The position numbers were made by a program, and so were the translations under genes. 64,000 bases of DNA from an uncultured Alistipes sp. (lineage in GTDB: Bacteria; Bacteroidota; Bacteroidia; Bacteroidales; Rikenellaceae), in contig CASELE010000023.1 of NCBI GenBank assembly GCA_949288735.1, positions 1-64,000 of the forward strand, in the 5' to 3' direction. Under the pieces are notes generated by a model. The model saw only the letters and a program-made list of their open reading frames with translations. It was not told the DNA's origin and searched no databases. Below are positions 1-64,000 of the stretch, in pieces; position 1 is the first letter of the stretch; the number at the start of each line of letters is the position of its first letter.

Positions 1-39
1 GACCGATCAGGTCCGCCCGCCCGTCTCTTGTAGCCCGGT

Positions 40-1197
40 CTACTCGATGCGCCGAAAGTAGACCGTTTCGCGGTCGTCGGGCGCGAGTACTTCGGGATGG
101 AAGAGCGCTACCAGGTCGTGCAGCACGATATCGGGACGCACGGCGCCCGACTCCCAGTAGTCGTTGCCGCCGGCGGCGTTCGTCCGGCGGTCGCTGTCGT
201 AGACGGCGCCCCGTCGCACGCAGGGCAGGTCGGCAAACTTGGGCAGGCGGCTCCGCAGTTCGTCGAGCGAGGCGAATCCTCCGGCATTGAGCCAGATATC
301 CGCTCCGCGGGCGAGCAGGTATGCCTCCTCGATATCGACGGGCAGCGAACGGTTCGAGTCGTTGCCCGTGTAGACGTACTCGCCGCCTGCGTCGGCGATG
401 AGCCGGGCGACGTAGCTGCGGGTCGAGGCCATGAACCAGGTGTCGCCGTAGGGGGCGTTGAGCATGATGCGCGGTCGCGGCGTTGCGGATGCCGCGGCGG
501 CGGCACGCAGCGCTTCGTAACGTTCGGGCAGGGGCGCGAAGGCCTGTTCACCCTCGGGCCGCAGGTCGAGCAGTTCGGCCACGGCGACCATCCATTCGGC
601 CTTGCCGAGGGGCGACTCTTCGAGATATTCGCCGATGTATACGAAGGGTATGCCCAGTTCGAGGAGTTTGGGCTCCATCGTGCTGGCTCCCGTGAGTCCG
701 AAGAGCAGCACGAGGTCGGGCCGCAGCGCCACGAGCCTTTCGTAGTCGATATTCCCTTCGTAGCCCACCTCGCCGATACGGTCGCGGTGTGCCGCGAGAT
801 GCGGGTTCCAGAGCGCCTCGACCCCCGAAAGTCCGACGACGCGTCCGGCGGCGCCCACGGCGTCGAGCAGAGCCACATGGGTCGATGACATGCAGACGAG
901 CCGCTGCGGCCCCGCCTCGATCCTCTGGCCGTCGAATCCGTCGGGCGGAAGTTCGCCGTTACGGGCGATGAAGAGCAGCTTCGCCTCGCCGTCGGACCCC
1001 TGCCACGGGGAGGTCGTGCGCAGCAGGGTGCTGCGCCTCCCTTCGGCGCCGAGTATTTCGAACCCTTCGGCGTAGCGGGGTGTGTAGAGGGCGATGTCGA
1101 AGGCGTCGAGCGACGCCGTGGTCCGCGGTCCGCATGCGCAGGTTCCCGTGAGGAGCGCGGCGGCGGTCGCGAGCAGTGCGGAGAATCGTCGTATCAT
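40..1197 (-). CDS. ABC-type substrate-binding lipoprotein, BtuF/FecB family
   Basis: 385 aa. The family binds cobalamin, ferric siderophores or haem outside the inner membrane and delivers them to an ABC permease. The N-terminus is a lipoprotein-type signal with a hydrophobic stretch at 5-17 and Cys20/Cys22, followed by a leader of about 75 residues. The helical-backbone type III binding-protein fold starts near residue 97 (LVCMSSTHVALLDAVGA). The frame is open 43 codons further upstream, but the ATG at 1197 directly precedes the signal peptide, so it was chosen. No permease or ATPase lies in the window; partners may lie left of base 1. No B12-box is visible upstream, so the ligand is left open. 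Confidence 0.82.
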   Translation of the reverse strand: MIRRFSALLATAAALLTGTCACGPRTTASLDAFDIALYTPRYAEGFEILGAEGRRSTLLRTTSPWQGSDGEAKLLFIARNGELPPDGFDGQRIEAGPQRLVCMSSTHVALLDAVGAAGRVVGLSGVEALWNPHLAAHRDRIGEVGYEGNIDYERLVALRPDLVLLFGLTGASTMEPKLLELGIPFVYIGEYLEESPLGKAEWMVAVAELLDLRPEGEQAFAPLPERYEALRAAAAASATPRPRIMLNAPYGDTWFMASTRSYVARLIADAGGEYVYTGNDSNRSLPVDIEEAYLLARGADIWLNAGGFASLDELRSRLPKFADLPCVRRGAVYDSDRRTNAAGGNDYWESGAVRPDIVLHDLVALFHPEVLAPDDRETVYFRRIE

Positions 1198-1324
1198 CGG
1201 TTCGGTCTTTGGCGACTGCGGTCCGGCGGTGACGGTCCGGCGGTCGATGGTCGATAACGGGGCAGGCCTTCCGGAGCGGAGAGTTCGGTCCCTCCGGGGA
1301 GATTGCGGCGCCTGCGGCAGGCAC

Positions 1325-1428
1325 AAAAAAATGGGAAAGCTACTTATATCGCACCGCTACGACCGCATACCCTTGCTCGATTCCTCGCCTGGGGGGTTCT
1401 GCGGGAGCTGGTCGTATAAGACTTTCCC
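1325..1428 (-). ncRNA. ffs: bacterial small signal recognition particle RNA (4.5S type)
   Basis: The minus strand carries the SRP domain IV signature: CCCAGGCGA, the GGAA tetraloop, then TCGAGCAAGGG (about 1355-1397). This gives the CAGG/AGCA internal loops recognised by Ffh. The ends pair as GGGAAAG (from 1428) with CTTTCCC (to 1333), and CTTATA pairs with TATAAG, closing a hairpin of about 96 nt. An A and seven T follow (1332-1325), serving as terminator. A promoter sits directly upstream. The protein partner Ffh is encoded at 25567-26907. The fold was derived by eye, and the exact ends are uncertain by a few bases. Confidence 0.9.
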
Positions 1429-1432
1429 GCGA

Positions 1433-1463
1433 CAAAGGTAGGAATTTTTCGTTTCACGGCAAA
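1433..1463 (-). promoter_or_regulatory. Bacteroidetes-type promoter of the SRP RNA
   Basis: Read on the minus strand: TTTG (1463-1460), 19 nt, then TACCTTTG (1440-1433), matching TTTG/TAnnTTTG. The predicted start about 5 nt downstream coincides with the first paired G of the SRP RNA at 1428. Confidence 0.8.
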
Positions 1464-1552
1464 TCTTCCGCCTCTTTTTTTTGTACGCTCTCCGCCTCCC
1501 TTTCTTGTCTGTCGGGGACTTTGCGTCCGGAGCCGGGTCGTGCGGGCGCGGA

Positions 1553-1584
1553 TTTGCATGGCGCGCGAAAGTTCCGTACATTTG
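1553..1584 (+). promoter_or_regulatory. promoter of mltG
   Basis: TTTG at 1553-1556, 20 nt spacer, TACATTTG at 1577-1584. The predicted start near 1590 excludes the upstream in-frame start at 1521 and supports the ATG at 1611. Confidence 0.78.
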
Positions 1585-1610
1585 CGCGGCGGACACGGAA
1601 CGGGTGCCGC

Positions 1611-2654
1611 ATGAAAATGATACGGATGATGCGGATGACGCACAGAGCCAGGCGCCTCCTGGCATGGATGCTCGTGCTGGCCGCGGCGGTCGCGGCTGCC
1701 GCCCTCGTCGTGCGGCAGCAGTTCCTCGGCAATGCGGTACGTGCCGAACGGTCGCTCTATGTGAGCGGCGATACCGGTTACGCGGCCCTGTGCGACTCGC
1801 TCGCTCCCGTGCTGCGTCACCGCGGCGCCTTCCGGCTCTATGCGCGGCGGCTCGGGCTCGAACAGGGCGTCCGTCCCGGCCACTACCTGCTGAGACCCGG
1901 CATGAGCGTCGTCGAGGTGGTACGTACGGTGAAGCTGGGACTCCAGACCCCGGTGCGCGTGACGCTTCACGGTGCCCGTACGCGCGCCCAGCTCGCCGCG
2001 AAGCTCTCGCGGCAGCTCGAAGCCGACTCGGCGGCCTGGATGGCGGCCTTCACCTCGCCCGGGCTGGCGCGCGAGGCGGGCTTCGACAGCCTCACGCTCT
2101 TTTCGATGTTCCTGCCGAACACCTACGAATTCTACTGGACGGTGTCGCCCCGCGACTTCGTGCTCCGCATGCGGCGCGAGTACGACCGATTCTGGACTCC
2201 GGAGCGCGACGCGAAGTGCCGGCGCATCGGATTGAGCCGTCTCGAGGTGACGACCCTCGCCTCGATCGTGGCCGAGGAGACGCGCCGTACGGACGAGATG
2301 CCCCGTATCGCGGGGGTCTACATGAACCGGCTGCGGCGCGGCATGCCGCTGCAGGCCGACCCCACGGTGAAGTATGCGCTGCAGGATTTCGCCCTGCGCC
2401 GTATCCTGCACCGCCACCTGAAGTATCCGTCGCCCTACAACACCTATCTCCACCGCGGACTGCCGCCGTCGCCCATCTGCATGCCGCCGCTTGCGGCCGT
2501 CGATGCGGTGCTCGACTACGAGCGGCACGACTATCTTTTCTTCTGCGCCCGCCCCTCCTTCGACGGTTACCACGATTTCGCCCGCACCTACGGCGAGCAC
2601 CTGCGTAACGCGAGGGCCTACAGCGCCGAGCTGAACAGGCGCAACATCAGATAA
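1611..2654 (+). CDS. mltG: endolytic murein transglycosylase MltG (YceG-like)
   Basis: 347 aa. MltG is an inner-membrane lytic transglycosylase that cuts nascent peptidoglycan strands and so limits glycan length. One N-terminal membrane helix (about 17-36) is followed by a LysM-like region and the YceG catalytic domain. The hallmark segment is LASIVAEET (216-224, with the conserved glutamates E222/E223), then IAGVYMNRL and LQADPTVKYAL. Length and layout are typical. The start is fixed by the promoter and the ATG just before the basic N-terminus and membrane helix. It is followed after 20 nt by the tsaC-like gene. Confidence 0.93.
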   Translation: MKMIRMMRMTHRARRLLAWMLVLAAAVAAAALVVRQQFLGNAVRAERSLYVSGDTGYAALCDSLAPVLRHRGAFRLYARRLGLEQGVRPGHYLLRPGMSVVEVVRTVKLGLQTPVRVTLHGARTRAQLAAKLSRQLEADSAAWMAAFTSPGLAREAGFDSLTLFSMFLPNTYEFYWTVSPRDFVLRMRREYDRFWTPERDAKCRRIGLSRLEVTTLASIVAEETRRTDEMPRIAGVYMNRLRRGMPLQADPTVKYALQDFALRRILHRHLKYPSPYNTYLHRGLPPSPICMPPLAAVDAVLDYERHDYLFFCARPSFDGYHDFARTYGEHLRNARAYSAELNRRNIR

Positions 2655-2661
2655 AATTTCG

Positions 2662-2669
2662 TATATTTG
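2662..2669 (+). promoter_or_regulatory. -7 element before the TsaC-like gene (possibly leaderless)
   Basis: TATATTTG ends only 5 nt before the ATG at 2675, so a transcript from this element would begin at or next to the start codon. No TTTG is found at the usual -33 distance. Confidence 0.5.
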
Positions 2670-2674
2670 CCCGC

Positions 2675-3274
2675 ATGTTGATCAGACTCTACGCAGAGAA
2701 CCCTTCGGAGCGTGACCTGGCGCGAGTGACGGCGGCGCTCGACGACGACGGCATCGTCGTCTACCCGACCGACAGCGTCTATGCCTTCGGCTGTTCGATC
2801 CGTTCGCCGCGGGCCATCGAGCGGATGCGCCGCATCAAGGGCAAGCGCGAGACCACCTTCTCGGTCGTCTTCCGCGATCTGGCACAGGCGGCCGAGTACT
2901 GCCGCGTGGACAATGCCGCCTTCCGGGTGCTGAAACGCAATCTGCCCGGACCTTTCACCTTCATCCTGCCCGTTTCGTCGCGCATGCCCGACAAGGCCTT
3001 CGAACGGCGCAGGACCATCGGTGTGCGGATTCCGGACAATGCCATACCGCGTGCCATCGTCGAGGCGTTGGGCGCCCCGCTGCTCACCACCTCGGTGCAC
3101 GATGACGACGAGACCGAATACATGACCGACCCCGGGCTGATCGAGGAGCGATGCGGCGCCGACGTGGCGCTGGTGGTCGACGGAGGTCCCGGCAGCGTGG
3201 TGCCCACGACGGTCGTCGACCTCACGGGCGATGAGCCGGTGGTGCTCCGTGAAGGCGCGGGAGAACTGCGATAG
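2675..3274 (+). CDS. threonylcarbamoyl-AMP synthase (TsaC/Sua5/YwlC family)
   Basis: 199 aa. This family makes L-threonylcarbamoyl-AMP from threonine, bicarbonate and ATP, the first step of t6A formation at tRNA position 37. The YrdC fold covers the whole protein: GIVVYPTDSVYAFGC near residue 26, then the RIKGKR nucleotide-binding lysine/arginine patch, TIGVRIPDN, and a PLLTTSVH serine segment. There is no Sua5 C-terminal domain, so it is the short type. The ATG at 2675 lies 5 nt after a consensus -7 box. Cytoplasmic. Confidence 0.9.
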   Translation: MLIRLYAENPSERDLARVTAALDDDGIVVYPTDSVYAFGCSIRSPRAIERMRRIKGKRETTFSVVFRDLAQAAEYCRVDNAAFRVLKRNLPGPFTFILPVSSRMPDKAFERRRTIGVRIPDNAIPRAIVEALGAPLLTTSVHDDDETEYMTDPGLIEERCGADVALVVDGGPGSVVPTTVVDLTGDEPVVLREGAGELR

Positions 3275-3314
3275 GCCGACCGACAGATACGTAACAGATA
3301 CAACAAACGATACG

Positions 3315-3863
3315 ATGAATCATAGCATCTGGAACGACGCCGCGAAGTACGGCACGATCATGGGCCTGTGCGCCATTGCTTTCCGTGTGGCAGCGATATT
3401 CATGCCTCAGGGTCTTCTTTCGCTGCTGATCTCGTTTCTCTCGCTGGCGCTCTTCGTCACGCTGCTCTTCTTCTTCACGCGACTGCGTGCGGTGCGCCGG
3501 GGCGGTTACACCTACGGGCAGTGCCTGAAGTTCATTCTCTGCATGATGCTCTTCACGGGCATGCTCGAGGGCGCCTATCAGATCGTGGCCACCCACTGGC
3601 TCTTCGCGGCGCACTACCGCGAGTCGCTTGACGCGACCTTTTCGGTGCTGGCCAACTCGGGACTCTATACCGATTCGATGCTGAACGAGACCTTCGCCGC
3701 GGTCCGCCGCATGATGATGTCGCCCTTCTATCTGCTTCTGAGCAGCATGGTGACCTCGGTCGTTTCGGGCCTCTTCTTCGGTCTCGTCATTGCGGCGGCC
3801 ATCCGGCGCGACCCCGACCCCTTCGCCGGCAAGAACGATACGAACGACGATACAACCCGCTGA
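3315..3863 (+). CDS. DUF4199 family membrane protein
   Basis: 182 aa, function unknown. It has about four hydrophobic segments: 12-30 and 33-55, one after the basic YTYGQCLKF loop, and a C-terminal one near 145-168. A charged tail (DPDPFAGKND...) follows. The order of helices and the YTYGQ loop fit DUF4199, a Bacteroidetes inner-membrane family often found before a GT2 glycosyltransferase, as here. The ATG at 3315 was preferred to an upstream in-frame start at 3231 that would overlap the tsaC-like gene. The next gene starts 3 nt after its stop. Confidence 0.78.
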   Translation: MNHSIWNDAAKYGTIMGLCAIAFRVAAIFMPQGLLSLLISFLSLALFVTLLFFFTRLRAVRRGGYTYGQCLKFILCMMLFTGMLEGAYQIVATHWLFAAHYRESLDATFSVLANSGLYTDSMLNETFAAVRRMMMSPFYLLLSSMVTSVVSGLFFGLVIAAAIRRDPDPFAGKNDTNDDTTR

Positions 3864-3866
3864 TCC

Positions 3867-4829
3867 ATGACCGAAGCACCCGACATATCGGTTGTCGTGC
3901 CGCTCTACGACGAGGCCGAATCGCTGCCCGAACTCACGGAGTGGATCGACCGTGTGGCCCGTACGCACGGCCTCTCCTACGAACTCATTATGGTCGACGA
4001 CGGTTCGGACGACGATTCGTGGCGGGTGATCGAGAGCCTCAGAGAGCGTTATCCGGTGTTGCGGGCCATCGGCTTTTCGCGCAACTACGGCAAGTCGGCC
4101 GCCCTCTACTGCGGCTTCGCGGCAGCGCGCGGCGAGGTGGTCATTACGATGGATGCCGACCTGCAGGACTCTCCCGACGAGATTCCCGAACTGCGGCGCA
4201 TGATTCTCGAAGAGGGCTACGACCTCGTCTCGGGGTGGAAGCGGCAGCGTCACGATCCCGTCGGGAAACGCTGGCCCAGCAAGTTCTTCAACTGGACGGC
4301 GCGGTGGGTTTCGGGTATCCGGCTCCACGATTTCAACTGCGGACTGAAGGCCTACCGCCTCAAGGTGGTCAAGTCCATCGAGGTCTACGGTGAGATGCAC
4401 CGCTACATCCCCATCCTGGCCCGGCGTGCGGGATTCCGCCGCATCGGCGAGAAGGTGGTCGAGCACCGTGCCCGCAAGTACGGCCATTCGAAGTTCGGCA
4501 TCGAGCGCATGGTGAAGGGCTACCTCGACCTGATCACCGTCTCGTTCATGTCGCGTTTCAGCCGCTCGCCCATGTACTTCTTCGGCAGTCTCGGGACGCT
4601 GATGTTCCTCTTCGGCGGTGCCACGGCACTCTGGATCATCGTCCTGAAGCTCGTGCGCCAGGCCCGCGAACTGCCTCTGCGCGCCGTGACGGACCAGCCG
4701 CTCTTCTACCTGGCGCTGCTCGCCGTGGTGCTCGGCGTGCAGCTCTTCCTGGCGGGCTTCCTCGGCGAGATGATCTACCGGGGCTCGAGCGACCGCAACC
4801 GGTACCTCGTCGACCGGACCATCGACTGA
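3867..4829 (+). CDS. GT2 family glycosyltransferase, DPM1/GtrB/ArnC type
   Basis: 320 aa. The family transfers a sugar from a nucleotide donor to polyprenyl phosphate at the inner membrane. A GT-A domain begins with ISVVVPLYDEAESL (7-20), then VDDGSDDDS, the metal-binding DADLQDSP (96-103), and NCGLKAYR. Two C-terminal membrane helices (about 236-258 and 273-300) give the DPM1-like layout. The upstream DUF4199 and downstream DUF4293 genes are closely packed, suggesting one operon. The sugar and acceptor cannot be read from sequence. Confidence 0.88.
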   Translation: MTEAPDISVVVPLYDEAESLPELTEWIDRVARTHGLSYELIMVDDGSDDDSWRVIESLRERYPVLRAIGFSRNYGKSAALYCGFAAARGEVVITMDADLQDSPDEIPELRRMILEEGYDLVSGWKRQRHDPVGKRWPSKFFNWTARWVSGIRLHDFNCGLKAYRLKVVKSIEVYGEMHRYIPILARRAGFRRIGEKVVEHRARKYGHSKFGIERMVKGYLDLITVSFMSRFSRSPMYFFGSLGTLMFLFGGATALWIIVLKLVRQARELPLRAVTDQPLFYLALLAVVLGVQLFLAGFLGEMIYRGSSDRNRYLVDRTID

Positions 4830-4861
4830 TGAGCCGTAAGGCAGAATACAATCGCAAGAAG

Positions 4862-5311
4862 ATGATACAGCGAATCCAATCCCTCTACCTGCTTGTCGTG
4901 GCGGCGCTGATGGCCGTCACGCTTTTCGCGCCGCTGGCCTGGTTCGGCGTCGACGGCGAACAGCTGACGCTCCATGCCTTTTCGCTCGAATCCACCACGG
5001 GCGAAGCGGTGCGCACCCCCGTCTGGACGGGGTTGCTGCTCCTCGTTTCGTGCGTGCTGCCCCTGGTGATTCTCTTTCTCTACAAGCGCCGCATGGTGCA
5101 GCTGCGTCTCTGCGTGGTCGAACTGGTGCTGCTCGTCGGGTGTCTCGCGATGCTCGCCTTCGCCTATTTCTGGGGCCATGCCGAAGTACCCCGGCAGGGT
5201 ATGAAACCGGCCATAGCGCTGCCGTTGGTCTGCCTGGTATTCACGGCTTTGGCCGCCCGGGCCATCTTTCGCGACGAACTGCTCGTGCGGTCGGTCAACC
5301 GGATACGGTAG
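4862..5311 (+). CDS. DUF4293 family membrane protein
   Basis: 149 aa, function unknown. It starts MIQRIQSLYLL, the standard opening of DUF4293, and has four hydrophobic segments separated by a short periplasmic-type loop. An alternative ATG at 4829 overlaps the stop of the glycosyltransferase (ATGA) and would add 11 basic residues. I chose 4862 because it matches the family N-terminus; coupled translation from 4829 is possible. Last gene of the mltG-to-DUF4293 run. Confidence 0.75.
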   Translation: MIQRIQSLYLLVVAALMAVTLFAPLAWFGVDGEQLTLHAFSLESTTGEAVRTPVWTGLLLLVSCVLPLVILFLYKRRMVQLRLCVVELVLLVGCLAMLAFAYFWGHAEVPRQGMKPAIALPLVCLVFTALAARAIFRDELLVRSVNRIR

Positions 5312-5624
5312 CCGGCGTACGATTGCGTACGGAGGGCGGGGCAGCGATGCTCCGCCCTCTCCGTATGTCCGGCGTAACGTAAATTTCACGTGAAAAGAGG
5401 ACGTTCCGTTTGACGGGCTCGGAAATAAATACTACTTTTGCGTATCTTTCCTTGCCGTGCGCAGGAGACGCCGTATCACGAAAAAGAGGGAAAGAGATCA
5501 TGCAGAGCGAGAGAGCAGGCAGAGAACGGAATCATGGAGGGGCCCGGTCATCGGAGGGCCTCCGCGCGGGCCGGTTACGGCTGCCGGAACAGAAATCACA
5601 CATCCATCTCATATTTTTTGTCGT
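5312..5624 (+). other. intergenic region with hairpin, promoter and long leader
   Basis: It holds an imperfect hairpin (about 5328-5366, GGAGGGCGG against CCGCCCTCTCC) that may end the upstream operon. The promoter at 5409-5440 follows, then a leader of roughly 180 nt before the ATG at 5625. The leader can form a GGCCCG/CGGGCC stem near 5543-5572. No convincing ORF was seen. Confidence 0.6.
5409..5440 (+). promoter_or_regulatory. promoter of the nuclease/TonB locus
   Basis: TTTG at 5409-5412, 20 nt, TACTTTTG at 5433-5440. The predicted start near 5446 leaves an unusually long untranslated leader of about 180 nt. Confidence 0.75.
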
Positions 5625-8081
5625 ATGAAAAAGAATCCTTTCATCCAATGGTTGTTCGCAGCCCTGGCCGTCGCGACGGTCACCTTCACGGGCTGTAAGA
5701 ACGACGACGAGGAGCAGTTCGACATTCCGACACTCGAAGTGACTCCCACCGAGCTGTCGTTCGACGAGAACGGCGGTCCGAAGAGCTTCCAGATCAACAC
5801 GACCGGCACCTGGACCATCACCGGCGCCGAGGATCTGGAGTGGCTGGCCATCACCCCCGCGCTCGAGGGCACGGGCAATGCCGAGATTACCGTGACGCTC
5901 GACCAGTCGGCCACGGCCCGCGAGGCTGAGCTGACCGTCACCTGTTTCGGCGTATACTTCGGTATCGAGAAGGAGATCGATGCCCAGACGGTGCGTATCA
6001 CGCAGACCATCGGCGGCGAGGCTCCCTCGACCGAGGAGTTCTACTACAGCGACTTCGACGCCGCCCCTGCCGATAAGACCTATGGCGACAGCGGCGATCG
6101 CTGGCCCTATCTCGACCAGTTCGACGGCTGGCAGAACCATACCGGTACGGGCGCCGCGAATGTCGAGTACGACTATGAGGCGGCCAGCGCCCGCAACACC
6201 TCCAACTCCGACAGCAACTATTCGGACTACGAGGGTTCGGGCATGAACAACATCTTCTTCGGCAGCGATTCGCACTTCACCATCGGCAACATCGCCGTCA
6301 GCACGGTGAACCTCCGGCTCACCTTCGGTGCGGAGCGCTATCTGCAAGATGCGGACAATACCTTCGTGATCGAAGACTTCGACGTACAGCTGAGCGCCGA
6401 CGGCCAGAGCTGGTCCGACCCCGTCGCCTACAGCTTCCCGGCCGGTGCGAACACCAACGGCCGCTGGAACCTCGCGACGGCCGACTTCACCCTTCCGGAG
6501 GGTACCACGACCGTTTGGATCCGCTTCACGTCGGCTGTCGCCAGCGCACACCGCATCGACGACGTGCGTCTGACGGGCGGCGTCGGCGGCGATCTCGTCG
6601 AGTTCACGCAGGGCGGCGGAAGCGATACGCCCAGCGGCGAGTCCGTTGCCATCACCATCCCCGAAATCATCGCGATGCTCACCTCCGAGCAGACCGTACT
6701 CGACGAGACGAACGATCGCACGTTCGAGGCCGTGGTCGTGACCGACAAGGAGGGCGGCAACGTGAACGAAAACAACCTGCAGTTGATGACGCCGGGCGCC
6801 ACCGAAGCCGGCAACGGCATCACGCTCTACGGCAGCGGTGTCTCCAATCCCAAAGACGAGAGCTTCGACCTCGCCAAGGGCGACCGCGTGCGTGTGACGC
6901 TCAAGGCCGGCAAGGCCCGCATTGTCAACTACTCGGGCCTCTACGAGGTGACGGGCAGCAAGAACGAGGAGTGGGCAGTCATCGAAAAGCTCGGTTCGAA
7001 CGAGACCATCACCCCGATCGCCATCTCGGCCGACGAGCTCTCCGCATACCAGGGCATGGTCGTTACGCTGGCCGACATGACGGCTCCCGCCGCAAGTGCG
7101 CTCTGGAGCGAGGCCGATAAGTACGGGCAGCACACCTTCACCTCGGGCGGCAAGAGCGTGACGGTATTCGTACAGTCGAACATGCCCGGTCTGGTCGGCA
7201 CGCAGTTCAACGGCGGCGCGACGGGTTCGGTGACGGGTTATGCCACCGTCTACAGAGGCAACGGCCAGATCTGTCCGCAGCGTCCGGCCGACGTGGCGGC
7301 CTTCATGAGCCAGACTCCCGCCATCACGGTGAGCCCCGCGACGCTCAGCTTCATGGTCGAGGGCGGAAGCAGGACGGTAACGGTGACGAAGCTCAATGCC
7401 GACGATACCTATACGATCGAAGCCTCGGCCACGGGCGGCTTCTCCGCTTCGGTGAGCGGTACGACCGTCACGGTGACCGTCGGTGCCAATGCGACGCAGG
7501 GCCCCGTTACGGGAACCCTCACGGTGAGTCTGATGAAGGAGGGCGCCGCCGTCAGCACCCAGACCGTCTCGCTGAAGCAGGCGGCTCCGGTGTCGGGCAA
7601 CGTCGTTTCGCTGACGAAGGATGATATCGAGAATGCGGATCGTGTAAACGAGTACAGCAACTTTCAGGTCACGGCTGCCGACGGCAGCGTCTGGAGCGGT
7701 TTTGCCATGGGCTTCGGCGTAAGCAAAGAGGGCAATTTCATGCCGCTGCAGCTGGGCTGGAATATGGATACCTCCAAGAACGCCTCCAAGAGCTACCTGA
7801 AGGTACCCTCGCTCGCGTCGAATGCCACGCGTATATCCTTCGTAATCAACAGCAAGACCTCGGCCGAGAGAGGAAACAAGCTCGTTGTCCTGCCTGCTGA
7901 CTTCCAGTATACGGGCCAGGATGCGGCGGCGGTCGAGGCGGCCGCAATCGCAGTCAGCGACCCCTATACCGGTACTCCGGAGCTGGAGATTGACCTGAGC
8001 GGCAAGAACGTGAAGGACTTCATCGTCCGTGCCGTGGGCGGAGCCGTCTACATCGATTCGATTACCATCGAGTGCGAATAG
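5625..8081 (+). CDS. multidomain lipoprotein with BACON-like and DUF5689-like domains
   Basis: 818 aa. A lipoprotein signal (FTGCKNDDEE, Cys24) indicates outer-membrane anchoring with an acidic surface-export-like tail. Domains in order: BACON-like beta domain (about 36-125); a beta-rich jelly-roll-like region with an EEFYYSDFD start (about 140-320); a DUF5689-like OB-type region (about 335-560, ITIPEIIAML ... NNLQLMTPG); a second BACON-like repeat (about 565-655, ITVSPATLSFMVEGG); and a C-terminal beta domain ending IDSITIECE. No catalytic motif was recognised. DUF5689 also occurs in the last gene of this locus. The role is probably binding of an extracellular substrate; the context suggests nucleic acid, which is inference. 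Confidence 0.8.
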   Translation: MKKNPFIQWLFAALAVATVTFTGCKNDDEEQFDIPTLEVTPTELSFDENGGPKSFQINTTGTWTITGAEDLEWLAITPALEGTGNAEITVTLDQSATAREAELTVTCFGVYFGIEKEIDAQTVRITQTIGGEAPSTEEFYYSDFDAAPADKTYGDSGDRWPYLDQFDGWQNHTGTGAANVEYDYEAASARNTSNSDSNYSDYEGSGMNNIFFGSDSHFTIGNIAVSTVNLRLTFGAERYLQDADNTFVIEDFDVQLSADGQSWSDPVAYSFPAGANTNGRWNLATADFTLPEGTTTVWIRFTSAVASAHRIDDVRLTGGVGGDLVEFTQGGGSDTPSGESVAITIPEIIAMLTSEQTVLDETNDRTFEAVVVTDKEGGNVNENNLQLMTPGATEAGNGITLYGSGVSNPKDESFDLAKGDRVRVTLKAGKARIVNYSGLYEVTGSKNEEWAVIEKLGSNETITPIAISADELSAYQGMVVTLADMTAPAASALWSEADKYGQHTFTSGGKSVTVFVQSNMPGLVGTQFNGGATGSVTGYATVYRGNGQICPQRPADVAAFMSQTPAITVSPATLSFMVEGGSRTVTVTKLNADDTYTIEASATGGFSASVSGTTVTVTVGANATQGPVTGTLTVSLMKEGAAVSTQTVSLKQAAPVSGNVVSLTKDDIENADRVNEYSNFQVTAADGSVWSGFAMGFGVSKEGNFMPLQLGWNMDTSKNASKSYLKVPSLASNATRISFVINSKTSAERGNKLVVLPADFQYTGQDAAAVEAAAIAVSDPYTGTPELEIDLSGKNVKDFIVRAVGGAVYIDSITIECE

Positions 8082-8111
8082 TCTCCGCCGCCTTGTTTTG
8101 AACCGATGATC

Positions 8112-8150
8112 CATCCCCGGCGGGATCCGATTCCGCCGGGGATGCTTATC
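8112..8150 (+). terminator. hairpin terminator after the BACON lipoprotein gene
   Basis: A perfect 12-bp stem, CATCCCCGGCGG (8112-8123) with CCGCCGGGGATG (8133-8144), 9-nt loop, followed by CTTATC. It may reduce read-through into the nuclease genes. Confidence 0.65.
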
Positions 8151-8198
8151 ACCGGATAGATTTCGGATACACCAACACGCTAGTATTTCCGTTGCCCC

Positions 8199-9356
8199 AT
8201 GTGTCGATGGCTCCCCGCAGTTCTGGTTCTCCTCCTCTTCGCCGCCTGCGAAAAGGAGGGGGAGGGCAGTGCACCCGTGTCGGCCAGCTTCCGTACGCGG
8301 ACAATCAACTGCGAGACGACCTCCGTGCAGCTGCTGCTCGGGGGCGATGCCTCGCTCCGCTGCACGGCCGAAGTCGTGGAGGGAGCCGACTGGCTCACCT
8401 TCTCGTCGACGGGTTCGGCACGCTGGGAGGGTGACTTCACCCCTGTACTCTTCCTCCATTCGGAAAGAAATACCGCTCCCGAGGCGCGGCAAGCCCGGGT
8501 CGAAGTGCGCTTCTCGGACGGCGATGTCCGCGAGGCGCTCCTTACGCAGGAGGCCTATCTCTCCTCGGCGCGCTACGACAAGGCGTGGGCCGAGCAGCCC
8601 GCCTATGTCGAAAGCGATACCTATATCTACAAGACCTACTATACGTCCCTCTCCGGTTCGTCGCGCCGTGTGCGCAACTATTCGGTCTGCTACGACACGG
8701 AGCAGCGTGTGGCGCGCTGGGTCGCCTATCCGCTCCACTCGTGCTACACCAATCCGAGCGTGGACCGCACCGACGCCTGGAGCTATGACCCCAACACGCA
8801 GCTGCCCGAGATTGCGCAAAGCGTGCAGCAGTATGTCGTCGGGAGCTACGGCACGGGCTACGCCCGCGGCCACCAGTGTCCTTCGGCCGACCGTTACAGC
8901 ACCGTGGAGACCAACGAGATGACCTTCTATGCCACGAACATGATGCCGCAGGACAGCCGCTTCAACAGCGGTCTGTGGGCCACGCTCGAAAGCCGCGTGC
9001 GGTCGAGCATGGTGCGCGACACGCTCTACGTGGTGACGGGCACTTCGTTCGACGGACGGACGACGACCGATCGTCTGGGCAACCGAATCGGCGTGCCGTC
9101 GCACTGCTGGAAGGTGCTGCTCCGCACGCGGAGCGGCAATACGGGACGGAGCATCGCCGAATGTTCGGCCGACGAACTGATGGCCATCGGCTTCTGGTTC
9201 GAAAACGGCTCCTCGTCGTCGGGCGACCTGCGCGACTACGCCTGCCCGGTGGCCGAAGTGGAGGAACGGACGGGTTTCCGCTTCTTCCGCAACCTGCCGG
9301 CGGAGGCCGCCTCCGCCGTGAAGGCGCAGGACAATCCGTCGGCCTGGAATCTCTGA
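8199..9356 (+). CDS. DNA/RNA non-specific endonuclease lipoprotein (NUC1/beta-beta-alpha-Me type)
   Basis: 385 aa. It cleaves DNA and RNA through a His-metal centre, here probably on the cell surface or in the periplasm. A lipoprotein signal ends at LLLFAAC (Cys17). A BACON-like beta domain (about 30-118) precedes the nuclease. The catalytic segment is YARGHQCPSADR with His225; Asn247 in ATNMMPQ is the expected metal ligand. The family DRGH motif is ARGH here, as is usual for Bacteroidetes members. It is 27 nt upstream of a second nuclease gene. Confidence 0.9.
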   Translation: MCRWLPAVLVLLLFAACEKEGEGSAPVSASFRTRTINCETTSVQLLLGGDASLRCTAEVVEGADWLTFSSTGSARWEGDFTPVLFLHSERNTAPEARQARVEVRFSDGDVREALLTQEAYLSSARYDKAWAEQPAYVESDTYIYKTYYTSLSGSSRRVRNYSVCYDTEQRVARWVAYPLHSCYTNPSVDRTDAWSYDPNTQLPEIAQSVQQYVVGSYGTGYARGHQCPSADRYSTVETNEMTFYATNMMPQDSRFNSGLWATLESRVRSSMVRDTLYVVTGTSFDGRTTTDRLGNRIGVPSHCWKVLLRTRSGNTGRSIAECSADELMAIGFWFENGSSSSGDLRDYACPVAEVEERTGFRFFRNLPAEAASAVKAQDNPSAWNL

Positions 9357-9383
9357 AATGTTGACCCATAACGCACAATAACC

Positions 9384-10427
9384 ATGAAAAAAGCGCTCCT
9401 TTCCTGCCTGCTTCTGCTCTTTGCGGCGGCTGGCTTCGCGCAGAAGGCACCCTACAAGGTGGTGTTCTACAACTTCGAGAACCTCTTCGACACGATCAAC
9501 GATCCCGACGTGCACGACGAGGAGTTCACCCCCGAAGGCCCCAAACGGTGGAATTCGGTGAAGTACGAGCGCAAGCTCGCCAATCTGGAGCGCGTGCTCT
9601 TCGATATCGCCGCGCTCGACCGCGACTATCCCGCCGTCATCGGCGTCTCGGAGATCGAGAACCGCTCGGTGATGGAGGATGTGGCCGCTCTTCCCAAGCT
9701 GGCTCCCGCCCGCTACCGGGTCGTGCACTACGATTCGCCCGATGCGCGCGGTGTCGACGTAGGCTTCTTCTACCGTCCCGATCTCTTCACGCTCGAGGGG
9801 AGCGCCCCGATCCGCTTTACGATGGAGAGCGATCCCGACTTCCGCACGCGAGACATCGTGACCATGTGGGGAACCATCGAGGGCGAACCCTTCTACTTCA
9901 TGGTGGCCCACTGGCCTTCGCGCGTGGGCGGCAAGGAGGCCTCGGCCCCCAAACGCATGCGTGCCGCCGAACTCATGCGCCACGCCGCCGATTCGGTGTT
10001 GCGGCTCGACCCCTCGACGCGCGTGGTGATGATGGGCGACTTCAACGACGACGCCACCGACAAGAGCATCACCGAGGTGCTGGGCGCCCGGGCCGACCGG
10101 CGCAAGCTCGCCGAAGGCGACTACTACAACCCCTTCATCGAGGTGCTCAAGGCGGGTTACGGCTCGCTGGCCTATCAGGACGTGTGGAACCTTTTCGACA
10201 ACATCGTCGTCTCGGCCAACCTCGCCACGGGCGCCGACGGCGGACTGCATATCGTCAAGGCCGGGCCCAAGGCCCGTTTCTACGGCAACATTTTCAGCCG
10301 TCCCTACATGATCCAGCGCGAGGGGCAGTACCGCGGCTATCCGCTGCGCACGTTCGTGGGCAACGACTTCCAGGGCGGTTTCAGCGACCACTTCCCCGTC
10401 TATATCTGTATCGGAAAACAACGTTAG
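9384..10427 (+). CDS. secreted endonuclease/exonuclease/phosphatase (EEP) family protein
   Basis: 347 aa. A type I signal peptide (1-19, GFA-Q) exports it. The EEP fold is supported by NFENLFD (Asn30, Glu32), the VSEIENR segment with the metal-binding Glu, VAHWPSR with the catalytic-type His, and MGDFNDD with the Asp/Asn pair. The family hydrolyses phosphodiester bonds in nucleic acids or phospholipids. The neighbouring RGH nuclease favours nucleic acid (inference). The next gene follows after 17 nt, so co-transcription with the TonB receptor is likely. Confidence 0.88.
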   Translation: MKKALLSCLLLLFAAAGFAQKAPYKVVFYNFENLFDTINDPDVHDEEFTPEGPKRWNSVKYERKLANLERVLFDIAALDRDYPAVIGVSEIENRSVMEDVAALPKLAPARYRVVHYDSPDARGVDVGFFYRPDLFTLEGSAPIRFTMESDPDFRTRDIVTMWGTIEGEPFYFMVAHWPSRVGGKEASAPKRMRAAELMRHAADSVLRLDPSTRVVMMGDFNDDATDKSITEVLGARADRRKLAEGDYYNPFIEVLKAGYGSLAYQDVWNLFDNIVVSANLATGADGGLHIVKAGPKARFYGNIFSRPYMIQREGQYRGYPLRTFVGNDFQGGFSDHFPVYICIGKQR

Positions 10428-10444
10428 TATAAAACGGAAAACTT

Positions 10445-13258
10445 ATGAAGACGAGAACTCTACTACTTTCTCTGCTCCTGCTTCTCCCGACGGCGGCCCT
10501 CGCTCAGCAGGGCGGTATCAGGGGACAGGTCATCGCACGTGACGGCCGTGCCGCTCTCGGCAACGTGGAGGTGGTGGCCGAACCCTCGGGTCTCCGCGTG
10601 ACTACCGACGCGGAGGGCCGTTTCCTGCTCGAGGGCCTCTCCGAAGGCGACTACGAACTGCGTTTCCTCACGCCCGACTACGAGGAGCTGCAGGTGCGCG
10701 TGCGCGTGACCGACGGCGTGAAGGACATCCGTTCGGTGGTCCTTTCGCCCGACGCGGTGATGCCGGTCGACGACGCCATCTTCGCGGAATTCGATACCGA
10801 GGTCGAGAACGACGGCGGCTACGGCCTGCCCACGTCGCTCGGTGCGTCGAAGGACCTCTTCAACAACATCGCCTCGTACAAGTTCAGCGAGATGCGCTTC
10901 AACGTCCGCGGCTATGATTCGCCCTATACGGACATCTACCTGAACGGCATCCGCTTCAACGACGCCAATACCGGATACGGTCCCTGGTCGCTTTGGAGCG
11001 GTCTGAACGATGCCGTGCGCAACCAGGAGGCCACCTCGGGCCTCACCGCCACCGACTACGGCGTCGGCGGCGTCGGCGGTTCGACCAACATCAACGCCCG
11101 CGCTTCGCAGATGCGCAAGGGATTCCGTGCCAGCGTGGTGAACGCCAATTCGATGTACCGCTTCCGACTGATGCTCTCCTATGCGTCGGGACAGCTCGAC
11201 AACGGTTGGTCCTACGCCTTCTCCTTCTCGACGCGTCAGGGCGGCAACTCCTACGTGGACGGCATCTACTACAACGCCTACGGCTACTTCGCCTCGGCCG
11301 AGAAGCTCTTCGGCGCCGAGCGCAACCACCGTCTGGGTCTCACGATCATGGGCGCGCCGACGCAGCGCGGTGCCCAGCAGGCTTCGACCGACGAGGCCTA
11401 CGACCTCTTCGGCAGCAACTACTACAATCCCAATGTGGGCTATCAGGACGGCAAGCTGCGCAACTCGCGCGTGCGCGACATGCACGAGCCCATCGCGATG
11501 CTGACCTACACCTGGGATATCGACGACGAGACGCGTCTGTCGGCCGCCACGTCGCTCCGCTTCGGTTACAACGGTTATTCGGCCCTAACCTGGAAGGACG
11601 GTCCCGATCCGCGTCCGGACTACTACCGCAAGCTCCCCTCGTACTACCTCTACCGCTGGGCACAGGGCGATGCCTCCGTCGACGACTCCGCGTGGCTCGA
11701 CCAGGCCATCGCCGCCCGGGAGCAGTGGACCGGCCGTATGGACTGGGACGGATTCTACCGCCAGAACTACAACAATACGCCCGACCCCTACACCTCGGAG
11801 GCCGACTACGCCGGTGACCGGCGTCCGTCGAACACCATCGTCGAGGAGCGCCATACGGACCAGCTCGATTACAATTTCGTGGCGAGCATCGCCCACGTCT
11901 TCCGCAACGACTCCCGTCTGACGGGCGGCGTGCGGCTGCGCATCAACCGTACGGAGTACTACGACGAGGTGAAGGATCTGCTCGGCGGCGACTACTGGTA
12001 CGACATCGACAAGTTCGCCCTGCGCGACCTCGGTTCGAGCGCCATCGCCTACCAGAACGATTTGGACTACTACCTCCAGAACGGCCACGCCCGCTATGCG
12101 GAGGAGGGCGACAAGATATCGTACGACTACTATGCCCACCTGCGCGATGCGCGTCTGTGGGCCATGTACGAGATAGGCTTCGGCAACTTCTCGATGAACC
12201 TGGGCGGCGAAGTGGGTTATGCGGCGCTCTGGCGCGACGGCCGCTGGCGCAAGGGTCTCTTCCCCCTCGACTCCTACGGCAGGTCCGAGACGCTCGACTA
12301 CCTGACCTACCGCGTGAAGGGCAACTTCGAGTACCGCTTCTCGGGCGCCCATTCGCTCACGGCCGGCGTGACGATGATTCAGGATGCGCCGCGCTTCCAG
12401 TCGGCCTTCGTGTCGGCCCGTACGCGCAATGAAACCACGCCGGGGCTCTCCGCAGAGAAGACCTTCGGCGCCGAACTGACCTACCATCTCAATCTGCCCT
12501 ATATCCGGGCCCGTCTGACGGGTTACTATACGCAGATGAGCGACCAGTCGAAGGTGATATCGTTCTACGACGATACGCAGAACTCCTTCACCAACTTCGC
12601 CATGAGCGGTATCGACAAGCGCTACTACGGCGTCGAGCTGGGCATGAACGTCCCCATCTGGAACGGCATCGCCTTCGAGGGCGGCCTGAGCTGGGGCAAC
12701 TACCAGTATACGTCGAATCCCGAGTTCTACAGCATCGTCGACAACAGCGCCGAGGTTCTCGTGCACGACCGCGTCTACTGGGACGGGTTCCATGTGGAGA
12801 GCACGCCGCAGTTCGCCGCGAGCGTGGGCCTCGATTACCGCGGTCCGCACATGTGGTTCGCCTCGATCGAGTACAATATCTACGACAATCTCTATCTCTC
12901 GATGAACCCCTTCTACCGTACGGGTACGGCCGTGGCCTCCTACATCACGGGCGGCACGAACGGCGTGAACGACATCCGGGCCATCAACGAGATCCGCCGC
13001 CAGGAGAAGTTCGGCGCCTACGGCGTGCTCAACGCCAGCGTGGGCAAGAACTGGTCGATCCAGCGCCGTTATACGCTCGGCTTCAGCCTTCAGATGCGCA
13101 ACCTGCTCAACAACCAGGAGATACGCACGGGCGGTTACGAGCAGATGCGTATGTACCGCACCCGCACGGCCGACGGTACGTTCTATACGCGCTTCCCGTC
13201 GAAGTACTTCTATCTGCTGGGAACGACCTACTATCTGAACGTCTATTTCCGCTTCTGA
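10445..13258 (+). CDS. TonB-dependent outer-membrane receptor with N-terminal CarboxypepD_reg-like domain
   Basis: 937 aa. Signal peptide 1-20 (ALA-Q). A carboxypeptidase-regulatory-like beta domain covers about 23-103 (GGIRGQVIARDGRAALGNVEVV). A plug follows (MRFNVRGYDSPYTDIYLNGIRFND ... VGGVGGSTNINARAS), then a 22-strand barrel region ending in the aromatic C-terminus YYLNVYFRF. It energises uptake across the outer membrane through TonB/ExbBD. No SusD/RagB partner is adjacent; the position is taken by a DUF5689 lipoprotein. Substrate unknown; the upstream nucleases point to oligonucleotides or nucleosides as candidates. Confidence 0.92.
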   Translation: MKTRTLLLSLLLLLPTAALAQQGGIRGQVIARDGRAALGNVEVVAEPSGLRVTTDAEGRFLLEGLSEGDYELRFLTPDYEELQVRVRVTDGVKDIRSVVLSPDAVMPVDDAIFAEFDTEVENDGGYGLPTSLGASKDLFNNIASYKFSEMRFNVRGYDSPYTDIYLNGIRFNDANTGYGPWSLWSGLNDAVRNQEATSGLTATDYGVGGVGGSTNINARASQMRKGFRASVVNANSMYRFRLMLSYASGQLDNGWSYAFSFSTRQGGNSYVDGIYYNAYGYFASAEKLFGAERNHRLGLTIMGAPTQRGAQQASTDEAYDLFGSNYYNPNVGYQDGKLRNSRVRDMHEPIAMLTYTWDIDDETRLSAATSLRFGYNGYSALTWKDGPDPRPDYYRKLPSYYLYRWAQGDASVDDSAWLDQAIAAREQWTGRMDWDGFYRQNYNNTPDPYTSEADYAGDRRPSNTIVEERHTDQLDYNFVASIAHVFRNDSRLTGGVRLRINRTEYYDEVKDLLGGDYWYDIDKFALRDLGSSAIAYQNDLDYYLQNGHARYAEEGDKISYDYYAHLRDARLWAMYEIGFGNFSMNLGGEVGYAALWRDGRWRKGLFPLDSYGRSETLDYLTYRVKGNFEYRFSGAHSLTAGVTMIQDAPRFQSAFVSARTRNETTPGLSAEKTFGAELTYHLNLPYIRARLTGYYTQMSDQSKVISFYDDTQNSFTNFAMSGIDKRYYGVELGMNVPIWNGIAFEGGLSWGNYQYTSNPEFYSIVDNSAEVLVHDRVYWDGFHVESTPQFAASVGLDYRGPHMWFASIEYNIYDNLYLSMNPFYRTGTAVASYITGGTNGVNDIRAINEIRRQEKFGAYGVLNASVGKNWSIQRRYTLGFSLQMRNLLNNQEIRTGGYEQMRMYRTRTADGTFYTRFPSKYFYLLGTTYYLNVYFRF

Positions 13259-13284
13259 CCGCGGTCACATAACGAACGACGATT

Positions 13285-14496
13285 ATGAAAACGACGAAAA
13301 TCATAGTTTCCATTCTTCTGGCAGCCGTCGCATGTACGGGCTGCTACAACGACTTCGACACGCCGCAGCCCGCCCGGGTATGGAGCGACGGCGATATCGA
13401 GGCCACGGGGGCCGAGTACGTGACCATCGCCGAGGTGAAGCAGATGTTCATCGACCGCTTCGGCTCGCTGAGCGGTACGGGCATCAACTCGAGCTGGGAC
13501 AATACGAAGTCCTTCCAGTTCGAGGAGAACCTCTACATCAAGGGCAAGGTGATTTCGAACGACCGCGACGGCAACGTCTACAAGTCGCTCTACCTGCTCG
13601 ACTCGACGGCCGCCATCGAAGTGCGGCTGACGAACGGCAACTTCCTGACCTATCACATGGGTACCTACAACGAGGACCGGACCGAGATTCCGTCGCAGTG
13701 GGTCTACGTGCTGCTCAAGGATCTCTGGCTGGGCAACTACCGCATGATGCTCAGCATCGGCAACGGTCCGACGGATTCGTACAACGCCGTGGGCGAACAC
13801 AAGTTCTACGCCAACTCGAACATCGAGCTGGCCGACGAGATCGCCGCCCACGTGCTGCCCGGCGAAGAGACCAAGCTCGTCGTGGGCGAGGATATCAAGG
13901 TAGTGGATCAGACCAATTACCAGGATCTGGGCGAGGCCGACTTCGGCCGTCTGATCCGTTTCGAAGGGGTGGAGTGCTACTACGCCGGCGTCGATACGCA
14001 GGAGAGGCTCTCGGCCGACAGCGCCTCCTATGAGCGCCCTGCGCCGCTGCGCAACGGATCCTACGATCAGATCTATCCGAGCTGGATCTACACGGACGTG
14101 CGTCCCATCGTGAACAAACCGTGGTACCAGTGGGCCTTCAGCCACAGCACGACGAACCTCTACGGCTCGGTATGCTTCGTCTACAATCCCGCTCCGAAGT
14201 ATACGTCGGACAAGGGCGTCTATATGGTCCGCACGAGCGGCTATTCGCGCTTCTCGGGCCGCAACGTCGTGAAGGACGGGGCCGTGGGTACCATCACGGG
14301 TATCTACAGTATCTACTCCCAGCGGAGCGACTATACGGGTGGCGAGCGTGACTACGCGACCTATCAGATTACGCTCAACCGCTTCGAGGACATCGAATTC
14401 GCCGAGGACGATTTCCTGACCGACGCCGAGGTCGAGGCGCTTACCCCGGCCGACTCCTACGTGACGCCCGACGTGGAGAGCGACATCGATCTCTGA
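13285..14496 (+). CDS. DUF5689 domain lipoprotein
   Basis: 403 aa. Lipoprotein signal with Cys17 or so (ACTGCYNDFDTP). The DUF5689-like region starts VTIAEVKQMFIDRFG and includes LYIKGKVISNDRDGN (OB-fold-like), LYLLDSTAAIEVRL and LLKDLWLGNYR; a second half carries SGYSRFSGRNVVKDGAVGTITGIYS. It sits 26 nt after the TonB receptor gene, where a SusD-like lipoprotein would stand in a polysaccharide locus. A role as surface substrate-binding partner of the receptor is inferred from position alone. Confidence 0.82.
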   Translation: MKTTKIIVSILLAAVACTGCYNDFDTPQPARVWSDGDIEATGAEYVTIAEVKQMFIDRFGSLSGTGINSSWDNTKSFQFEENLYIKGKVISNDRDGNVYKSLYLLDSTAAIEVRLTNGNFLTYHMGTYNEDRTEIPSQWVYVLLKDLWLGNYRMMLSIGNGPTDSYNAVGEHKFYANSNIELADEIAAHVLPGEETKLVVGEDIKVVDQTNYQDLGEADFGRLIRFEGVECYYAGVDTQERLSADSASYERPAPLRNGSYDQIYPSWIYTDVRPIVNKPWYQWAFSHSTTNLYGSVCFVYNPAPKYTSDKGVYMVRTSGYSRFSGRNVVKDGAVGTITGIYSIYSQRSDYTGGERDYATYQITLNRFEDIEFAEDDFLTDAEVEALTPADSYVTPDVESDIDL

Positions 14497-14517
14497 CATC
14501 CGGCTCCGGCAGACGTT

Positions 14518-14560
14518 GCGGGGCGCCCTCCATGCGGACGGGCGCCCCGCTCTCTTCTTG
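14518..14560 (+). terminator. terminator of the nuclease/TonB locus
   Basis: An 11-bp perfect stem, GCGGGGCGCCC (14518-14528) with GGGCGCCCCGC (14540-14550), followed by the pyrimidine run TCTCTTCTTG. It begins about 20 nt after the DUF5689 stop. Confidence 0.75.
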
Positions 14561-14850
14561 TCCGTAGCCGGACCTTCCCGATGGAAGCGGAGATGCGTAC
14601 CGCGCACCTCTTCTTCCGCGTATCTCGTGCTCCGTACGACGTCGGTGCACCGGGGACCCGTGCTGCCGCCTGTCGTGACGGCCCACCTTCCGCCGATCTG
14701 CGGCGCGTTCCCTCCATCCGCGGCCGGACGCCTCTCCGGCGCCGTGTACCGGTCGGTCCGGGCGAGGGATGTGCAGAGGTGCGGCACTGCATTCCCGCTT
14801 ACGCTACCGGGGGGGGGTAAGGTTCCGTCGTACTGCAGCTCGCGGCTTGA

Positions 14851-14893
14851 AACGAGGAAGACCGGTCCGCATTGCGGACCGGTCTTCCTCGTT
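14851..14893. terminator. bidirectional hairpin terminator
   Basis: A perfect 20-bp inverted repeat (AACGAGGAAGACCGGTCCGC against its complement) around an ATT loop. It ends 20 nt before the stop codon of the minus-strand M16 peptidase gene and also faces the plus-strand locus. Confidence 0.75.
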
Positions 14894-14912
14894 TGACGGG
14901 CCGTAGCCGGAC

Positions 14913-17750
14913 TTATTCGGCTGCAGGCTCGGGACGCATGACGACGAGCACCTCGTTGCCGTCGGCCAGAATCTTGGCGGCCAGCTTCTGGATCTGCTCG
15001 GTCGTGACACCCTGCAGAAGCCGCTCGTAGTTGCTCGGATAGTCGAGGCCGTTGATGTAGTAGCGGTCGATGTAGTTCATCCACGAACCGTTCTCCTCCA
15101 GGCCATTCTTCCACTCCTTGGCGAGGTATTCGCGGGTCTTCTCCACATCTTCGGCGCGCGGACCCTTCTCGGCGATGGTCTGCAGCTCCTGCATGATGAT
15201 CTCCATCAGCTCGTCGGCCATCTGCTCGTTGGTGTCGAAGGTGATGATGAGCGTGTAGTTCTCGTCGGGCGCGTAGGCTGCGAAACCGCCCACCTGTACG
15301 CCGTAGGTACCGCCCTTCTCCTCGCGGATAGACTCCAGATAGCGTGCGTCGAGCGCCTGCGAGAGGAAGGTCATCAGCATGCGGTTTTCGATCGTGTAGG
15401 GCATCTTGCCCGTGAAGTAGTACCAGATCGATACCTTGGGCTGCTGCATCGGGGCGCGGAAGTCGTTCACCACCTTGCCCGTCACGGGGTGTACGCCGTC
15501 ATCGCGGCGCGTGAGCTCCTTCTTGCTCTTGGGCAGCGAGCCGATGTACTTCTCCACGAGCGGCTTGAGCGTATCGAGATCGACATTGCCCACGAAGGTG
15601 AAGGTGAAGTTGCCGGCTCCTGTATAGAGCTTGTCGTGGATGCCGCGCAGCTCCTCGAAGCGTACGCCGTCGAGAATGTCGGGCGAGATCTGCTGGCGGC
15701 GCGGGTTGTTGTCGTAGAGCGTCTCCATCACCTCGTCCTGGACGATGTAGCTGGGGTTGCTCATCATGTTCTCCACCTGCGAGCGCATCATCTTGAGGTA
15801 GGTGTTGAAGTCCTCTTCGCTGTAGCGGGGCGAGGTGAAGTTCAGGTAGACGAGCTGGAGCATCGTCTCCAGGTCGCGGGGCGAAGCCTGGGCGTTCATG
15901 CCGTGCGCGTAGCCGTCGATCGAATAGGTTACGTCGGCGCTTTTGCCCGAAAGCTGCTTGCGCAGTTCGACGGCGGGGAAGCGGTCCACGCCCGACTGCA
16001 GCATGATGCCGGGCATCAGCAGTGCGGTCCAGTACTCGTCGTCGGTGAGGAGCGAACCGCCGCCCTCGCTCTCCACGGAGAGGCGTACTTCGTCGTTCTC
16101 GAAAGTCGTGGGCTTCACGATGATGCGTGCGCCGTTCTTGAGCGTCCACTCCGTAGTGCCGAGCACCTCGTTGTAGCTCTCGCTCTTCACGCGCGAACCC
16201 TTCAGCGCCTTCATGTCGGCGATGAGCGGCTCCTTCACCGTGTTGTCCTCATAGGGCTGCACCTCGGCCTCGCTGGCTGCGGCGACCAGGGCGGTCAGCT
16301 CCTCGGCCGTCGGGTTGACCAGCCCCTCCTTCTCGGGGACGTTGGCCACGATTACCCAGTTGGCGGGCTGGATGAGCTGCTTGCAGGCCATGTTCACGTC
16401 GTCGACCGAGATCATCTTCACGAGCGTACTGTCGAGTTTCCACTCGTATTCGGCCGCAGGCATCGGGACGCCCTTCTGGAAGTGGCGGACCAGACGGCTG
16501 TGGAAGTCGCCGTTGCGACGGTCGTCACGGCTGGCGTACTGGCGCTCGGCCTCGCGCAGGATGTCGTTCTGGGCACGCTCGAACTCGCCTTCGGTGAAGC
16601 CGTAGCGGCGCGTCTTCTCCATCTCGAGCAGCATGGCGTTGAAGCCCTCGGCCAGTTTGCCCTCCTCGGTATTGACGGTGTAGACCGTGAAATCGTGCAT
16701 CGGAATGACCCCGAAGTTGCCGTCGAACATTCCGGCGCCGAGGAACGGTGCGTCGGGCCGTGCGGCTATTTCGTTCAGCCGGGCATTCTGCATGACGTTG
16801 AAGTAGTAGATCAGGATATCCTGCATCTCACGCAGAACGAGTGCGTTGGCCTCGCGCGGCAGAGCCGGGCGACGGATGTATACGGAGGCCGTCGTGGCGG
16901 TGATCTCGGGATCGGCGAATACCGATACGATCGGTTCGGCATTGTCGGGGATTACGATATCCTGCTTCTGCGGCGCGTCGGCAGCCGGTGCGGGGATGTC
17001 GGCCATGAGCCGCTTCAGGTCGTTCTCCGTGCGCTCCACGTCGATATCGCCCACGATGACGATGGCCTGGTAGTCGGGACGGTACCATGCGTGGTAGAAG
17101 GCCTCGAGTTTCGAGTGGTCGAAGCTCTTCAGGTCCTCCAGATATCCGATTACGTTGCGGTGTTCATAGATGGTCCCCTTGCCCAGGTGCTCGATCAGAT
17201 TGTTCTGCGAGCGCATCTGGGCGCCGTCGCGCGTGCGGAGCTCCTCCATGATGACGCCGCGCTCCGAATCGATCTCCCCGGGCTCGAGGGCGATGAAGTG
17301 CGACCAGTCGTGCAGGATGAGCATCGCCGTGTCGATGATGCCCTGACGCTCGGTGGGTACGTCCTCGATCATGTACGACGTCTCGTCGTAGGTGGTGTAG
17401 GCGTTGAGGTTGGTGCCGAACTTCACGCCGATGGACTCCAGGTAGTTGATCATCTGCTTGCCGGGCAGGTTCTTCGTGCCGTTGAAGGCCATGTGCTCGA
17501 GGAAGTGGGCCAGACCCTGCTGGTCGTCGTTCTCCTGTACGGCACCGACGTTGTGCAGAATGTAGAAGCTGGCCTGGCCCTTCGGCTTCTCGTTGTGGCG
17601 GATGTAGTAGGTCATTCCGTTGTCGAGCTGACCCATGCGGACCTCGGGGTCCATCGGGATGGGCTCCATCGGATTGAGCGGCGCCTGCGCTACGGCCTGC
17701 GTCGTGAAGAGCAGCAGGGCGGCAGAGGCGGCCAACAGTAGTTTTTTCAT
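14913..17750 (-). CDS. M16 family zinc metallopeptidase (insulinase/pitrilysin type)
   Basis: 945 aa. Signal peptide about 1-22 (AVA-Q), so periplasmic. It has two M16 halves. The first is active, with the inverted zinc motif HFLEH (82-86) and the third ligand expected at Glu163 in EIDSERGVIMEE. The second half lacks HxxEH and contains the usual substrate-clamping RR(D) and GTYGVQVGGFA segments. The family degrades peptides. Upstream on the same strand, 33 nt away, is a small Xre regulator. A bidirectional terminator follows. Confidence 0.92.
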   Translation of the reverse strand: MKKLLLAASAALLLFTTQAVAQAPLNPMEPIPMDPEVRMGQLDNGMTYYIRHNEKPKGQASFYILHNVGAVQENDDQQGLAHFLEHMAFNGTKNLPGKQMINYLESIGVKFGTNLNAYTTYDETSYMIEDVPTERQGIIDTAMLILHDWSHFIALEPGEIDSERGVIMEELRTRDGAQMRSQNNLIEHLGKGTIYEHRNVIGYLEDLKSFDHSKLEAFYHAWYRPDYQAIVIVGDIDVERTENDLKRLMADIPAPAADAPQKQDIVIPDNAEPIVSVFADPEITATTASVYIRRPALPREANALVLREMQDILIYYFNVMQNARLNEIAARPDAPFLGAGMFDGNFGVIPMHDFTVYTVNTEEGKLAEGFNAMLLEMEKTRRYGFTEGEFERAQNDILREAERQYASRDDRRNGDFHSRLVRHFQKGVPMPAAEYEWKLDSTLVKMISVDDVNMACKQLIQPANWVIVANVPEKEGLVNPTAEELTALVAAASEAEVQPYEDNTVKEPLIADMKALKGSRVKSESYNEVLGTTEWTLKNGARIIVKPTTFENDEVRLSVESEGGGSLLTDDEYWTALLMPGIMLQSGVDRFPAVELRKQLSGKSADVTYSIDGYAHGMNAQASPRDLETMLQLVYLNFTSPRYSEEDFNTYLKMMRSQVENMMSNPSYIVQDEVMETLYDNNPRRQQISPDILDGVRFEELRGIHDKLYTGAGNFTFTFVGNVDLDTLKPLVEKYIGSLPKSKKELTRRDDGVHPVTGKVVNDFRAPMQQPKVSIWYYFTGKMPYTIENRMLMTFLSQALDARYLESIREEKGGTYGVQVGGFAAYAPDENYTLIITFDTNEQMADELMEIIMQELQTIAEKGPRAEDVEKTREYLAKEWKNGLEENGSWMNYIDRYYINGLDYPSNYERLLQGVTTEQIQKLAAKILADGNEVLVVMRPEPAAE

Positions 17751-17783
17751 AAGTCTAACGGTTTTGATGGTTTGTGTTTTGTT

Positions 17784-18023
17784 TTATCTGTATGTCTCTT
17801 CTTCCGTAGGTTCTTCGTCGTCGGGGCGATACTCGATGATGTCGCCCGGCTGACAGCCGAGTTCCCGGCAGATGGCTTCGAGCGTCGAGAAACGCACGGC
17901 CTTGGCCTTCCCGTTCTTGAGTATCGAGAGGTTGGCAGGCGTGATGTCGACGCGTTCGGCGAGTTCGCCGAGCGAGATCTTGCGCCGCGCCATCATGACG
18001 TCTATGTTGATGACAATCGCCAT
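17784..18023 (-). CDS. small Xre/Cro-CI family regulator (YozG-like)
   Basis: 79 aa, essentially one helix-turn-helix domain: the MARRKISLGELAERVDI helices, then TPANLSILKNGKAKAVRF as recognition part, and LEAICRELGCQPGDIIEY. An acidic tail (PDDEEPTEEE) ends the protein. Such regulators usually pair with a DUF2975 membrane protein, which is encoded 61 nt upstream here. It is presumably co-transcribed from the promoter at 18832-18862. Its target genes are unknown; the pair itself and the M16 gene are the nearest candidates. Confidence 0.87.
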   Translation of the reverse strand: MAIVINIDVMMARRKISLGELAERVDITPANLSILKNGKAKAVRFSTLEAICRELGCQPGDIIEYRPDDEEPTEEETYR

Positions 18024-18084
18024 ATCTTCCTTGTCGTTCCCGGCCGCTGCCTTGCTGTTCCAGTCTCTCGCCCTCTCCCGTGTC

Positions 18085-18807
18085 TCAGATGGTCAGACGC
18101 TGCTCCTCGCTCAACTTGTGTCCGATGGCGAAAACCTCGGCCGTAAAGAGGATGAGCAGCCCCATGACGATGGTGCCGTACGAAGGGGTGAACGAGGTGT
18201 CCACCGTCAGCTGCGTGTCACGCAGCAGCTCCGCGGCGCGCAGTTTCATGCGCCAGGCCGCGAAGTCGTTTCCCAGCTCGGCGAAGATGGTGAGGATGCC
18301 GATGGCGCGCAGATACCATACGTTGCTGCGCTTCAGGGTCCGCTCCTCGCGAATCGAACGCCGTATGGAGTGGATCGTGAGGAACATCAGCACCACGATG
18401 GCAATGGCCGACACGGCCACGAGCATCGTCAGCACGTAGAGCCACGGATTGCCGCCGAGCGATCCGAGAGCGATCCGCATGGGCGAGGTGGCCGTCTCGG
18501 TCGGGCGGTCGACCGTGATGCGGATGCGCCGTACGTCGGCCGTCACCCGTACCTCCGAAAGGGTGTCGAGTCCCTCGATCCGGAGCGGCGTCTTACCGGT
18601 CAGCGGTACGTTGTCCAGCAGGTAGATTTCGCGCGGTGAACCGGCCATCCAGCTGCGCATGATCTCCTCGCCCATGAGGGCCCCTTCGTTGTATTCGCGC
18701 GAGAAGACGCCGCTCATCAGGCTGTGGGCGATTCCCGCTACGAGGACGACGAAGAAGGTGACGTAGATCAGCAGCATGCGCTGCAGCAACATCCGTTTGT
18801 CTTGCAT
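18085..18807 (-). CDS. DUF2975 family membrane protein
   Basis: 240 aa. About four membrane segments: 8-28 (LLIYVTFFVVLVAGIAHSL), about 117-142, about 165-183, and 207-230. An extracytoplasmic beta-rich stretch lies between the first two. The MSGVFSREYNEG region and the downstream YozG-like regulator fit the DUF2975/Xre pair. An alternative start at 18843 lies upstream of the predicted transcription start, so the ATG at 18807 was chosen. Function of the family is not established; a sensor role towards the regulator is an inference. Confidence 0.78.
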   Translation of the reverse strand: MQDKRMLLQRMLLIYVTFFVVLVAGIAHSLMSGVFSREYNEGALMGEEIMRSWMAGSPREIYLLDNVPLTGKTPLRIEGLDTLSEVRVTADVRRIRITVDRPTETATSPMRIALGSLGGNPWLYVLTMLVAVSAIAIVVLMFLTIHSIRRSIREERTLKRSNVWYLRAIGILTIFAELGNDFAAWRMKLRAAELLRDTQLTVDTSFTPSYGTIVMGLLILFTAEVFAIGHKLSEEQRLTI

Positions 18808-18831
18808 GGCGGCATTCAATGGTTCTGTCGG

Positions 18832-18862
18832 CAAAGATAACATATTCGTTTCGAAAAACAAA
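18832..18862 (-). promoter_or_regulatory. promoter of the DUF2975-Xre pair
   Basis: Minus strand: TTTG (18862-18859), 19 nt, TATCTTTG (18839-18832). The predicted start near 18826 leaves a leader of about 19 nt to the ATG at 18807. Confidence 0.8.
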
Positions 18863-19008
18863 TAATTTTTATCGTTTTTCGATAAAAATCGTTTCTTCCC
18901 TCTCCTGGTCGACGGTCTCTGTCCGTGGGGGCGGAGGAGATGCGGCGAGGGTGTCTTCTTTCCGTCGTGCAATTTTCGGAGGGCCGCGGCGGATTCGGCG
19001 ATTTTCGC

Positions 19009-19016
19009 TATCTTTG
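19009..19016 (+). promoter_or_regulatory. -7 element before the acyl-ACP thioesterase gene
   Basis: TATCTTTG, 25 nt upstream of the ATG at 19042. No TTTG at the expected upstream distance, so support is partial. Confidence 0.5.
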
Positions 19017-19041
19017 CCCGTAATCTCAAATTCGTAGAACG

Positions 19042-19770
19042 ATGGCGGAAAAGAGTCTGTTCGACCTGCGCATCGAACCGCAGGAGGTCGATTTCACAAT
19101 GTGTGTCACGGTGCCGGCGCTGGGCAGCGCCGTGCTCAATGCGGCCGGCGTCGATGCTCACGGCCGGGGTTTCGGGGTCGACGCCCTCTTTCGCGAGCGG
19201 CGCTGCTCGTGGGTTCTGTCGCGTATGGCCTTTGAGGTCGACCGCCGGCCCGAACAGTATACCGACTACCGCATAGCCACCTGGATCAGCGATTACGGCC
19301 GCGTGCTCTCCACGCGCAACTTCACGCTGACCGACGCCGCGGGGAGCGAGTTCGGCCGTGCGGTGACGCAGTGGGCGATGCTCGATCTCGAACGTCGTTC
19401 GGCCGTCGATCTTTCGGAGGTGGGGCGTGCGCACGACGATGCCGTGGTCCGCGAACCGTCGCCTGCGGAGCGTCCTCGCAAGATTCCGGCGGTCGAAGCG
19501 GCCGAGAGGACGGAGCATCGCGTGGCCTACAGCGACATCGACTTCAACCGTCACATGAATACGATGCGTTACATCGACCTGATTTTCGACGCTCTGCCGC
19601 TCGAACTCGCCGCCTCGCAGCGACCCCTGCGTCTCGACATCCACTTCCTGCGCGAATGCCGCTACGGCGATCTGCTCACCCTTGGGTGGGAGCGCCGGGG
19701 CGACCTCTGGCTCTTCGGCGTCTCGCGCGAAGGCGAGGAGGCGTTGCGCGCTTCGGTCGAGTGGCGCTGA
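19042..19770 (+). CDS. acyl-ACP thioesterase (FatA-like, double hot-dog)
   Basis: 242 aa. It releases fatty acids from acyl carrier protein in the cytoplasm. The N-terminal hot-dog has LNAAGVDAHGRGFG and WVLSRMAFEVDRRP, followed by YRIATWISDYGRVLSTRNF. The C-terminal hot-dog holds SDIDFNRHMNTMRYIDLIFD, with the conserved Asn and His of the catalytic network. Length matches bacterial FatA-type enzymes. A GT4 gene begins 59 nt downstream on the same strand. Confidence 0.88.
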   Translation: MAEKSLFDLRIEPQEVDFTMCVTVPALGSAVLNAAGVDAHGRGFGVDALFRERRCSWVLSRMAFEVDRRPEQYTDYRIATWISDYGRVLSTRNFTLTDAAGSEFGRAVTQWAMLDLERRSAVDLSEVGRAHDDAVVREPSPAERPRKIPAVEAAERTEHRVAYSDIDFNRHMNTMRYIDLIFDALPLELAASQRPLRLDIHFLRECRYGDLLTLGWERRGDLWLFGVSREGEEALRASVEWR

Positions 19771-19829
19771 TCGCCGCCGGACGGATTCCCTCCCTGTCGG
19801 ACGGAAGACACTCGTTAACCTGCATATCT

Positions 19830-20984
19830 ATGGTTCGCATCGGGAAAATTACCGTATTGGGCCCTGCGCATCCCTATCGCGGCGGTCTGGCCGCCATCAT
19901 GGAGACGATGGCGCGCATCTTCGCACGGCGCGGCGCGCAGGTGACGGTCGAGACCTTCACCGTACAGTACCCTTCGTTCCTCTTTCCGGGCAAGAGCCAG
20001 ACGGTCTCCACGCCTCCTCCGGCGGATCTGCGCATCGTGCGTTCGGTGAATACGGTGAACCCCTTCAACTGGTTGCGCGTGGGGTGGCGGTTACGGCGCG
20101 AACGGCCCGATGTCGTGCTGCTGAAGTACTGGACCCCCTTCATGGCGCCCGGCTTCGGTACCATTGCCCGTCTGGCCCGCCGCAACGGTCATACGAAGGT
20201 ACTCTGTCAGATCGACAACGTGGAGCCGCACGAACACCACATCGTGGACCGGCCCTTCAACCGCTACTTCCTGCGTTCGGTCGACGGATTCGTCTACATG
20301 TCGGAGCAGGTGCACCGTGAACTGCGTGCCTATACCGATGCGCCGGCGCTCTTCTCGCCCCATCCGATGTTCGAACACTTCGGCGACCCCGTGCCGCGGG
20401 CCGAGGCGTGCGCCCGTCTGGGTATCGATCCGCAGTGCGGATATGTGCTCTTCTTCGGACTGATACGCGACTACAAGGGGCTGGATATCCTGCTCGATGC
20501 CTGGGCCCTGCTGAAGGGACGCGGCGCGACGGCCGGCCGGAGGCTGCTCGTGGCGGGCGAATTCTATACCGATCCGCAGCCCTACGTGGAGCGTATCGAA
20601 AGGCTCGGACTGCGCGACGAGGTGGTGCTGCGCGGCAGCTTCGTCCCCGACGACGAGGTGAAGTACTGGTTTTCGGCCGCCGACAGCCTGGTCTTGCCCT
20701 ATCGGACGGCGACGCAGAGCGGCGTAACGCAGATTGCCTACCGTTTCGGCGTGCCGATGATAGTGACCGATGTGGGCGGTCTGCCCGAGATTGTTCCCGA
20801 CGGCCGTGCGGGGTTTGTCTGCCGGCCCGAGGCGTCGTCGCTGGCCTCGGCGCTCGGGCGCACGTGGGAGCCCGGGGTTCTGGAGCGGCTCCGCGAAGGG
20901 GTGAAGAGTGAAAGCCGGCGTTTCTCGTGGGAGGAGATGTGCGACCGCATCGAAGAGCTCTATGCACGTGCGGGCGGCTGTTGA
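19830..20984 (+). CDS. GT4 family glycosyltransferase
   Basis: 384 aa. GT-B fold: the N-terminal half starts VRIGKITVLGPAHPYRGGLA and contains KYWTPFMAPG; the C-terminal nucleotide-sugar domain has YVLFFGLIRDYKGLDILLDAW and VLPYRTATQSGVTQIAYRFG, ending in the usual VPDGRAGFVC segment. The family transfers activated sugars to lipids, glycans or proteins. Donor and acceptor cannot be read here. The ATG at 19830 was chosen because it gives the normal GT4 N-terminus; the frame is open further upstream inside the thioesterase gene. Confidence 0.87.
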   Translation: MVRIGKITVLGPAHPYRGGLAAIMETMARIFARRGAQVTVETFTVQYPSFLFPGKSQTVSTPPPADLRIVRSVNTVNPFNWLRVGWRLRRERPDVVLLKYWTPFMAPGFGTIARLARRNGHTKVLCQIDNVEPHEHHIVDRPFNRYFLRSVDGFVYMSEQVHRELRAYTDAPALFSPHPMFEHFGDPVPRAEACARLGIDPQCGYVLFFGLIRDYKGLDILLDAWALLKGRGATAGRRLLVAGEFYTDPQPYVERIERLGLRDEVVLRGSFVPDDEVKYWFSAADSLVLPYRTATQSGVTQIAYRFGVPMIVTDVGGLPEIVPDGRAGFVCRPEASSLASALGRTWEPGVLERLREGVKSESRRFSWEEMCDRIEELYARAGGC

Positions 20985-21004
20985 GGCCGTGCACCGGATG
21001 AAGC

Positions 21005-21040
21005 GCAGGGGCCGCGACACCGAAGTGTCGCGGCCCCTGC
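21005..21040. terminator. bidirectional hairpin terminator
   Basis: A perfect 16-bp stem, GCAGGGGCCGCGACAC and its complement, with a CGAA loop. It separates the converging GT4 and MFS genes. Confidence 0.75.
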
Positions 21041-21061
21041 CGTCTGTTCCGTGCAGAGAGA

Positions 21062-22471
21062 TTATTTTCGGATGTTGGGCAGCTCGAGCCCGTAGTGGCG
21101 CTTGGCGTCGAGCCTCTTGAGATAGATGCCCAGAATCATGGCCGCGGCGCCGCAGCCGGCGAAGATGAGCATCGGCACGGTATAGTCGTAGGCGGCACCC
21201 TCGATTCCGGAGCGGATCTGCTCTGCGACACCCGGGTTGGTCGCCTTGAGTACGCTGCCGATGAGCAGCGGGAAGAGGCAGAGCCCGACGTTCTGAATCC
21301 AGAAGATGAGCGAATAGGCCGAGCCGAGATAGCGCGTCTCCATGATCTTCGGCACCGAAGGCCAGAGGGCTGCGGGAACCAGCGAGAAGGAGACGCCCAG
21401 CAGCACGATGGCGCAGTAGGCGAGTACGCGGCTCGGGAAGGCGGGCAGCACGAAGGCGAAGGTGAGGTGGCAGACTATCATCAGCAGGGCGCCGAAGATG
21501 AGCATCGAGGCGCCGCGGCCCTTGTGGTCGAGATAGCCGCCCAGGAAGGGGGTGATGGCCGCGGCGCCCATCGGGAACCAGCGGAAGATGTTGGCGGCGT
21601 TGGAGGCCGAGATACCGAGGTTGCTCTCGAGCATGTTGGTGGCGAACCGCTGGAAGGGGAAGATGGCCGAATAGTAGAGCACGCAGAGGATGGCTACGAT
21701 CCAGAAGACGCGGCTGGAGAAGATCTTGCCCAGGTCGCGTACATGGAACTCGTCTTCGGGATTGCGCTCGCTGCGGGCCTTGACGCCGGTCTGCCGGTCG
21801 AGCTTGCGGTCCATGATGCAGAATACCGAGAAGCAGAGCAGTCCGATGAGCAGCAGCAGCGTGCAGAAGGCTACGGGACGCACGACGGTGGCCGGAGCCA
21901 TGTTGGCAAGCCAGGGCGAGAGTGTGAAGATGAAGAAGACGCCGATGCGGGCGATGGCCATCTCGAGACCCATGGCCAGGGCGAGCTCCTTGCCGTCGAA
22001 CCACTTGGCGATGGCCTTCGATACGGTGATGCCCGCCATCTCGCAGCCGCAGCCGAAAATCATGAAGCCCAGCGAGGCGAGTTTCGCCGAACCGGGCATG
22101 GCGCTCCACCAGCTGTTGAGCCACGCTTCGAGTCCGGTGCCGGCGAAGGCGTCGCTTACGGCGTAGTATTTGATGCAGGCGCCGATGAACATGAGCGACG
22201 CGGAGAGCTCGCCCGTGAAGCGGATGCCCGTCTTGTCGAGAATGATGCCCGCCAGGATGAGGAAGCCCAGTACGTTGAAGATGTACTCCGAGCCTCCGTA
22301 GATGCCGAAGACGTCGGGCGTCCAGCCGCGCTGCGCCTCGATCATGCTCTGCAGGGGCGAGAGCAGGTCGACGAACATGTAGCCGAAGAGCATCATCAGG
22401 GCGATGAGCACGAGCGCCGTCCATCTCGCGACGGGCGAATCGTTGAGTCTTTTTCGGATGGTTTCAGTCAT
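21062..22471 (-). CDS. MFS transporter, resembling the MFSD1-like group
   Basis: 469 aa with about twelve membrane helices. Family-like signatures include GIILDKTGIRFTG after helix two, and GGYLDHKGRGASM at the matching position of the second half. The spacing DIYGGSEYIFNVLG and the KWFDGKELALAMGL loop resemble MFSD1-type carriers (dipeptide transport in animals), but substrate assignment is only suggestive. It lies downstream of a TPR protein gene (20 nt), probably in the same transcript. Confidence 0.8.
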   Translation of the reverse strand: MTETIRKRLNDSPVARWTALVLIALMMLFGYMFVDLLSPLQSMIEAQRGWTPDVFGIYGGSEYIFNVLGFLILAGIILDKTGIRFTGELSASLMFIGACIKYYAVSDAFAGTGLEAWLNSWWSAMPGSAKLASLGFMIFGCGCEMAGITVSKAIAKWFDGKELALAMGLEMAIARIGVFFIFTLSPWLANMAPATVVRPVAFCTLLLLIGLLCFSVFCIMDRKLDRQTGVKARSERNPEDEFHVRDLGKIFSSRVFWIVAILCVLYYSAIFPFQRFATNMLESNLGISASNAANIFRWFPMGAAAITPFLGGYLDHKGRGASMLIFGALLMIVCHLTFAFVLPAFPSRVLAYCAIVLLGVSFSLVPAALWPSVPKIMETRYLGSAYSLIFWIQNVGLCLFPLLIGSVLKATNPGVAEQIRSGIEGAAYDYTVPMLIFAGCGAAAMILGIYLKRLDAKRHYGLELPNIRK

Positions 22472-22490
22472 AATCTATGTGTTTTACGGT

Positions 22491-24506
22491 TTAGTCGTTC
22501 GGACGTGTCAGTGCAGCAGCAGCATAGCGCCGCAGCAGCGGATAGGCCTGCTCGATGCCCAGTTCGCCCGCCTTCGAGATATCGAGCCACCCTTTGCGCG
22601 TATCCTTCATGAAGAGCTGTATGAGGCCGCGGTTGTAGTAGGCCTCGGCGAAATCGGGATAGAGCCCGATGGCGCGCGTGTAGTCCTCGTAGGCTTCGGG
22701 CAGCCGGCCCGAGAGGGCCAGCAGCGTGGCCCGGTTGTAATAGATATGGGCGAAGTCGGGGAAGAGCTTGGCCGCCTTGTTCAGATCGGCTATCGCCTCG
22801 TCGTAGCTGTAGCTCCGTTTCCCTCCGCCGTTGAGTCGGCGGGCGGGGTCGGAGTCGATGGATATGCGTTGGTAGGAGTTGTCGATCGACGAGATGAAGT
22901 CGACCATCTCGGCCCGTGTGGTCGAACGGTTCAGATAGAGGAACGGGCTGCCCGGATGGAGCTCGATGGCTGCCGAATAGGTGTTCACCGCGTTGGTATA
23001 CTGCTTGATGAGCGTCTGCGTGATGCCCCGTTCGAAGAGTACGGTCCAAGGCTCGCTCTCGGCCGTGCGCAGCTCGTCCGCATACTGCCGGTCGAGCAGG
23101 ATGAGCGAGTCGGCCGGAATGTCGCTCTCGTCGGTGGCGAGCCGCAGCAGCGGATTTCCAATACGGGTCTCGAAGTCGGCGATACGCTGCACGTGGTATC
23201 CTTCGCGTTCGGGAAGCGTGTCGGGGCGCAGGAGCGTGAACTTGAAGAGCGGAAGCAGCTGCAGTTCCTCGCCGCCGGCACCGCGGCCGCCGGTCCGGTT
23301 GAAGGCCCCGCCCGAGATGCGGCTCTCGAACGTGAGCAGCCGGTCGAAGCGCTGCGTGGTGTCGGCGAAGATCGAGTAGGGAACGCTGTCGTTCAGCCGG
23401 GCCCGGTATTCGGCGATTTTACGGCGGGCGACGGCGCGGTCCTCGCGGGCTCCCGCCTCGTCGCGGAGCAGTTCGCGCAGGTTGCTCCGGTTGAGGTATG
23501 CGTTGGCGAAGTCGGGATAGAGCTCGATGGCGCGCGTGTAGTCCCGCACGGCGTCGTCGAGGTTGCCCAGGTCGGTGTTCAGCAGCGCGCGGTTGTAGTA
23601 GACCAGTACGTTGTCGGGCGAATAGAGGGCCACGCGGTTGTAGTCGTCGAGCGCGCGGTTGTAGTCGCCGATCTGCGTGCGCAGGATGGCGCGGTTGAAA
23701 TAGGTGAGCGCATTGGTCGAGTCGAGTTCGATGACGCGGTCGAAGTCCCGCAGCGCCTGCAGCGGTCGCTGCGTCTCGGAGTAGACGAGCGCACGGTTGA
23801 AGTAGGAGAGCAGGTAGGCCGTATCGCAACGGATGGCGCGATCGAAATCCTCCTCCGCCTCGCGGTAGCGGCGCTGCTCCATGTAGAGGGCGCCGCGGCG
23901 GTTGTATCCGTCGGGATTCTCGCGGTTGGTGCGGATGGCCGTCCCGAAGTTCTCGTAGGCGCGGAGCGTATCCTTCAGATGCAGATAGCAGACCCCGCGG
24001 TTGATGTAGGCGTCGGCCACCTTGTCCTCGTGGCGCAGGAACATGTCGAAGTCCTCGATCGCTTCGCGGAACTGCTGGTTCAGCAGCCGCGTGACGCCGC
24101 GGCTGTAGTAGGCGCTCGGCAGGTCGGGCCGCAGCTCGATGGCCTCGGCGAAGTCGCGGAGCGCATCGTCGTAGTTGCCCAGCCGCGAGCGGGTGATGGC
24201 ACGGTAGGTGTAGGCCGTCGTGAAGACGGGGTTCTTCTCGATGGCCACCGTGAAGTCGGCATCGGCACCCAGCAGGTCGTCGAGGTTGTATTTGGCGATA
24301 CCGCGCAGGAAGTACCCTTCGTAGGCGTCGTCGTCGAAGCGCAGCAGCGTGTTGAGCGTGCGGATCGCCTCGCCGTAGTCGTTGTTCATCATGCAGGTGC
24401 GCCCCAGCCAGTAGAAATACTCCTTGTTGTATTGGGCGCGCAGCGGATGGCACCATCCGGCGAGGAGCAGAAAAACAGGGAAGAGTATGGCGAGCCGCCT
24501 GTACAT
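22491..24506 (-). CDS. periplasmic tetratricopeptide-repeat protein
   Basis: 671 aa. Signal peptide 1-25 (LRA-Q). The mature part has about ten or more TPR units of the form A-x-DFTxAIExxPxxxxAYxxR, running to about residue 320 (for example YSRGVTRLLNQ, YINRGVCYLHLKD, YFNRALVYSETQ). A non-repeat linker follows (about 345-500), then four more TPRs to the C-terminus (YNRATLLALSGRLPEAYEDY). Such proteins are scaffolds; no enzymatic motif is seen. The ATG chosen directly precedes the signal peptide. It sits between era and the MFS gene on one strand. Confidence 0.85.
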   Translation of the reverse strand: MYRRLAILFPVFLLLAGWCHPLRAQYNKEYFYWLGRTCMMNNDYGEAIRTLNTLLRFDDDAYEGYFLRGIAKYNLDDLLGADADFTVAIEKNPVFTTAYTYRAITRSRLGNYDDALRDFAEAIELRPDLPSAYYSRGVTRLLNQQFREAIEDFDMFLRHEDKVADAYINRGVCYLHLKDTLRAYENFGTAIRTNRENPDGYNRRGALYMEQRRYREAEEDFDRAIRCDTAYLLSYFNRALVYSETQRPLQALRDFDRVIELDSTNALTYFNRAILRTQIGDYNRALDDYNRVALYSPDNVLVYYNRALLNTDLGNLDDAVRDYTRAIELYPDFANAYLNRSNLRELLRDEAGAREDRAVARRKIAEYRARLNDSVPYSIFADTTQRFDRLLTFESRISGGAFNRTGGRGAGGEELQLLPLFKFTLLRPDTLPEREGYHVQRIADFETRIGNPLLRLATDESDIPADSLILLDRQYADELRTAESEPWTVLFERGITQTLIKQYTNAVNTYSAAIELHPGSPFLYLNRSTTRAEMVDFISSIDNSYQRISIDSDPARRLNGGGKRSYSYDEAIADLNKAAKLFPDFAHIYYNRATLLALSGRLPEAYEDYTRAIGLYPDFAEAYYNRGLIQLFMKDTRKGWLDISKAGELGIEQAYPLLRRYAAAALTRPND

Positions 24507-24517
24507 ACCGATTCGGT

Positions 24518-25402
24518 TTATTCGGGGTCGTACCCGAAGCGCCGCAACTGCCGTTCGTCGTCGCGCCACTCCTCGTTCACCTTGACGCGCAGCGACAGGA
24601 AGACCTTTTTGCCGAGAAAGCGCTCCAGCTCCTGCCGGGCTTCGGTCCCCACGCGCTTGAGCTTCTCGCCGCGGCGGCCGATGAGGATGCCCTTCTGCGA
24701 TTCGCGCGCCACGTTGACGATGGCGCCGATGCGGTCGATCGACGGCTCCTCGCGGTAGCTTTCGATCTCGATTTCGCAGCAGTAGGGGACCTCCTTGTCA
24801 TAGTGGCGGAAGATCTTTTCGCGGATGATCTCCGAGGCGAAGAAACGCAGAGTCTTGTCCGTGAGCGTCTCCTTCGGGTAGAAGGCCGGACTCTCGGGCA
24901 GCAGCGCGCGTATGCGCTCGAAGAGCCCCTCGATATTGAACCTCTCGCGTGCCGATACGGGGACCACCTCCGAGTCGGGCAGCAGTTCGCGCCACTTCTC
25001 CGTCAGCGCTTCGAGGGCTTCGGGAGTGGTGAGGTCGATCTTGTTGATGACCGTGATGGTGGGGATGCCGCTCCGGCGGATGCGGTCGATGATCGGCCGG
25101 GCCCGCTCGTCGTCCTGTTCCACGGTGTCGGTTACGTAGAGGATCACGTCGGCATCGCTGACGGCTCCCGTAACGAAGCGCATCATCGACTCCTGGAGCC
25201 GGTATCGGGGCTTGAGAATTCCCGGCGTATCGGAGTAGACGATCTGGAAGTCGTCGCCCGAGACGATGCCCAGAATGCGGTGGCGCGTGGTCTGCGCCTT
25301 GGGCGTGATGATCGAGAGCCGCTCGCCGACGAGTGCGTTCATAAGCGTCGACTTTCCCACGTTGGGGTTGCCGATGATGTTTACGAATCCGGATTTGTGC
25401 AT
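24518..25402 (-). CDS. era: GTPase Era
   Basis: 294 aa. Era binds the 3' end of 16S rRNA and assists 30S maturation. G domain: GNPNVGKST (P-loop), DTPGI, NKID. The C-terminal type II KH domain includes EIEIESYREEPS and GILIGRRGEKLKRVG. Length is standard. The ATG at 25402 gives the usual MHKSGFVNIIGNPN start; the frame runs further upstream but lacks homology. A TATATTTG -7 box lies 10 nt before the start codon. The TPR gene starts 11 nt after the stop. Confidence 0.96.
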   Translation of the reverse strand: MHKSGFVNIIGNPNVGKSTLMNALVGERLSIITPKAQTTRHRILGIVSGDDFQIVYSDTPGILKPRYRLQESMMRFVTGAVSDADVILYVTDTVEQDDERARPIIDRIRRSGIPTITVINKIDLTTPEALEALTEKWRELLPDSEVVPVSARERFNIEGLFERIRALLPESPAFYPKETLTDKTLRFFASEIIREKIFRHYDKEVPYCCEIEIESYREEPSIDRIGAIVNVARESQKGILIGRRGEKLKRVGTEARQELERFLGKKVFLSLRVKVNEEWRDDERQLRRFGYDPE

Positions 25403-25411
25403 AGGCAATGC

Positions 25412-25419
25412 CAAATATA
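25412..25419 (-). promoter_or_regulatory. -7 element of era
   Basis: Minus-strand TATATTTG, ending 9 nt before the era start codon; the upstream TTTG is missing. The leader would be only a few bases. Confidence 0.5.
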
Positions 25420-25503
25420 CGAATAAATTCCGAAAAACGCGCCTTGCGGTCTGTTTCTCCCGCCGCCGCCACTCTTCCGGTCGTCCATCCGGCGGAGGGG
25501 ATG

Positions 25504-25552
25504 GAGCCGACAAGGGCCGGAGGCGCACAGGCTCTCCGGCCCTTGTCGGCTC
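25504..25552. terminator. hairpin terminator between ffh and era
   Basis: A perfect 19-bp stem, GAGCCGACAAGGGCCGGAG (25504-25522) with its complement (25534-25552). It lies just after the ffh stop on the minus strand. No clear U-tract follows. Confidence 0.65.
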
Positions 25553-25566
25553 ACGGCGGCAGGGTC

Positions 25567-26907
25567 TCAGCGCCTGCGCAGCATGCCGCCCGGCATCTTG
25601 GGCATCTTCATGGCGCCCTTGCTGCCGGCCACGGCCTTCATCATCTTGCGCGTCTCCTCGAACTGTTTGAGCAGGCGGTTCACCTCCGCCAGCGTCGTGC
25701 CCGAACCCCGGGCGATGCGTTCGCGGCGCCGCGCGTTGAGGATCTCGGGATGGGCCCGTTCGTCGGGCGTCATCGACGAGATGATCGCTTCGGTCTGCTT
25801 GAAGGCGTCGTCGGGAATGTCCACGTTGCGCAGCATCTTGCCCATGCCCGGAATCATCGAGGCGATATCCTTCAGATTGCCCATCTTCTTGATCTGGGCG
25901 ATCTGGTCGCGGAAGTCGTTGAAGTCGAACTGGTTCTTGACAATCTTTTTCTTCAGTCTGCGGGCCTCCTCCTCGTCGAACTGCTCCTGGGCGCGCTCCA
26001 CGAGCGACACGACGTCGCCCATGCCGAGGATGCGGTCGGCCATGCGCTCGGGATGAAAGACCTGCAGCGCATCCATCTTCTCGCCGCTCGAGATGAACTT
26101 CAGAGGTTTGTTCACCACCGAACGGATCGAGATGGCGGCACCGCCGCGCGTATCGCCGTCGAGCTTGGTGAGCACGACGCCGTCGAAGTCGAGCCGTTCG
26201 TTGAACTCGCGGGCCGTATTCACGGCATCCTGACCGGTCATGGCGTCGACCACGAAGAGGGTCTCCGAAGGTTTCACGGCCGCCTTGATGGCCGTAATCT
26301 CCTGCATCATCGCCTCGTCTACGGCAAGTCGGCCCGCCGTATCGACGATGACGACATTGTACGACTTCTGGCGTGCATAGCGGATGGCGTTTTCGGCGAT
26401 CTCGACGGGATTGCGGTTGCCCTCCTCGGTGTAGACCTCCACGCCTGTCTGCCGGCCGAGCACCTGCAACTGGTCGATGGCGGCCGGACGGTAGACGTCG
26501 CCCGCGACCAGAAGCACCTGGCGCCCCTTGCGGCTCTTGAGATAGGAGGCCAGCTTGCCCGAGAAGGTGGTCTTTCCCGAACCCTGCAGACCGGCGATGA
26601 GGATGACGGCCGGAGTCCCCTCGAGCCGGATGTCGGTGGCCGTTCCGCCCATCAGCGCGGCCAGTTCGTCGCGCACGATCTTGGTCATCATCTGGCCCGG
26701 CTTGACGGATTTCAACACGTCCTGGCCCAGAGCCTTCTGCTTCACCTCGTCGGTGAATGACTTGGCTACCTTGTAATTGACGTCGGCATCGATCAGTGCG
26801 CGGCGGATCTCCTTGAGCGTCTCGGCCACGTTGATCTCAGTGATGCGCCCCTCGCCCCGGAGGAGCTTGAACGACCGTTCGAGTTTGTCGGTCAGATTTT
26901 CAAACAT
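25567..26907 (-). CDS. ffh: signal recognition particle protein Ffh
   Basis: 446 aa. Ffh binds the SRP RNA and signal sequences and targets nascent membrane proteins to FtsY. N domain 1-85; GTPase G domain with GLQGSGKTT (106-114), DTAGR, and TKLDGD; a methionine-rich M domain after about 295 with the SGTT-type RNA-binding helix (RIARGSGTT) and a GGMLRRR end. Full length. Its RNA partner is encoded near 1.4 kb of this window. A TATCTTTG box lies about 28 nt upstream. Confidence 0.97.
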   Translation of the reverse strand: MFENLTDKLERSFKLLRGEGRITEINVAETLKEIRRALIDADVNYKVAKSFTDEVKQKALGQDVLKSVKPGQMMTKIVRDELAALMGGTATDIRLEGTPAVILIAGLQGSGKTTFSGKLASYLKSRKGRQVLLVAGDVYRPAAIDQLQVLGRQTGVEVYTEEGNRNPVEIAENAIRYARQKSYNVVIVDTAGRLAVDEAMMQEITAIKAAVKPSETLFVVDAMTGQDAVNTAREFNERLDFDGVVLTKLDGDTRGGAAISIRSVVNKPLKFISSGEKMDALQVFHPERMADRILGMGDVVSLVERAQEQFDEEEARRLKKKIVKNQFDFNDFRDQIAQIKKMGNLKDIASMIPGMGKMLRNVDIPDDAFKQTEAIISSMTPDERAHPEILNARRRERIARGSGTTLAEVNRLLKQFEETRKMMKAVAGSKGAMKMPKMPGGMLRRR

Positions 26908-26934
26908 ATTGCGGTGTTGATTGTTTCACGGCCG

Positions 26935-26942
26935 CAAAGATA
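26935..26942 (-). promoter_or_regulatory. -7 element of ffh
   Basis: Minus-strand TATCTTTG, giving a predicted leader of about 20 nt. No TTTG at the expected -33 position. Confidence 0.5.
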
Positions 26943-27059
26943 GGGATTTCCCGCGACATGACCGCTGCCGTATGCGGGGAAAACGTCGCGGCCGGAGCCG
27001 GAGGGGAGCGCCGTGTGAAAAAATGGGGCGTAGCGGAGCGGTCGTGCGAAAAAAAAAGC

Positions 27060-27067
27060 TATCTTTG
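27060..27067 (+). promoter_or_regulatory. -7 element before the SPFH gene
   Basis: TATCTTTG ending 9 nt before the ATG at 27077. The AAGAGAG stretch between them could be the ribosome-binding site. Confidence 0.5.
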
Positions 27068-27076
27068 AAGAGAGAT

Positions 27077-28015
27077 ATGCTGAAAACGATGCAAGGAACA
27101 TCCGGAGACAATTTCGAATACCGCGGCCCGCGCGGCAACGGATTCGTCGCCCTGCTGCTGATCATTGCGGGGCTTGTGGGCGGCATAGTGCTGCTGATCA
27201 AACACCTGGCCTACGATCCGTCGGCCGGGACCGTGCTATTCCTGCTTTTGTGGATCGGGCTCATGCTTTTGTGCTTCAAGGGCTTCATGCTGCTCGAACC
27301 GAACGAGGCGCGTGTGCTGCTCTTCTTCGGCACCTACCGCGGCACCTACTACCGTACGGGTTTCCGGTGGGTCAATCCGCTGCTCACGGCCAAGCCCGTA
27401 TCGCTGCGTGTGCGCAATCTGAACATCGAACCCATCAAGGTGAACGACCGGGCAGGCAATCCGATACTCATCGGTCTGGTGCTGGTGTGGCGCATCGGTC
27501 GCGAAGGGGTCTACCGTGCCGTCTTCGAAATCGATGCGCCGGGCCGTCTTTCGGCCGGGCACCGCATGAAGATACTCGAGATCTTCGCTCAGGCGCAGAG
27601 CGACGCCGCGCTGCGCGAGGTGGCGGGGTGCTATGCCTACGATGCGGCCGACGGGGCCGACGGACCCACGCTCCGCTCGAGCGGCGACGAGATCAGCGCC
27701 CGTCTCGAGGAGAAACTCTCCGAGCGGCTCGCCATGGCAGGCATCGAGGTGGTCGAGGCGCGTATCAACTATCTCGCCTATGCGCCCGAAATCGCCGCCG
27801 CGATGCTGCGGCGCCAGCAGGCCGATGCCATCATCGCCGCACGCGAGAAGATTGTCGAGGGGGCCGTCTCGATGGTGAAGATGGCACTCGACCGGCTCGA
27901 CGAGGAGCAGGTCGTGTCGCTCGACGCCGACCGCCGCGCCGCACTGGTGAGCAATCTGCTCGTGGTGCTCTGTGCCGATGAACAGGCACAGCCCGTGCTC
28001 GACGCCGGAGCCTGA
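27077..28015 (+). CDS. SPFH/Band 7 domain membrane protein
   Basis: 312 aa. Two N-terminal membrane helices (about 22-42 and 52-72) are followed by LLEPNEARVLLFFGTYRGTYYRTGFRWVNP, the typical SPFH entry. The domain continues with ILIGLVLVWRI and an RLEEKLSERLAMAGIEVVEARINYL segment. The C-terminal helix (AAMLRRQQADAIIAAREKIVEGAV) is the oligomerising region. These proteins form membrane rings around proteases or transporters. No NfeD partner is adjacent. The sirtuin gene begins 43 nt downstream. A second ATG at 27089 is possible. Confidence 0.85.
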   Translation: MLKTMQGTSGDNFEYRGPRGNGFVALLLIIAGLVGGIVLLIKHLAYDPSAGTVLFLLLWIGLMLLCFKGFMLLEPNEARVLLFFGTYRGTYYRTGFRWVNPLLTAKPVSLRVRNLNIEPIKVNDRAGNPILIGLVLVWRIGREGVYRAVFEIDAPGRLSAGHRMKILEIFAQAQSDAALREVAGCYAYDAADGADGPTLRSSGDEISARLEEKLSERLAMAGIEVVEARINYLAYAPEIAAAMLRRQQADAIIAAREKIVEGAVSMVKMALDRLDEEQVVSLDADRRAALVSNLLVVLCADEQAQPVLDAGA

Positions 28016-28058
28016 CGGGCCGCGGCCGTGAGAGGAAAAAGAAGAGAGTTTCAACCGT

Positions 28059-28772
28059 ATGGACGACAGAATGAAAATCGTGGTATTCACGGGTGCCGGC
28101 ATGAGTGCCGACAGCGGATTGGCGACCTTCCGTGACGCCGACGGCCTTTGGGCCGAGTACCGTATCGAGGAGGTATGCACGCCCGAGGCGCTGGCGCATG
28201 ACAGGACCAAGGTGATCGGCTTTTACAACCTCAGGCGTCGCGAAATGCTGGAGAAGGAGCCCAATGCGGGCCATCGGGCCATCGCGGAACTGGAGCGGCA
28301 TTTCGACGTGGAGGTGGTGACGCAGAATGTGGACAATCTCCACGAGCGGGCGGGTTCCACCCGCGTGCTGCACCTGCACGGCGAGCTGACCAAGCTGCGG
28401 TCGGAGCGCAATCCGGACCATGTCGTCCCGATCGAGGGATGGGAGCAGCGGCTCGATGCGCGGGCTTCGGACGGAGCGTTGCTGCGGCCGCATATCGTCT
28501 TCTTCGGAGAATCGGTTCCGATGTTCGACGAGGCGACGCGCATCGCCTCGCGGGCCGACGTGATGGTCGTGGTCGGCACCTCGCTGGCGGTCTATCCCGC
28601 TGCCGCGCTGGTGCGTTACGTGCGGCCCGAAGTGCCGCTCTATGTGGTCGATCCCGGTACGCCCGATACGGCCATGATACGCAATCCGCTGACACATGTC
28701 CGCGAGCGGGCCGCCGTCGGCGTGCCCCGTCTGGTCGCGGAGCTCGAAGCGCGTTACGGAACGGTACGATGA
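28059..28772 (+). CDS. Sir2-family NAD-dependent deacylase (CobB-like), zinc cysteines missing
   Basis: 237 aa. It removes acyl groups from lysine using NAD. Motifs: TGAGMSADSG (11-20), ATFRDADGLW, QNVDNLHERAG, and the catalytic His107 in LHLHGEL. Tyr56 and Arg59 in FYNLRR match the pair that binds succinyl or malonyl groups in CobB and SIRT5. The four zinc-binding cysteines expected after HGEL are absent (the segment to LRPHIVFFGE has none). The 62-aa gene overlaps its stop by 4 nt. The ATG at 28059 is used; 28071 is an alternative. Confidence 0.92.
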   Translation: MDDRMKIVVFTGAGMSADSGLATFRDADGLWAEYRIEEVCTPEALAHDRTKVIGFYNLRRREMLEKEPNAGHRAIAELERHFDVEVVTQNVDNLHERAGSTRVLHLHGELTKLRSERNPDHVVPIEGWEQRLDARASDGALLRPHIVFFGESVPMFDEATRIASRADVMVVVGTSLAVYPAAALVRYVRPEVPLYVVDPGTPDTAMIRNPLTHVRERAAVGVPRLVAELEARYGTVR

Positions 28773-28957
28773 TCTTCGCGGCGGAGCAGCCGGGCCGATG
28801 GATGGAAAAGAGAGGGGTGCTTCGCTCGCACCTTTTCGGGATCCGCGTCCTCGGAGACCGCTCGTGGATCATCGTGCACGAGGCGAAGGACGGAACGATG
28901 AAACTCTACAGCATCTCCGACAGCGACAAGGTGCTGAGGGGCGTGAAAAAAGGATAG
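28769..28957 (+). CDS. small hypothetical protein coupled to the sirtuin
   Basis: 62 aa. The start ATG overlaps the sirtuin stop (ATGA), which suggests translational coupling. No signal or membrane segment is seen. The sequence is mixed and basic with LGDRSWIIVHEAKDG and TMKLYSISDSDK segments that look like a small beta fold. I do not recognise a family. Its last three codons overlap the minus-strand ncRNA candidate at 28946-29014. Confidence 0.6.
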   Translation: MIFAAEQPGRWMEKRGVLRSHLFGIRVLGDRSWIIVHEAKDGTMKLYSISDSDKVLRGVKKG

Positions 28958-29014
28958 CGGCCTCATTCCCAGTTTCCGGAGATACAATCCGGTCTTTGGA
29001 ACGAAACCGCTACC
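28946..29014 (-). ncRNA. candidate structured small RNA, family unknown
   Basis: Minus strand, about 69 nt. It begins 7 nt after a consensus promoter. P1: GG at 29014 onward, TAGCGG pairing with CCGCTATCC (8 bp, one bulge). P2: TCGTTCC (29004-28998) with GGGAATGA (28970-28963). P3: CCGGA (28992-28988) with TCCGG (28980-28976), 7-nt loop. The P2-P3 internal loop is purine-rich (AAAGA/AAACT). Six T follow P1 (28951-28946), an ideal terminator. There is no sizeable ORF inside. The fold is by eye. Confidence 0.65.
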
Positions 29015-29020
29015 GTACTG

Positions 29021-29052
29021 CAAATATACGTCGGAACTTCGATAAAAACAAA
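29021..29052 (-). promoter_or_regulatory. consensus promoter of the candidate small RNA
   Basis: Minus strand: TTTG (29052-29049), exactly 20 nt, TATATTTG (29028-29021). No minus-strand protein gene lies downstream, so its product is best explained by the RNA at 28946-29014. Confidence 0.75.
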
Positions 29053-29054
29053 TC

Positions 29055-29078
29055 CGAACGGCCGTCGAACGCCGTTCG
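29055..29078. terminator. short hairpin after the lipoprotein operon
   Basis: An 8-bp stem CGAACGGC (29055-29062) with GCCGTTCG (29071-29078), just beyond the minus-strand stop at 29099. On the minus strand it lies directly upstream of the orphan promoter. Confidence 0.45.
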
Positions 29079-29098
29079 ACTTCGACCGATTGCAGCCT

Positions 29099-29941
29099 CT
29101 ACCGGCTGTAGGTAATCGTGTAGCGGATGTGCTCGGAGGTGTTGTTCCGCAGGGCATCCATGCGCACCACGCGGCCTTCGGCGTCGGACTCGTAACCGAA
29201 CGTGTACTCCTCGGTCGAACCCGAGCGCGGATGTTCGATGCGCAGGGTAGCCGGCAGGTTGCTGTCGCGGGGGCCGCACCAGCCGAAGAGGGGGGCGTCG
29301 GTCAGCCGCAGCCGTTCGCTCTGCACCTCGCGCGAGAGCAGGTAGGAGAGGTCGAGATTGGCGTCGTTGGCCGCATTGCCGTATTCGAATACCGCACTCC
29401 GCTCCGTCTCGGAGGTGCCGAGCAGACTCTGGGCTCCGTAGGCCGTGATGCGGGCGAGGTTGCACCGGTTGCCCGAGAAGAGGTATTCGTAGTCGCACCA
29501 GGCATCGGTCGAGGGCTCCTCGTAGTAGTAGCCGCCCGTGTTGTAGGTGTAGTCTATCGCGGTGCCTTCGTCCGGCTCGACACGCACGGCCCTGCCTTCG
29601 GCATCGAGCACGAGGGAGAGCTCACCGCCGCTGCTCGGCGCGATTCCGATCCGTCCGTCGGCATAGCTGTAGCGTACGATGGCGGTCGAGAGTTCCGCCT
29701 CGCCGCCGGCACGCGATCTGTTGGGCGCGGTCGTCGTGATCTGCTGCGTCACTCGGCCGGCGTCGTCGTAGAGAAAGTCCAGGAGACGGGTCGTCTCTCC
29801 GCTTTCGATGCGGATCTGGGCGATTTGTCCGTTCCGCGGTTCCGGAGTCGGGACAATGGTGCTTTCGTCGTCGGAGCAGGCTGCCGCCAGAGCGCAGAGG
29901 AACGGGAGGACGGAGAGCCCGATAAAGTGTCGGATATTCAT
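29099..29941 (-). CDS. DUF4595-like lipoprotein with YD-type repeats
   Basis: 280 aa. Lipoprotein signal ending at ALAAACSDDEST (Cys about 22). The mature part consists of short beta hairpins with the pattern F/Y-x-YDxxGRV (FLYDDAGRVTQQ, RYSYADGRIG, TYNTGGYYYEE, FGYESDAEGRV), like the calcium-porin-type lipoproteins of Bacteroides grouped as DUF4595. Function is unknown. Third gene of the minus-strand run after meaB, 13 nt downstream of it. Confidence 0.7.
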   Translation of the reverse strand: MNIRHFIGLSVLPFLCALAAACSDDESTIVPTPEPRNGQIAQIRIESGETTRLLDFLYDDAGRVTQQITTTAPNRSRAGGEAELSTAIVRYSYADGRIGIAPSSGGELSLVLDAEGRAVRVEPDEGTAIDYTYNTGGYYYEEPSTDAWCDYEYLFSGNRCNLARITAYGAQSLLGTSETERSAVFEYGNAANDANLDLSYLLSREVQSERLRLTDAPLFGWCGPRDSNLPATLRIEHPRSGSTEEYTFGYESDAEGRVVRMDALRNNTSEHIRYTITYSR

Positions 29942-29954
29942 ATATCGCTGTGTT

Positions 29955-31079
29955 TTACCTGTTTTCACTTTTATCCTTGAAGTAGATGTCGAGCAGCTCC
30001 TTGGCGGCGATGAACGAGCTGATCTTCGCGTCGAGCACGCGCTCTTCGTAGTCGGCGATGCGCCGCTCGACCTCGGGGTCGCGGTAGAAACTGTTGCGCA
30101 GCGCTTCGTTGATGCTCTCGTACATCCAGTATTTGTTCTGCCGGTTGCGATTGTGGCGGAAGTATCCGTTGCGCTCGGTATGGTCGAGAAACTCCTCGAC
30201 ACCCTTCCATACCTCCTCCAGTCCGGTGCGGGTTACGGCCGAGCAGGTGTAGACCTTGGGCCGCCACTCCGATTCGGGCATCGGGAAGAGTCGCAGCGCC
30301 CCCTGAAACTGGGTGCGGGCCAGTTCGGCCTTGTGCAGATTCTCGCCGTCGGCCTTGGTGATGACCATCATGTCGGCCATCTCCATGATGCCGCGCTTGA
30401 TGCCCTGCAGTTCGTCGCCCGCGCCCGAAATCTGCAGCAGCATGAAAAGATCGACCATCGAATGCACGGCCGTTTCGGACTGTCCGACGCCTACCGTTTC
30501 GATGAATACCACGTCGAATCCGGCCGCTTCGCACAGCACGATTGTCTCACGCGTCTTGCGGGCCACGCCGCCGAGCGAGCCGGCCGAGGGCGAGGGGCGG
30601 ATGAAGACCGAAGGGTTCGACGAGATGCTCTCCATGCGGGTCTTGTCGCCGAGAATCGAGCCGCCGCTCCGCTCCGACGAGGGGTCGATGGCCAGCACCG
30701 CGAGCTTGTGGCGCAGCGAGGTGACCATGTTGCCGATGGCTTCGATGAAGGTCGACTTGCCGGCGCCCGGAACGCCCGTGATGCCGATGCGCACCGACTT
30801 GCCCGAGTGGGGGAGACACCGTTCGATGATCTCCTGCGCCTGGGCGTAGTGGTCGGGATTGCTGCTCTCGACGAGGGTGATGGCCTGCGAGAGTACCGTG
30901 ATGTCGCCGCGGAGGATACCCTCGACGTATTCATCGGTCGAGAGCGTGCGTTTCCGCCTCCGCTGGAAATAGGGATTGACGATGGGTTGGTCGGCCACCC
31001 CCTCGGCGACGTTCAGCGCGCTGTCGTGATGGTGGTCGATATACTCCTTTTCGTAGTGGTCGATTTTGGTGAAGGACAT
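29955..31079 (-). CDS. meaB: MeaB/ArgK-type GTPase, methylmalonyl-CoA mutase chaperone
   Basis: 374 aa. It protects and reloads adenosylcobalamin-dependent methylmalonyl-CoA mutase. G3E GTPase motifs: GVPGAGKST (102-110), DPSSERSGG, the VFIETVGVGQSE Walker B/switch region, and TKADGEN (base recognition). The C-terminal dimerisation arm is present. Its substrate enzyme, the mutase, is not in the window, but the epimerase and decarboxylase of the same pathway start 0.8 kb away on the other strand. The ATG at 31079 lies 2 nt from the preceding stop, so the genes are co-transcribed. Confidence 0.93.
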   Translation of the reverse strand: MSFTKIDHYEKEYIDHHHDSALNVAEGVADQPIVNPYFQRRRKRTLSTDEYVEGILRGDITVLSQAITLVESSNPDHYAQAQEIIERCLPHSGKSVRIGITGVPGAGKSTFIEAIGNMVTSLRHKLAVLAIDPSSERSGGSILGDKTRMESISSNPSVFIRPSPSAGSLGGVARKTRETIVLCEAAGFDVVFIETVGVGQSETAVHSMVDLFMLLQISGAGDELQGIKRGIMEMADMMVITKADGENLHKAELARTQFQGALRLFPMPESEWRPKVYTCSAVTRTGLEEVWKGVEEFLDHTERNGYFRHNRNRQNKYWMYESINEALRNSFYRDPEVERRIADYEERVLDAKISSFIAAKELLDIYFKDKSENR

Positions 31080-31081
31080 GG

Positions 31082-31546
31082 TTATCGGATGGTTTGTTCG
31101 ATGATTTCCGTATTCAGCTGCAGCGTGTTGCCCATCCACAGGGCGCGGTTGCGTCGGTCTGTGAGGACGCCGAACGGGAGATAGGAGACGCCGAAGAGCT
31201 CGAAGAGACGCCCCTCCGGATCGAGCAGGACGCCGAACCGCTCCGACAGGTAGGGCCTCAGAAGCGGGGCGACCTCTTCGTGCCGTTCGCGGACGACGAC
31301 CACGATCCGCAGCCGTCCGTCGGACCTTCCGGCCAGTGCCTCCAGCCGGTCGAGCGCGGGCCGTGCCGTCCGGTTCGACGAATGGAAGAACTCGATGTAG
31401 CTTGTCGGCGCCGCGGCGGGCTGCCGGTCGTCGAGCCACTCTTCGGTACGGAGCTCGGGCACACGCTCGCCGAGCAGGATGGTCTGCGCCCGTACGGCGC
31501 ACGGCGCCGCGACGAGCAGAAGCGTGAAGAGCAGCAGTCCTTTCAT
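31082..31546 (-). CDS. exported thioredoxin-fold protein without CxxC
   Basis: 154 aa. Signal peptide about 1-20 (VRA-Q). The fold order resembles TlpA/peroxiredoxin-like proteins: YIEFFHSSNRTARPALDRLE, then IVVVVRERHEEV and FGVLLDPEGRLFELFGVSYLPFGVLTD with the cis-proline. The position of the CxxC is occupied by SSNR, so a redox role is unlikely in the usual form. The ATG at 31546 replaces an upstream TTG. It leads the meaB operon. A weak -7 box (TATCTTCG) lies upstream. Confidence 0.68.
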   Translation of the reverse strand: MKGLLLFTLLLVAAPCAVRAQTILLGERVPELRTEEWLDDRQPAAAPTSYIEFFHSSNRTARPALDRLEALAGRSDGRLRIVVVVRERHEEVAPLLRPYLSERFGVLLDPEGRLFELFGVSYLPFGVLTDRRNRALWMGNTLQLNTEIIEQTIR

Positions 31547-31857
31547 GGCGGGAAGAGGCAACTATTTTCAGCGAAGATAGCAAAATTTTGTCAGACGCGT
31601 GCGGCGGCCGGCCTTTTTTTCCGCCGTTCCGGCCTGGATGCGCGGCGAGGCGGCGTTGCGGGACGGAGCCTTCGGCTGTGTCGGACAGACCGGAAAAACG
31701 GTGCCGCGTCTCGCCGGCGGAACGAAAAATAGTTCGTTTTCCGTTTTTTATTTCCGAAATAGATGTTAACTTTGCGTGCGCGCTCCGGCCGGGCCGCAGC
31801 GCCGGAAACGGGGCGGATGCCCCGCGGGGAGAAACCACACTAAAAGTCATTATAATC
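31547..31857. other. divergent promoter region between the meaB and mce operons
   Basis: 311 nt, GC-rich. It holds a one-mismatch minus -7 box (TATCTTCG near 31576-31583), the plus -7 box TAACTTTG (31767-31774), and a plus-strand leader of about 80 nt rich in CCGG/GGCC stems (31787-31830). No gene was seen. Confidence 0.55.
31767..31774 (+). promoter_or_regulatory. -7 element of the methylmalonyl-CoA operon
   Basis: TAACTTTG; the -33 TTTG is degenerate. It gives a leader of about 80 nt before the epimerase start at 31858. Confidence 0.55.
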
Positions 31858-32268
31858 ATGAAAGTATCGCACATCGAACATCTTGGCATCGCAGTGAAGA
31901 GCCTGGATGAGGCCATCCCCTATTGGGAGAACGTGATCGGTCTGAAGTGTTATGCCATCGAGGAGGTGCCCGACCAGAAGGTACGCACGGCCTTCTTCAT
32001 GCTCGGCCAGACGAAGATCGAGCTGCTCGAGCCCACGTCGGAGGATTCGACCATCGCCAAGTTCATCGAGAACCGCGGTATCGGCATCCACCACATGGCC
32101 CTCGCCTGCGAGCAGATCGAGGAGCAGCTGGCCGATGCCGAGGCACACGGCATCCGTCTGATCGACAAGACGCCGCGCAAGGGCGCCGAGGGCATGACGA
32201 TCGCCTTCCTGCACCCGAAGTCGACGCAGGGCATTCTTACGGAGCTGTGCGAGAACAAGAACAAGTAA
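31858..32268 (+). CDS. mce: methylmalonyl-CoA epimerase
   Basis: 136 aa. It interconverts (2R)- and (2S)-methylmalonyl-CoA between the mutase and the decarboxylase. VOC/glyoxalase fold: [24 protein letters not shown] at the N-terminus gives the first metal His, [11 protein letters not shown] the second, and Glu in GILTELCE the third. Length is standard. The ATG at 31858 fits the family start. The decarboxylase alpha gene starts 20 nt downstream. Confidence 0.95.
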
Positions 32269-32287
32269 TAGGAGGCATACGACTGTT

Positions 32288-33850
32288 ATGAGCGAAATTC
32301 AGAAAAAGGTCAGCCAGCTGATCGAAAACCGCGAGACCGCACGCATGGGCGGCGGCCAGAAAGCGATCGACAAACAGCACGAGAAGGGCAAGTACACCGC
32401 CCGCGAGCGTATCGAGATGCTGCTCGACGAGGGCTCGTTCGAGGAGTTCGACATGTTCGTGACGCACCGCTGCTACGACTTCGGCATGGAGAAGAAACAC
32501 ACCTTCGGCGACGGCGTGGTGACGGGCTACGGTACGATCGAGGGGCGTCTGGTCTATGTCTTCGCCCAGGACTTCACCGTGACGGCGGGTTCGCTGTCGC
32601 TCTCGATGTCCGACAAGATCTGCAAGGTGATGGACATGGCCCTGCGCAACGGCGCCCCCTGCATCGGCATCAACGACTCGGGCGGCGCCCGTATCCAGGA
32701 GGGCGTGAACGCCCTGGCCGGTTATGCCAACATCTTCCAGCGCAACGTGATGGCGTCGGGAGTCATTCCGCAGATTTCGGCCATCTTCGGCCCCTGCGCC
32801 GGCGGTGCCGTCTATTCGCCCGCACTGACCGACTTCATCATCATGAAGAAGGGCACATCGAACATGTTCCTTACGGGCCCGAAGGTCGTGAAGACCGTGA
32901 CGGGCGAGGATGTGACGCAGGAGCAGCTCGGCGGCGCCACGATGCACACGACCAAGTCGGGCGTGGCCCAGTTTGCCGTCGATACCGAGGAGGAGGGTAT
33001 CTCGCTGATCCGTCAGCTTCTCTCCTACATGCCGCAGAACAACATGGAGGATGCGCCGCTGACGGTCTGCACCGATTCGATTACCCGTCTGGAGGACTCG
33101 CTCAACGACATCATCCCCGACAACGCCAACAAGCCCTACGACATGGCCGAGGTCATCAAGGCCATCGTCGACAACGGCGAGTATCTGGAGTCGTCCGCGG
33201 GTTTCGCGAAGAACGTCATCACCTGCTTCGCCCGCTTCAACGGACAGTCGGTGGGTATCATCGCCAACCAGCCCAAGTTCATGGCCGGCGTGCTCGATAT
33301 CAACGCCAGCCGCAAGGCGGCCCGCTTCGTGCGCTTCTGCGACGCCTTCAATATTCCGATCGTGACGCTTGTCGACGTGCCGGGCTTCCTGCCGGGTACG
33401 ACCCAGGAGTACGGCGGCGTCATCACGCACGGCGCGAAGCTCCTCTTCGCCTACTGCGAGGCTACCGTGCCGAAGGTTACGGTTACGCTGCGCAAGGCCT
33501 ACGGCGGCGCCTACATCGTGATGTCGTCCAAGCATATCCGCGGTGATATCAACTATGCATGGCCGACGGCAGAGATCGCCGTGATGGGCGCCAGCGGCGC
33601 CGTGGAGGTGCTCCACGCCAAGGAGCTCGCCGCCTTCACCGATCCCGCGGAGAAGGCCAAGTTCGTGGCCGAGAAGGAGCAGGAGTACAACGACAAGTTC
33701 TCCAATCCCTACAATGCCGCACGCTACGGCTACATCGACGACGTGATCGAGCCGCGCAACACGCGCTTCCGCATCATCCGCGCGCTGCAGTCGCTCGCCA
33801 CGAAGCGTCTGCAGAACCCGCCCAAGAAGCATTCGAACATTCCGCTGTAA
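32288..33850 (+). CDS. mmdA: methylmalonyl-CoA decarboxylase alpha subunit (carboxyltransferase)
   Basis: 520 aa. It transfers CO2 from methylmalonyl-CoA to the biotin of the carrier subunit, yielding propionyl-CoA. Two crotonase-like carboxyltransferase lobes: the first with [17 protein letters not shown] and [16 protein letters not shown], the second with [19 protein letters not shown] and [16 protein letters not shown]. Propionyl-CoA carboxylase beta subunits share these motifs, but the adjacent OadG-like, biotin-carrier and beta membrane subunits identify the Na+-pump decarboxylase. Cytoplasmic, membrane-bound through the partners. Confidence 0.94.
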
Positions 33851-33873
33851 CCAACCGTTAAGACCGAAAGATT

Positions 33874-34218
33874 ATGACCTTTATGTTATCGGCAGCTGCG
33901 AACTGGGGTTGGTCGGAGATGCTTTGGGCGGCGCTCATCAGTATCCTTCTGGTCTTCGTCGTGCTGGTTCTGCTCGTGTACATCATGCGCGGATTCAGTT
34001 TCGTCTTCTCCAACCGCAAGGCCAAGACGCCCGCCACGGAGCAGCGCGTGCTGCTCCACGACGAGGAGATCGCGGCGATAGCCGCTGCGCTCCGGTTGTT
34101 CCGGGGCGAGCTGCACGACCGTGAATCGGAGGTGCTCACCATCATGAGCATCAAGCGCTCCTATTCGCCCTGGAATTCGAAGATCCACGGCTTAACCCAG
34201 ATGCCTGACAGAAAATAA
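33874..34218 (+). CDS. OadG-family delta/gamma subunit of the Na+-pump decarboxylase
   Basis: 114 aa. One N-terminal membrane helix (about 16-40, MLWAALISILLVFVVLVLLVYIM) followed by a charged cytoplasmic tail with RRKAKTP-like and LHDEEIAAIAAAL segments. OadG-type subunits hold the alpha and beta parts together. The tail ends in NSKIHGLTQMPDRK, common in Bacteroidetes members. It lies 23 nt after mmdA and 11 nt before the biotin carrier gene. Confidence 0.88.
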   Translation: MTFMLSAAANWGWSEMLWAALISILLVFVVLVLLVYIMRGFSFVFSNRKAKTPATEQRVLLHDEEIAAIAAALRLFRGELHDRESEVLTIMSIKRSYSPWNSKIHGLTQMPDRK

Positions 34219-34229
34219 GACTTCAAACG

Positions 34230-34685
34230 ATGAAAGACTATTCATTCAAAATCAACGGCCATAATTACGACGTGCAGATCGACGACGTGGCCGGAAATCC
34301 GGAGATGACTCGCGTCATCGTTAACGGGACGACCTACGAGGTGGAGCTCGGTGCCGCAAAGACCGTTGCCCGTCCGCAGGTGGCTCCCGCCGCCAAAGGC
34401 GCCAACAGCGCGATGATCACCCCCTCGACGGCCGCACCCTCGCCGCGTCTGGCTCCCGTGGCTCCCGCTTCGGGCCTGACCGTGAAGAGCCCGCTGCCGG
34501 GTACGGTGCTGGCGCTCAAGGTCAACGTGGGCGATACGGTCGCTTCGGGCCAGACGCTGCTCGTGCTCGAGGCCATGAAAATGGAGAACAACATCGACGC
34601 CGACCGCGCCGGTGTGGTCAAGTCGATCCTCGTGCAGCAGGGCGCTACGGTCATGGAGGGCGACGACTTAATCGTGATCGAATAG
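34230..34685 (+). CDS. biotin carboxyl carrier subunit of the decarboxylase
   Basis: 151 aa. It carries the carboxybiotin between the alpha and beta subunits. An N-terminal beta domain (1-45) is followed by an Ala/Pro-rich flexible linker (about 45-83) and a C-terminal biotinyl domain with EAMKMEN, in which Lys117 is biotinylated. The beta subunit starts 4 nt after the stop. Confidence 0.95.
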
Positions 34686-34689
34686 CGGT

Positions 34690-35901
34690 ATGTGGAATTT
34701 TCTGACATCCGGTTCCGGCTTCGTCTGGACCAGTCTGCAGGACTTCGCCCAGTCGACGGGTCTCGCGGCGCTCGGCTCCGCCATGGGGTGGGGCAGCATC
34801 GTGATGATCGGCGTGGCTTTCCTGCTGCTCTATCTGGCCATCAAGCATAAGTTCGAGCCGCTGCTGCTGCTGACCATCGCATTCGGCATGCTGCTGACGA
34901 ACCTGCCCGACGCCAACCTTTACCATACCGAACTCTTCGAGGGCGGACACGTGCACTGGGACATCTTCGTTGCCAATGCCGGCCTGCTCGACTACCTCTA
35001 TCTGGGCGTGAAGCTGGGCATATACCCCTGCCTCATCTTCGTGGGCGTGGGTGCCATGACCGACTTCGGTCCGCTGATCGCCAATCCCAAGAGCTTCCTG
35101 CTGGGTGCGGCGGCGCAGATCGGTATCTTCGTCACCTTCCTCGGAGCCTATGCGCTCGGCTTCACGCCGGCGCAGGCCGGTTCGATCGGCATCATCGGCG
35201 GTGCGGACGGCCCGACGGCCATCTACCTCACCTCGATGCTCTCGCCCGAACTGCTGGGCCCGATCGCCGTGGCGGCCTACTCCTACATGGCCCTCGTGCC
35301 GGTGATCCAGCCCCCCATCATGCGGGCGCTGACCACGAAGAAGGAGCGTGCCATCCGCATGCGGACGCTGCGTCCCGTCTCGAAGGTGGAGCGCATCCTC
35401 TTCCCGATCGTCATCACGGTCATCATCGCGCTGCTGCTGCCCGACGCCACGCCGCTGGTGGGCAGCCTCATGCTCGGTAACCTGATGAAGGAGTGCGGCG
35501 TGGTGGACCGTCTGAGCAAGACCGTGCAGAACGAGATGATGAACATCGTGGTGATCTTCCTCGGTCTGACCGTCGGCGCCACCGCTACGGCCGAGACCTT
35601 CCTGAACTTCCGCACGCTGGGCATCCTCGTGCTGGGCGTCGTCGCCTTCGGACTGGGTACGGCCAGCGGCGTGCTGCTCGCCAAGCTGATGAACCTCTTC
35701 TCGAAGGAGGAGAATAAGATCAACCCGCTGATCGGCTCGGCGGGCGTCTCGGCCGTGCCGATGGCAGCCCGCGTATCGCAGATCGAGGGTCAGAAGGAGA
35801 ACCCGAGCAACTTCCTGCTCATGCATGCCATGGGTCCCAACGTGGCCGGTGTGGTCGGCTCGGCCGTGGCTGCGGGTATCCTGCTGTCGTTCCTCGGATA
35901 A
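34690..35901 (+). CDS. mmdB: Na+-translocating decarboxylase beta subunit (OadB/MmdB family)
   Basis: 403 aa. It decarboxylates carboxybiotin and exports Na+ across the inner membrane. About nine to eleven membrane helices. The family core [16 protein letters not shown] (near 175-190) contains the Asp that binds Na+/H+, and the C-terminal half has [15 protein letters not shown]. This completes an alpha, delta, carrier, beta set. A terminator follows 22 nt later. Confidence 0.95.
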
Positions 35902-35922
35902 TAGAGGCGATTCTTCCGGACA

Positions 35923-35966
35923 GAGGCGGGAGAGGTCTGCGGACCTCTCCCGCCTCTTGCTTCCCG
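35923..35966 (+). terminator. terminator of the methylmalonyl-CoA operon
   Basis: A perfect 15-bp stem, GAGGCGGGAGAGGTC (35923-35937) with GACCTCTCCCGCCTC (35942-35956), TGCG loop, followed by TTGCTTCCC. Confidence 0.8.
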
Positions 35967-36036
35967 CGGCATGCGGCGTCGTGCGGAGAGGGGCGGCGGC
36001 ATCGCGGATAACTTTTTCATCTTCATCGCTTGCGTT

Positions 36037-36068
36037 TTTGCATGAACGGAAAATAATTCGTACCTTTG
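36037..36068 (+). promoter_or_regulatory. promoter of rplM-rpsI
   Basis: TTTG (36037-36040), 20 nt, TACCTTTG (36061-36068). The predicted start near 36074 gives a leader of about 50 nt, AU-rich, before the GTG start at 36124. Confidence 0.82.
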
Positions 36069-36123
36069 CGAACCCGTATAGTGCGGGAATAAGGTTACAA
36101 ACTAGTTAAACTAAAGTACTACA

Positions 36124-36579
36124 GTGGATTCATTAAGCTACAAGACGATCTCGGCCAACGCCGCGAACACGCCCAAGGAGTGGGTGGTGATCGACGCGAC
36201 GAACGAGGTCCTCGGACGTCTTGCCTCGCAGGTCGCAAAGATTCTCCGCGGCAAGAACAAGCCCTGCTACACGCCCCACGCCGACTGCGGTGACTATGTC
36301 ATCGTGATCAATGCGGAGAAGGTGAAGCTCACGGGCAACAAGATGACCGGCAAGGTCTACACGCGCCACACCGGATACCCCGGCGGCCAGCGCTTCGCTA
36401 CGCCTGCCGACTATCTGGCCAAGAAGCCGACCTTCGTAATCGAGAAGGCCGTTAAGGGAATGCTGCCCAAGACCCGTCTGGGCGAAGCCATCTTCAAGAA
36501 CCTGAAGGTCTATGCGGGCCCCGAGCATCCGCACGCCGCACAGAACCCGAAGGCCATCAAGTTGAACGAGATTAAGTAG
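36124..36579 (+). CDS. rplM: 50S ribosomal protein L13
   Basis: 151 aa. An early-assembly 23S-binding protein. Starts at GTG; this start is supported because the Bacteroidetes L13 N-terminus MDSLSYKTISAN follows at once and no ATG lies nearby. Core motifs: WVVIDATNEVLGRLAS, KPCYTPHADCGDYVIVINA, HTGYPGG, and MLPKTRLG. rpsI starts 5 nt downstream. Confidence 0.96.
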   Translation: MDSLSYKTISANAANTPKEWVVIDATNEVLGRLASQVAKILRGKNKPCYTPHADCGDYVIVINAEKVKLTGNKMTGKVYTRHTGYPGGQRFATPADYLAKKPTFVIEKAVKGMLPKTRLGEAIFKNLKVYAGPEHPHAAQNPKAIKLNEIK

Positions 36580-36584
36580 GAGCT

Positions 36585-36971
36585 ATGGAAGTTGTAAATA
36601 CCGTAGGCCGCCGCAAGGCCGCCGTGGCCCGTGTATTCGTGAAGCCGGGCAAGGGTCAGATCACCATCAACCACAAGGAGCTCGCCGTATATTTCCCTCT
36701 CGATATCCTCCAGTATCAGGTGAAGCAGCCGCTGCTGGCAACCAATACGCTGGAGAACTACGATATCACCATCAACCTCGACGGTGGCGGTATCAAGGGC
36801 CAGGCCGAGGCTGCCCGTCTGGGTATCGCCCGTGCACTGTGCGAGATCGACGCCGAACTGCGTCCCGTGCTGAAGAAGCTCGGCTTCCTGACGCGAGACC
36901 CCCGCGAGGTGGAGCGTAAGAAGCCCGGTCAGCCCGGTGCACGCCGCAAGTTCCAGTTCAGCAAGCGTTAA
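36585..36971 (+). CDS. rpsI: 30S ribosomal protein S9
   Basis: 128 aa. It contacts the P-site tRNA anticodon loop with its C-terminal basic tail. Family features: VGRRKAAVARVFVKPGKG near the N-terminus, GGGIKGQAEAARLGIARAL, and the C-terminal FQFSKR. Complete length; follows rplM directly, the usual pair. Confidence 0.97.
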   Translation: MEVVNTVGRRKAAVARVFVKPGKGQITINHKELAVYFPLDILQYQVKQPLLATNTLENYDITINLDGGGIKGQAEAARLGIARALCEIDAELRPVLKKLGFLTRDPREVERKKPGQPGARRKFQFSKR

Positions 36972-36975
36972 TCGC

Positions 36976-37053
36976 CCGGACGGAACGTTGCATGCACGGC
37001 GTGGGTCGCCAAACCGGATCGATTCTTCCGAAAGAGCGAAGACTGCCGTCCGG
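36976..37053 (+). promoter_or_regulatory. candidate structured leader or attenuator before rpsB
   Basis: CCGGACGG (36976-36983) is complementary to CCGTCCGG (37046-37053), enclosing about 60 nt with an internal CTTC/GAAG hairpin (37025-37041). A further GCTCC/GGAGC hairpin lies near 37084-37097. No promoter box was found between rpsI and rpsB, so this could be an S2-responsive leader or a partial terminator. Confidence 0.4.
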
Positions 37054-37148
37054 TTGCCCCGCCGCGGAAAATCTGCCGGACCGCTCCTGCGGGAGCGCTA
37101 CCTGCGGGTTGAAGTAAAGAGAGTTGTAACCCTTAGAAAAAAACAGAA

Positions 37149-38024
37149 ATGTCACGTACTGATTTCAATACCCTGCTGGAGGCCGGTGCGCACTTCGGAC
37201 ATCTGAAGCGCAAGTGGAACCCCAAAATGGCTCCCTACATCTTCATGGAGAAGAACGGCATCCACATCATCGACCTGCACAAGACGGTGATGAAGCTCGA
37301 CGAGGCCGCCGCCGCCCTCAAGCAGATTGCCAAGAGCGGCCGCCGCGTGCTCTTCGTTGCCACGAAGAAGCAGGCCAAGGAGGTGGTAGCCGAGAAGGTC
37401 GCCGCTATCGGCATGCCCTACGTTACGGAGCGCTGGGCAGGCGGCATGCTGACCAACTTCCCCACCATCCGCAAGGCCGTCAAGAAGATGGCCACCATCG
37501 ACAAGATGACCAACGACGGCACGTTCGACAACTTCTCGAAGCGAGAGAAGCTCCAGATCGAGCGTCAGCGCGCCAAGCTGCAGAAGAACCTCGGTTCGAT
37601 TGCCGACCTGACGCGTCTGCCGGCCGCCCTCTTCGTCGTGGACGTGCAGAAGGAGGCCAATGCCGTGAAGGAGGCCAAGCGTCTGAGCATCCCCGTATTC
37701 GCCATGGTCGACACCTGCTGCGATCCTACCGACATCGACTATGTGATCCCGGCCAACGACGACGCCACGAAGTCGATCGCCGTTGTGATGGATGCCGTAT
37801 GCGCCGCCATCGCCGAGGGCTCCGAGGAGCGCCGTCTGGAGCGTGAGAAGGAGGCCCAGGAGGCCGAGGCCGCCGAGGCCGCTGCCCCCAAGCGTGAGGG
37901 CAAGCCCCGTATCCGCAAGGCTGTGAAGATGGTCGATTCGCAGGAGGCCGCCCTGGCCGACGTGATGGCCGCACCGGCCGAGGCTCCGGCGGCCGAGAGC
38001 GCCGAGGAGGCCAAGGCCGAGTAG
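37149..38024 (+). CDS. rpsB: 30S ribosomal protein S2
   Basis: 291 aa. Core S2 fold: LEAGAHFGHLKRKWNPKMAPYIF, IDLHKTVMKL, VLFVATKKQAKEVV, TERWAGGMLTNFPTI, and PVFAMVDTCCDP. The C-terminus has an Ala/Glu/Lys-rich extension of about 60 residues beyond the fold, as in many Bacteroidales S2 proteins. tsf follows 96 nt downstream, the standard order. Confidence 0.96.
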   Translation: MSRTDFNTLLEAGAHFGHLKRKWNPKMAPYIFMEKNGIHIIDLHKTVMKLDEAAAALKQIAKSGRRVLFVATKKQAKEVVAEKVAAIGMPYVTERWAGGMLTNFPTIRKAVKKMATIDKMTNDGTFDNFSKREKLQIERQRAKLQKNLGSIADLTRLPAALFVVDVQKEANAVKEAKRLSIPVFAMVDTCCDPTDIDYVIPANDDATKSIAVVMDAVCAAIAEGSEERRLEREKEAQEAEAAEAAAPKREGKPRIRKAVKMVDSQEAALADVMAAPAEAPAAESAEEAKAE

Positions 38025-38047
38025 GGCCGGAACCGCAAATCGGAGCG

Positions 38048-38071
38048 GCGGGCGCCGTAAGCGGCGCCCGC
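38048..38071 (+). terminator. hairpin between rpsB and tsf
   Basis: A perfect 10-bp stem GCGGGCGCCG/CGGCGCCCGC with TAAG loop and no U-tract. It probably acts as an attenuator or RNA-stability element. Confidence 0.5.
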
Positions 38072-38120
38072 GCGCTTCCGACAGATGACAACGACAATAT
38101 TAAGCAAGAGATAACGAACT

Positions 38121-38951
38121 ATGGAAATCAAAGCTGCAGACGTAATGAAGCTCCGCAAGATGACCGGCGCGGGCATGATGGACTGCAAGAAGGCGCTCGT
38201 CGAGGCCGAGGGCGATTTCGCTCGTGCACAGGACATCATCCGCGAGAAGGGCAAGCTCATCGTTGCGAAGCGTGCCGATCGTGTCGCCACCGAGGGTGTC
38301 GTCGTATCGAAGATCGTCGGCCAGAAGGCCTATCTGCTCTGCCTGGCCTGCGAGACGGACTTCGTGGCACAGAACGCCGACTACTCCGCTTCGGCTCAGG
38401 CCATGCTGGACATTGCCGTGGCCGCCGACGCCGCCGACCGTGAGACGCTGCTCGCCGTGAAGAACGCCGAGGGTCGCACCGTGGAGGAGATGGTGACCGA
38501 GAAGTCGGGTCAGACGGGCGAGAAGATAGAGCTGGCCTACTATGCCCGCATCGAGGCGCCCTACTGCGCCGCTTACGTGCACTTCAACAAGAAGCTCGGC
38601 ACGATTCTGGGCTTCAATAAGGCCGTACCCGAGGAGGTGGCGCATACCGTAGCGATGCAGGCTACGGCCATGGCTCCCGTCTCGATTTCGGAGGCGGATT
38701 GCCCAGCCGAGGTAGTGGAGCACGAGCGTAAGATCGCCGTCGAGGCGATGAAGCAGGATCCGAAGAACGCAGGCAAGCCCGATAACATTCTGGAGAAGAT
38801 TGCCGAGGGCAAGATGCGCAAGTTCTTCGAGGAGAACACGCTGCTCAACCAGCTTGTCGTAGGTGAGAAGGAGACGATCGCCGAGTATATCCGCAAGGCT
38901 GACAAGGAGGCTACGATTGTGGCATACAAGCGTTTCGCCCTGGGCGAATAG
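38121..38951 (+). CDS. tsf: elongation factor Ts
   Basis: 276 aa. Nucleotide exchange factor for EF-Tu. An N-terminal UBA-like domain (VMKLRKMTGAGMMDCKKALVEAEGD) includes the family signature, followed by a core with CETDFVAQN. Length is typical for the full two-subdomain type. Confidence 0.96.
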   Translation: MEIKAADVMKLRKMTGAGMMDCKKALVEAEGDFARAQDIIREKGKLIVAKRADRVATEGVVVSKIVGQKAYLLCLACETDFVAQNADYSASAQAMLDIAVAADAADRETLLAVKNAEGRTVEEMVTEKSGQTGEKIELAYYARIEAPYCAAYVHFNKKLGTILGFNKAVPEEVAHTVAMQATAMAPVSISEADCPAEVVEHERKIAVEAMKQDPKNAGKPDNILEKIAEGKMRKFFEENTLLNQLVVGEKETIAEYIRKADKEATIVAYKRFALGE

Positions 38952-38976
38952 TCCGCGTCGAAACCTGTTTACCGTG

Positions 38977-39014
38977 CGGTCCGCTGCCTTGAGGCAGCGG
39001 ACCGTTTTCGTTTC
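38977..39014 (+). terminator. rho-independent terminator of tsf
   Basis: A perfect 12-bp stem, CGGTCCGCTGCC (38977-38988) with GGCAGCGGACCG (38993-39004), TTGA loop, then TTTTCGTTT. Confidence 0.88.
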
Positions 39015-39152
39015 CGGCAGAATGACGACGCCCGTTCCGCCGGTTCCACCGTGCGGACGGGAAAGCGGAGCGGAGGTTGCCGTCGTATCCGGCAGCGGGC
39101 TGTCTCCGTCGTTCCTCGGTGCCGTCGTGCCGTCCGGTCCGGGCGGGGAAGA

Positions 39153-39195
39153 GACGACAGGGGGAGATGCCAGTTCGGCATCTCCCCCTGTCGTC
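39153..39195. terminator. long hairpin terminator for the minus-strand DUF3825 gene
   Basis: A perfect 19-bp stem, GACGACAGGGGGAGATGCC (39153-39171) with its complement (39177-39195), 5-nt loop. Confidence 0.7.
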
Positions 39196-39255
39196 TGTGG
39201 AGCAGGTACGGCGTCGGCCGCCGTGTGCGTTTGCTGGTGTGACGTGTGTCGGTTC

Positions 39256-39280
39256 GGTCAGGTCAGGTCAGGTCAGGTCA
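39256..39280. repeat. (GGTCA)5 short tandem repeat at a stop codon
   Basis: Five exact GGTCA units. On the minus strand the first TGACC unit contains the TGA stop of the DUF3825 gene, so unit loss or gain downstream would not alter the protein. Confidence 0.9.
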
Positions 39281-40075
39281 GGGCTTCAGCCAGTTGCTCT
39301 GGGGCCGCGCGATGAGCCGTGCGTTGTTGTAGGCCATACGCAGTGTGAGGCAGGTCCGGGCCGTGTAGGCATTGTCGCCTATCTTGTGGACTACCAGAGC
39401 CATGTCGGGGCCTGCCGAGCCCGGGTCGAGGCGGATGGGGAGCAGCAGCTGAATCCGTCCCTCGTAGTATTGCGGAACGGCGATGTTGTAGTGCGCCTGT
39501 GCCGTCTTCTGCGTCTCGTCGATGGCGGCCGTGAGCCGCATCCGGAGCTCTTCGGCGCTCAGATCGCGCAGATAACCCGGCAGGCGCTCGGTGTTCTCCG
39601 TCGCCATGCGGTCGATTTGCGGTACGATGCGGCATTTCGGATCGAAAATCAGCTCTTCGGGGCGCTGGAAGTAGTCGGCGGATTCGGGCAGCCGGTCCGC
39701 GAAGCGGGCGATGAGCTGTATGTCGCTCTGACGAACGAAGGCCTTCAGGACGTAGGGCTGGTATTCGCGTTCGCGTTCGTCGTTCTGGTTGTTCTTGTTC
39801 GCTTCGGCCAGGGCGAAGATCCCTTCGAGATTGGGGGTCATGAGCCCCGTGTGGAAGCTTACCCAGCTGTTGTCGGGCGTGAAGCAGAGCTTGCCTTCGC
39901 TGCGCAGTTTGCGGAAGGTATGCTCCAGATAGATTTTCAGAATCGTGTGGCGCTTCTCCGTCGCGTCCGAATAGTCCCAGGGTTCGGGTTCGGCCAGTCG
40001 TGACAGGTAGGCGATGGAGGCGTCGTAATTGGGAATCCAGAAGAAATCGAGCAATTGTGAATGAAAGCGTTTCAT
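39278..40075 (-). CDS. DUF3825 domain protein
   Basis: 265 aa, function not established. It matches the DUF3825 layout: FFWIPNYDASIAYLSRLAEPEPWDY, then LRSEGKLCFTPDNSWVSFHTGLMT, LPLIRL-type strands (QLLLPIRLDPGSAGPDMALVVHK), and DNAYTARTCLTLRMAYNNARLI at the C-terminus. No signal or membrane segment, so cytoplasmic. The family is sometimes linked to nucleic-acid-related proteins, which I cannot confirm here. The ATG at 40075 is preferred to 40264. The promoter is at 40152-40182, and the stop lies in a GGTCA repeat. Confidence 0.75.
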   Translation of the reverse strand: MKRFHSQLLDFFWIPNYDASIAYLSRLAEPEPWDYSDATEKRHTILKIYLEHTFRKLRSEGKLCFTPDNSWVSFHTGLMTPNLEGIFALAEANKNNQNDEREREYQPYVLKAFVRQSDIQLIARFADRLPESADYFQRPEELIFDPKCRIVPQIDRMATENTERLPGYLRDLSAEELRMRLTAAIDETQKTAQAHYNIAVPQYYEGRIQLLLPIRLDPGSAGPDMALVVHKIGDNAYTARTCLTLRMAYNNARLIARPQSNWLKP

Positions 40076-40117
40076 GAAAAATGGTGAATAGGTAAAATAT
40101 ACGAATGAACGAATATC

Positions 40118-40150
40118 GGCACCGGAGACCGTCGAGCAGTCTCCGGCGCC
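40118..40150 (-). promoter_or_regulatory. hairpin near the 5' end of the DUF3825 transcript
   Basis: 12-nt arms (GGCACCGGAGAC and GTCTCCGGCGCC, one mismatch) and a 9-nt loop. On the minus strand it lies right after the predicted transcription start and also after the S26 peptidase stop, so it may be a leader stem or a terminator. Confidence 0.5.
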
Positions 40151-40151
40151 G

Positions 40152-40182
40152 CAAAAATAAGGAAAAATACGTGTCGTGCAAA
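40152..40182 (-). promoter_or_regulatory. promoter of the DUF3825 gene
   Basis: Minus strand: TTTG (40182-40179), 19 nt, TATTTTTG (40159-40152). Confidence 0.7.
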
Positions 40183-40203
40183 GAGCGCGGGGGAACCTGT
40201 GCG

Positions 40204-40653
40204 TCAGCGGTAGCCCAGCCGGTAGAGCAGTGCCAGAATGTAGCGTCGCACGATGGGCGGCCACATCAGCCAGGCGCGCGACATGCGGCGCCAGCGACCC
40301 GAATCGCAGGATATTTCGACTCCGTCGGGACGGATGACGCGGCGCATCACCGCCGCCACATCGGCCACGCGGCAGTGCTCCTGGCGACGGTAGTTGCCGT
40401 CGCCCTCCAGAATGAGGCGGTCGCCCTCGATGCGTACGATGCGGTGCAGGATGTGTTGTCCGCGGTAACGGAAGAGCACGATCTGTCCGCAGCGCAGCGC
40501 CTCGCCGGGACGATAGGGGGTCAGCACCACGCGATCGCGATCGCTGCGCAGCAGCGGGCGCATGCTGCCTCCCTTTATGCGGAGTTGTACGGTATGTCCT
40601 TCGCCGAGCTCCTCCTCGACGCGGGCGAAGAAGAGTTCGTTGGTCAGTTGCAT
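40204..40653 (-). CDS. S24/S26-family peptidase, ER-type signal-peptidase-like
   Basis: 149 aa. GGSMRPLL supplies the nucleophile Ser30; the general base position reads ILHRIV (His70) instead of the VKRV lysine of bacterial SPase I, as in the Ser-His type (S26B). RCGQIVLFRYRG and LEGDGNYRRQEHC complete the fold. A C-terminal hydrophobic segment (WLMWPPIVRRYILALLYRLG) may touch the membrane; there is no N-terminal anchor. The gene overlaps the upstream P-loop kinase-like gene by 10 nt and ends an exporter-kinase-peptidase run. Confidence 0.85.
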   Translation of the reverse strand: MQLTNELFFARVEEELGEGHTVQLRIKGGSMRPLLRSDRDRVVLTPYRPGEALRCGQIVLFRYRGQHILHRIVRIEGDRLILEGDGNYRRQEHCRVADVAAVMRRVIRPDGVEISCDSGRWRRMSRAWLMWPPIVRRYILALLYRLGYR

Positions 40654-41531
40654 GGCTTCGTCCCCTCCCCGAAGACGGTTTCGAACGACAGACGGGCGGC
40701 GGCCTCGTCGGGCAGACACTCGAGGTGGTATACCGGTACGCGTGCGATGATCTCGCCGACGGTCGAGCAGACGGCGTCCTGCAGGGTGCCGTCGTAGGCG
40801 AAGGCGGGCGGACACGAGGGCAGCATGGCTCCGATGGCCTGCAGCGTGGAGAGCCGGCGGATGCGGTTGTGCGGGGCCTGGCTCAGCCGTACGATGGCCC
40901 GGACGGGGAAGCGCTCGTTGCGGTAGCAGGGGGTCTTGCCGCTCCACGGCGATCCGTAGACGAAGACCCCTCCCTCTTCGATGCGTACGACGGGGCTGTC
41001 GTCGTTGAGCAGTTCGGCCCCCGGAACATGTTCGCGCCACAGGCGTGTGTGGGTGCTCTTGCCGGTACCCGATTCGCCCAGGAAGAGGACGGCGCCGTCA
41101 CCCATGCGGATGACCGAGGAGTGGATGGCCACGGTGCCGTGCGGTGCCGTGGCTATGCCGTACGTCATCCAGAGCCCGAAGCGGTAGAATGCGGTCCGGT
41201 GGCCTACGTTGCTGCGCACGACGGCCGTACCGTCGGTCTGCTCGAAGAGAACCGGTGTGCCGCCCCGGCGCGGATCCATGCGGAAGAGATATCCGGAGGC
41301 GTGACGGCCGAAACGGCAGTCTGCGTCGGCGTCGTCGAACGGAAAGGTGTCGAGCTCCGTGAACGCATAGTCGTCGGGCGAGAGGACGGCGCCGTTCTCC
41401 AGTATGAGCAGCGGCTCATCCTTCGCTCCCTCCGCCTGCGGCGCGAGGAAGGGGGCCAGGGCACGGGCGAAGGCGTTGGATGAACCCTCGTCCGTCAGCC
41501 GGATGCGGTGTCCGGCGATGATGTAGTCCAT
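40644..41531 (-). CDS. HPr-kinase/PEPCK-like P-loop protein
   Basis: 295 aa. A P-loop GESGTGKST (152-160) lies after an HGTVAIHSSVI strand, then LLNDDSPVVRI (Asp177/Asp178) and GSPWSGK, as in the HprK C-terminal domain. No HprK N-terminal domain is present; the first 130 residues are unrelated. Proteins of this type occur in lasso-peptide and other peptide-maturation clusters, where they phosphorylate precursor peptides. Translation probably couples to the S26 peptidase (10-nt overlap). The ATG at 41531 lies 5 nt after the ABC transporter stop. Confidence 0.82.
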   Translation of the reverse strand: MDYIIAGHRIRLTDEGSSNAFARALAPFLAPQAEGAKDEPLLILENGAVLSPDDYAFTELDTFPFDDADADCRFGRHASGYLFRMDPRRGGTPVLFEQTDGTAVVRSNVGHRTAFYRFGLWMTYGIATAPHGTVAIHSSVIRMGDGAVLFLGESGTGKSTHTRLWREHVPGAELLNDDSPVVRIEEGGVFVYGSPWSGKTPCYRNERFPVRAIVRLSQAPHNRIRRLSTLQAIGAMLPSCPPAFAYDGTLQDAVCSTVGEIIARVPVYHLECLPDEAAARLSFETVFGEGTKPCN

Positions 41532-41536
41532 ATCGT

Positions 41537-43255
41537 TCAGTGCGTGTTTTGCGTTTGTTCTCCTATGGTGACTACGCGGTCGCAGTAGTCGAGCGAGCTG
41601 TCGCGGTGGGCGATGACGACGATGGTCAGCTCCTTGTTCGCGTCGGACAGCTCGGCGATCGAGCGGTTCACGTCCTCCTCCGTACGGCTGTCGAGCGACG
41701 AGGTGGCCTCGTCGAAGAAGAGCACGTCGGCCTGGCGGTAGAGCGCCCGTGCTATGCCGATGCGCTGCCGCTGACCGCCCGAAAGGCGGCAGCCGCACTC
41801 GCCGATGGGCGTATCCATGCCCCGGGGCAGCGAGCTGACGAAGGTTCCGAGCCGGGCCGCCTCGAGGGCCCGTTCGGCGCGGCGCCGGTCGATGAGCTCC
41901 TCGGGCGTGCCGAGGGCCACGTTGGCCAGGAAGGTGCTGTCGGCGATGAAGACGTTCTGCGAGACGTAGCCCACGTTGTTCTGCCAGCGGCGCCGGTTCT
42001 CGCGCGTGAGCGGCACGCCGTCGATGAGTATCTCGCCGCCGGTAGGCTCGTAGAATCCGAGCAGCAGGTTGAAGAGCGTGGTCTTGCCTGCACCCGAAGC
42101 GCCGCGTATGCCGAGCCGCTCGCCGCGGCGAAGTGTGAGCGATAGGTCGCTGAGCGTCTCCCGTTCGGCATCGGGGTAGCGGAACGAGAGGTGACGCACT
42201 TCGAGCGAACGGCGAAAGGGCATCCGTTCCGTTTCGCGTTCGACGCTCGTGTCGGCATGTGCGAGGTCGGCCGCATGCAGGATTCCGATTGTGTAGCGGT
42301 TGTACTTGATGGCCGACCATGCCGCCAGGACGCTCCGTACCGAGGGCATGAGCCTGAGCGCCGCCACGGCGAATATGCCGAAGAGGAGCCGCATGCGCTC
42401 GCCGTCGGCTCCCGAGCCGATGATTACGAGCAGCGCCATGCCCAGGGCGAGACCCACCTCGGTGAACATCTGGGGCAGCATGCCGACGGTCGCCTCCTTG
42501 GAGCGGGTGCGCACCACCTCGGCCGTTGCGCGGTCGAAGCGGTCGAGCAGCGACGGAAAGGCGTTGTTGATCTCGATGTCGGGATAGCCGCGGAATGTCT
42601 CGGCCACCGTGCGGGCCTTTTCTCGGTGGGCGCGGTTCTCGTCCTCGCCGTAGCGGTTGAGTCGGTTGCGCACCAGCGCGTAGTAGAGCCATGCGGCAGG
42701 CAGAAAGACGAGCAGGATGAGGCCTGCCGCCGTGATGTCGTAGAGGGCGAAGGCCGCAAAGAGCAGCATGAAGAGGGCCGCCTCGCCCGCAATGGTGGCA
42801 ATGGGACGCAGCACTCCCGAGACGAAGGTGAGGCAGACCACGTTGACGTTGCGAGACAGCTCGGCCGAATTGGCGCTCTTGATGAAGGGGAGCCCGCGGT
42901 TGTGGTAGGCGACGTAGAGCCGGTGCGACAGGTGGGCGTAGAGGTCGTGGATGAAGTTGCGCTCCGAGCGGTAGAGCGCCAGCACGAGCAGCGATTTGAT
43001 AAGTATCACCGCCACCACGCCTCCGCAGAGCAGCGCCACGAAGAGACGGTCGCTCGTGAATCCTCCCCGTTCGTAGAGCGCGGCGAGCCAGGGATTGGTG
43101 TGGATGCTCCGGGCGTCGAGAATCATCATCAGTACGGGAAGCAGCAGCGCGAGACCGAGAAAGTTGAGCAACGCCCGTGCGAAGACGGTGAAGGCGACGC
43201 CGATACTGCGTCGTCTGAAGGGGCGGGGTATGATGTCGAGCAGCGTACTCTTCAT
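41537..43255 (-). CDS. ABC exporter with fused membrane and ATPase domains
   Basis: 572 aa. Six membrane helices span about 20-310 (GVAFTVFARALLNFLGLALLLPVL, and others). The ATPase follows: Walker A GASGAGKTT, Q-loop VGYVSQNVF, signature LSGGQRQR, Walker B VLFFDEATSSLD, and a His loop VIAHRD. Type IV exporter layout as in MsbA or peptide exporters; there is no C39 peptidase domain. It starts 8 nt after the AddA-like stop and is followed by the HprK-like gene after 5 nt. Peptide export is inferred from these neighbours. Confidence 0.9.
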   Translation of the reverse strand: MKSTLLDIIPRPFRRRSIGVAFTVFARALLNFLGLALLLPVLMMILDARSIHTNPWLAALYERGGFTSDRLFVALLCGGVVAVILIKSLLVLALYRSERNFIHDLYAHLSHRLYVAYHNRGLPFIKSANSAELSRNVNVVCLTFVSGVLRPIATIAGEAALFMLLFAAFALYDITAAGLILLVFLPAAWLYYALVRNRLNRYGEDENRAHREKARTVAETFRGYPDIEINNAFPSLLDRFDRATAEVVRTRSKEATVGMLPQMFTEVGLALGMALLVIIGSGADGERMRLLFGIFAVAALRLMPSVRSVLAAWSAIKYNRYTIGILHAADLAHADTSVERETERMPFRRSLEVRHLSFRYPDAERETLSDLSLTLRRGERLGIRGASGAGKTTLFNLLLGFYEPTGGEILIDGVPLTRENRRRWQNNVGYVSQNVFIADSTFLANVALGTPEELIDRRRAERALEAARLGTFVSSLPRGMDTPIGECGCRLSGGQRQRIGIARALYRQADVLFFDEATSSLDSRTEEDVNRSIAELSDANKELTIVVIAHRDSSLDYCDRVVTIGEQTQNTH

Positions 43256-43263
43256 GGCAAGCG

Positions 43264-46200
43264 TCAGATTACCCGTTCGATCTTTTTGCGCCGGACGTAC
43301 CACAGATAGCCTTCGGTCCGGGTGTAGCCCATGCGGCGCAGCAGCCCGGCATATTCGCCCAGCTGCCGCCGGTAGCGTTCCGCGTCGAGTTCGCCGAACT
43401 TGTAGTCGACCACCACGGCCCGGTCGCCGCGCACCATTACGCGGTCGGGGCGCCGCAGCCGGCTGTCGTGCGGTACGACGATGGCGGTCTCGTTGCGGAC
43501 GCGGTCCCATCCGTCGCCGAACCATTCGCGCACCCGCTCGTCGGCGAAGGCTTCGTCCACGTCGCGCTGCAGCGCGGCCGCCTCCTCCTGCGACAGTAGG
43601 CCGTCGGTGCGCATCGTCCTGAGCGCCTCGGCGATGTCGGCGGCCGTTTCGGCCCCTTCGAAGGCCCGGTGGAGCAGGATGCCGAGATTGCGCGGAGCCA
43701 GCTCCGGCTCTTCCTCCGTCTCGAAGTAGCGCTGCGAGGGGAGCCGGAGCCGCAGGTCGGCTTCGGAGGTGGGGTAGTCGTCGAGCCGGAGATGGCGGCG
43801 TTTGCCGCCGTCGGAACGGCTCGTGGCCGGCGGCGCCGCCTCCCCGAATTCGCGGAGCAGCTCCTCCTCCGTCTCTTCCGTGTCGAGGCATTGCTGCAGC
43901 AGGGTCCCCACGTTCCTGCCGACCGACTTCGGAACATATATGAGCAGGGCCTCTTCGGCCCGGGTGAAGGCGACGTAGAGGAGGTTGATGTTGTCCACGT
44001 GGGTGTAGACCATCTCGCGGAAATAGTCTTCCGAGAAGTGTGACGCTTCCATCTCCTTTTTGTAATAGATGGGGATGGCGCCGAGATCCGCGGTCTGATC
44101 GGTCCGGGCCTCGCTCCAGATTACGGGTCTTTTGTTGGGCTCCGGATCGAGCGGCCACGAACAGCAGGGGAGAATGACCACCTTGTTCTGCAGTCCCTTG
44201 GCCTTGTGGATGGTCATGATACCTACGGTCGTAGCGCTCCGTTCGACCCCGAGTGACTGTCCGCAGCCCGTCTCGTTCCACCACTCCAGAAAGAGCGGGA
44301 TGTCGGCCGTGCGTCGCGAGCAGAAGCGGATGACCGAATCGTGGAAGGCCTGCAGGTAGGCGATTTCGTCGCGGCGCTCGTGGAGACGGTAGCGCAGGAC
44401 GATGCGTTCGAAGGCCTCTTCGGGCGAGAGGGGGCGCAGCGAACCGAGAAATTCGAGCTCTTCGGCCGGCAGCGGAGCCTCCGCGGCGAATCCCAGATAG
44501 TCGTCGTGAAGGGCGCGGGCCATCGTGTCGGAGGGCCTTACCGCGAGACGGAGCGTTGCGGCCAGGAATCCGCATATGGGGGCGCTGCCTATGGTCAGGG
44601 CCTCCTGCGTCATGACGTCGAAACGGTAGCGCGGGTCTTCGTTCGCGTACTTGAAGGCGAGCAGCTTTTCGGCGATACGGGTCCCTTCGCGGTTCGAACG
44701 TACCAGTATCAGGATGTCGCAGGGGCGGAATCCGCGGTCGAGCATCTCGCAGATCCACTCCACGAGGGGAGCCTCCTCTCCTCCGCCGGCCACGCGGACG
44801 AAGCCGCGGCGGTCGCTCCGCCGTGCGGCGATTTGTTCGTGGTCGCCATAGGCGTCGGCCAGCGTGTCGGCCAGTTCGCCGAACGCGGAGTCCGGGAGCA
44901 GCCCCTCTTCGTGCGCCCGGGCCGTGATATCATTCAGCCAGGCATTGTCCGCGGCCACCGCCCGGCCGATGATGCGGTTGTTGAATTCGACCACCTCGGG
45001 CAGGCTGCGGTAGTTTTCGCGCAACCGTACGATTTCGGTATTTTCCGCTCCGAGAGCCTCGCGCGCCGCCGAGTGCAGGATGCGCCAGTCGCCTCCGCGC
45101 CAGCGGTAGATCGACTGCTTGATGTCACCCACGAGCAGCACGGCCGTATCCTCGGACTGGGCGACGGCGTTCTGCAGCAGCGGCAGGAAGTTCTCCCATT
45201 CCCGTACGGAGGTGTCCTGGAATTCGTCGATGAGGAAGCGGTCGTAGCGCGTACCGGCCTTCTCGTAGATGAAGGGGGCGTCGTTGTGCCCGATGAATTC
45301 GGAGAGGATATGTTTCGTTTCGGAGAGCAGCAGCGTGTTCTCCTCGTCGCAGATGCCTCGTACGCGGGCATAGAGGTCTGCGAGCAGGGCGAAACTGCGG
45401 TAGTTTTCGCGCAGCAGTGCGGTCGTGTGCCAGAATCGGCAGTGACGGTCGTAGAGGGCGCACAATTCGCGGAGCAGAGGCTGCAGTTCGGGCCGCAACG
45501 CTTCTGCGGAACCTTTCCACGGTTTGTCTTCCTCGCAGGCGTCGCGCATGCGTGCGCCGTAGGCTTCGATGGCGCCTTCGGCCGTGCGCCGCACGTAGGC
45601 CATGAAGCCCTTGCTCTTGTTGGGAAAGTCGTCGACGGTGAGCCCCTCCTCTCCGATGCGCTCCATGATGCGGCGGGCGAGAGCCTGCATCTCGGCCTGC
45701 GACCGTCTGGCGGCTGCCGTGATGCGCTCCACGATGCGGTGCAGATCCTTCTTCGACCGGCCCGACTCCAGTGCCTGACGGTTGCGCTCCTTGAAGAGCT
45801 CGCCGCTCAGGGCCAGGACCCCTTCGCGGATGTCCCAGGTGCTTCCCTCCTCGATGCGCTCCTGCGCGAATTCCATCATCCAGCGGCGCAGCTCGGTGTC
45901 GGTGGTGATCTGGTCTACCAGCAGGTCGGCGCCGCGGCGGACGAGGAGATCCGTCTCTATTTCGGTATTGTAGTCGGGAGCGATGCCCAGCTCGCGGATG
46001 AAGGCACGCAGGATGCGCTGGAAGAACTTGTCGATGGTCAGCACCGTGAAGTGCGAGTAGTCGTGCAGTATGGCCGACCGTACCTCGCGGGCCCGTGCGC
46101 GGAGCTCCCGTTCGTCGATGCGCAGTTCGCCCTGCAGTTCGTCCAGGTAGGGGCTCGGTTCTCCCGAGGCGAGTTCGTGAATGCGCTCGAGGATGCGTGA

Positions 46201-46353
46201 CTTCATCTCCTCGGTGGCCTTGTTGGTAAAGGTGACGGCGAGGATATGGCGGTAGCGCCCCGGTTCCGCCAGGGCGTCGCGCACGTACTGGTAGGCGAGC
46301 CGGTAGGTCTTGCCCGAGCCTGCGCTCGCACTCAGAATCCTTGCTTTGGCCAT
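43264..46353 (-). CDS. UvrD/RecB-type helicase-nuclease (AddA-like)
   Basis: 1029 aa. It repairs double-strand breaks with the AddB-like partner at 47154. Walker A SASAGSGKT (8-16), VTFTNKATEEM, Walker B DEFQDTS, QSIYRWRGGDW (motif III), VRLRENYRS, VGIMTIHKAKGL (motif V) and YVAFTRAEE (motif VI). The C-terminal RecB-like nuclease has LHRAFEG and VVVDYKFGEL with the catalytic Asp and Lys. It is divergent from the GIN-domain and AddB-like genes; a one-mismatch -7 box (TATCTTTA) lies upstream. Confidence 0.92.
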   Translation of the reverse strand: MAKARILSASAGSGKTYRLAYQYVRDALAEPGRYRHILAVTFTNKATEEMKSRILERIHELASGEPSPYLDELQGELRIDERELRARAREVRSAILHDYSHFTVLTIDKFFQRILRAFIRELGIAPDYNTEIETDLLVRRGADLLVDQITTDTELRRWMMEFAQERIEEGSTWDIREGVLALSGELFKERNRQALESGRSKKDLHRIVERITAAARRSQAEMQALARRIMERIGEEGLTVDDFPNKSKGFMAYVRRTAEGAIEAYGARMRDACEEDKPWKGSAEALRPELQPLLRELCALYDRHCRFWHTTALLRENYRSFALLADLYARVRGICDEENTLLLSETKHILSEFIGHNDAPFIYEKAGTRYDRFLIDEFQDTSVREWENFLPLLQNAVAQSEDTAVLLVGDIKQSIYRWRGGDWRILHSAAREALGAENTEIVRLRENYRSLPEVVEFNNRIIGRAVAADNAWLNDITARAHEEGLLPDSAFGELADTLADAYGDHEQIAARRSDRRGFVRVAGGGEEAPLVEWICEMLDRGFRPCDILILVRSNREGTRIAEKLLAFKYANEDPRYRFDVMTQEALTIGSAPICGFLAATLRLAVRPSDTMARALHDDYLGFAAEAPLPAEELEFLGSLRPLSPEEAFERIVLRYRLHERRDEIAYLQAFHDSVIRFCSRRTADIPLFLEWWNETGCGQSLGVERSATTVGIMTIHKAKGLQNKVVILPCCSWPLDPEPNKRPVIWSEARTDQTADLGAIPIYYKKEMEASHFSEDYFREMVYTHVDNINLLYVAFTRAEEALLIYVPKSVGRNVGTLLQQCLDTEETEEELLREFGEAAPPATSRSDGGKRRHLRLDDYPTSEADLRLRLPSQRYFETEEEPELAPRNLGILLHRAFEGAETAADIAEALRTMRTDGLLSQEEAAALQRDVDEAFADERVREWFGDGWDRVRNETAIVVPHDSRLRRPDRVMVRGDRAVVVDYKFGELDAERYRRQLGEYAGLLRRMGYTRTEGYLWYVRRKKIERVI

Positions 46354-46454
46354 GTTTGAATCGCGAATAAGCAGCTAAAGATAGTCATAATCGGCGAATC
46401 TGCGATACGACCCGAAAAAAATTCGTATCTTGGCACTGCAAAAATATCGAGCGA

Positions 46455-47147
46455 ATGATGAAAAAGCTGATTATGTGTCTGCTGTTGTCGGCCTGCGCCC
46501 TGACCGCTCCGGCCCAGGAGGGTGAACGCAGCGAATGGCTGGCCGAATTCACCGAGGCGGTCTTCACGGGCCCCTTCCGCGTGACTGTCGAGCAGGTCCC
46601 CGAGACGGAGGCCCCCCGCATCGTCTACGATACGAAAGGATCCTATACGTCGCGCTTCCGGGCCGAAGTGAAGGAGGGGGTGCTGACCGTGACGGAGCGT
46701 GCCGAGAGCCGCCGCACGTCGGTGACCGAGGTGAAGCTCTGCGTGCACGACCTGCGCGCAATCCGAGTGACGAACGCCACGCTCGTCGCGCCCGAGCCAC
46801 TGCACGGGTCGATGGTCGATCTCGTGGTCGTGGGTTCGGCATCGGTCGACGCCCGTTTCGACGTGCAGGATCTGCTGGTCGACGCTTCGGGCGTCTGCCG
46901 GGTCAGCTTGTCGGGCCGGACGCGTTACCTGACGCTGCGGGCCGTGACCGGCCGGGTCGATGCTTCGGGTCTCGAGGCGATGGCCGTGCGTGCCGAAGCG
47001 TCGAACCGGGCCGAGGTCTCGGTGTCGGCTTCCGAGCGGCTCGAATCGCGTACGTCGACCGGTGCCCGGATCCGCTATGCGGGCGAGCCCGCGTTAGTGC
47101 GCGGCGGCTCGGGCTTTACGGGCGGCACGGTCGAAAAGACGCATTGA
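46455..47147 (+). CDS. GIN-domain (DUF2807-like) exported protein
   Basis: 230 aa. Signal peptide about 1-20 (APA-Q). The mature part is a right-handed beta-helix-like repeat: FTEAVFTGPFRVTVEQ, LRAIRVTNATLVAPEPL, and VDLVVVGSASVDARFDVQDLLVDASG, then similar turns. This fits the putative autotransporter-adhesin-head GIN domain (DUF2807). Function unknown. Start at the first of two ATG codons; the second is 46458. It lies in the gap between addA-like and addB-like genes, 6 nt before the latter. Confidence 0.78.
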   Translation: MMKKLIMCLLLSACALTAPAQEGERSEWLAEFTEAVFTGPFRVTVEQVPETEAPRIVYDTKGSYTSRFRAEVKEGVLTVTERAESRRTSVTEVKLCVHDLRAIRVTNATLVAPEPLHGSMVDLVVVGSASVDARFDVQDLLVDASGVCRVSLSGRTRYLTLRAVTGRVDASGLEAMAVRAEASNRAEVSVSASERLESRTSTGARIRYAGEPALVRGGSGFTGGTVEKTH

Positions 47148-47153
47148 CGCTCC

Positions 47154-50021
47154 ATGCAGGGTTTCATCAGCGAGGTGGCGGCCGATCTCTACGGCCGGTA
47201 CGGCCGCGATGTCTCGGAACTCGCGGTGCTCTTTCCGTCGAGGCGTGCGCGCCTCTTCTTCGTCGATGCGCTCTCGCGTCTTGCGACGGAGCCGATGTGG
47301 CAGCCCGAATGGCTCGCCATCGACGATCTGATGTCCGGAATCGCCGGACTTAAGGCGGGTGACCGCATCCGTCTCGTAACGGAACTCTACAAGATATACA
47401 CGCGGTTCCATGCCGAACCGTTCGACCGCTTCTATGCGTGGGGCGAGCTGTTGCTCAACGATTTCGATACGGTGGACAAGTACCGTATCGATGCCGGAAG
47501 GCTCTTTCGCAACGTCTCCGACCTGAAGGAGCTGGAGGCGGATGTCTCCTATCTGAATCCTGCCCAGCTCGGCATCCTGCGTTCGTTCTGGACGACGCTG
47601 CTGGGCGAGGGCGACCTCTCGGAGGAGAAGCGCCGCTTCCTGAAGGTGTGGCGTTCGCTCGCCGAGGTCTACCGTCTCTACCGCGAACGGCTCGCGGAAC
47701 TGGGCATCGGTTATCCGGGCATGATCCAGCGCATGGCCGCCGAACGGCTGGAGTCGGGCGAGGCCGCGATACCGGGCGCCGGGACGCGGCGTTTCGTCGT
47801 GGCCGGTTTCAATGCCCTCTCCGAATGCGAACGTACCCTTTTCCACGCGCTCGCAACGCAGGCCCGTGCCGATTTCTATTGGGATTACGACGATTACTAT
47901 GTGACTGACCGCCGGCAGGAGGCGGGGCTCTTCGTGCGCGAAAACCTGAGGCTCTTTCCGCCGTGCGCGGAGCTGACGCACGATGCCATGCGGCGGACCA
48001 AACACATCGAGGCGGTGGCTCTTCCCTCCGATGCGGCGCAGTGCAAGTGGGCGGGGCGTATTCTGCGCGAACTCACGGAACGTACCGGCAAACCGCTCGG
48101 CACGGAGACCGCCGTGGTGCTGACCGACGAGAATCTGCTTCTGCCGCTGCTCCATGCGCTGCCCTCCGAGGGGTGTCCGGTCAACGTGACGATGGGTTAT
48201 CCGTTGCGGCAGACGATGGTCTCGACCTTCGTGGAGCGTCTTCTCGAACTGCAGCGCCACCGGCGTACACGGGGCGGCGAGACGCACTTCTACCATGCCG
48301 ATGTTACGGGGTTGCTGATGCATCCCTATGTCACCGAATCGGATCCCGAAGGGATTGCCGGGCTGCGCGGCGAGCTCGTCGAGAGCCGCCGGATCACCGT
48401 GACGGCGTCGTGGCTCGGCCGCAACGACCTGCTGCGGAAGCTCTTCGCCCCGGCCGACGGATGGCGAGCCTTGGCGCGCTATCTCTCCGATGCGGTCGCG
48501 GCGGCGGCCCGGCAGCCCTATGCCGGAGAGAAGAGCCGTCGGGTGGAATACCTTGCTCTGGTGGCCGAGCAGCTGACCAAGACGACGCAGTCGCTCGAGG
48601 CGTGCGACCTCGAGGTGTCGGAGGAGATCTTCTCGTCGCTCGTGCGCCGCATGCTGCGTACGCTGCGCATCCCCTTCGAGGGCGAACCGCTCGAAGGGGT
48701 TCAGGTCATGGGTATCCTCGAGACGCGCAACCTCGATTTCGAGAACGTGATCATCCTCTCGATGACCGACGACAACTTTCCGGGCAACCGGCTCGTGCAG
48801 CCCTCGTTCGTCCCCTACAACCTGCGGGCGGCCTACGGCCTGCCCATGCCCGAGCACCACGAGGGGGTCTATGCCTACTACTTCTACCGTCTGCTGCAAC
48901 GGGCGCGCAATGTCTGGATGCTCTACTGTTCGCAGGCCGACGACCGTTCGACGGGCGAGCCGAGCCGCTATATCTACCAGCTCGGCTACGAGAGCGGACT
49001 GCCGCTCGTGCGGACGGAGGTGGGCGTGGACGTGAATCTCGTGCCGTCCAGCCTCCCGCAAATCGCGAAGAGCCCTGAGATTATGGGAAGGCTCGAACGC
49101 TATCTCACCACCTCTCCCGTCGGGGCCGACGGTTATGTACCCGCACTCTCGCCGACCGCCCTCACGCGTTACGTGGCCTGTCCGCTTCGCTTCTATTACC
49201 ACTCCGTAGCCCGTATCCGTCCGGAAGACGAACTGACCGAGGAGGTGGACAATCCGCTCTTCGGAACCATCCTGCACGATGCCGCGCAACGGCTCTACAC
49301 CAAAGTGATGGACGAGGCGCATCCCGGCCGGACGCTGCAGGCGCTCGTGCGGGGCGGATCGGCCGACGAGGCGGTGCGCCAGGCCATCGAAGCCAACTGC
49401 CTGCATGACGCCGGTGCGACCGAAAAGGACTACTCGGGGACGTTGCTCGTGGTGCGTGACATCGTCGCACGCTATCTGAAGGAGGGCATCGTCCGCTATG
49501 ATGCGGCGCACGATGCCTTTGCCGTGTGCGGCATCGAGAAGGATGTATCCTGCGAATACCCCTTCGAATCTGCGGGCCGAACGCTCAGCGTGCGTCTGGC
49601 GGGCCGCGCCGACCGCATCGACTCGCTCGACGACGGTACGCTGCGGGTAGTCGACTACAAGACGGGCCAGGTAAAGCTTCAGTACAGGAGCATGGAGCAT
49701 CTCTTTACGGGCAAGGGCAAGGAACGGATGGCCAACGTCCTGCAGACGATGACCTACGCCATGATGCTCCACCGGGCCGAAGGCCGCGACGTGGAGCCTG
49801 CGCTCTATTACGTGCGCTCGATGAACAGACCCGACTATGTGCCGCAGCTTGTCGACCGTTCGGGCGAGGCGGGGCCCCGCTACTCGTCGTTCGGCCCCGC
49901 CTTCGAGGAGCGGGTGCGCCGGACGCTCGCCGAACTCTACGATCCGTCGGTTCCGTTCAGCCCGTGCGATGATCCGGATAGCTGTCTTTACTGCGATTTC
50001 CGTTCGCTCTGCCGCCGTTGA
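47154..50021 (+). CDS. PD-(D/E)XK nuclease family protein (AddB-like)
   Basis: 955 aa. Partner of the AddA-like helicase. The N-terminal UvrD-like fold has AVLFPSRRARLFF where Walker A would be, so it is an inactive helicase core, common in AddB. The C-terminal nuclease begins YVACPLRFYYHSVARI; VVDYKTGQVK gives the catalytic Asp and Lys. The cysteine in VACPL together with CLYCDFRSLC at the end (C-x2-C-x5-C) matches the iron-sulfur staple of AddB. Full length; 6 nt after the GIN-domain gene. Confidence 0.9.
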   Translation: MQGFISEVAADLYGRYGRDVSELAVLFPSRRARLFFVDALSRLATEPMWQPEWLAIDDLMSGIAGLKAGDRIRLVTELYKIYTRFHAEPFDRFYAWGELLLNDFDTVDKYRIDAGRLFRNVSDLKELEADVSYLNPAQLGILRSFWTTLLGEGDLSEEKRRFLKVWRSLAEVYRLYRERLAELGIGYPGMIQRMAAERLESGEAAIPGAGTRRFVVAGFNALSECERTLFHALATQARADFYWDYDDYYVTDRRQEAGLFVRENLRLFPPCAELTHDAMRRTKHIEAVALPSDAAQCKWAGRILRELTERTGKPLGTETAVVLTDENLLLPLLHALPSEGCPVNVTMGYPLRQTMVSTFVERLLELQRHRRTRGGETHFYHADVTGLLMHPYVTESDPEGIAGLRGELVESRRITVTASWLGRNDLLRKLFAPADGWRALARYLSDAVAAAARQPYAGEKSRRVEYLALVAEQLTKTTQSLEACDLEVSEEIFSSLVRRMLRTLRIPFEGEPLEGVQVMGILETRNLDFENVIILSMTDDNFPGNRLVQPSFVPYNLRAAYGLPMPEHHEGVYAYYFYRLLQRARNVWMLYCSQADDRSTGEPSRYIYQLGYESGLPLVRTEVGVDVNLVPSSLPQIAKSPEIMGRLERYLTTSPVGADGYVPALSPTALTRYVACPLRFYYHSVARIRPEDELTEEVDNPLFGTILHDAAQRLYTKVMDEAHPGRTLQALVRGGSADEAVRQAIEANCLHDAGATEKDYSGTLLVVRDIVARYLKEGIVRYDAAHDAFAVCGIEKDVSCEYPFESAGRTLSVRLAGRADRIDSLDDGTLRVVDYKTGQVKLQYRSMEHLFTGKGKERMANVLQTMTYAMMLHRAEGRDVEPALYYVRSMNRPDYVPQLVDRSGEAGPRYSSFGPAFEERVRRTLAELYDPSVPFSPCDDPDSCLYCDFRSLCRR

Positions 50022-50062
50022 ACCCGATAAGGACTGCCGCGTGCGTGGCGGAGAATACGATG

Positions 50063-50096
50063 AAGCCCCCGGCCGTACACGGCCGGGGGCTTTGCC
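50063..50096. terminator. bidirectional hairpin terminator
   Basis: A 12-bp stem, AAGCCCCCGGCC (50063-50074) with GGCCGGGGGCTT (50081-50092), then TTGCC. It separates the converging addB-like and gpmI genes. Confidence 0.82.
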
Positions 50097-50117
50097 TGTG
50101 TACCCGTATCCGGGGCC

Positions 50118-51647
50118 CTACTTCATCTCGACGAGCGGCGTTCCCGTCATTTCGGCGGGCTGCTCCACACCCATCAGCTTCAGCACCGTAGGGGCTACGT
50201 CGGCCAGAATGCCGTCGCGGATGCTCCGCACGCGCTCCGACACCACGACGATGGGTACGGGGTTGAGCGAGTGGGCCGTATTGGGAGTTCCGTCCGCATT
50301 GAGCGCGTGGTCGGCATTGCCGTGGTCGGCGATCATCACCACCTCGTAGCCGTTGCGTTTCGCCGCCTCGACCACGTCGGCGACGCAGGCATCCACCGCC
50401 TTCACGGCCTTGCAGATGGCGTCGTAGACCCCGGTATGTCCGACCATGTCGCCGTTGGCGAAATTGAGACAGATGAAGTCGAAGCGGCGTGTGTCGAGCG
50501 CCTCGACCAGCCGCTCCTTGACCTCGCAGGCGCTCATCTCGGGCTTCAGGTCGTAGGTCGCCACCTTGGGCGACGGTACCAGAATGCGTTCCTCGCCCGG
50601 GAACTTCTCCTCGCGGCCGCCGTTGAGGAAGAAGGTCACGTGGGCATACTTCTCCGTCTCGGCGATACGCAACTGCGTGAGCCCCTGTTTCGAGATCCAC
50701 TCTCCGATGGTGTCGGGCACATTCTCCTTGTCGAAGAGGATGTGTACGCCCTTGAAGGTGGCGTCGTAGGGGGTCATGCAGCAGTAGTAGAGGGGCAGTG
50801 TCCGCATGCCCTCCTCGGGCATGTCCTGCTGCGTGAGGACGATGGTCAGCTCCTTGGCGCGGTCGTTGCGGTAGTTGAAGAAGATGACCACGTCGTTCGG
50901 ACGGATCGTGCCGACGGGATTGCCCTCGGCGTCGATACAGACGCAGGGCTTGATGAATTCGTCCGTCACCCCCTCGTCATAGGATTTCTGCACGGCATCG
51001 GCCGGGGACGACGTCCGTTCGCCCGCACCGTTCACCAGTGCGTCGTAGGCCAGGCGGATGCGTTCCCATCGCTTGTCGCGGTCCATGGCGTAGTAGCGCC
51101 CCATCACCGTGGCGATGCGTCCGGTCGTGGAGGCCATGTGACGTTCCAGCCGCTCGATGAAGCCCTTGCCGCTGTGCGGGTCGGTATCGCGGCCGTCCAT
51201 AAAGCAGTGGACGAAGCACTTCCCGATGCGGTATTCGGCCGCAATGTCGCACAGCTTGAAGAGATGGTCGAGCGACGAATGCACGCCGCCGTCCGAGACG
51301 AGTCCCATGAAATGTACGCTTACACCTTCGCGCCGGGCGTATTCGAAGGCCCGTACCACCTCCGGATTCCGCAGGATGGAGCCGTCGGCGCAGGCGCGGT
51401 TGATCTTCACGAGGTCCTGATAGACCACGCGTCCCGCACCGATGTTGAGGTGACCCACCTCCGAATTGCCCATCTGCCCGTCGGGCAGACCGACGTTCTC
51501 CCCGTCGGTGCGCAGGTGCGCATGGGGGTATTTCGCCGTCATCGCCTCGATGTAGGCCGGATGGGTCGTGAAGATCGCATCCGAGCGATCGTGACGGCCC
51601 TCTCCCCAGCCGTCGAGAATCATCAGCAATACCTTGTTCGTACTCAT
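50118..51647 (-). CDS. gpmI: 2,3-bisphosphoglycerate-independent phosphoglycerate mutase
   Basis: 509 aa. Converts 3- to 2-phosphoglycerate with two Mn ions. The alkaline-phosphatase fold has Asp12 ([10 protein letters not shown]) and the phosphorylated Ser62 in [10 protein letters not shown]. Substrate-domain motifs [13 protein letters not shown] and [12 protein letters not shown] are present; the metal-binding DHGNADH lies near the C-terminus. Length is standard. It follows alaS by 47 nt on the same strand. Confidence 0.97.
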
Positions 51648-51694
51648 GTGATATGTTAACCTTTAACTGACCTGAACCTGTTTTGTCCGTTCCG

Positions 51695-54316
<2,622 letters not shown>

Positions 54317-54366
54317 ATATTGCTATATACTTGTTGTCCCGGTTTTCCCGTTGGTTATACAGGTTG

Positions 54367-54394
54367 CAAAATTACATCTTTTCACCTAATTTTG
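54367..54394. promoter_or_regulatory. back-to-back -7 elements of alaS (-) and M23 peptidase (+)
   Basis: Minus TAATTTTG at 54374-54367 and plus TAATTTTG at 54387-54394, separated by 12 nt. Their -33 regions must overlap each other's transcription start regions. The -33 boxes are weak on both strands. Confidence 0.6.
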
Positions 54395-54421
54395 CACTGC
54401 CGCAAGGAGTTTTTTGGAAGC

Positions 54422-55408
54422 ATGGAACGCAGGAACGGAGCACTCGGCGAGCTGACGCACGACGCACAGCAGGTGGTATCGGAGATGACCTCTGTCCTCT
54501 TCCGGCTGAAGGCCTACAAGCTGTTGCGCAAGATTTTGCTGGGCTTTATCTTTGTCTCGGTGGCCAATGTCCTCTTCTCCTATCTTTTTTATACGCCCAA
54601 AATGTACCGTATCGTCCGTGCCAACCGCGAGCTGGTGGACCGTTGTCTGGTGCTGCAGGAGCGCATAAGTGCGGCGCAGCGCGAAGTGGAGGCGATCCGC
54701 CACCGCGACGAGCGGGTATACCGATCGCTCTTCGCCGTGGCGCCCGCTTCGGGTTCCGTGACGGAGCTGTCTCCCGAACGCGGCGCGGAGGCGGAACCGG
54801 GACCCTATGCGGAGCTGGCCGCCGGCATCGGCCGCCGGCTCGACGAGCTGACGCTGGCCATCTACAACGAGTCGCGTTCGTTCGACGAACTGCAGGCGCT
54901 GGCCCACGACAAGGAGCGCATGTCGGCATCGATACCGGCCATCTGGCCCATCGACCGGGCGGCGCTCCACAACAACCACATCGGAGCCTTCAATCCGCGG
55001 CGGATGCACCCCATTCTGCACCGTATCGCTCCCCACAACGGGGTCGATTTCGGCTGCGACCGCGGGACCCCCGTCTATGCCACGGGCGACGCCGTGGTCG
55101 AGATTGCGGCGCCCCGGGGCGAGAACGGCGGATTCGGCCATCAGATCCTGCTCGACCACGCCTTCGGCTACAAGACCCGCTACGCCCATCTGAGTAAGGT
55201 GCTCGTCAGCAGGGGCGACCGCGTCGTGCGGGGCCAAAAGATAGGCGAGACGGGCAATACGGGCCGCTCTACCGCTCCGCATTTGCACTATGAGGTGATA
55301 CACAAGGGTGTGCCCGTCAACCCGATCAACTATTTCAATCGTGACATGACGGCCGAGGAGTACGACCGGCTGCTCGAGGAGCTGCACGATACGAATTTCG
55401 AGATGTAA
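54422..55408 (+). CDS. M23 family metallopeptidase, membrane-anchored
   Basis: 328 aa. LytM-type peptidase that cleaves peptidoglycan cross-links, or an amidase activator. One membrane helix (about 37-57), a coiled-coil-like periplasmic region (65-165), then the M23 domain with HNGVDFG (His205, Asp209), RYAHLSK, and APHLHYE (His287, His289). All zinc and catalytic residues are present, so it should be active. The frame is open far upstream through alaS, but the ATG at 54422 follows the -7 box. A second M23 gene begins 5 nt downstream. Confidence 0.9.
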   Translation: MERRNGALGELTHDAQQVVSEMTSVLFRLKAYKLLRKILLGFIFVSVANVLFSYLFYTPKMYRIVRANRELVDRCLVLQERISAAQREVEAIRHRDERVYRSLFAVAPASGSVTELSPERGAEAEPGPYAELAAGIGRRLDELTLAIYNESRSFDELQALAHDKERMSASIPAIWPIDRAALHNNHIGAFNPRRMHPILHRIAPHNGVDFGCDRGTPVYATGDAVVEIAAPRGENGGFGHQILLDHAFGYKTRYAHLSKVLVSRGDRVVRGQKIGETGNTGRSTAPHLHYEVIHKGVPVNPINYFNRDMTAEEYDRLLEELHDTNFEM

Positions 55409-55413
55409 GCGTC

Positions 55414-56364
55414 ATGACCCCGAAGAGAGACCTCGAACGCCTTCGCCGCCGCCGGCGCCGCAAACAGATAGCCGTCCGTGTGACGGTCGGCGCCCTCGTG
55501 TGGACGGGTGCCGCCGTGCTCTACTATGTCGCCATCGCCTTCTTCTTCGATACGCCCGTGGAGTACCGTCTCCGCCACTCGACCGATCGTCTGCGTGACG
55601 ATTATGCCGCCATGTCGGCGCGCTACGATTCGCTGCGGGTCGTACTCGACAATCTCGCGGCCCGCGACCGGAGCGTTTTCCGTACGCTTTTCGAGTCGGA
55701 CCCCTACGACCTCGATGCCGACTACGAGGCTTTCCGGGCCGAGGAGTACGAGCGCAGCCTGGAACAGAGCTCGCGGCAGCTGCTGCACCGCTTCCGCCGG
55801 CGTCTCGACGAGGCCGGGCAGCGTCTCGGCCGGCTTTCTGAGAGTTATCTCGCCATGCGGCGCGCCGTCGATTCGGCCGGCGATGCCGGCCGCCGTATTC
55901 CGGCAATCCAGCCCGTCATCAATGAACAGCTTACGCTGCTCACCGCCTCCTACGGAATGCGGATACACCCCTTCTACAAGACCCTCCAGTCGCACCAGGG
56001 GGTCGACTACGCCATTCCCGAGGGGTCGAGCGTCTTCGCTACGGCCGACGGTACGGTGAAGGATGTCGCGCGCCGCAGCTCCACTTCGGGACGCACCGTG
56101 GTGATCGATCACGGCAACGGCTACGAGACCACCTATGCCCACCTCCACAGCGTGCAGGTGCGGCGCGGCCAGCGTGTCCGACGCGGCGATATCATCGCAC
56201 TGTCGGGCGATACGGGTCTCTCGCTGGCTCCGCATCTCCATTACGAGGTGCGGCACAACGGCATACGGGTCGATCCGATACACTATTTCTTCATGGAGCT
56301 CTCGCCTGTCGAGTATCAGCGCATCATCCGCATCGCGCAGTCGGGACTCCAGTCGTTCGATTGA
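55414..56364 (+). CDS. second M23 family metallopeptidase, tandem paralogue
   Basis: 316 aa. Same layout as the upstream gene: basic N-terminus (RRRRRRK), one membrane helix (about 22-44), helical periplasmic stretch (55-155), M23 domain with SHQGVDYA (His194, Asp198), YAHLHSV, and APHLHYE (His274, His276). All ligands are kept. The N-terminal parts differ in sequence although the order is the same, so the duplication is not recent. The HAD gene follows 2 nt after its stop. Confidence 0.9.
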   Translation: MTPKRDLERLRRRRRRKQIAVRVTVGALVWTGAAVLYYVAIAFFFDTPVEYRLRHSTDRLRDDYAAMSARYDSLRVVLDNLAARDRSVFRTLFESDPYDLDADYEAFRAEEYERSLEQSSRQLLHRFRRRLDEAGQRLGRLSESYLAMRRAVDSAGDAGRRIPAIQPVINEQLTLLTASYGMRIHPFYKTLQSHQGVDYAIPEGSSVFATADGTVKDVARRSSTSGRTVVIDHGNGYETTYAHLHSVQVRRGQRVRRGDIIALSGDTGLSLAPHLHYEVRHNGIRVDPIHYFFMELSPVEYQRIIRIAQSGLQSFD

Positions 56365-56366
56365 CG

Positions 56367-57032
56367 ATGCTGGTTTGCGGTAAGGATGTCGGAGCCGCGG
56401 CGGCGAGGCCGTTCTTCGTGGGGGAGGAGGGCCGCCTCGTGCGCGACGTGCCCGTTCCGGTGCGGGTGTACGGGCGGCTGCGCCTGCTGCTGCTCGATTT
56501 CGACGGGACGCTTGCCGATACGCGCGAGGCCAACTACCGGGCCTATGCCCGTACGCTCGCCGAGGCGGGTATCGCGTTGGAGCGCGACGAGTACTTCGGA
56601 GCCTATTTCGGAGTGCGCTGTGCCGAGTTCCTGGAGCGCAAGGGTGTGTCCGATTCCGGAGAACGCGACCGGCTGCGACGCCGCAAGTCGGAGCTATATC
56701 CCTCGTATTTCGATACGGTGCGGCTCAACGAACCGCTGTGGCGGTTCGTGCAGGAGTTCCGGGCTGCGGGGGGCCGGGCGTGGGTTGTCTCTACCGGAGC
56801 GCCCGACAATATCCGTCACGCGATGGAACATCTCCGTCTGGACCGGGGGGTCGACGGCGTGGTGACGGGTGCAGACGTGATGCGGGGCAAGCCGGATCCC
56901 GAGGGTTTCCTGCTGGCCATGAACCGGGAGGGAACCGCTCCGGACGAGTGCCTCGTCTTCGAGGACTCCATTCCCGGTATCGAGGCGGCGCGGCGCAGCG
57001 GTGCGCCCTGCGTGCGGGTCGTGTGGCGGTAG
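56367..57032 (+). CDS. HAD-superfamily phosphatase with an N-terminal extension
   Basis: 221 aa. HAD fold type IA: LLLDFDGTLAD with Asp44 nucleophile and Asp46, VSTGAP (motif II Thr), GKPDPEG (motif III Lys), and VFEDSIPG (motif IV). Beta-phosphoglucomutase-like or phosphoglycolate-phosphatase-like, substrate not readable. The first 38 residues (VGEEGRLVRDVPVPVRVYG) precede the usual start and have no recognised homology. The ATG at 56367 is 2 nt after the M23 stop; a TTG at 56361 is less likely. Confidence 0.85.
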   Translation: MLVCGKDVGAAAARPFFVGEEGRLVRDVPVPVRVYGRLRLLLLDFDGTLADTREANYRAYARTLAEAGIALERDEYFGAYFGVRCAEFLERKGVSDSGERDRLRRRKSELYPSYFDTVRLNEPLWRFVQEFRAAGGRAWVVSTGAPDNIRHAMEHLRLDRGVDGVVTGADVMRGKPDPEGFLLAMNREGTAPDECLVFEDSIPGIEAARRSGAPCVRVVWR

Positions 57033-57078
57033 CGACGGGGTTTCCTGCGTTCCGTGCGACGGGGCGCGGCGACGGAAA

Positions 57079-57139
57079 GAGCGAAGGGCCGGCCGGAATT
57101 CCGGATGGGCCGGCGTTATTGCGGGCCGGCCCTTCGCTC
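57079..57139. terminator. hairpin between converging HAD and YbjN-like genes
   Basis: 16-bp perfect arms, GAGCGAAGGGCCGGCC (57079-57094) with its complement (57124-57139). The loop carries a smaller GGAATTCC palindrome. Confidence 0.65.
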
Positions 57140-57159
57140 CGTGAGATCGGTCAGAGGGA

Positions 57160-57609
57160 TCAGAGAATGTCGCTGACTTCGTCGATCCAGTTGGGGATGA
57201 GGTCGATCGCCAGCTTCATCTGCAGTTCGGTGTTGGCCCTGGATGCGGTGGCGAACTCCATGCCAACCTGGAAGGTGTTCTCCTCGCTGCCGTCCGAAAA
57301 GGCGATGCACTTGCAAAGGTACTTCTGCCGGTTGAGGTCGGTGGCCGCGCGGGTCAGCGTCGTGAGCGAGCTGGTGGTGCCGAACGGTACACGGATCTCG
57401 ACATAGGCGAAGCCGTCGTCGGCGATCTCCTTTACGATGGCGTACCAGGTCAGTCCCTGTACCTTGAACATGACGTCGCCGTCCTGGTCGATCTGGGGCG
57501 CGTAGCCCTCCGTACGCAGATAGGACATGATGTCCGACTGGGTGTTCTGCGCAGACAGCGTGCAGATGCCCGCGAGGGCGAAGAGCAGTGTAAAGGCCAG
57601 TTTTTTCAT
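57160..57609 (-). CDS. exported protein, YbjN/chaperone-like fold
   Basis: 149 aa. Signal peptide about 1-21 (LSA-Q). The mature part has IMSYLRTEGYAPQIDQDGDVMFKVQGLTWYAIV, the alpha-beta start of small YbjN-like Bacteroidetes proteins, then VEIRVPFGT and LNRQKYLCKCIAFSDG. The family function is not known. The ATG at 57609 was chosen because the predicted -7 box (57642-57649) rules out the start at 57693. Confidence 0.65.
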   Translation of the reverse strand: MKKLAFTLLFALAGICTLSAQNTQSDIMSYLRTEGYAPQIDQDGDVMFKVQGLTWYAIVKEIADDGFAYVEIRVPFGTTSSLTTLTRAATDLNRQKYLCKCIAFSDGSEENTFQVGMEFATASRANTELQMKLAIDLIPNWIDEVSDIL

Positions 57610-57641
57610 AATGCGGTTGCAGTTTTTAGGGTTTCGTGTCC

Positions 57642-57649
57642 CAAATGTA
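57642..57649 (-). promoter_or_regulatory. -7 element of the YbjN-like gene
   Basis: Minus-strand TACATTTG, predicted start near 57636; the -33 box is absent. Confidence 0.5.
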
Positions 57650-57651
57650 CG

Positions 57652-57692
57652 AAAAAAACCGGCAAGAGTGGAGACTCTGTCGGTTTTTTTCA
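57652..57692 (-). terminator. terminator of the ProXp-like gene
   Basis: On the minus strand: AACCGACAGAG, a 6-nt loop, CTCTTGCCGGTT, then a run of T. The T-run directly abuts the next promoter, so termination and initiation are packed within 50 nt. Confidence 0.72.
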
Positions 57693-57752
57693 TGGTTTGA
57701 ACCCTGTCGCCGTTCTGTATTCCGTACGCGGGGCACGCTGCTGTGCCGCGTG

Positions 57753-58283
57753 TCAGAGGTCCGGATTCCGCGCACGCTCCGGACAGAGGTCCGAAAACTC
57801 GTAGGTGTTTCCCGCGGCGGCGAGATAGGCGAGAAAGGCGTCGTGCGCGATGACCACCGTGGCGCGGTTGTCGTTGGGATGGAAGGCGTAGGAAGGGGCA
57901 TGCTCCAGCGCACGGTCGAGAAAGAGGTGCACGTGATGCTCCGTGTCGTTGATGAGGCCGAAGGGAGAGACCGATCCGCTCTCCACGCCCAGGTAGTGCT
58001 CCAAGCGCCGCGCCGATGCGAAGGTGAGCTTGCCCTCGCCGAGCCGGCGTTCGAGGTCGCGGATGCCGAGCTGTTCCGAGGCCTTGAAGCAGACGAGATA
58101 GTGGCGGTCTCCCTTGTGGTTGCGCAGAAAGATATTTTTACAGTGCGTCGAGCCGTCGTCGCGCCACCAGCGGCGGGCCTCCTCGCAGGTACGCGCTTCG
58201 GGATGCTCGTACCATGTGTAGGGTATGCCGCGGCGATCGAGGAAGTCGAAGAGGGCCCGGCGACGGGTGTCGCGGTCGGTCAT
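57753..58283 (-). CDS. prolyl-tRNA editing protein, ProXp-ala/YbaK family
   Basis: 176 aa. The family hydrolyses Ala-tRNA-Pro, correcting mischarging. The YbaK fold is shown by YTWYEHPEARTCEEA, KNIFLRNHKGDRHYLVCFK (the conserved Lys for editing), VSPFGLINDTEHHVHLFLD, and ATVVIAHDAFLAYL. The gene overlaps the stop of the upstream 2-hydroxyacid dehydrogenase gene by 4 nt. Cytoplasmic. Confidence 0.88.
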   Translation of the reverse strand: MTDRDTRRRALFDFLDRRGIPYTWYEHPEARTCEEARRWWRDDGSTHCKNIFLRNHKGDRHYLVCFKASEQLGIRDLERRLGEGKLTFASARRLEHYLGVESGSVSPFGLINDTEHHVHLFLDRALEHAPSYAFHPNDNRATVVIAHDAFLAYLAAAGNTYEFSDLCPERARNPDL

Positions 58284-59212
58284 GCGAGGAATTCGGTGAT
58301 GTTGCGGGCGATCTCCCGGACCAGGACGCGGACGGCCTCCTGTGCCGACCAGGCGTTGTGGGGCGAGAGCAGCAGACGGTCGGGCTCCTTGATATGCAGC
58401 AGCGGACTCTCCGCCGGCAGGGGCTCGTGTTCGAAGACGTCGAGCGCCGCGCCGGCGATCTTGCCGCGGTCGAGCGCCTCGGCCAGTCCGGGTTCGCTGA
58501 CGATGCCGCCGCGCGCCACATTGACGAGGATGGCCGAGTGCTTCATCAGCGAGAGCTCCGGGGCCCCGATGAGACCGTGGGTGCGGCTGTTGAGGGGACA
58601 GTGTACCGATACGATGTCGGCCCAGGGCAGCAGCTCGCTGAGCGCCACGGCGGGGTAGGGCTCCTCGCGGACGACGCCCGACGTGGAGGTGTAGCGTACC
58701 TCGCAGCCCAGCACCGTGGCGATCTTGGCCACCTCACGGCCGATGTTCCCCAGTCCGACGATGCCCCAGCGCGCGCCGTGGAGCTGACGGGTCGGACGCC
58801 CGAAGTGGAACTGCAGTCCCGATGCGGCGTAACGCTCCTTCGTGTACCGGTCGTAGTAGAGCGACTGCCGGAAGAGGGCGATGGCGGCGCCGACGGCCGC
58901 CTCGGCGACGGAGTGGGTGGAGTACCCGGCGACATTCTTCACGGCGACGCCCCGTTCGCGGGCGGCCTCGAGGTCCACGTTGTTCGTGCCGGTGGCGGCG
59001 ACGCAGATGAGCCGCAGACGGGGCAGCGACTCGATGACGGCGCGGTCCATGAGGACCTTGTTGGTGATGACGATGTCGGCGTCGAGCGAGCGGGCGACGG
59101 TCTGGTCGGCCTCCGTGGTCTCGTAGGAGGTGTAGTTGCCCAAGGAGCGGAGCGCTTGCGTGTCGGCGCCCCCGAGCGAGTATTCGTCCAGAAAGACGAT
59201 GTTCGGTGTCAT
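58280..59212 (-). CDS. D-isomer-specific 2-hydroxyacid dehydrogenase
   Basis: 310 aa. NAD-dependent oxidoreductase of the SerA/GyaR/VanH group. Rossmann motif GIVGLGNIGREVA (glycines for NAD), AAGTNNVDLEAARERGVAV-like AATGTNNVDLEAA, catalytic Arg in NVARGGIVSE, Glu in LDVFEHEPLP, and His in LLSPHNAWS. Substrate not readable. The ATG at 59212 overlaps the stop of a 9-codon upstream ORF (MSTLKNESP). Its -7 box lies 97 nt upstream. Confidence 0.9.
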   Translation of the reverse strand: MTPNIVFLDEYSLGGADTQALRSLGNYTSYETTEADQTVARSLDADIVITNKVLMDRAVIESLPRLRLICVAATGTNNVDLEAARERGVAVKNVAGYSTHSVAEAAVGAAIALFRQSLYYDRYTKERYAASGLQFHFGRPTRQLHGARWGIVGLGNIGREVAKIATVLGCEVRYTSTSGVVREEPYPAVALSELLPWADIVSVHCPLNSRTHGLIGAPELSLMKHSAILVNVARGGIVSEPGLAEALDRGKIAGAALDVFEHEPLPAESPLLHIKEPDRLLLSPHNAWSAQEAVRVLVREIARNITEFLA

Positions 59213-59239
59213 GGCGATTCGTTTTTTAATGTACTCATT
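59210..59239 (-). other. possible 9-codon leader ORF before the dehydrogenase
   Basis: Minus strand ATG at 59239, reading MSTLKNESP and stopping at a TGA that overlaps the dehydrogenase ATG (ATGA). It may couple translation; no regulatory residue run is present. Confidence 0.4.
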
Positions 59240-59314
59240 TTCCGTGCGGAGTGTCTGCCCACGGCCCGGGTCGCTGCGTCGCCTCCGATGGCTGACGTCC
59301 GGCGACACCGGCGG

Positions 59315-59322
59315 CAAATATA
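59315..59322 (-). promoter_or_regulatory. -7 element of the dehydrogenase operon
   Basis: Minus-strand TATATTTG; predicted leader about 97 nt. No TTTG at -33. Confidence 0.5.
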
Positions 59323-59354
59323 GAGGTTTTTCCCGATGGTGCGCGTATCGCCTC

Positions 59355-60080
59355 CTACTCCAGCTCGCCGACGAGTCCGCGGATAACCACCGAGGCGCAG
59401 CCTATTCCGAAGAGGGCCGGCAGATAGGATACGGTCCCGACGTTCGACTTCTTGTTGCGCTCCTCGCAGACGATCATGGCGCCGGGCCGTACGGGTTCGG
59501 GCGAGAAGACGGCCCGGAACCCGCTGCGTATGCCCCGCTTGTGGAGCCGTTTGCGCAGCATGTGGGCCAGAGGGCAGTGGTGCGTGGCTCCGATGTCGGC
59601 GATTTCGAGTTTCGTAGGGTCGGTCTTCGCCCCGGCTCCCATCGAGCTGACGAGCGGGATGCCGCGTCGTAGACACTCCTCGATGAGCGCCAGTTTGGGC
59701 GAGAGCGTATCGATGGCATCCACCACGTAGTCGAACCGTTCGGAATCGAGCAGGAGGGCCGTCTCCTCGTCGCGGATGTAGCGTTCGACCTCCCGGAGGT
59801 CTATCTGCGGATTGATGTCGCGTAGACGTTCGGCCAGTACGGCGACCTTGGGACGTCCTACGGTGGAGTGCAGCGCCACGAGCTGGCGGTTGATGTTGCT
59901 CTCGCTCACCGTGTCGGCATCGGCTACGGTCATCCGTCCCACGCCCGCGCGGGCAATCATCTCGGCGGCATAGGCTCCCACGCCGCCTACGCCTACGATC
60001 AGCACGCTCGCGCAGCGCAGCCGCTCGCACTTTTCGGCACCGAACAGCAGTTCGGTGCGTTCCATCCAGGGTTCCGTCAT
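59355..60080 (-). CDS. TcdA/CsdL-type E1-like protein (tRNA ct6A dehydratase family)
   Basis: 241 aa. The family cyclises t6A to ct6A in tRNA using ATP. The ThiF/E1 nucleotide-binding motif is SVLIVGVGGVGAYAAEMIARAG, then VADADTVSESNINRQLVAL, DYVVDAIDTLSPKLALI and a C-terminal VSYLPALFGIGCASVVI membrane-like segment. The family loop RSGFRAVFSPEPV is present. The tsaC-like gene of the same tRNA pathway is in this window. The start overlaps the TatD-like stop by 4 nt. Confidence 0.9.
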   Translation of the reverse strand: MTEPWMERTELLFGAEKCERLRCASVLIVGVGGVGAYAAEMIARAGVGRMTVADADTVSESNINRQLVALHSTVGRPKVAVLAERLRDINPQIDLREVERYIRDEETALLLDSERFDYVVDAIDTLSPKLALIEECLRRGIPLVSSMGAGAKTDPTKLEIADIGATHHCPLAHMLRKRLHKRGIRSGFRAVFSPEPVRPGAMIVCEERNKKSNVGTVSYLPALFGIGCASVVIRGLVGELE

Positions 60081-60673
60081 TCGCTCTCCTTTCCGATAAA
60101 TCGTTCGTAATTGTGCCACAGCGCCTCGGCCAGCTCCTCCGTGCCGATGCCGCGTTCGCGGGCCACGAGCCTGTAGATCTCCCCGATCGGTGCGGGGTCG
60201 TCGTCCGTTTCGCAGAAGATGCATCCGACCGGGAGGACGCGCAGGGCGGCAAGCGTGCGCGGCGAGCGGAAGGACCGTATGCCGAACGAGAGACTGTACC
60301 CCCGTGCCGCGGCCCGCAGCGCCTGTTCGGGCGAGCCGACGAATCCGTGGAAGAGTATGGCCCGCAGGGGGCGTCCGTGCAGCTCCCGCATCAGCGGCTC
60401 GAAGGTGCGCACGCAGTGCAGCACGACGGGCAGCCCCAGCCGTTCGGCCAGGTCGAGCTGCTCGCGCAGCAGCCGCAGCTGCTCTCCGGGCGGAGCGCCC
60501 CGCACGCCGTCGAGTCCCGTCTCGCCGATGGCCTGCGTCCCCTCGGGCAGGGGCAGCAGTTCGGCTATGCTGCGGCCGTCCGCCTCCCAGGGGTGGATGC
60601 CTGCGCTTCGGAGCGTGATGACACCCTGTTCCGGAGGGCGGTGGGTGTGTATGTCGACGAGCGGAGCGGCCAT
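60077..60673 (-). CDS. TatD-family metal-dependent hydrolase
   Basis: 198 aa, short for the family (usually about 260). DIHTHR (metal HxH), AIGETGLDG with the bridging Glu, VLHCVRTFEPL and ILFHGFVGS provide His ligands; a terminal Asp is in CETDDDP. The family is associated with DNA 3'-processing. The ATG at 60673 sits 7 nt after a TACTTTTG box; a start at 60697 would lie upstream of it. This would be a leaderless message. First gene of a pair with the TcdA-like gene. Confidence 0.85.
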   Translation of the reverse strand: MAAPLVDIHTHRPPEQGVITLRSAGIHPWEADGRSIAELLPLPEGTQAIGETGLDGVRGAPPGEQLRLLREQLDLAERLGLPVVLHCVRTFEPLMRELHGRPLRAILFHGFVGSPEQALRAAARGYSLSFGIRSFRSPRTLAALRVLPVGCIFCETDDDPAPIGEIYRLVARERGIGTEELAEALWHNYERFIGKESE

Positions 60674-60679
60674 GCGTCG

Positions 60680-60687
60680 CAAAAGTA
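60680..60687 (-). promoter_or_regulatory. -7 element giving a leaderless TatD transcript
   Basis: Minus-strand TACTTTTG; 6 nt separate it from the ATG at 60673. No -33 TTTG. Confidence 0.5.
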
Positions 60688-60742
60688 GGAATTTCATGCG
60701 AAAAAATAATTCGACGAAACGGGGTAGTTTGAAATAGTTTCG

Positions 60743-60781
60743 TACATTTGCACGCGTTTTTACCTGTTAGCCTGCTAACAG
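60743..60781 (+). promoter_or_regulatory. nqr operon -7 element and leader hairpin
   Basis: TACATTTG at 60743-60750. A perfect CTGTTAG/CTAACAG hairpin (60764-60770, 60775-60781, loop CCTG) lies in the leader. The leader is about 80 nt, AU-rich near the start codon; a function for the hairpin is unknown. Confidence 0.55.
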
Positions 60782-60836
60782 CATACACCGGAACCAGAAA
60801 ACACAGATAGCGAACATTAACCAAAACAACAGTAAA

Positions 60837-62192
60837 ATGTCGAAAATCATTACCTTACGCAAGGGTCTCGACATCAATCTCGTGGGACGGGCCCGGGAGG
60901 TCACGGCCGATGCGCCGCGTTCTGCCGTGTACGCCGTGTCGCCGCTCGACTTCGAGGGCGTCGTTCCCAAGCTGCTGGTTACGCCCGGAGATCGAGTGAA
61001 AGCCGGTACGCCGCTCTTCTTCAACAAGTACGATGAGCGCGTCCTCTTCACTTCGCCCGTCAGCGGTACGGTAGCGGCCGTGAACCGGGGTGAGAAGCGG
61101 CGGATCCTCTCCGTGACGGTACAGCCCGACGCCGAGCTGCAGTACGAGGAGTTCCCGCCTCTCGACGTGCGTACGGCGTCGCGCGAGGAGATTGTGGAGC
61201 GCCTGCTCCGGTCGGGCCTGTGGCCGATGCTCATCCAGCGTCCCTACGGCATCATTGCCAATCCGTCGGATACGCCGCGCGACATCTTCGTCTCGGCCTT
61301 CGATACGGCGCCGCTGGCTCCCGACTTCGATTACGTGCTGCGCGACCGGCTCGACGACCTGCAGCAGGGTATCGAGGTGCTGCGCCGGCTCACGTCCGGA
61401 AACGTGCATCTCTCGGTGCGTGCCGGGGTCGAGGGGGCGGCCGCGAAGCTCGCCGGCGCGGAACTCCATCGGTTCGCGGGCAAGCATCCGGCGGGCAATG
61501 TCGGCGTGCAGATCCATCATGTGGCCCCCGTGAACAAGGGCGAAGTGGTCTGGACGGTCAACATCCAGGACCTGGCCGTTATCGGCCGTCTCTTCGCGAC
61601 GGGCCGTGTGGATATGACCCGTACGATCGCCGTGACGGGTTCCGAGGTGGCCGATCCGCAGTACGTGCGCATCATCTCGGGCGCTTCGGTCGAGTCGACG
61701 CTTGCCGGACGACTCAGACCCCGTGGCGAGGAGGAACACGTGCGCATCATTTCGGGCAATGTGCTCACGGGCCGCAGGTGCGAGGCAGACGGCTTCGTAT
61801 CGTTCGGCGCCAACCAGCTGACGGTGATTCCCGAAGGCGACCGTTACGAACTACTGGGATGGGCCATGCCGCGTCTGAAGAAGTTCTCGGTGTCGCGCTC
61901 CTACTTCTCGTGGCTCTGCCCGAAGCGCGTCTACGATCTCGATACGAATATGAACGGCGGCGAGCGTCCCTTCGTCGTGACGGGACTCTACGAGCGCTAT
62001 CTGCCGATGGACATCTATCCGATGTATCTGCTGAAGGCCTGTCTGGCGGGCGACATCGAGAAGATGGAGAATCTCGGCATCTACGAAGTGGTCGAGGAGG
62101 ATCTCGCGCTCTGCGAGTTCGTCGACCCCTCGAAGATCGCCATCCAGCAAATCATCCGTGACGGTATTAACTTAATGATCAAGGAGGCCTGA
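60837..62192 (+). CDS. nqrA: Na+-translocating NADH:quinone reductase subunit A
   Basis: 451 aa. The peripheral cytoplasmic subunit of Na+-NQR; binds quinone near NqrB. KIITLRKGLDINLVGRA opens the barrel-sandwich domain, with LLVTPGDRVKAGTPLFFNK; the C-terminal half has GLYERYLPMDIYPMYLLKA and GIYEVVEEDLALCEFVDPSK, the SLBB/NqrA core. Length is standard. nqrB starts 2 nt after its stop. Confidence 0.97.
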   Translation: MSKIITLRKGLDINLVGRAREVTADAPRSAVYAVSPLDFEGVVPKLLVTPGDRVKAGTPLFFNKYDERVLFTSPVSGTVAAVNRGEKRRILSVTVQPDAELQYEEFPPLDVRTASREEIVERLLRSGLWPMLIQRPYGIIANPSDTPRDIFVSAFDTAPLAPDFDYVLRDRLDDLQQGIEVLRRLTSGNVHLSVRAGVEGAAAKLAGAELHRFAGKHPAGNVGVQIHHVAPVNKGEVVWTVNIQDLAVIGRLFATGRVDMTRTIAVTGSEVADPQYVRIISGASVESTLAGRLRPRGEEEHVRIISGNVLTGRRCEADGFVSFGANQLTVIPEGDRYELLGWAMPRLKKFSVSRSYFSWLCPKRVYDLDTNMNGGERPFVVTGLYERYLPMDIYPMYLLKACLAGDIEKMENLGIYEVVEEDLALCEFVDPSKIAIQQIIRDGINLMIKEA

Positions 62193-62194
62193 CG

Positions 62195-63388
62195 ATGGGA
62201 CTGCGCAAATTCATGGATAAAATCAAGCCCACCTTCTCCAAGGGCGGACGGCTGGGCTTCCTCGAATCGACTTTCGAGGCTTTCGAGACCTTCCTCTTCG
62301 TGCCGAACACGACGACGACGCGCGGCGTGCACATCCGCGACTGCAACGACATGAAACGTACGATGATCGTCGTGGTCCTGGCGCTGATTCCCGCCTTCCT
62401 CTTCGGCTGCTACAATACGGGCCTCTTCGCCGGTCTGGAGGGCTTCCGCGCCTTCTTCTACGGTCTGGTCCGCGTGCTGCCGATGCTCTGCGTCTCCTAC
62501 ATCGTGGGCCTGGGCATCGAATTCGCCTTCGCCCAGGCTCGCGGCCACGAGGTGAACGAGGGCTTTCTGGTGACGGGTCTCCTCATACCGATGATCTTTC
62601 CCGTCAGCACCCCGCTGTGGATGGTGGCCCTCTCGACCGCCTTCTCCGTGGTCTTCTGCAAGGAGGTGTTCGGCGGTACGGGCATGAACGTCTTCAATCC
62701 GGCGCTCGTGGCGCGTGCCTTCGCCTTCTTCGCCTATACCCCCTCCATGTCGGGAGCCGCGGTCTGGTACTCCGACTGGACGATGATGGGAGCCCCCGTC
62801 GATACGGCCAGCGGTGCAACGGCCCTGGAGCAGTTCTCCACCACCGGGACGATGACCTTCTCGCCGCTCGACGCCTTCCTCGGGTTCATCCCGGGATCGT
62901 TCGGCGAGACCTCGACGCTCTGCATCCTCATCGGTGCGGCCATCCTGCTGCTGACGGGCGTAGCTTCGTGGCGGACGATGCTCTCGGTCTTTGCGGGCGG
63001 ATTCCTCATGGCGCTCTTCTTCAACTGGATCGGCAGTACGGCGAATATCGAGGGCCTCGATCCCGAGGAGAACGCTTCGCTCGTGTCGATGCTCACCTAC
63101 ATGCGTGACGTACCCGCCTGGTGGCATCTGATCGTGGGCGGATTCGCCTTCGGTGCCGTATTCATGGCAACCGATCCCGTCACGTCGGCCCAGACGAACA
63201 AGGGCAAGTACATCGTGGGCTTCCTCACGGGTGCGATCGCCATCATGATCCGTCTGGTGAATCCGGCCTATCCCGAGGGCATGATGCTTTCGATTCTCTT
63301 CATGAATGCGCTGGCGCCGCTGGTCGACTACTATGTGGTCGAGGCCAATGTCGCACGCCGCAAGAAACGTATGAAACTGGCAAAATAG
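62195..63388 (+). CDS. nqrB: Na+-translocating NADH:quinone reductase subunit B
   Basis: 397 aa. Integral membrane subunit with about ten helices and a covalently bound FMN. The attachment motif SGATAL places FMN on Thr209. [19 protein letters not shown] and [15 protein letters not shown] match the family core. The long N-terminal cytoplasmic stretch (1-50) is normal. Start at ATG 62195, 2 nt after nqrA. nqrC follows by 7 nt. Confidence 0.97.
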
Positions 63389-63395
63389 GGGCGTC

Positions 63396-64000
63396 ATGGC
63401 AACCAAGAAGTTCAAATGCAACATTTGCGGCTACATCCACGAAGGAGCGGCCGCACCCGAAAAATGCCCCCTCTGCGGCGCGCCCGCGTCGGAATTCACG
63501 GAACTGAAAAAGAAGGGGCTCTTCAGCGATCCGAACAGCAATCCCTACATCATCGTCTACTCCACGGTGATGGTCGTGGTCGTGGCTCTGCTGCTGGCCG
63601 TAGCGTCGCTTTCGCTCAAGGACCGGCAGTATGCCAACGAGCTCAACGAGAAGAAGAATTCGATTCTTCAGTCGCTCTTCGCGGCCGAGGCGGCGGCGAA
63701 CGACCAGGAGGCGGCCGACTACATCGCCGCCCGCGGCATCAGCTACGATGCCTTTATCCGCGGTATCGTGCTCGATTCGGAGGGGCGTGAAATCGAGGGC
63801 GACGACGTCTTCGAGCTGCTCAAGGATCTGCCCGGCGCCTTTGCCGACGGCAAGTTCCCGCTCTTCGTGGCCGAGGACGGCCGCGTGGTGGTGCCCCTGA
63901 CCGGCATGGGACTCTGGGGTCCCGTGTGGGGATACATGGCTCTCGAGGGCGACATGGATACCGTAGCCGGTATAGTGATGGCCCACAAGGGCGAGACGCC
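63396..64000 (+). CDS. nqrC: Na+-NQR subunit C with an N-terminal rubredoxin domain (partial, runs off the end)
   Basis: 201 codons visible; no stop before the window end. Residues 6-34 form a rubredoxin-type knuckle: [10 protein letters not shown] (Cys8, Cys11) and [15 protein letters not shown] (Cys24, Cys27). The CGY(x)xEG...APxxCPxCGAP pattern is that of the rubrerythrin C-terminal domain, which binds one iron. A short linker leads to the ordinary NqrC anchor: [26 protein letters not shown] (49-74, one membrane helix), then [20 protein letters not shown] and [18 protein letters not shown], the usual NqrC periplasmic region. The FMN-binding threonine lies beyond the window. It starts 7 nt after nqrB in frame with no stop between the two parts. 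Confidence 0.93.

What the first reader, a model, noticed from the sequence alone, without database searches (positions are those of the whole stretch)
28946..29052. Orphan promoter driving a compact structured RNA of unknown family
Seen: minus-strand TTTG-N20-TATATTTG; 7 nt later an RNA whose ends pair (8 bp), with two further stems in line and a run of six T immediately after. No minus-strand protein gene follows. Inference: a dedicated small RNA of about 69 nt. It overlaps the end of the 62-aa gene, so it could also act as its antisense RNA. Purine-rich internal loops (AAAGA/AAACT) could be a protein or ligand site.
Basis: partly seen in the sequence, partly recalled or inferred. Interest (0 to 1): 0.66.

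Follow-up and report, generated by a model that had tools for sequence, protein, structure and literature searches.

The report
RNA partner of phage-delivered toxin
A small hairpin RNA in this gut bacterium belongs to an undescribed family that sits, with its own promoter, right behind one particular toxin-like domain in nearly every phage that carries that domain; it is most likely an RNA antidote to the toxin, kept here as an orphan after the phage decayed.

Summary
In detail: a Bacteroidota-type promoter, a strong hairpin (z about -5.5) and a T6 run lie on the minus strand at 28946-29052. No Rfam family matches. The '62-aa gene' is not an ordinary gene: its last 49 codons are the C-terminal remnant of LPD3 (PF18798), a toxin-like domain at the C-terminus of MuF head proteins of Mu-like phages. 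A protein-only scan for LPD3 found 105 loci; the same RNA lies antisense at the LPD3 3' end in 43/44 genomic and 59/61 viral loci, 38 and 52 of them at E<=0.1. In 79 distinct RNAs, 18 of 19 pairs show two-sided changes; G-U outnumbers A-C 180:21, fixing the strand. The apical hairpin (GGA-UUGYANN-UCC) is nearly constant and resembles a tRNA anticodon arm. MuF genes with other C-terminal domains carry different antisense RNAs behind the same promoter, and RNA type follows the toxin domain, not the MuF part. Best reading: a toxin-cognate RNA immunity (antitoxin) module; the window holds an orphan copy, since the genome has no MuF or full LPD3. Shown: RNA family, strand, linkage to LPD3. Inferred: neutralisation of LPD3, probably by mimicking its tRNA substrate. 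Not found in the papers searched.

The parts
29049..29052 (-). -33 element TTTG
   Evidence: Sequence. A TTG/TTTG in this range is present in 58 of 75 related promoters. The consensus (TTTG about -33, TAnnTTTG at -7) is that of the primary sigma factor of Bacteroides (PMC7366714).
29021..29028 (-). -7 box TATATTTG
   Evidence: An antisense TAnnTTTG lies 20-160 nt past the stop in 75 of 78 LPD3 loci, against 2 of 78 on the sense strand.
28946..29018 (-). small RNA (start inferred, +/-3 nt), about 70 nt; hairpin 28953-29014
   Evidence: Fold; covariance-model hits R1 60.2 bits and R2 41.9 bits; covariation in the family.
28981..28987 (-). apical 7-nt loop UUGUAUC, closed by CCGGA/UCCGG (28988-28992 with 28976-28980); the conserved, anticodon-loop-like element
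   Evidence: Nearly constant in the family: GGA-UUGYANN-UCC.
28946..28951 (-). T6 run of the intrinsic terminator (A-run of the LPD3 remnant read on the other strand)
   Evidence: a T-rich run follows the stem in most relatives.
28805..28951 (+). C-terminal remnant of an LPD3 domain (49 aa) inside the 62-aa ORF 28769-28957
   Evidence: 57% identical to the C-terminus of a MuF-LPD3 protein in G099; LPD3 profile built here, E 1e-13, profile positions 75-123. Too short for the Pfam model.

Best explanation
The element is an orphan copy of a phage-borne RNA immunity (antitoxin) gene. In intact phages of Bacteroidota an LPD3 domain, most often fused to the MuF head protein that is thought to be injected with the DNA, is followed on the opposite strand by a gene for a 60-75 nt hairpin RNA with its own host-type promoter. 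The RNA would be made in lysogens, independently of the late genes, and neutralise LPD3, protecting the host from injected or self-made toxin. The constant apical hairpin (5 bp, 7-nt loop Y-U-G-Y-A-N-N) probably binds the toxin directly by imitating the anticodon arm of its tRNA substrate. In the window the phage and most of the toxin are gone but RNA and promoter are intact, as expected if the RNA still protects the cell. Shown: RNA, strand, promoter, covariation, linkage to LPD3, co-segregation of RNA type with toxin domain, orphan state. Inferred: expression, toxicity of LPD3, neutralisation, tRNA mimicry.
For: LPD3 scans used protein only, yet R1 finds the RNA on the opposite strand at the LPD3 3' end in 43/44 genomic and 59/61 viral loci; 38 and 52 of these have E<=0.1. 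Among 80 MuF loci chosen by the N-terminal part, R1 hits lie only in the 9 whose C-terminus is clearly LPD3. Covariation: 18 of 19 pairs change on both sides, score 0.76 against 0.23 shuffled and about 0.1 slid; G-U:A-C 180:21. 57 of 75 MuF loci have an antisense TAnnTTTG box 30-130 nt past the stop (sense strand 4 of 75, shuffled 2%). RNA similarity follows the toxin domain: loci sharing a toxin at <60% identity have more similar RNAs than loci with different toxins on >=60% identical MuF parts (p 1e-16; 0 of 798 of the latter score >=50). One contig, L021, carries MuF-LPD3, solo LPD3 and a MuF with another C-terminus, each with its own promoter and RNA. In LPD3 loci the gap to the next ORF is mostly 80-150 nt, with little room for an immunity ORF, whereas other Bacteroidales MuF toxins are reported to be followed by a small immunity ORF (PMC11699363). 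Own genome: no MuF and no full LPD3; similar chromosomal orphans in G027 and G298.
Against: No expression or toxicity data. LPD3 has no proven activity: Iyer 2017 lists it without a function (PMC5512222), and fold searches gave no significant match (best relevant hit a CDI-system chain, 7m5f_C, TM 0.44, E 0.16). The tRNA likeness was noticed after the fact; chance of a 12/13 match to some host tRNA arm is about 0.6%, and loop position 35 alternates U/C, so no single tRNA is implied. One locus with a Pfam-level LPD3 (L235) has an antisense promoter but no R1 hit.
Confidence: 0.72

Rival explanations
1. Cis-antisense regulator: the RNA pairs with the late F-G messenger and lowers toxin or head-gene expression (type I-like antitoxin or late-operon switch).
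For: It is encoded opposite the F-G junction and so is perfectly complementary to any read-through late mRNA; transcription is convergent.
Against: Only a median of 15 nt of the toxin ORF is covered, at its 3' end. Antisense needs neither a constant apical hairpin nor a covarying stem. RNA types would not need to follow the toxin domain. Orphan copies with no F-G operon persist.
Confidence: 0.12
2. The RNA acts on host targets (a host regulatory RNA or anti-defence decoy, for example for an anticodon nuclease of the host) and merely travels with LPD3.
For: Host-type promoter; anticodon-arm-like loop; phages are known to carry tRNAs against tRNA-cleaving defences (PMC12409363, abstract seen).
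Against: Near one-to-one linkage to LPD3 and exchange of RNA type with toxin type are not expected; no PADLOC match for the linked proteins.
Confidence: 0.08
3. It is only a terminator or a DNA/RNA element of the phage late operon (packaging or transcription boundary) left behind as a fossil.
For: Hairpin plus T-run at a gene end; the window copy lies in a decayed phage remnant.
Against: The strand with the promoter is the one under selection (G-U:A-C 101:1 in helix 1). A terminator inside the head operon would face the wrong way. MuF genes with other domains have unrelated RNAs at the same place. The window copy keeps promoter, stem, loop and T-run intact while the toxin is truncated.
Confidence: 0.05

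Closest known systems
MuF polymorphic toxins of temperate phages (Jamet 2017 PMC5576092; Bxa family, Alexei 2024 PMC11699363)
   Same: MuF N-terminal head domain, exchangeable C-terminal toxin-like domain, partner encoded immediately downstream.
   Different: Known partners are small immunity proteins; here the partner is an antisense-oriented small RNA and there is usually no room for an immunity ORF.
Type III toxin-antitoxin systems (ToxIN, CptIN, TenpIN; PMC5086642)
   Same: Would work alike: a structured RNA neutralises a (suspected) RNA-cleaving protein.
   Different: Type III RNAs are upstream repeats in the toxin operon, cut by the toxin and pseudoknotted; here a single, occasionally doubled, hairpin RNA is encoded downstream on the other strand with its own promoter. 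No type III toxin model is matched.
LPD3 / PBECR effectors in polyvalent phage proteins (Iyer 2017 PMC5512222)
   Same: The partner protein is LPD3 (PF18798) in phage head-gene context.
   Different: No RNA partner was described; LPD3 function is unknown there.
Colicin E5-type anticodon nucleases with substrate-mimicking immunity proteins (own knowledge, a lead only)
   Same: Idea of an inhibitor that imitates the anticodon loop.
   Different: The inhibitor here would be RNA; LPD3 nuclease activity is unproven.

Membership tests
MuF polymorphic toxin module | MuF domain N-terminal to a variable toxin-like domain in a phage head-gene context | tested here: met
   Met in relatives. In the window only the LPD3 C-terminal remnant is left.
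MuF polymorphic toxin module | Small immunity protein ORF right after the toxin | tested here: not met
   Gap to the next ORF >=60 aa is mostly 80-150 nt and holds the RNA gene. ORFs under 60 aa were not searched.
Type III toxin-antitoxin | RNA antitoxin encoded upstream of the toxin as repeats in one operon, split by a terminator | tested here: not met
   Downstream, opposite strand, own promoter; mostly single copy, two copies in a few loci. Definition.
Type III toxin-antitoxin | Toxin of the ToxN/CptN/TenpN families | tested here: not met
   Pfam gives LPD3; no PADLOC or PDB match.
Type III toxin-antitoxin | RNA binds the toxin directly and blocks it | not testable with these tools
   Needs biochemistry.
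Type I toxin-antitoxin | Antisense RNA covers the toxin mRNA (usually its start) and blocks translation | tested here: not met
   Median 15 nt of overlap, at the ORF's 3' end only.
Any Rfam 15 family | Score at or above the gathering threshold | tested here: not met
   No match in window, relatives or other RNA types.
LPD3-linked RNA family (defined here) | TAnnTTTG promoter, long covarying stem, apical GGA-UUGYANN-UCC, T-run, antisense to the LPD3 3' end | tested here: met

The most novel reading that the evidence does not exclude
Mu-like phages of Bacteroidota run a polymorphic toxin system in which immunity is provided by RNA: each exchangeable toxin domain travels with its own antisense-oriented small RNA that imitates the toxin's RNA substrate, and bacteria keep orphan immunity RNAs on their chromosomes as a defence. 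The window is one such orphan.
Probability: 0.5. Interest if true: 0.93.

Novelty: new variant of a known kind. Interest (0 to 1): 0.86.

Why it matters
Polymorphic toxins are thought to be countered by immunity proteins. If RNA does the job for phage-delivered toxins in gut Bacteroidota, immunity genes have been missed because gene finders look for ORFs, and toxin/RNA pairs of several kinds can be listed at once. It would explain how lysogens tolerate injected MuF effectors, show acquired immunity by orphan RNAs, and give compact RNA inhibitors whose loops may reveal the toxins' targets.

Tried and rejected
Rfam, window and relatives: nothing for this RNA. DNA similarity in relatives: only the own genome, because the stem sequence turns over quickly. 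A G025 promoter match (L007) was only a promoter-like stretch, not followed up. Of 13 loci from the pattern scan of viral contigs, L025-L030 were judged chance hits by fold. Weak R1 hits in genomes (L037-L043) lacked the promoter and fold and were dropped. PDB fold and sequence searches for LPD3: no significant match. Loop letter 35 (U or C) on an LPD3 tree: about 13 changes, weak clustering, and some labels were misread by my pattern, so it is not used. A match to one tRNA was not upheld: tRNA-His fits best in the stem, but the anticodon letters read GUA/GCA. The large LPD3 alignment first failed on L116, whose LPD3 frame has stops while its RNA is intact.

Full report
OBSERVATION. The minus strand at 28946-29052 carries TTTG-N20-TATATTTG, then a hairpin and T6, as described. 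The RNA folds into a 17-bp lower stem, an internal loop, a 5-bp apical stem and a 7-nt loop, -35.5 kcal/mol, z -5.5; the plus strand is much weaker. Energy alone does not single it out in this GC-rich window. The promoter fits the consensus of the primary sigma factor of Bacteroides, TAnnTTTG with TTTG near -33 (PMC7366714).

A PHAGE REMNANT. There the same promoter, hairpin and T-run lie antisense between the MuF gene (F) and the virion-morphogenesis gene (G). The protein domain at that end is LPD3, PF18798. The window keeps 49 residues of it. The own genome has no MuF and no full LPD3. It has a second, exact copy of promoter and RNA 5' half (97 bp) at the start of contig C32, followed by what looks like the start of a G gene, and a decayed third copy on C9.

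THE RNA FAMILY. A pattern scan of viral contigs gave the first relatives; six sequences made model R1. The key test was blind to RNA: an LPD3 protein profile found 44 loci in genomes (titles naming Bacteroidota, apart from one MAG labelled Lachnospiraceae) and 61 in viral contigs (some phages occur in both sets). R1 finds the RNA on the opposite strand at the LPD3 end in 43 and 59 of these, 38 and 52 at E<=0.1; L117 and L173 end inside or just after LPD3, and L178 gave no hit. An antisense TAnnTTTG box follows in 75 of 78 loci against 2 of 78 on the sense strand. In 79 distinct RNAs, 89% of paired cells are standard pairs, 18 of 19 pairs change on both sides, covariation score 0.76 against 0.23 shuffled and about 0.1 for slid partners (the alignment is fitted to the model, so the slid control matters most). 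G-U exceeds A-C 180 to 21, and 101 to 1 in the outer helix, so the promoter strand is the functional one. The stem sequence is free; the apical GGA-UUGYANN-UCC is nearly fixed, with compensated variants AGA/UCU, GGG/CCC and AGG/CCU.

LINK TO THE TOXIN, NOT TO THE PLACE. MuF loci were then collected by their N-terminal part. R1 hits occur only in the 9 whose C-terminus is clearly LPD3. Most others still have the antisense promoter (57 of 75 in all; sense strand 4 of 75) but a different RNA. RNAs resemble one another when the toxin domain is shared, even below 60% identity, and not when only the MuF part is shared (p 1e-16; pairs of loci are not independent, so the p-value is a guide only). Three of the other toxin clusters show weak Pfam similarity to CdiA_C, below its cut-off. 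Contig L021 carries MuF-LPD3, solo LPD3 and a MuF with another C-terminus, with five promoter/RNA units. Loci without the antisense promoter often have a longer gap or another small ORF after the toxin, which may be protein immunity; this was not tested further.

MECHANISM. Shown: RNA, strand, promoter, LPD3 linkage, co-segregation with toxin type, orphan state. Inferred: the RNA is the immunity factor of a phage-delivered toxin. MuF toxins are proposed to be injected with phage DNA (PMC5576092), and Bacteroidales MuF toxins with other activities are followed by small immunity ORFs (PMC11699363). Here the space is taken by the RNA gene. A host-type promoter would give the RNA in lysogens. The 7-nt loop with U33, G34, Y35, A36 on a 5-bp stem looks like an anticodon arm; the consensus 13-mer matches host tRNA-His in 12 of 13 (next best 9), with a chance of about 0.6% for such a best match. 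The anticodon letters read GUA/GCA, so the target is undecided. LPD3 models confidently (pLDDT 95) but has no significant structural match, so its nuclease nature rests on context only.

ORPHANS. The window, G027 (L261, between a C1-peptidase-like gene and a glutamine-synthetase-like gene) and G298 (L036, between an ABC-F-like gene and a permease gene, with an LPD3 C-terminal remnant) keep the RNA without a phage. L116 keeps it beside an LPD3 frame with stops. This is what retained immunity would look like, but three cases are few and recent decay is not excluded.

KNOWN OR NEW. No Rfam family matches. Five literature searches for RNA immunity or antitoxins of polymorphic or MuF toxins found none (open-access papers only, no preprints). 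It would work like type III TA but fails its defining layout.

Noticed in passing
L179-L258, F-G junctions (e.g. L187, L199, L209, L221, L186): At least five further antisense RNA types behind MuF genes with other C-terminal domains, each recurring with its own domain; none in Rfam.
   Followed up: partly
L186, L191, L200, L257 (downstream of MuF, minus strand): RNAs of one other toxin group share CUGUCNCG; CUGUCAC is the anticodon loop of host tRNA-Asp (GUC). Noticed by eye only.
   Followed up: no
L021:836-1909 and 4395, 7054: Five promoter/RNA units next to successive toxin ends on one 7.3-kb contig: an array of toxin and RNA cassettes.
   Followed up: partly
L158 (=L033), L091, L107, L087/L089, L141: Two RNA copies at one LPD3 locus; in L087/L089 the two have different loops.
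   Followed up: no
G000:C32:1-97 (L002) and G000:C9:4579-4619 (L003): Second exact copy of promoter plus RNA 5' half at a contig end, and a decayed copy beside a tRNA-Glu gene.
   Followed up: partly
L116:2501-2826: LPD3 frame contains stops while its RNA gene scores well (32 bits).
   Followed up: no
L091:4960-5047: c4-2 RNA (RF02944), a known phage RNA family, in an LPD3 phage.
   Followed up: no
window 1329-1435 (-): Bacteroidales small SRP RNA, RF04183.
   Followed up: no
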